From Syntrophothermus sp. UBA1445 (GTDB taxonomy: Bacteria > Bacillota > Syntrophomonadia > Syntrophomonadales > DTU052), in assembly GCA_002329495.1 (NCBI GenBank), contig DCTH01000078.1, forward strand, positions 1-15,517: 15,517 bases of DNA. Direction: 5' to 3'. The notes beneath the pieces are model-generated. The model was not told the DNA's origin. It saw only the letters and a program-made list of their open reading frames with translations, and ran no database searches. Below are positions 1 to 15,517 of the stretch, in pieces (within the stretch, counting starts at the first letter, position 1; each line of letters begins with the position of its first letter). Both the position numbers and the translations under genes were made by a program.

Positions 1-79
1 TTTCCGCCACTTTCGCCGCATCGACCACTGACCCGATGTTGGTGCCGCATTCACAAACAAAGACTCCTACTCGTTTCAC
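1..79 (-). CDS. hdrA: Heterodisulfide reductase subunit A, N-terminal fragment (partial)
   Basis: Only the first 26 codons are inside the window; the gene runs off the left edge. The reading begins MKRVGVFVCECGTNIGSVVD, which matches the typical HdrA start (hydrophobic strand, then a C-x-C-G-T-N-I segment leading into the flavin/FeS domains). The start is a GTG at 77-79, which overlaps the TGA stop of hdrB (GTGA, 76-79), with a GGAGGGG ribosome binding site about ten bases upstream inside the hdrB tail. HdrA is the FAD and iron-sulfur subunit that bifurcates electrons in soluble heterodisulfide-reductase-like complexes; in anaerobic Bacillota it is inferred to link NADH or formate/hydrogen, ferredoxin and another acceptor. 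The partner of this complex is not visible here. Confidence 0.85.
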   Translation of the reverse strand, partial: MKRVGVFVCECGTNIGSVVDAAKVAE

Positions 80-1266
80 GCCTTATTCCCCTCCTCTCCA
101 GCAGATTTTTCTTTGGCCTTTTTAGCCAGCAGGGCATCGGCCACCTTGAGGGCTTTGCCTTTATCCTGTTCCAGTATCTCTTCCAACTTGGCAGCCCGAG
201 CCGGTTCCTGCACCAGGATTTCCGCCAGCTGGGCAGCCTTGGCCTCATCATCGTAAACCTTCTTCGCCAGGGCCAGGTTAGCATCCTCAGAGGCTGCAGG
301 CTCTTCACTCTTGGCCGGTGCTTTGTCGGCTTTGGCCTTAGCCGCACCCTTGCCCTTCTTGCTGGCGGCCTGGGCTGCTGCTTCCTCCATGGCTTTGGCC
401 TTGGCCGGAAGCTGACGGAATATAGCGTTGGCTTCCACAAAGTGGCGGTTAGTACCCACTGTGGGTGGTTCATCACCACAGGCAATCGCCACCAGTTCCG
501 TCACGTAATATACTGGCAGGTTAAACTCGGTCTGGTACTTCTTCTCGATGGCTTTCTGCCGCATATCCAGATTCAAGTGGCAAACCGGACAGGCGGTAAC
601 AATACTGTCGGCTCCCATTTCCTTGGCGTTCTTCAATATCCGGTAGGTCATTTCCAGACAGATGTCGGTCTGGGTCACTCCCAGGCCGGCACCGCAGCAC
701 TCGGTCTTGAAAGCCCAATCCACTGGAGAAGCACCCAGTGTCTTCATAATGTTATCCATACTCTGGGGATCTTCAGGATCATCAAACCCCGTTATTGCAA
801 CCGGGCGAACCAAAAGACAACCGTAGTAGCAGGCTGGTGTCATACCCTTCAACGGTTTAGTCACTTTGGATGCCAGGTTATCCAATCCGTAACGTTCGGC
901 CAGGAGTTCCAGGACGGATACCGAATTTTGAGTGGCCTGAAAGGGCATACCTATAGCCTCTTCAACTTGACTGCGGGTCTTGGCGCTGGCCCTTACCTCA
1001 TATTCCGTAGCCCGCATGCGGTTATAGCAGGCGGCGCAAGGTGCCAGAGTATCAAGTCCCTCCTTTTCCGCAATTGCCAGATTCCTCGCCGGCAGGGATA
1101 TTGCCAGGAGGTGGTTAGTCTGGTGAGCAGAGCTGGCCCCGCAGCAGTTCCAGTCGGGTATCTCCCAGAGATCGATGCCTAAAAGCTTGGCCATCCTATG
1201 GGTTGACATCCCGTATTCAATGGACGTGGCGTCCAAGGAACATCCCGGATAATATGCCAATCTCAC
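76..1266 (-). CDS. hdrB: Heterodisulfide reductase subunit B with long Ala/Lys-rich C-terminal tail
   Basis: 396 residues, where HdrB is usually about 290-300. Two CCG (cysteine-rich) domains are clear: C9, C41-C42-G, C77-x2-C80, and C150, C190-C191-G, C226-x2-C229. These match the pattern that binds the noncubane 4Fe-4S clusters of HdrB, the thiol/disulfide-active subunit. After about residue 290 the protein turns into a low-complexity Ala/Lys/Glu-rich linker (about 293-328). It then has three short helical repeats of the form (K/R)AxxLxEIL (about 341-383), which are not part of the known HdrB fold. The start is GTG at 1264-1266, preceded by a near-perfect GGAGGTGATC Shine-Dalgarno, and overlaps the hdrC stop by four bases. 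It forms a coupled hdrC-hdrB-hdrA unit. Identity as HdrB is very likely; the tail function is unknown. Confidence 0.93.
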   Translation of the reverse strand: MRLAYYPGCSLDATSIEYGMSTHRMAKLLGIDLWEIPDWNCCGASSAHQTNHLLAISLPARNLAIAEKEGLDTLAPCAACYNRMRATEYEVRASAKTRSQVEEAIGMPFQATQNSVSVLELLAERYGLDNLASKVTKPLKGMTPACYYGCLLVRPVAITGFDDPEDPQSMDNIMKTLGASPVDWAFKTECCGAGLGVTQTDICLEMTYRILKNAKEMGADSIVTACPVCHLNLDMRQKAIEKKYQTEFNLPVYYVTELVAIACGDEPPTVGTNRHFVEANAIFRQLPAKAKAMEEAAAQAASKKGKGAAKAKADKAPAKSEEPAASEDANLALAKKVYDDEAKAAQLAEILVQEPARAAKLEEILEQDKGKALKVADALLAKKAKEKSAGEEGNKA

Positions 1267-1829
1267 TCGTGATCACCTCCCATTGCTTTGACTTTTTCGA
1301 AGATGCGGTTGACTTCGTTCTTACCCTTGATGAATTCGGGTAGTATTTTGAGCTTCCCTTTGGACATCATGAGTGGCCCTTGCTCTGCGTTTTTGAAAGG
1401 ATTCATGATGCGGGTGTTATACTCAAGTACCAATGAGACTTCGTGATTCCGACCATAACGCTTCACCGAGTTAAGAAAAGCCTGGTTAAATGCGGATACT
1501 TCTTTGACCACTTTGCCCCGGCTTAAGGCTTCTCGACGCAGAGCATCCATAATGGATGCGATCTCCACCCCTCTTGGGCACCGGGTACTGCAGGTATCAC
1601 AGGTCGCACAGATCCATATGCTTTTTGCCTGCAGGGCCTCCTCGATTAAACCTAGCTGCAGCAGGCGGATTATCTGACGCGGTGTATAATCCATGGCAAA
1701 ACCGACCGGACAGCCTGCCGAGCACTTTCCGCACTGGTAACAGAGGCTGGTCTTGGTTCCGGAAGCCGATTCAATGGCTTTAACTAACTCCCGAGATTCT
1801 CGGTGGGCGGACAAGACAACTTTACCCAT
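1263..1829 (-). CDS. hdrC: Heterodisulfide reductase subunit C
   Basis: 188 residues. Two classical 4Fe-4S ferredoxin motifs are visible: C30-x2-C33-x2-C36-x3-C40-P and C74-x2-C77-x2-C80-x3-C84-P, separated by a helical linker. This is the arrangement of HdrC, the electron-transfer subunit between HdrA and HdrB. The open frame extends further upstream (to 1892), but the ATG at 1827-1829 is chosen. It has a GGAGAGGAG site just upstream and begins MGKVVLSAHRES, while the extension lacks a ribosome binding site and conserved sequence. The gene is first of the hdrCBA operon, with its TGA stop inside the GTGA overlap with hdrB. There is no membrane segment, consistent with a soluble cytoplasmic complex. 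Confidence 0.92.
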   Translation of the reverse strand: MGKVVLSAHRESRELVKAIESASGTKTSLCYQCGKCSAGCPVGFAMDYTPRQIIRLLQLGLIEEALQAKSIWICATCDTCSTRCPRGVEIASIMDALRREALSRGKVVKEVSAFNQAFLNSVKRYGRNHEVSLVLEYNTRIMNPFKNAEQGPLMMSKGKLKILPEFIKGKNEVNRIFEKVKAMGGDHE

Positions 1830-2152
1830 TAACTCCTCTCCTTTCTTAAAATGAGATGCCAGTCCCCAGGTATGGCAACAGAATCCGGCCACACGGATCC
1901 CTGCAATTTGAGCACACTAATCAGGACACCATCAAAATTGCAAGCAACTATTCCCGGTTAACTCCTAGCAACTATTACTTTATTATAACTAATCATGTCA
2001 AATTGCGGTGTTAAATGTATGTAAAGTGTTAACCCAATTTATAGCAGAAGCCCTAAATTTGATATTGCTTGCATCAGAACTATGGAATAATGTAACATAT
2101 TAGTTAGATAGTGAACACATTTAACCATTTTATTGGCAATTTAATAGTATAC
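1830..2152. other. Intergenic region between hdrC and the TPP riboswitch
   Basis: About 320 AT-rich bases between divergently oriented units. No credible reading frame was seen. It must hold the minus-strand hdrC promoter and the plus-strand promoter of the riboswitch transcript. A plus-strand candidate is a TAGTAT -10 at about 2145-2150 immediately before the aptamer, or TTGCTT...TAATGT about 60 bases earlier. Neither is strong. Confidence 0.5.
1974..2002 (-). promoter_or_regulatory. Possible hdrCBA promoter
   Basis: On the minus strand a consensus TTGACA (1997-2002) is followed after about 18 bases by a weak TAATAG -10 box. A better TATAAT-like box (1982-1987) is too close to this -35. A 9-bp direct repeat, GCAACTATT on the plus strand (1944-1952 and 1968-1976), brackets the predicted start region and could be a regulator site. 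Tentative; no transcript evidence. Confidence 0.3.
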
Positions 2153-2243
2153 AGGCCACGGGGGGCTGAGGAGTCGGCTGAGATAGAACTATGGTTCTGA
2201 CCCGCTAACCTGATCTGGATAATGCCAGCGTAGGGATGTGCCA
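2153..2243 (+). ncRNA. TPP (THI-element) riboswitch aptamer
   Basis: The thiamine pyrophosphate aptamer signature is complete. It has GGGGGCTGAG near the 5' end, the CTGAGA pyrimidine-sensing segment (2178-2183), and ACCC followed by ACCTGATCTGGATAAT and GCCAGCGTAGGGA (2208-2236). A closing helix pairs GGC(C)AC near 2153-2158 with GTGCC near 2239-2243. TPP binding normally represses thiamine synthesis or uptake genes. The aptamer is followed by an intrinsic terminator, so control would be at transcription. The only coding trace downstream on this strand is a decayed ABC ATPase, so the switch no longer controls an intact gene in this window. Confidence 0.95.
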
Positions 2244-2268
2244 AACGCGAATTGAATTTTGCGAATTA

Positions 2269-2297
2269 CGGTTATCCTTCGGATATACCGTTTTTTT
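2269..2297 (+). terminator. Riboswitch expression-platform terminator
   Basis: Hairpin CGGT-TATCC, loop TTC, GGATA-(T)-ACCG with one bulged T, followed by seven Ts (2291-2297). It lies 25 bases after the TPP aptamer, as expected for a terminator that forms when TPP is bound. A direct repeat of GCGAATT between aptamer and hairpin may take part in the alternative fold. Confidence 0.85.
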
Positions 2298-2470
2298 CGG
2301 GGGTAATGAGCAGATGAAGTGCAAAGTAGTCAGGTTATTCCCAATGTCACAGAAGACCGGCCGTGTCCGGTAGCCAACAAGGTCATCGGTCTGATCAGAG
2401 ACTCGGGGTCAAATACGAAGTAGGTCCGATGGAGACAACTATGGAAGAGGAGCTTGCTGACCTTTTGGCC

Positions 2471-2744
2471 ATAGTGGAGAAAGCCTCACTGGACGCCTTG
2501 ACCAGGAGGCGCATGCGGTCCTGGTTGATCGAGGTATTCAAACACCTCAAGCTACCATACTGTTCGTAACCCACGATGTCGATGAGGCTCTCTACCTCTG
2601 TGACCGGATATATGTACTGTCTGATTGCCCCACCGTGGTCAAACTGCGGTGGAGGTGCCTTTTTCCCGGCACTCCCACCGGACTCTGACCAGTCCCGAAT
2701 ACGCCAGGGTTAGAAACACCCTGTTGGAGGCCCCGCCGGTTTAG
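2471..2744 (+). pseudogene. Decayed ABC transporter ATPase (ThiZ/SsuB-like) remnant
   Basis: Three successive frames together spell the C-terminal half of a nitrate/sulfonate/thiamine-precursor-type ABC ATPase. Frame 1 has SLDALTRRRMRSWLIEVF (post-Walker B D-loop and following helix), ending at the stop 2567-2569. Frame 2 from about 2548 has QATILFVTHDVDEALYLCDR (switch histidine H-loop), ending at TGA 2686-2688. Frame 3 from about 2679 has TLTSPEYARVRNTLLEA, ending at TAG 2742-2744, typical of the SsuB/ThiZ end. Walker A, the signature motif and Walker B itself are missing; the 170 bases between the terminator and this remnant are not recognisable. The position behind a TPP riboswitch suggests it was the ATPase of an HMP/thiamine uptake system (ThiXYZ-like). 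Non-functional as protein. Confidence 0.8.
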
Positions 2745-2769
2745 GGGTTTGCGAGACCCAAAATCGAAT

Positions 2770-2822
2770 TCCTATCCCGAGTATGCCGCAGTACGGCCCT
2801 GCTGGAGGCCTTATCTGTATAA
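2770..2822 (+). pseudogene. Second remnant of a similar ABC ATPase C-terminus
   Basis: The sequence reads YPEYAAVR in one frame and then ALLEALSV-stop in another. It parallels SPEYARVRNTLLEA of the preceding remnant at protein and DNA level (CCCGA-TA-GCC near the start, CTG-TGGAGGCC near the end), with a deletion of about four bases. It sits only about 25 bases after the stop of the first remnant. It may be the end of a paralogous ATPase gene left by deletion between two copies. The match is short, so this is tentative. Confidence 0.45.
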
Positions 2823-2860
2823 CGAAGATCTCGGTCGGTATGTTGTCATTCCGTTTTCCA

Positions 2861-4372
2861 TCACTCCGTGGCTTCAACCATTCCTGGATTCGGGCTATCA
2901 ATTACCTCCAGCGGTCTGGGCCCGGCTGGTTGTAACAACCGTTCCGGCAAAATATCGGTGGCAATCTTTATACCTTTATTAACAGACAGGTTATATCCCC
3001 GCCACCCCCGTTCAGCACCCCCGTATCTATTTTTAAGGTTAACAAAATACGTCTGTGCCAGCTCCTTGGTCAACGGGTCCACCTGTTCAGTGTCAAGCAG
3101 GCGGGCAATCTGCGGCGCTGCATCCGGCGACAGAGTCATAATGTATTCAATGCCCTGTCTCTGATAAGCAAAGTACCTGTCCACCTGGTTTTTCGCGATC
3201 AGGGTGTCAATCGGCACGACATTGAGTATCAGGTAATAAACCAGGCCGATGGTCAGGTAAACCAAGGTGATATTGAACTTCGGTTTTTTGATATAGAAAA
3301 AGGTGATCACCAGACCAATGGCTTCAAAGATTAAGAACCCGAAAACCAGCAGCCGTAATCTGGTTAGCCCGGCATCCGCGCTGTACAGCCACAAACGGTA
3401 CCATGAAGATGCCAGCAATATTATGGTGACGAGACACAGATAATGACTAAGGTATCTGGTGATTTTCGGCCACCATCCTTCTCTCAGCCTGGTCAGGTTA
3501 ACCGCAATCAGAATCAGGATAATATTGAGGCCGCTCAAAAACAACAGCTCAAAAAAGCCTTTCCGGGCGTACTCGGAGTAGCTTAACCCATAGGGCAGAT
3601 CGGCTCCGGCGAACAGGTACCTGAACTGGATGAACACAAACAGGGTGTATACTGCCAGAACCGATATGAGCAGGGTATTTAAAATTGCGAGATCTCCTCT
3701 GGGCGTCTTGACCGCAGGTGTTTCCTCCTCCTCGACCTTGGCGGTGTAAGCGATGTAGGCCAGACCGAACAGATACAGCCCCACAACCGCCCCATTGATG
3801 ACCTTAAAGATCGATTCCGGACTTATTAAGTTCAAGACCTGATCAAAAAAGTTGTTGGTACCCCTTAGGAAGATGGCATCTGCCGATGATAGCATGATGA
3901 CCAGAAATATCAGGCAGGGAAGGGTGACCGCCATACCTTTGACAACTCGTTTAACGACTTTGGTTGTGTGCTGATCAACTTCGCTCCACCACTTGAAGGG
4001 CAGCAGTACATGTTTAATGGGGGAAAAAATGTTTACGATGGTATCGAAAATAAACCGGAGCGAGTCTTCCTTGATCCGGAATTTACCGATCATCACCAAC
4101 ACCATAACGCTGTAGAGAATGATGATAACGAATACATTGGATACCTGCCACATGGGATTGCCGCTGATGAATGAGTTCAGGGAAAGAATGAAGATCGGTA
4201 CGAACAGCCATAATGCTTGTTTCTGCGGAGCCAGCCAGTACCAGCAGGCAAACTGCAGGATAATGAACAACGGTACACTGATCCCGGCGTAGTCGGGCAT
4301 GATGAGAAATATAAAGCTGACAGCCGAGACCAGGGCATATAGAAGTAGTTTATTCTGTAAGGTCTTTTCCAT
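2861..4372 (-). CDS. DUF4173-family multi-pass membrane protein
   Basis: 503 residues with about ten hydrophobic membrane segments. Examples are residues 8-26, 31-47, 54-68, 80-97 and 149-163, and several between 190 and 400. A soluble C-terminal tail follows of about 100 residues. The segment SYSEYARKGFFEL (264-276), after FIQFRYLFAG, is characteristic of the DUF4153/DUF4173 family, whose biochemical role is not established. The start is ATG 4370-4372, with GAGGAGG six bases upstream; an earlier in-frame ATG at 4385-4387 would place that site inside the gene and is rejected. It overlaps the end of the preceding HTH gene by 23 bases, so translation is probably coupled. It is last of the DUF2975-HTH-DUF4173 operon and convergent with the thiamine-transport remnant. 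Confidence 0.85.
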   Translation of the reverse strand: MEKTLQNKLLLYALVSAVSFIFLIMPDYAGISVPLFIILQFACWYWLAPQKQALWLFVPIFILSLNSFISGNPMWQVSNVFVIIILYSVMVLVMIGKFRIKEDSLRFIFDTIVNIFSPIKHVLLPFKWWSEVDQHTTKVVKRVVKGMAVTLPCLIFLVIMLSSADAIFLRGTNNFFDQVLNLISPESIFKVINGAVVGLYLFGLAYIAYTAKVEEEETPAVKTPRGDLAILNTLLISVLAVYTLFVFIQFRYLFAGADLPYGLSYSEYARKGFFELLFLSGLNIILILIAVNLTRLREGWWPKITRYLSHYLCLVTIILLASSWYRLWLYSADAGLTRLRLLVFGFLIFEAIGLVITFFYIKKPKFNITLVYLTIGLVYYLILNVVPIDTLIAKNQVDRYFAYQRQGIEYIMTLSPDAAPQIARLLDTEQVDPLTKELAQTYFVNLKNRYGGAERGWRGYNLSVNKGIKIATDILPERLLQPAGPRPLEVIDSPNPGMVEATE

Positions 4373-4580
4373 CTTGATCCTCCTCATATTCCAGGATATC
4401 GGCGGGCTGACATGACAGGGCCTTGCATATTTCCTCCAGGGTCGAGAAGCGGATGGCCCTGGCTTTGTTGTTTTTCAGTATCGAGAGATTGGCGGGGGTA
4501 ATGTTAATCTTCTCCGCCAGTTCCATGAGACCGATTTTTCGCTTGGCCATCATTACATCGAGATTGACTTTTATCGGCAT
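4350..4580 (-). CDS. YozG-like Cro/C1-type HTH transcriptional regulator
   Basis: 76 residues, essentially one helix-turn-helix domain. MAKRKIGLMELAEKINIT forms helices 1-2, PANLSILKNN is the recognition region, and FSTLEEICKALSCQPADILEY is the usual end of the short Xre/Cro class (HTH_26). Small regulators of this type are encoded beside DUF2975 membrane proteins, as in the yoaS-yozG pair of Bacillus, and the same pairing is present here. The ribosome binding site is moderate (GGAAG, ten bases before ATG). The gene lies 15 bases after the DUF2975 stop and overlaps the DUF4173 start. It probably regulates its own operon, possibly through the inverted repeat at 5117-5154; that link is inference. 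Confidence 0.9.
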   Translation of the reverse strand: MPIKVNLDVMMAKRKIGLMELAEKINITPANLSILKNNKARAIRFSTLEEICKALSCQPADILEYEEDQDGKDLTE

Positions 4581-4595
4581 TTAAGCTTCACTTCC

Positions 4596-5048
4596 TTACA
4601 CCGTATAATCGTTTTCTTCTTTGTAGTGGACGGCTTGTTTGAAGACATCTTTAAGTGTCAGGCAAAAAAGACCGGCGATCACGAAGACCAGAACGATTAT
4701 TGCCGTCGCTATGGTGAACCAGAAAAAACACTTAACGATGTAAAGGATTGCAATTACAAAGCTGGCAACCGCTAACTTCCGAAAACAGCTGACATTTTCC
4801 CAGACAAATGGATTTCCCCCCAATAGTGTTTTGAACATCGACTTGAGATTGTACATGATGTAAACTGCCGCGATGCCTGAGCAAAACAGGATAATAGTGA
4901 ATGGAAGCACGACGCTCTCTTCGTAGCCAAAGTATTGGCTGCCCCATCTGACCAAAAACGGCACCAGGATACAGCAGACAATTCCCCCGTAAAACATTAT
5001 GTCTACCAGCTGCTTGGTAAGACGGTGGACAAAACTGTTTTTGTACAC
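4596..5048 (-). CDS. DUF2975 (YoaS-like) membrane protein
   Basis: 150 residues with four predicted membrane segments: about residues 15-33, 44-65, 88-106 and 109-130. PFVWENVSCFRKLA between segments 2 and 3 is typical of DUF2975. The function is unknown; members are paired with a small YozG-type regulator, as here. The start is chosen at GTG 5046-5048. A GGGAGG site lies eight bases upstream, and the promoter at 5081-5109 predicts a transcript start near 5074. An in-frame ATG at 5067-5069 would have only a few leader bases and no Shine-Dalgarno. First gene of a three-gene operon. Confidence 0.85.
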   Translation of the reverse strand: MYKNSFVHRLTKQLVDIMFYGGIVCCILVPFLVRWGSQYFGYEESVVLPFTIILFCSGIAAVYIMYNLKSMFKTLLGGNPFVWENVSCFRKLAVASFVIAILYIVKCFFWFTIATAIIVLVFVIAGLFCLTLKDVFKQAVHYKEENDYTV

Positions 5049-5080
5049 GCGAAAAACCTCCCGACTCATTTGCTAAAACC

Positions 5081-5109
5081 ATTGTAGCCGGGCATTAATT
5101 AAAAATCAA
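5081..5109 (-). promoter_or_regulatory. Sigma-A-type promoter of the DUF2975-HTH-DUF4173 operon
   Basis: On the minus strand, -35 TTGATT (5104-5109), a 17-base spacer, and -10 TACAAT (5081-5086). The start predicted near 5074 gives a leader of about 26 bases to the GTG start of the DUF2975 gene. Confidence 0.75.
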
Positions 5110-5116
5110 TAAGATT

Positions 5117-5154
5117 TTATTGTTTAACGATAATATTTGAATGATAAACAATAA
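5117..5154. promoter_or_regulatory. Inverted repeat upstream of the promoter, candidate operator
   Basis: Perfect 10-bp arms TTATTGTTTA (5117-5126) and TAAACAATAA (5145-5154), separated by 18 AT-rich bases, lie directly upstream of the -35 box. A further TTATTG half-site overlaps the -35 region on the minus strand. The location suits binding by a dimeric regulator such as the operon's own Cro-like protein; binding is not shown. Confidence 0.5.
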
Positions 5155-5203
5155 GCTATGACAGGAGTCATGCCGGCAGTGCTACTTATACCCAAAAACT
5201 TAA

Positions 5204-5237
5204 GGCTCAACCCTCAGCAGTAACTGAGGATTGAGCC
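5204..5237 (-). terminator. Terminator after the AIM24 genes
   Basis: GGCTCAA-C-CCTCAG, loop CAGTAA, CTGAGG-A-TTGAGCC: a 13-pair stem with one C/A mismatch. On the minus strand it is followed by TTAAGTTTTTGGG. It lies about 70 bases beyond the stop of the second AIM24 gene and separates that operon from the DUF2975 operon. Confidence 0.8.
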
Positions 5238-5305
5238 CTATACACCCGTTGGTTATATTTCGCCCCCGGGCAGTTCACCCGCGGAGGGAAAACCGCCTTC
5301 TGCTT

Positions 5306-5986
5306 TTAACCCTGCTTGGGAGGGAGGAGAGGAATCAACCAGTTAATCAAACTCTGGGTACTCCGGGTCTGCATGTAGATCTTGCCAGGGCCCTCGAATT
5401 CACAGACCAGTCCTTCTCCACTTACAATGGAGCTTACAATCCCGGAAGCTGCTTTCTTAACCCGGTAATTAACCGTGGACTCAAAGGCTACAATGTGACT
5501 GGTATCAACTATATATCTCTCGCCCGGTGCCAAAACCTTATCCAAAATGGCTCCATAACTGGTAAGGATTAAGAGTCCCCGTCCGGTGATTTTCAGAAGA
5601 AACAATCCTTCCCCGGAAAAGAACGACTTGCCGCCCCCAAACTTGGTGTCTATGTTTAAGCTCATATCCCCGGCCAGATAAGAGCCGGATTGTACGAAAT
5701 AGCTTTCATCCTTAAGGTTTAAACCCACAATGTCTCCCGGCACGGTCGGCGCAAATGACACCTCTCCCGGGCCGCTTTCGGCTACGTAGTTACTGACAAA
5801 AAAGCTCTCGCCACCCAGGACCTTTCTTTTTAATGATCCCAGGAATCCTCCTTTCATTTCGGTAACCAGCTTAATGCTGGGGGTCATTGACACCATGGCC
5901 CCCGCTTCCGCCTGTACACCCTCTCCATGGTTTAACTTTAATACCGCCAGAGAATACGAAGGGCGGTGAAGAATCTCTAAGTTCAT
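5306..5986 (-). CDS. AIM24 / TIGR00266 family protein (second copy)
   Basis: 226 residues. It matches the AIM24 family throughout: AEAGAMVSM near residue 27, GGFLGSLKRKVLGGESFF near 47, and GKSFFSGEGLFLLKITGRG near 121. It ends with EFEGPGKIYMQTRS before a hydrophobic tail. Members form beta-rich trefoil-like barrels of unknown biochemical role. The start is ATG 5984-5986, with AAGGAGG seven bases upstream; a TTG two codons earlier would sit one base from that site and is rejected. It starts 12 bases after the stop of a paralogous gene and is the last gene before the terminator. A phosphatase, two AIM24 copies and a terminator therefore form one unit. Confidence 0.9.
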   Translation of the reverse strand: MNLEILHRPSYSLAVLKLNHGEGVQAEAGAMVSMTPSIKLVTEMKGGFLGSLKRKVLGGESFFVSNYVAESGPGEVSFAPTVPGDIVGLNLKDESYFVQSGSYLAGDMSLNIDTKFGGGKSFFSGEGLFLLKITGRGLLILTSYGAILDKVLAPGERYIVDTSHIVAFESTVNYRVKKAASGIVSSIVSGEGLVCEFEGPGKIYMQTRSTQSLINWLIPLLPPKQG

Positions 5987-5998
5987 CGGCAATCCTCC

Positions 5999-6685
5999 TT
6001 AATCGTTATCGGTACGCTGAACGGGACGGAACTGATCGATCCAGCCGGAAAATGCTCCCGGATTTCTGGTCTGCAGCCAAACCTTGCCTGGACCCCGGAA
6101 ACGACAGACCAGCATTTCCCCGCCGGTCAAAAAGGTCTTGAACCCGCCGCTTTTGTCTATGGTGAAGCTGGTATTCTCCGAAAAACAAACCACATGGCCA
6201 TTGTCAATTATAAAATCCTGGCCGGCTGCAATTTCAACCGGATGTAGGGCCCCAAAAGCACCTATAAAAAGCTTGCCGGTTCCACTTATTTTCAACAGAA
6301 ACAGGCCCATACGGCCAAAAAAGGAGTGCATTCCGCCCCAGGAGGTATCAACCTTGATCCCTTCGGTACAGGCGATGAACCCCCCTGATTGAACAAAGAC
6401 GGTCTCCTGGTTTAATTCCAGACAGAGGATATCTCCGGGCTGACCGGTACCCAGCAGCAGTTCTGCATCTCCTTCTGCGGTAAAGGTAGAGGTAAAAAAT
6501 GACTCCCCACCCAGCAGACTGCGCTTAAGGCTGCCCAAAACTCCACCCTGAGACATCCGGGCCTGTAAGGAAATATTGGGCGTCATACCGATCATGGCTC
6601 CTGGTTCCGCGATTATGGTTTCCCCGGCTCGCATAGTCAGGCGAGCCACCGCATAATCCGGCGAAAAAATGATTTCTTCCTGCAC
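5999..6685 (-). CDS. AIM24 / TIGR00266 family protein (first copy)
   Basis: 228 residues from the preferred GTG start. Landmarks are the same as in its neighbour: AEPGAMIGM, GGVLGSLKRSLLGGESFF, GGMHSFFGRMGLFLLKISG and CRFRGPGKVWLQTRNP. The C-terminus is more polar than in the second copy. Starting at GTG 6683-6685 (after GGGGGG) aligns residue for residue with the start of the paralogue (VQEEIIFSPDYA against MNLEILHRPSYS). An ATG at 6701-6703 is possible and would add six residues, but has no clear ribosome binding site. Tandem duplication followed by divergence is evident. Function unknown. Confidence 0.88.
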   Translation of the reverse strand: MQEEIIFSPDYAVARLTMRAGETIIAEPGAMIGMTPNISLQARMSQGGVLGSLKRSLLGGESFFTSTFTAEGDAELLLGTGQPGDILCLELNQETVFVQSGGFIACTEGIKVDTSWGGMHSFFGRMGLFLLKISGTGKLFIGAFGALHPVEIAAGQDFIIDNGHVVCFSENTSFTIDKSGGFKTFLTGGEMLVCRFRGPGKVWLQTRNPGAFSGWIDQFRPVQRTDND

Positions 6686-6704
6686 TTGAATCCCCCCATT
6701 CATA

Positions 6705-7175
6705 CTAGGCACGTAGAGTTGCAATCAGACGCCTGGGCTCCAACAGAAGATCGAGAGCGTCCCTGATATCGCGCACCGCTATCCGGGCATTTTTAAGAGC
6801 GTCAATTGAGCATCCTTCCTGACCTATGACTACGATGGGCAGTCCGGCTGATCTCAGCATGCCGGTGTCATTGAAGCCATTACCGATAGCAATGGTGCTT
6901 TCGCTGCCTAACCTGGCAACGAATTCCTCTTTGTCCCGGTTTCCATCAAAGGGGCTTACCACCGTTAGACTCACACCCATCGCGGATGCTGCATCACTAG
7001 CCAGGCCGAAGGTATCCGCAGTGACCAGGTAGATATTCAGCTTTTCCCGCAGTTTACTGATTCTCCACTTAACCCCCGGAATTAATCGGCCATCGGTAGA
7101 GATAGTCCCATTCATGTCCAGTACTAAGTCGGTAAAAATCAGTTCTCCGACTCCTGGTACCACGACCTGGTACAA
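6705..7175 (-). CDS. HAD-family soluble P-type-ATPase-like phosphatase (COG4087)
   Basis: 156 residues from a TTG start. HAD motif I is LVLDMNGTIS (nucleophile D20), closer to the DKTGT of P-type ATPases than to the usual DxDxT; motif II is VTADT; motif IV is GNGFNDTGML (the GDGxND metal site). The core has no transporter segments, so this is the free-standing cytoplasmic class. The substrate is unknown. The TTG at 7173-7175 is preferred because AGGTG lies seven bases upstream and the product (MYQVVVPGVGEL) begins as family members do. An ATG at 7188-7190 has no ribosome binding site. Its stop is about 20 bases before the first AIM24 start, so they are probably co-transcribed. Confidence 0.82.
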   Translation of the reverse strand: MYQVVVPGVGELIFTDLVLDMNGTISTDGRLIPGVKWRISKLREKLNIYLVTADTFGLASDAASAMGVSLTVVSPFDGNRDKEEFVARLGSESTIAIGNGFNDTGMLRSAGLPIVVIGQEGCSIDALKNARIAVRDIRDALDLLLEPRRLIATLRA

Positions 7176-7227
7176 TAGTATACACCTCATTTTCGGGTGA
7201 ATTATGTCATAATTTTACTTTTTATAT

Positions 7228-7259
7228 TTCGCATAGAGGTAAGATTCCCTGGTCATAAT
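7228..7259 (+). promoter_or_regulatory. Promoter-like boxes for structured RNA 1
   Basis: A conserved GCATAGA (7231-7237) and GGTCATAATA (7251-7260) precede copy 1 with the same 20-base spacing as before copy 2. CATAAT (7254-7259) suits a -10 box, with transcription starting near 7266, at the base of the first helix. The -35 side (TTCGCA at 7228-7233) is poor, so the sigma factor is uncertain. Confidence 0.5.
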
Positions 7260-7265
7260 ACTATC

Positions 7266-7462
7266 AGAGGCCAGCGGAATCAGTCTTCGGACTTAATAAG
7301 TCCAGGTTTCCCTTGCTAGCGGAGTAATTCCTGGACACTCCTTTTCAGGAGTTTTAACCGCTGGTCTCCAGTAGACCCACAGACTTCCATGCTCTTATTG
7401 AGCTTTCAATGTCGATTTGATTATATCGATTTTGATTCGGGAGTCTGTGGGTCTTATTTTCT
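7266..7462 (+). ncRNA. Structured RNA, copy 1 (unidentified)
   Basis: No reading frame, but extensive pairing. In the 5' domain, P1 pairs 7267-7277 with 7358-7368 (11 pairs, one G-U) and encloses three elements. These are AGTC(TTCG)GACT at 7282-7293, P2 GTCCAGG/CCTGGAC (7300-7306 with 7330-7336), and P4 ACTCCT(TTTC)AGGAGT at 7337-7352. In the 3' domain, P5 has a perfect 13-bp stem, AGACCCACAGACT (7373-7385) with 7442-7454. It encloses P6 GCTC/GAGC (7391-7403) and P7 TCGAT/ATCGA (7412-7429), then runs into TTATTTTCT. The layout recurs in copy 2 with compensatory changes. I do not recognise an Rfam family. No plus-strand gene follows, so a free-standing RNA is more likely than a riboswitch. Confidence 0.75.
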
Positions 7463-7528
7463 CTTCAGAGAATAGGTTAGACAAAAACCTCTGAGTCTCC
7501 GCCACCTGACATTAATTTTTCGTTCTTT

Positions 7529-7560
7529 TTTGCATAGAACTTCAGGCCGGTGGTCATAAT
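7529..7560 (+). promoter_or_regulatory. Promoter-like boxes for structured RNA 2
   Basis: TTTGCATAGA (7529-7538) and GGTCATAAT (7552-7560), spaced as before copy 1. CATAAT at 7555-7560 predicts a start near 7567, just before the first base of P1 at 7568. Confidence 0.5.
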
Positions 7561-7566
7561 ATACCC

Positions 7567-7755
7567 AGAAGCCAGCGACGGTCTTTGAGTTTAGGCTCAG
7601 GTCTCCCCTTCGGGTGGAATAAATCCTGACCGCTCCTTCTTAGGAGTCTTCGTCGCTGGCTTCCATGAGGCCCACAAGCTTCCTGCTCTGTTAAGAGCTT
7701 CAGATTCGGTTATTACCGGTTTTGATATAGATTGCTTGTGGGCCTTCTATTTTTC
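7567..7755 (+). ncRNA. Structured RNA, copy 2 (paralogue of copy 1)
   Basis: Same architecture as copy 1, offset by 301 bases. P1 is a perfect 13-bp stem (7568-7580 with 7651-7663). P2 is TCAGG/CCTGA (7597-7601 with 7625-7629), enclosing a C-rich/G-rich TTCG hairpin. P4 is CTCCT(TCTT)AGGAG at 7633-7646. P5 is a perfect 12-bp stem, AGGCCCACAAGC (7668-7679) with 7734-7745. P6 is GCTCT(GTTA)AGAGC at 7685-7698. P7 is CGGT(TATT)ACCG at 7707-7718. It ends in T-rich CTATTTTTCT. Unpaired stretches kept in both copies include TTCC before P6 and TTTTGAT after P7. Paired bases differ compensatorily (for example in P5 and P7), which supports a real RNA fold. Confidence 0.75.
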
Positions 7756-7770
7756 TGTGTAACCCCTTTT

Positions 7771-7840
7771 GATGAAATACCCGGGAAGGAACAAATTACG
7801 GTTCCATAAGTCCCGGGTCTAGGTTTCATCTTTCCTTTTT
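7771..7840 (+). terminator. Long hairpin before a T-rich run, between the RNA pair and the CBS gene
   Basis: Three stacked stems: GATGAAA (7771-7777) with TTTCATC (7824-7830), ACCCGGGA (7779-7786) with TCCCGGGT (7811-7818), and GGAAC (7788-7792) with GTTCC (7801-7805). TTTCCTTTTT (7831-7840) follows on the plus strand. It could stop plus-strand read-through from the RNA genes into the convergent CBS gene, or be a third small RNA. No T-run follows in the minus direction. Confidence 0.6.
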
Positions 7841-7861
7841 CCAATCTTTAACTCGTAGGAG

Positions 7862-8257
7862 TCAGTCGACTTCAGTCTCTTCGCAAAGTCTGATTAAAAC
7901 CTGCAGCAGATCAGTATCCGTTATAATTCCCACCAGTTCCCCGGATTCGATTACCGGAAGCGCACTGATTTTATGGGTTATCATTATCCGGGCCGTCTCA
8001 GGTATGGTTTCATCCGGAGATATATAATGAACTTTTTTGGTCATAACCCATTCTACCGGTGTATGCGGGATCCTGCCCGGACTGCGCAACGCGTTCTCTA
8101 TATCATGTTGTACCAGCATCCCCACCAGTTTTCCCCGGTCGGTTACCGGCAGGCGCCGGGTATTATTATCCCGCATTATCTCGAGAGCCTCTTGAATGGA
8201 GTTTCTTGGCGAGACCGTAATTACTGGGCTTGACATGATGTCTTTAATCCTGGTCAA
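7862..8257 (-). CDS. CBS-domain-pair protein
   Basis: 131 residues made of two CBS domains: about 7-58 (DIMSSPVITVSP ... RRLPVTDRGKLVGMLVQHDI) and about 70-124 (VMTKKVHYISPDET ... ISALPVIESGELVGIITDTDL). Stand-alone CBS pairs bind adenine nucleotides or related ligands and act as energy or redox sensors; the partner and ligand are unknown here. The start is TTG 8255-8257 behind GGAGGGAGGAGG; the first in-frame ATG would cut into the conserved IKDIMSSPV segment. It is apparently a single-gene unit, convergent with the structured RNAs. Confidence 0.9.
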   Translation of the reverse strand: MTRIKDIMSSPVITVSPRNSIQEALEIMRDNNTRRLPVTDRGKLVGMLVQHDIENALRSPGRIPHTPVEWVMTKKVHYISPDETIPETARIMITHKISALPVIESGELVGIITDTDLLQVLIRLCEETEVD

Positions 8258-8357
8258 TACCTCCTCCCTCCTCTCAATGATCTTTCGGTTGTAATTCTAT
8301 AATATCAGCTAATTACTCATAATGCCGCAAAAAAGATTGAAAATCACAGGCAGCAGG

Positions 8358-8511
8358 GCATGTCGGGGACAGTTCCGATTTCAGGGACACCGGAGTGAAT
8401 CAGGGAGTGTGACGGGCAATTCGAGGACGCAATCAAGGGGAACAGGTCAATCGGAACCGGGGGAAAGGTTCCCTGTCCCGGCATGAAATCTCCTAACAGG
8501 AACCTGTCCCC
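8358..8511. repeat. REP-like palindromic repeats (GGGGACAG-TTCC type)
   Basis: GCATGTCGGGGACAG (8358-8372) is matched in inverse by CTGTCCCGGCATG (8473-8485, one base shorter). Inside it, GGAACC (8453-8458) and GGTTCC (8467-8472) form a hairpin. A further AGGAACCTGTCCCC lies at 8498-8511. Such units are scattered in many bacterial genomes and are often moved by REP-associated transposases. No transposase is present. The surrounding 8258-8526 gap holds no gene and no clear terminator for glgA. Confidence 0.6.
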
Positions 8512-8526
8512 TTAGTCCGGGTCAGT

Positions 8527-9981
8527 TCAAACCGCTCTGGTTACAGTCAGCTTGCGTTTGTTGATCGCTTTCTCGTATAGTTCCAGGTACTTGATGGCGG
8601 AACGGTTCCAGGAGAAGTCCATGCTCATGGCCAAATGGATCAGCTTATTCCAGGCTTCGGGGTTGTTGCGGTAAAGGTTAACCGCCCGGCTGATTGCATC
8701 GAGGAATTTATCCGGGACATACTCCACAAAGTCAAAACCGTTGCCGTAACCGGTTTCGGGGTCGTAGTTTTTGATGGTATCCTCCAGACCTCCGGTCCGT
8801 CTGACCACCGGTATGGTGCCATATCGCAGGGAAATCAGCTGGCCCAGTCCGCAGGGCTCGAAGCGCGACGGCATCAGGAAAATATCCGAACCGGCGTAGA
8901 TTTTTTGGGCCAATACCGCGTCAAATCCCAGGTTAATTGAAGTCTGCTGCGGATAACGCATCTTGACTTCGGCGAACAACTTCTCATAGTAGTCTTCACC
9001 GGTTCCCAGCAGTACCAACTGAATTCCCAGACCCATGATCTGGTCAATCACCGCCGCCATCAGGTCCAACCCCTTCTGCGAGGCCAGGCGGGTGATTATC
9101 CCTACCAGAGGAACATCTCCCATACTGAGGCCCAGTTCTTTCTGCAGACGATATTTGTTTTCCCGCTTCTTCTCCAGCGAATTAACATCGTATTTTACAT
9201 AGATCTTCTCATCCTTACTGGGGTTAAATTCATCGTAATCCAGGCCATTCAGAATACCGTGCAGGTCCAGGGCCCGTTTTCTGAGCAGTCCGTCCAGGCC
9301 TTCCCCCAGTTCCGGGGTCTGAATCTCAGCCGCATACTTTTTGCTCACTGTGTTGAGGACATCACCATATAAGAGTCCGGCTTTCATGAAGTTTACTTCC
9401 CCATAATACTCCAGTCCCTCGGGGGTAAAGAAGGAGTCATCCAAAGCCAGGGCCTTCATCACACCGCGGGGAAACCGTCCCTGGTACTGGAGATTGTGGA
9501 TAGTGAACACGGTGGCAATCTTCTGGTAGAATGGTTCCTCCATGAATTTAACCTTAAGAAACAGCGGAATCAAAGCCGCGTGCCAGTCGTTGCAATGGAT
9601 CACATCCGGTTGAAAACCGATGTAGGGGAGCATCGCCAGACTGGCTTTGGTAAAGAAGTTGAAGCGGTCAAACTCATCGTTAAAGCCATACATCCGATCC
9701 CGGTAAAAGTACTTGTGGTTATCTACCAGGTAAACCGGTATATCGCCATTGCGGGCTTCAACGGCAGTATAGCGAATGATGGCGCTTTCCAGATGACCAT
9801 CCATAGGAACGGGCAGATCGGTCAGATATTCCCCGGCTGTGATCTGTTTGTAACAGGGGATGACCACCCTGACATCATGTCCCAGGTTCTTCAAATCCTT
9901 GGGCAAAGATCCCGCAACATCCGCCAGCCCGCCTGTCTTCGCAAACGGGGTCATCTCTGCCGCAGCTATCAGTATCTTCAT
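8527..9981 (-). CDS. glgA: Glycogen synthase (ADP-glucose type, GT5)
   Basis: 484 residues, the normal length for bacterial GlgA. Motifs are the N-terminal K15-T-G-G-L nucleotide-sugar contact, HCNDWHAALIP near 129-139, HNLQYQGRFP near 162, R298 and K303 of RLASQKG, and EPCGLGQ (375-381) followed by RRTGGL. It transfers glucose from a nucleotide sugar to the non-reducing end of an alpha-1,4-glucan in the cytoplasm. It is last of a minus-strand cluster with a galT-like gene, a nucleotidyltransferase fusion and a GT4 enzyme. No glgC or branching enzyme is in the window. AAGGAG lies about a dozen bases before the ATG, farther than usual. Confidence 0.95.
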   Translation of the reverse strand: MKILIAAAEMTPFAKTGGLADVAGSLPKDLKNLGHDVRVVIPCYKQITAGEYLTDLPVPMDGHLESAIIRYTAVEARNGDIPVYLVDNHKYFYRDRMYGFNDEFDRFNFFTKASLAMLPYIGFQPDVIHCNDWHAALIPLFLKVKFMEEPFYQKIATVFTIHNLQYQGRFPRGVMKALALDDSFFTPEGLEYYGEVNFMKAGLLYGDVLNTVSKKYAAEIQTPELGEGLDGLLRKRALDLHGILNGLDYDEFNPSKDEKIYVKYDVNSLEKKRENKYRLQKELGLSMGDVPLVGIITRLASQKGLDLMAAVIDQIMGLGIQLVLLGTGEDYYEKLFAEVKMRYPQQTSINLGFDAVLAQKIYAGSDIFLMPSRFEPCGLGQLISLRYGTIPVVRRTGGLEDTIKNYDPETGYGNGFDFVEYVPDKFLDAISRAVNLYRNNPEAWNKLIHLAMSMDFSWNRSAIKYLELYEKAINKRKLTVTRAV

Positions 9982-10043
9982 CTACTAATAATCGCTCCTT
10001 TCAAACCCTCCAGACCTCCCTGGAATCGCCCTTTCGATTAAAA

Positions 10044-11039
10044 TCAGTGATAACGCTTTAGCGATTCAGCTGCTATTTCGGGAGGTGTAGGATTAATAAA
10101 ATAATCAGTACCAAATTCAAACCCGGCCGCTTTGGTCAAACGGGGAAGAATCTCGATATGCCAATGATAGGAAACCCCGATATCCGTATTAACTGGTGTT
10201 GAATGAAGCAAGAGGTTATAGGGAGGACTTCCCAGGGCCTGAGAAAACTTAACGAAAACCTGCCTCAGGATACTCCCTAAGTCCCGGATTTCATTTTCCC
10301 AGATCAGGCCGAAATCAGGCTCATGCCGTTTGGGTACTATCCAGGTTTCGAAAGGAAAACGGGAGGCATACGGACAGAAGGCCAGCATGCTCTCCGATTC
10401 TGCGACAACGCGGGTTTGATCATGCTGTTCCTGGTATACGAGGTCACAGAATATGCACCGGTTAGTTGCTTCCAGATGCCGCTTGATACCTTTGATTTCT
10501 TCCTCTACTGCCTTGGGCAGCAGGGGTAAAGCAATCAGCTGGCTATGTGCGTGTTCCAGTGAGGCACCTGCTTCCTGCCCCTCATTCTTGAAGACCAGAA
10601 CGTATTTAAGCCGGTGGTCCCGCCGCAGATCAAGGTGCCGGTCCCGCCACATCCTGATAATTTCTTCGATCTGCTGGGCGGGGTGATGAAAAAATTCGAC
10701 CTGATGTTTGGGGGTCTCAATAATCACCTCATGGGCACCAACGCCATTTAGTGTTTTATGCAGACCGGTAACACTTTCATTCAATTGGCCTTCTATACCC
10801 AGGGCGGGAAATTTATTGGGGACAGTTCGCACCCACCACCCTGCTTGGTCTTTGTCGGTCCCGGGAGACCGGTAGGACCAAATTTCTGGAGGGGTTTTGT
10901 CTTCATTACCGGCACAGAATACACAGTCCCCAGAGTGTGATTCTACCGGTTTTAATTTGAAATCCTGAGGTCGTTTGGCTCTCTCAGTGGATATGATGAT
11001 CCAACGCTGACTAAGTGGATCCTGCCTTAATTCGGGCAT
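10044..11039 (-). CDS. galT: GalT-like nucleotidylyltransferase (HIT superfamily)
   Basis: 331 residues. Zinc-site cysteines C39-x2-C42, GAHEVIIETPKH (H103) and the active-site segment LEHAHSQL (H163-A-H165-S-Q167; H165 would be the nucleophile) are visible. So are a second Cys pair C195-x2-C198 and YHWHIEILPR near 291. It matches galactose-1-phosphate uridylyltransferase, which exchanges UMP between UDP-glucose and galactose-1-phosphate. Related HIT enzymes use ADP-glucose, and the neighbouring glgA makes that possible. The start is ATG 11037-11039, with GGAGGT eight bases upstream and the family-typical MPELRQDPL; ten extra codons upstream are rejected. A 7-bp inverted repeat (11063-11069, 11078-11084) lies in the 71-base leader after the fusion gene. 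Confidence 0.88.
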   Translation of the reverse strand: MPELRQDPLSQRWIIISTERAKRPQDFKLKPVESHSGDCVFCAGNEDKTPPEIWSYRSPGTDKDQAGWWVRTVPNKFPALGIEGQLNESVTGLHKTLNGVGAHEVIIETPKHQVEFFHHPAQQIEEIIRMWRDRHLDLRRDHRLKYVLVFKNEGQEAGASLEHAHSQLIALPLLPKAVEEEIKGIKRHLEATNRCIFCDLVYQEQHDQTRVVAESESMLAFCPYASRFPFETWIVPKRHEPDFGLIWENEIRDLGSILRQVFVKFSQALGSPPYNLLLHSTPVNTDIGVSYHWHIEILPRLTKAAGFEFGTDYFINPTPPEIAAESLKRYH

Positions 11040-11110
11040 TTCTTTGTACCTCCAATCCAGCATACTCATTCTTTAGCATGAGTAAATAGCACAAATCTAT
11101 GCCCCACAGA

Positions 11111-13552
11111 TTATTCCTCTTCCTGACATATTTTCTTAATAGTCTCTACGCAGAAGTCGCTCAAAGAGCGGGCAATTTCTTGCGAGAAGGCCTCGGAATA
11201 TATACGGCAGACCGGGCGGTCTTCATCCGGCAGGATCAAGCTGCTCCCGGATTCATTCCATACCCGGATGCCTTCCAGACCCTGGGCACCACGACCCGCT
11301 GAGGTCTCGGCCAGACGGCGTATCACTCTCCCTTTCTGTTTCCAGGAAATCGGTAGTTCCCTTATGTCGTAGAAGAAGAGGGGAATCCCCGCCAGCATCT
11401 CATCCAGACTCGAATCCAGGCGGGCCATCAACTCCAGCAATCTGCCGATCAGGTAAAAACCATCCCAGTGAAGTCGAAGTTGCTCCAGTTCACCTGCAGC
11501 AACCAGCTCTTTCATAAATTCTCCGCTGGCGGCCCTGGTTCTGGTCACGTCTTTTCCCATTTGCCGGGCAAACTGCTCAATTGCCAACGGGGCGTCAGAT
11601 GGCAGGTATACGATGCGGAAACGTTCCGCGAAAAGCAGTGAAGTCGCCGCCAAGAGGTATTCGTCCCTGACTACCTGCCCTTCGGGCGAGATAAGGCAGA
11701 TTCCTTGTCCGCCATTATCCATGTAGAGGCCCAGATTGGCATTACTCCGCGAAGTCTCGGAAACCAGGTGATCAATCACCATATCGGTATCGCCATTGGT
11801 CGCGGGCAATCGATCAGAACGGTCGATCCGGACCACATCACAAGCCAACCGATCCAAAAGCCAGGCTGTCCACTCACTGATCTTGGGGTGATCTGCCCCA
11901 ACTACCACGCGGAACTGGTGGCGGGCTATCAGATCGAGGTCCAGTTCCTCAACAATGTTATGCAGGTAAGCCCGTGTCATGTCCGGGAGATACTTGGATT
12001 CCTCTATCCTGTCCATACTAATCGGGCGATACTCCTCCCGGTTCAGCAGGTTCTCAATCTTGCGCTCCTCTGGTTTGGTGAGATCGATCCCCTCCTGATT
12101 TACAATCCGTATCAGCGGTTTCTCCCCGTGAACTGTCAGGTGAAATCCACGTTGCCCCTTTAATTCACGAGTGGCAAACCGAAGAGTGGTAGCCGGGACC
12201 CTTCCGATATCAATGATCTCCAGTCCTGAGGCCATGAGACCCGCTTCCAAAGCCTGTTTGGCCATCCGGCCGGCATTTGACCAGTCGTACCCTACCACTA
12301 CTCTGGAGTTAAGCGGCAGCAGCGTTCCCACGGCCCGCCCCAGGCGCGCCAATCGTTCCGGCGTGAGCTGCCCGTTCATATCACCCGTTATTCCCCGGCG
12401 GGTAAAGATGCTACGCGGGACCTTTTCCGACCAGACGACACTCTCACCTACTATGGTGCGGGCTTCAACCAACTTCTGGGGCCATACCTTGACATCCGGT
12501 TTGATCACCACTTCCTCCTCCAGCACCGACCGGTCACCGATAACCGCACCCTCAAAAACTGAGCTTCGGGTTTTGGCCCTGACACCTTCACCCAGAATGG
12601 CTCCTCGGATCTCGGCTCCGGGACCAATCAGGCAATCAGGCCCGATTACGGATCTCTTGATCGATGCGTTCCCTTCCACCAGGGAACCCTGGCCTAAAAC
12701 GGTGTAAGGCAGTAGGCGGGCCCCGGAGTCAATATGGCAATTGGCACCAATATAGAGGGGACCCTCCAGACGCACCCGGGGAGCAATGTGACTGCCCTCT
12801 CCAACGATGACGTTCCCTTTACGCTCACCAGTGATCTCCACCTGCACCAGACCATTCAGGATATCAAAATGAACCTGTCGATACTGCTGGACATTGCCGA
12901 TATCACACCAGTATCCCTGCAGGATACATCCATATAGCGGTTTTTTCTGTGCCAGGAAATAGGGGAACAGATCCCGCGAAAAATCAAACTGGGTGGCGGG
13001 CTTTACATACTGCAAGGCCTCAGGTTCCAGGATGTATATCCCGGTATTGACGGTGTCGCTGAACACCTCACCCCAGGATGGCTTCTCCAGAAAGCGGGTT
13101 ATGCTGCCCTCGCGGTCAGTCAGCACCAGGCCATACTCCAAAGGTGATTCCACCCGGGTCAATACCAGGGTAGCCAGAGCCCCCCGGTAACGGTGGAATT
13201 CAAAGGCCTCATCCAGAGGAAAATCAGTCAGGGCATCCCCGCTGATAACAATAAAGGTTTCATCGAGGAACTCTTCAGCATTCTTTACACTACCTGCGGT
13301 CCCCAACGGCTTATCCTCGATGAAGTACCTGATGTTCAGCCCCATGTCCCGCCCACTCTGGAAGTATCCCTGAACTGCTGCCGGCAGGTATTGCAGTGTC
13401 ACCGCAACATCCCGGATACCATACTTTTTTAAGAGCTCCAGGCTATACTCCATGACCGGCTTGTCAAACACCGGCATCATCGGTTTAGGCACATTACACG
13501 TAAGGGGCCGGAGACGGGTACCCTCCCCTCCTGCCATTACCACCGCCTTCAA
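11111..13552 (-). CDS. Sugar-1-phosphate nucleotidyltransferase / phosphohexomutase-like fusion
   Basis: 813 residues in three parts. The nucleotidyltransferase (1-235) has GGEGTRLRPLT, EDKPLGTAGS and SGDALTDF and resembles mannose-1-phosphate guanylyltransferase. Left-handed beta-helix hexapeptide repeats follow (about 245-370: VIVGEGSHIAP, LYIGANCHID, SVIGPDCLIGPGA). A phosphomannomutase-like domain fills about 385-813. In the last, the catalytic TASHNP serine loop is replaced by LTVHGEKPL (about 472-480). The metal loop DGDGDR is also degenerate (DNGGQG, about 612-617), so mutase activity is doubtful. The start is TTG 13550-13552, overlapping the stop of the GT4 gene (TTGA), with GGGGGTGA upstream. 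It probably makes a GDP- or other nucleotide sugar; the substrate cannot be read from sequence. Confidence 0.9.
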   Translation of the reverse strand: MKAVVMAGGEGTRLRPLTCNVPKPMMPVFDKPVMEYSLELLKKYGIRDVAVTLQYLPAAVQGYFQSGRDMGLNIRYFIEDKPLGTAGSVKNAEEFLDETFIVISGDALTDFPLDEAFEFHRYRGALATLVLTRVESPLEYGLVLTDREGSITRFLEKPSWGEVFSDTVNTGIYILEPEALQYVKPATQFDFSRDLFPYFLAQKKPLYGCILQGYWCDIGNVQQYRQVHFDILNGLVQVEITGERKGNVIVGEGSHIAPRVRLEGPLYIGANCHIDSGARLLPYTVLGQGSLVEGNASIKRSVIGPDCLIGPGAEIRGAILGEGVRAKTRSSVFEGAVIGDRSVLEEEVVIKPDVKVWPQKLVEARTIVGESVVWSEKVPRSIFTRRGITGDMNGQLTPERLARLGRAVGTLLPLNSRVVVGYDWSNAGRMAKQALEAGLMASGLEIIDIGRVPATTLRFATRELKGQRGFHLTVHGEKPLIRIVNQEGIDLTKPEERKIENLLNREEYRPISMDRIEESKYLPDMTRAYLHNIVEELDLDLIARHQFRVVVGADHPKISEWTAWLLDRLACDVVRIDRSDRLPATNGDTDMVIDHLVSETSRSNANLGLYMDNGGQGICLISPEGQVVRDEYLLAATSLLFAERFRIVYLPSDAPLAIEQFARQMGKDVTRTRAASGEFMKELVAAGELEQLRLHWDGFYLIGRLLELMARLDSSLDEMLAGIPLFFYDIRELPISWKQKGRVIRRLAETSAGRGAQGLEGIRVWNESGSSLILPDEDRPVCRIYSEAFSQEIARSLSDFCVETIKKICQEEE

Positions 13553-14808
13553 CTCGTCACCCCCTTGCTGCGCTGACCGGGTCTTTTGGCTCGTGACGGT
13601 GTCCAGAGCACTCTGGCGGCTTCCCGCTGCCCGGCACGGTTTTCCCGGGCTACCGTCTCGTAAACCTCGATGGTTTTGTGGGCAATAACCCGCCAGTCAT
13701 ACCGGGTTCTAACCTTTTGCAGCGCATTCTCGCGGAGTTTCTTGGCCAGGATATCGTTCTTCAATACCCGTAGCAATTGGTCGGCCAGTGAATTGGCGGA
13801 ACCGGTTATAGCATGCAGCCCATCCACCTCATGTTCCACAATCTCGGCCAGACCACCGCTATCCGACACCACTACCGGCGTACCCGCCGCCATGGATTCC
13901 AGAGCCACTATGCCAAAAGGCTCGTAAAGGCTGGGAAAAACAGCCACATCAGCTATCAGGTACAGCATATCGCGGTCATCATCGCTGATGTAACCGGTGA
14001 ACAGCATCTTATCGCCCAAACCCATGTCCCGGGCCTTATTTCGGAGGTAGTTCTCATAGGGTCCAGTGCCGGCAATGACAAACTTGGCATCCGGCTCATG
14101 GGAGAGCACCTTAAAGGCCGCATCAATCAAGACCTGGACCCCCTTTTCCCGAACCAGACGACCAACATAATAAATAATTTTCTCGTATGGCAGGGCAAAC
14201 CGGTTCTTGAAATCAGCCGGGACCTGGCGGTCTCTGATCCGCGCCGCATGAACCCCATTGGGGATGTGTACCACCTTGTCCCGGGGCAGATTAAAGACCC
14301 GGCTCAATTCGCCAACCATATATCCGGAACAGCAGATCACTTTCCAGGCCTCATAGGTTAACCACCATTCTATGTTGCTGATGTCGCGCTGGACATCGTT
14401 ATGAAGCCCGTTGTTGCGGCCATACTCAGTGGCGTGAATGGTTGCTATCAAGGGCACCTGATAGGAGTGTTTCAATGCCCGGCCAGCATGAGCCACTAAC
14501 CAGTCATGGGCATGAATGATATGAAACGGCCCCTCGCGATTTATGGTCTGGACTGCCTTCTCCAGCATAGCCACATTGAGCTGCACTGCCCAGTTGACTA
14601 TGTCTCTGGAGGGCAGATCATACGGGTATACCCGGAGGACCTTGACTCCATCCAGGTCTTCCTTCTCTGCCACTCCCTGGTCGTTAACCGTAATAACCGT
14701 CACATCCATTCCGCTGCGGGCCAGGGTCGTGGACAAATCGTAGACGTGCATTGCCAGGCCCCCCACTATACGAGGGGGGTATTCCCAGGTAAGCATGGCG
14801 ATTCTCAT
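13549..14808 (-). CDS. Glycosyltransferase family 4, glycogen-synthase-like
   Basis: 419 residues with the GT-B fold. The acceptor-side N-terminus is MLTWEYPPRIVGGLAMHV, with the glycine pair at 16-17. HAHDWL lies at 99-104, IPNGV near 182, GRLVREKG at 216-223, and the EX7E motif E296-PFGIVAL-E304. Proteins beginning this way are found next to glucan metabolism genes, often annotated as starch/glycogen synthase-like; donor and acceptor are not determined. The start is ATG 14806-14808 behind GGGAGG; the ten-codon upstream extension lies inside the terminator hairpin and is rejected. The tail after residue 390 is Arg/Lys-rich. First gene of the four-gene cluster ending in glgA. Confidence 0.9.
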   Translation of the reverse strand: MRIAMLTWEYPPRIVGGLAMHVYDLSTTLARSGMDVTVITVNDQGVAEKEDLDGVKVLRVYPYDLPSRDIVNWAVQLNVAMLEKAVQTINREGPFHIIHAHDWLVAHAGRALKHSYQVPLIATIHATEYGRNNGLHNDVQRDISNIEWWLTYEAWKVICCSGYMVGELSRVFNLPRDKVVHIPNGVHAARIRDRQVPADFKNRFALPYEKIIYYVGRLVREKGVQVLIDAAFKVLSHEPDAKFVIAGTGPYENYLRNKARDMGLGDKMLFTGYISDDDRDMLYLIADVAVFPSLYEPFGIVALESMAAGTPVVVSDSGGLAEIVEHEVDGLHAITGSANSLADQLLRVLKNDILAKKLRENALQKVRTRYDWRVIAHKTIEVYETVARENRAGQREAARVLWTPSRAKRPGQRSKGVTS

Positions 14809-14827
14809 AGCATTCCTCCCGTAACAT

Positions 14828-14857
14828 AAAAAGCTCATTCAATAGAATGAGCTTTTT
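14828..14857 (-). terminator. Hairpin terminator between CBM genes and the GT4 cluster
   Basis: AAAAAGCTCATTC, loop AATA, GAATGAGCTTTTT: a perfect 13-bp stem with A and T runs on both sides, so it can work in both directions. It ends the CBM genes and lies only about 20 bases before the GT4 start codon. A TCATAAT box on the minus strand just upstream of the hairpin (near 14867-14873) could start a short leader that contains it. Confidence 0.85.
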
Positions 14858-14900
14858 GCCGCCAAATTATGATTCTTTCGGCCTTTTTCCCGACCAGGCT

Positions 14901-15224
14901 TTAAGGAATGCGTCCGTTATGGACCTCGTAACTCCAGTTGCGGCCATTATTATTGTCCCAGTTATTGGCGCTGTCGTGAAAACAGAAATTAAACCTGTCT
15001 TCACCCTTTATATCAACTACCGTTTCCCAGCCCCATTTACTGGGGGTCATTTCATAGTCATGCAGCATGTCCCAACTATAGCTGGGACCGTAACCGGTGT
15101 GCATATAAACACGATCTGCCCCGCTCTCCGCCAACAGGCCGCTGTAAATAATGTGTACCGAGCTGCCGGCGGTAATGGGAACCGGAGTCGCTATAACTCC
15201 ACCCTCGATCTCTGCTCTGGCCAA
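14901..15224 (-). CDS. Single-domain starch-binding protein (CBM25/CBM53-like), second copy
   Basis: 107 residues, all one carbohydrate-binding domain. Segments are AGSSVHIIYSGLLAESGADR, VYMHTGYG, GWETVVDI, FNFCFHDSANNWDNNNGRNW and a C-terminal WSYEV strand. The aromatic residues and NWDNNNG-x-NW are typical of CBM25/53 starch- and glycogen-binding modules. There is no signal peptide or membrane segment, so it should act in the cytoplasm. The start is TTG 15222-15224, with AAAAGGAGG seven bases upstream; an earlier frame start would overlap the preceding gene and lacks a site. It follows a paralogous gene by 19 bases and ends 43 bases before the terminator. A role with the adjacent glucan enzymes is likely but inferred. 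Confidence 0.85.
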   Translation of the reverse strand: MARAEIEGGVIATPVPITAGSSVHIIYSGLLAESGADRVYMHTGYGPSYSWDMLHDYEMTPSKWGWETVVDIKGEDRFNFCFHDSANNWDNNNGRNWSYEVHNGRIP

Positions 15225-15243
15225 ATTCCGAACCTCCTTTTGA

Positions 15244-15517
15244 TTATTGTTTAAAACGACTGGGGTCAATCTGGTAGGTCCAGTTGAAACCCTTGTTATT
15301 GTCCCAGTTTTCAGCCCGGTCCTTAAAGCAGAAGTTCAACTGTCCACCACGATGAATCTTTATCTTGGTCTCCCAACCCTGGTCAGTATACTTCATCGCA
15401 AAGTCATTTCTGTCTTCCCACTTATCCCCGTAGCCAACATGCATAAAGACCTGATCCGCCCCTGACTGTGCCAGGAGGCCGGAATAACGTATATGGACCT
15501 GATCGCCTACTCCGGCG
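15244..15517 (-). CDS. Starch-binding protein (CBM25/CBM53-like), first copy, partial
   Basis: The last 90 codons are inside the window; the N-terminus lies beyond the right edge. Visible are GVGDQVHIRYSGLLAQSGAD, MHVGYGDKW, GWETKIKIHRGGQ, LNFCFKDRAENWDNNKGFNW and a short basic end. The domain is the same as in the downstream gene, with many identical positions, so the two are tandem duplicates. Whether the missing part is a few residues, giving a second one-domain protein, or further modules cannot be told. Confidence 0.85.
   Translation of the reverse strand, partial: AGVGDQVHIRYSGLLAQSGADQVFMHVGYGDKWEDRNDFAMKYTDQGWETKIKIHRGGQLNFCFKDRAENWDNNKGFNWTYQIDPSRFKQ

What the first reader, a model, noticed from the sequence alone, without database searches (positions are those of the whole stretch)
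7266..7755. Tandem pair of paralogous structured RNAs with covarying helices
Seen: two non-coding units 301 bases apart on the plus strand share a layout of at least six helices. These are P1 11-13 bp, P2, P4, P5 a perfect 12-13 bp, P6 and P7. The sequence between has diverged. P5 differs by A-T to G-C exchanges and in its inner pairs (GACT/AGTC against AGC/GCT). P7 changes CGAT/ATCG to CGGT/ACCG, and P1 differs in length but stays fully paired. Loops keep TTCC and TTTTGAT. Each unit has a promoter-like box placed to start at P1 and a T-rich end. No gene lies downstream on that strand, so this looks like a free-standing RNA family of about 190 nt rather than a riboswitch. I do not recognise it.
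Basis: partly seen in the sequence, partly recalled or inferred. Interest (0 to 1): 0.88.

Follow-up and report, generated by a model that had tools for sequence, protein, structure and literature searches.

The report
Tandem structured RNAs of developing spores
Two neighbouring stretches of non-coding DNA appear to encode an undescribed, intricately folded RNA of about 190 letters whose control signals suggest that it is made inside a forming bacterial spore.

Summary
Units 7264-7462 and 7565-7753 (+) fold into domain 1, P1(P2,P3,P4), and domain 2, P5(P6,P7); P5 is terminator-like. Full-length covariance model R1 finds relatives in families f1 (5 of 5 genomes) and f3 (3 of 4). Core (domain 1) models and conserved neighbours add 18 of 54 f2 genomes, 13 firm and 5 weak, with f2 only partly searched. 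On 14 full-length copies 36 of 55 pairs change on both sides, 0 of 500 shuffles as many; G-U outnumbers A-C 37 to 3, so the + strand is the RNA. Rfam has no credible match.

Both units follow GCATA-N15-GGTCATAATA, a perfect forespore sigmaF/sigmaG site. Of 32 copies checked, 19 have a perfect site and 10 a one-mismatch site; background is 0.085% perfect, 1.3% within one mismatch. In two f3 genomes the RNAs lie divergent from the operon holding sigF.

I read it as a new family of trans-acting forespore RNA with a P3 internal loop, RGUC...AUAAAUCY, conserved in most copies. It is like CsfG in promoter logic but not a member; CsfG was not detected in this order. Expression, partner and function are untested.

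The parts
7231..7260 (+). forespore sigmaF/sigmaG-type promoter of unit 1, GCATA-N15-GGTCATAATA
   Evidence: consensus strings recalled, discriminator bases from passages of PMC3789822
7264..7462 (+). RNA unit 1 (type a), about 195 nt with T-rich end
7267..7368 (+). unit 1 domain 1: P1 7267-7277/7358-7368 enclosing P2 7282-7293, P3 7300-7336, P4 7337-7352
   Evidence: MFE structure; covariation
7304..7332 (+). unit 1 P3 core, AGGTTTCC...GGAGTAATTCCT
7373..7454 (+). unit 1 domain 2: P5 7373-7388/7439-7454 enclosing P6 7391-7403 and P7 7406-7435; T-rich tract follows, terminator-like
   Evidence: MFE structure; covariation
7532..7561 (+). forespore sigmaF/sigmaG-type promoter of unit 2, GCATA-N15-GGTCATAATA
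7565..7753 (+). RNA unit 2 (type b), about 190 nt; T-rich tract to about 7757
7568..7663 (+). unit 2 domain 1: P1 7568-7581/7650-7663 enclosing P2 7586-7599, P3 7600-7631, P4 7632-7647
   Evidence: MFE structure; covariation
7599..7627 (+). unit 2 P3 core, AGGTCTCC...GGAATAAATCCT
7667..7746 (+). unit 2 domain 2: P5 7667-7679/7734-7746 enclosing P6 7685-7698, P7 7700-7725 and the TTTTGATATAGAT strand
   Evidence: MFE structure; covariation; pattern

Best explanation
Two tandem paralogous genes for a stand-alone structured RNA of about 190 nt. Each is transcribed in the forespore by sigmaF and then sigmaG polymerase from its own promoter and ends at P5, which is both a structural stem and the terminator. 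The RNA most likely acts in trans in the maturing spore as a stable RNA whose core is domain 1, with the P3 internal loop (RGUC opposite AUAAAUCY) as the likely contact site for a protein or RNA partner. Shown: conserved structure, strand, promoter motif, P3 loop conserved in most copies, recurring neighbours in f1 and f2, no Rfam match. Inferred: forespore transcription, termination at P5, trans action, the role of the P3 loop and the kind of partner.
For: Fold z -5.3 or lower in 15 of 15 full-length copies, 0 of 100 shuffles as low; two f2 copies z -5.0 and -5.3, 0 of 200. Covariation on 14 full-length copies: 95.9% of cells paired, 36 of 55 pairs with double changes (shuffle mean 15.7), slid controls at most 50.5% paired. 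On 21 core copies: 95.0% paired, 17 of 20 pairs with double changes (shuffle mean 11.7), slid at most 52.0%. Finds by models not built from them: R1 G008 E 1.9e-13 and G012 2.9e-13; R2 G022 2.2e-6, G045 4.5e-5, G023 0.0055, G032 0.026; R3 G056 1e-8, G048 4.6e-5, G033 2e-4, G035 0.0058, G043 1.3e-8, G014 7.4e-4. Strand: G-U 37 against A-C 3, 18 against 3 on the core alignment. Promoter, not part of any model: f1 9 of 9 perfect; f3 2 of 6 perfect, 3 one mismatch, 1 two; f2 5 of 12 perfect, 6 one, 1 two; five weak f2 finds 3 perfect, 1 one, 1 two; random 48-nt windows 0.085% perfect and 1.3% within one mismatch. Control: the same motif precedes spoVAC-spoVAD after the sigF-position gene in G006. 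In G006 and G012 the RNAs lie 2.2 and 2.8 kb from that sigma gene, divergent from the carboxypeptidase gene heading the operon (the G012 carboxypeptidase by eye).
Against: No expression data. Three of 32 copies have two promoter mismatches and 10 have one. Further pair types on the core alignment are fewer than in shuffles (29 against 32.9, 499 of 500 shuffles as high), although the other four measures exceed all shuffles. Both covariation alignments were fitted to the model structure. R1 and R3 score weakly on the opposite strand (best E 3.8e-6, 0.0067), so weak hits rest on promoter, layout and position too. Five f2 finds (G024, G019, G007, G034, G037) score only E 0.08-0.56. The first f3 copies lack the P3 core. 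No copy was found near the HAD gene in several f2 genomes searched there. One firm carrier, G045, has no sigG hit over the cut-off; its assembly is in about 300 contigs. Rooting and orthology of copies are unresolved.
Confidence: 0.75

Rival explanations
1. It is a base-pairing sRNA: C/U-rich loops pair with Shine-Dalgarno regions of forespore mRNAs, a mechanism that the CU-rich loops of CsfG bring to mind, and the structure mainly gives stability.
For: CsfG, with the same kind of promoter, is described as having conserved CU-rich stretches in loops and between helices (PMC3574147 passages). TTCC or CTTCC joints occur in f1 copies; the 5' side of the P3 hairpin is C/U-rich (GTCCCT, GTCTCC) in most copies.
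Against: The C/U-rich part of P3 is in its stem; the conserved unpaired part is the A-rich AUAAAU strand. CTCCT lies inside stem P4, and P4 is absent or different in several copies. No target search was made.
Confidence: 0.17
2. It is a divergent member of the CsfG family (Rfam RF00516 ylbH, whose Rfam strand is opposite to the transcript).
For: Same class of sigmaF/sigmaG promoter; CsfG not detected in this order, so the distribution is complementary.
Against: No RF00516 match at E up to 5 in the window stretch or E up to 1 in 18 related loci. The core model R3 has no match at E up to 1 in 8 CsfG-type loci. Architecture differs.
Confidence: 0.05
3. It is a mobile or repeat element without an RNA role.
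For: Palindrome-rich; tandem in f1 and f3. A second, 25-bp blastn hit at E 0.007 elsewhere in G006 was not followed.
Against: One locus per genome in the 8 genomes found by R1; recurring neighbours; G-U bias; promoter in front; no phage match.
Confidence: 0.02

Closest known systems
CsfG sRNA (Rfam RF00516 'ylbH', opposite strand)
   Same: Stand-alone structured RNA, reported as controlled by sigmaF and sigmaG and restricted to the forespore (PMC9147052 passage); the same promoter form stands at 5 of the 8 CsfG-type loci fetched here
   Different: No covariance-model match either way; the Rfam model has 122 positions of serial hairpins and CU-rich loops are described, while ours has a multi-branched domain 1 with a conserved P3 internal loop and often a second domain. 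RF00516 hits: 0 of 63 order genomes, 19 of 38 others at E up to 0.001, one of these over the curated cut-off (order membership inferred from handles)
ModT / raiA-motif RNA
   Same: Stand-alone highly structured RNA of 215-260 nt whose loss gives a sporulation defect in C. difficile (PMC11706538 abstract and passages)
   Different: Housekeeping sigmaA promoter; no Rfam raiA match here
Bvs196 of Bacillus velezensis
   Same: Sporulation-specific sRNA (PMC9147052 start of abstract and passages)
   Different: 294 nt, from Bacillus; sequence not compared here

Membership tests
CsfG / RF00516 | match to the Rfam covariance model | tested here: not met
   none at E up to 5 in the window stretch, none at E up to 1 in 18 related loci
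CsfG / RF00516 | CsfG loci match our core model | tested here: not met
   R3 on 8 CsfG-type loci, no hit at E up to 1
CsfG / RF00516 | sigmaF/sigmaG-type promoter | tested here: met
CsfG / RF00516 | conserved CU-rich unpaired stretches | tested here: not met
   the conserved unpaired stretch is A-rich; no CU-rich unpaired stretch is invariant (by eye)
CsfG / RF00516 | forespore-restricted expression | not testable with these tools
   no transcriptome data here
raiA / ModT | match to the Rfam raiA model | tested here: not met
   whole-window and local Rfam scans
riboswitch or cis-leader | gene directly downstream on the same strand | tested here: not met
   next gene on the opposite strand in the window, G001, G004, G006, G008 and G012
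new forespore RNA family (this report) | covarying structure in independent genomes | tested here: met
new forespore RNA family (this report) | forespore-type promoter at the 5' end | tested here: met
   19 of 32 perfect, 10 one mismatch, 3 two
new forespore RNA family (this report) | P3 core RGUC...AUAAAUCY | tested here: inconclusive
   kept in f1, the second f3 copies and most f2 copies; variants in f1 type a (UAAUUC) and G014; absent from the first f3 copies; diverged in G019, G007, G034, G037

The most novel reading that the evidence does not exclude
An undescribed RNA family holds, in this order, the forespore-RNA slot that CsfG holds elsewhere in the phylum. It stands behind the same kind of sigmaF/sigmaG promoter in all three families of the order, in two genomes beside the sigF operon, while CsfG was not detected in any of the 63 genomes. 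Spore development would then call for some structured forespore RNA, filled by unrelated molecules in different lineages.
Probability: 0.33. Interest if true: 0.8.

Novelty: new member of a known kind. Interest (0 to 1): 0.66.

Why it matters
Few structured RNAs are tied to the forespore, and CsfG is reported to have no identified mRNA target (PMC9147052 passage). A second, unrelated family with the same promoter logic in anaerobic syntrophs would let one ask what forespore RNAs have in common. Its small conserved core with one conserved internal loop is a defined target for structure work and for finding a partner.

Tried and rejected
Rfam, gathering and relaxed: no credible match at this RNA in the window, f1, f3 or f2 loci (a SECIS_3 hit in L134 at 261-319 is elsewhere on that locus). 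A first reading of mine was wrong: I first took the RNA to be absent from f2 because R1 found none there and its best laxer-filter hit in 33 f2 genomes was E 0.24. On rechecking, that hit (G027) proved to have the P3 core, a one-mismatch promoter and the window's own CBS and HAD neighbours at 47% and 51% identity; core models then found many more. The other three weak R1 hits (G019, G009, G036) lie in coding frames. For this reason the odds of the best reading went from 0.72 to 0.75, of the novel case from 0.25 to 0.33, and interest from 0.60 to 0.66.

The sigF neighbourhoods of f2 gave no R1 hit and were not rescanned with R2 or R3. A sigmaG-like site upstream of dacF in G005 and G009 leads into short coding frames. 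The P3 pattern had four extra hits (G004, G015, G018, G046) without a perfect forespore site just upstream, the G015 one inside a coding frame; I judged them chance and did not follow them. A class-wide search was the same 63 genomes. The phylum sample (398 genomes, 6 candidates scored in each) hit only 4 order members with R1; since R1 misses f2 forms, the core is untested outside the order. f2 itself is only partly searched: R2 on 39 of 54 f2 genomes, R3 only on fetched neighbourhoods. The copy tree leaves 7 of 11 inner branches open. No mRNA target search was made. Literature searches list no paper that describes this RNA by title or abstract start; most subscription papers are not held and the CsfG paper itself could not be read.

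Full report
What is there. On the + strand, between a HAD-like hydrolase gene (6705-7190, -) and a CBS-domain gene (7862-8257, -), lie two non-coding units, 7264-7462 and 7565-7753. They are 67% identical over 184 aligned bases and fold alike: P1 closing three hairpins (P2, P3, P4), a short joint, then P5 closing two hairpins (P6, P7), then a T-rich tract. z-scores are -9.3 and -8.1, 0 of 200 shuffles as low. Rfam gives no match at gathering score; at E up to 5 it lists a plant-virus pseudoknot and a snoRNA, on the other strand and far below cut-off.

Full-length relatives. blastn over 101 related genomes found the locus in 6. Model R1 (10 copies) found it in 8 of 63 genomes of the order: f1 5 of 5, f3 3 of 4, f2 0 of 54. 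In f1 the four genomes of one genus carry a tandem pair and G004 one copy. Each f3 carrier has a second, diverged copy downstream: E 4e-9 (G012), 2.3e-8 (G008), 2.6e-5 (G006) in a search of 8 loci, where the best opposite-strand hit is 3.8e-6. The three second copies are 68-78% identical to each other (on the alignment). Contig lengths tie G001, G002, G003, G008 and G012 to public assemblies titled Syntrophothermus sp. DTU052, Syntrophomonadaceae bacterium (three) and Bacillota bacterium. The sixth hit of that scan, in a Helicobacter contig, I did not inspect.

The core in f2. A weak R1 hit in the f2 genome G027 (E 0.236) turned out to lie between a CBS gene and a HAD gene that are 47% and 51% identical to the window's, with a one-mismatch promoter, the P3 core, and P1 followed directly by a T-run. 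A P3 pattern found a second genome of that genus, G062. A domain 1 model (R2) then found, besides G062 from which it was partly built, G022, G045, G023 and G032 in 40 genomes, 39 of them f2, and G018 weakly (E 0.022 in 14 loci). R3 on 20 neighbourhoods of the f2 HAD gene found G056, G048, G033 and G035 at E under 0.01, and weaker hits at E 0.08-0.56 in G024, G019, G007, G034 and G037. G014 and G043 followed. I count 13 firm f2 carriers: G022, G045, G023, G032, G018, G056, G048, G033, G035, G014 and G043 (E under 0.05 by a model not built from them) and G027 and G062 (P3 core, promoter and neighbours); 5 more are weak. G022, G045, G023 and G032 were found genome-wide; each lies next to a small membrane-protein gene that also adjoins the RNA in G027 and G062, and G045 and G023 have the deacetylase gene on the other side as G027 does (likeness by eye, Pfam run on G027 and G062 only). 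For the copies found in HAD neighbourhoods, nearness to HAD is by selection. By eye, 8 of 16 f2 copies folded with 120-130 downstream bases show a second long stem like domain 2 (G018, G032, G023, G022, G035, G048, G033, G024), as does G014. So domain 1 is the common part and domain 2 is often present.

Covariation and strand. On 14 full-length copies 95.9% of cells pair, 36 of 55 pairs change on both sides (shuffle mean 15.7), covariation score 0.451 against 0.201, 0 of 500 shuffles as high; sliding the partners drops pairing to at most 50.5%. On 21 core copies 95.0% pair, 17 of 20 pairs change on both sides (shuffle mean 11.7), score 0.667 against 0.323, 0 of 500; the number of further pair types is the exception, 29 against 32.9. 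These alignments were fitted to the models; RNAalifold on the 10-copy MAFFT alignment, made before any model, had 20 of 55 pairs with kept double changes. G-U against A-C is 37 to 3 and 18 to 3, so the + strand is the RNA. The longest closed frame in 15 copies is 38 codons; in the window copies 4 and 14.

The promoter. P1 of each window unit starts 6 bases after GCATA-N15-GGTCATAATA. This meets the sigmaG form GHATR-N18-CATWHTA and the sigmaF form GHATR-N15-GGHHANMWTR (strings recalled). With these exact spacings they are the only sites in the window, expected 0.03 and 0.04; allowing 17-19, a third sigmaG-form site appears at 8053 on the - strand inside the CBS gene. PMC3789822 passages say the two promoter kinds differ by a G upstream and an A downstream of the -10, and that spoVT, having both, may be a direct target of both factors; the window sites have both. 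Over 32 copies 19 are perfect, 10 have one mismatch and 3 have two; in 20,000 random 48-nt windows of f2 neighbourhoods 0.085% are perfect and 1.3% within one mismatch. The promoter was not part of any model, though my acceptance of G027 and of the weak f2 hits leaned on it. As a control, the gene after the sigma gene in G006 is spoVAC, followed by spoVAD, and carries GTATA-N18-CATAATA; a similar-looking gene in G012 does too (likeness by eye). That spoVA is sigmaG-dependent is recalled. The regions after the sigma gene in f1 gave no such site in L070, L073 and L075 and one without an evident spoVA gene in L074.

Setting in f1 and f3. In f1 the CBS gene adjoins the RNAs in the window, G001 and G004, the HAD gene in the window and G004. 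In G006 the RNAs are divergent from a D-Ala-D-Ala carboxypeptidase gene (Pfam Peptidase_S11, PBP5_C) that heads two small genes and a sigma gene, 2.2 kb away; G012 has the same layout at 2.8 kb (operon names dacF-spoIIAA-AB-sigF assigned from order, size and recall). In G008 the RNAs follow an SbcC-like gene and the sigma gene is on another contig. G010, the f3 genome without a find, has only two sigma hits, best E 1.9e-39, against about E 1e-148 for sigG in its relatives. R3 found nothing on the contig of its HAD gene. That is one genome, and R1 is known to miss divergent forms. sigG is over its cut-off in 52 of 63 order genomes, 45 of 54 in f2 by my count; the window genome scores 456.4 against 457.

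How it most likely works. A forespore-type promoter, no gene behind, a maintained fold and a conserved A-rich internal loop point to a trans-acting structured RNA of the forespore. The P3 core reads RGUC, a hairpin, then AUAAAUCY; it is kept in f1 (type a with UAAUUC), the second f3 copies and most f2 copies. The first f3 copies lack it but keep the domain 2 strand TTTGATATAGAT shared with f1 type b, so tandem copies may have split roles (inference). Type a split off before the f1 genus radiated (clade 100/99).

Against known kinds. CsfG is nearest in logic: controlled by sigmaF and sigmaG, forespore-restricted, no mRNA target known (PMC9147052 passages), and on the opposite strand of the Rfam ylbH element (PMC3574147 passages). 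Neither model matches the other's sequences. RF00516 gave hits in 19 of 101 genomes, all outside the order, one over the curated cut-off. ModT/raiA uses a sigmaA promoter (PMC11706538 passages). Hence a new family of a known kind, not filed under CsfG.

Noticed in passing
window 2149-2253 +: A TPP riboswitch (69.7 bits) is followed by only a 68-codon frame (2363-2569) resembling, by eye, the ABC-transporter ATPase near the RNA in G004 (L006 29-769); it may be a remnant here.
   Followed up: no
window 76-1266 -: An HdrB-like protein (name recalled) ends in a long alanine/lysine/glutamate-rich tail.
   Followed up: no
window 7783-7819: A GC-rich hairpin sits between unit 2 and the convergent CBS gene, perhaps that gene's terminator.
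   Followed up: no
Rfam RF00516 loci L010, L012, L013, L014, L015: In 5 of the 8 fetched loci a perfect forespore-type promoter lies on the strand opposite to the Rfam ylbH match, in line with PMC3574147 passages that the transcript is on the other strand.
   Followed up: partly
L032 4348 -, L039 3250 +: A sigmaG-like site shared by G005 and G009 upstream of dacF leads into short coding frames that I did not identify.
   Followed up: partly
L007, L023, L024 (f3): In each f3 tandem pair the second copy keeps the P3 core and the first does not, while the first keeps the TTTGATATAGAT strand of domain 2.
   Followed up: partly
L134 261-319 +: A sub-threshold selenocysteine insertion element (SECIS_3, 44.3 bits, cut-off 63) in G056.
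   Followed up: no
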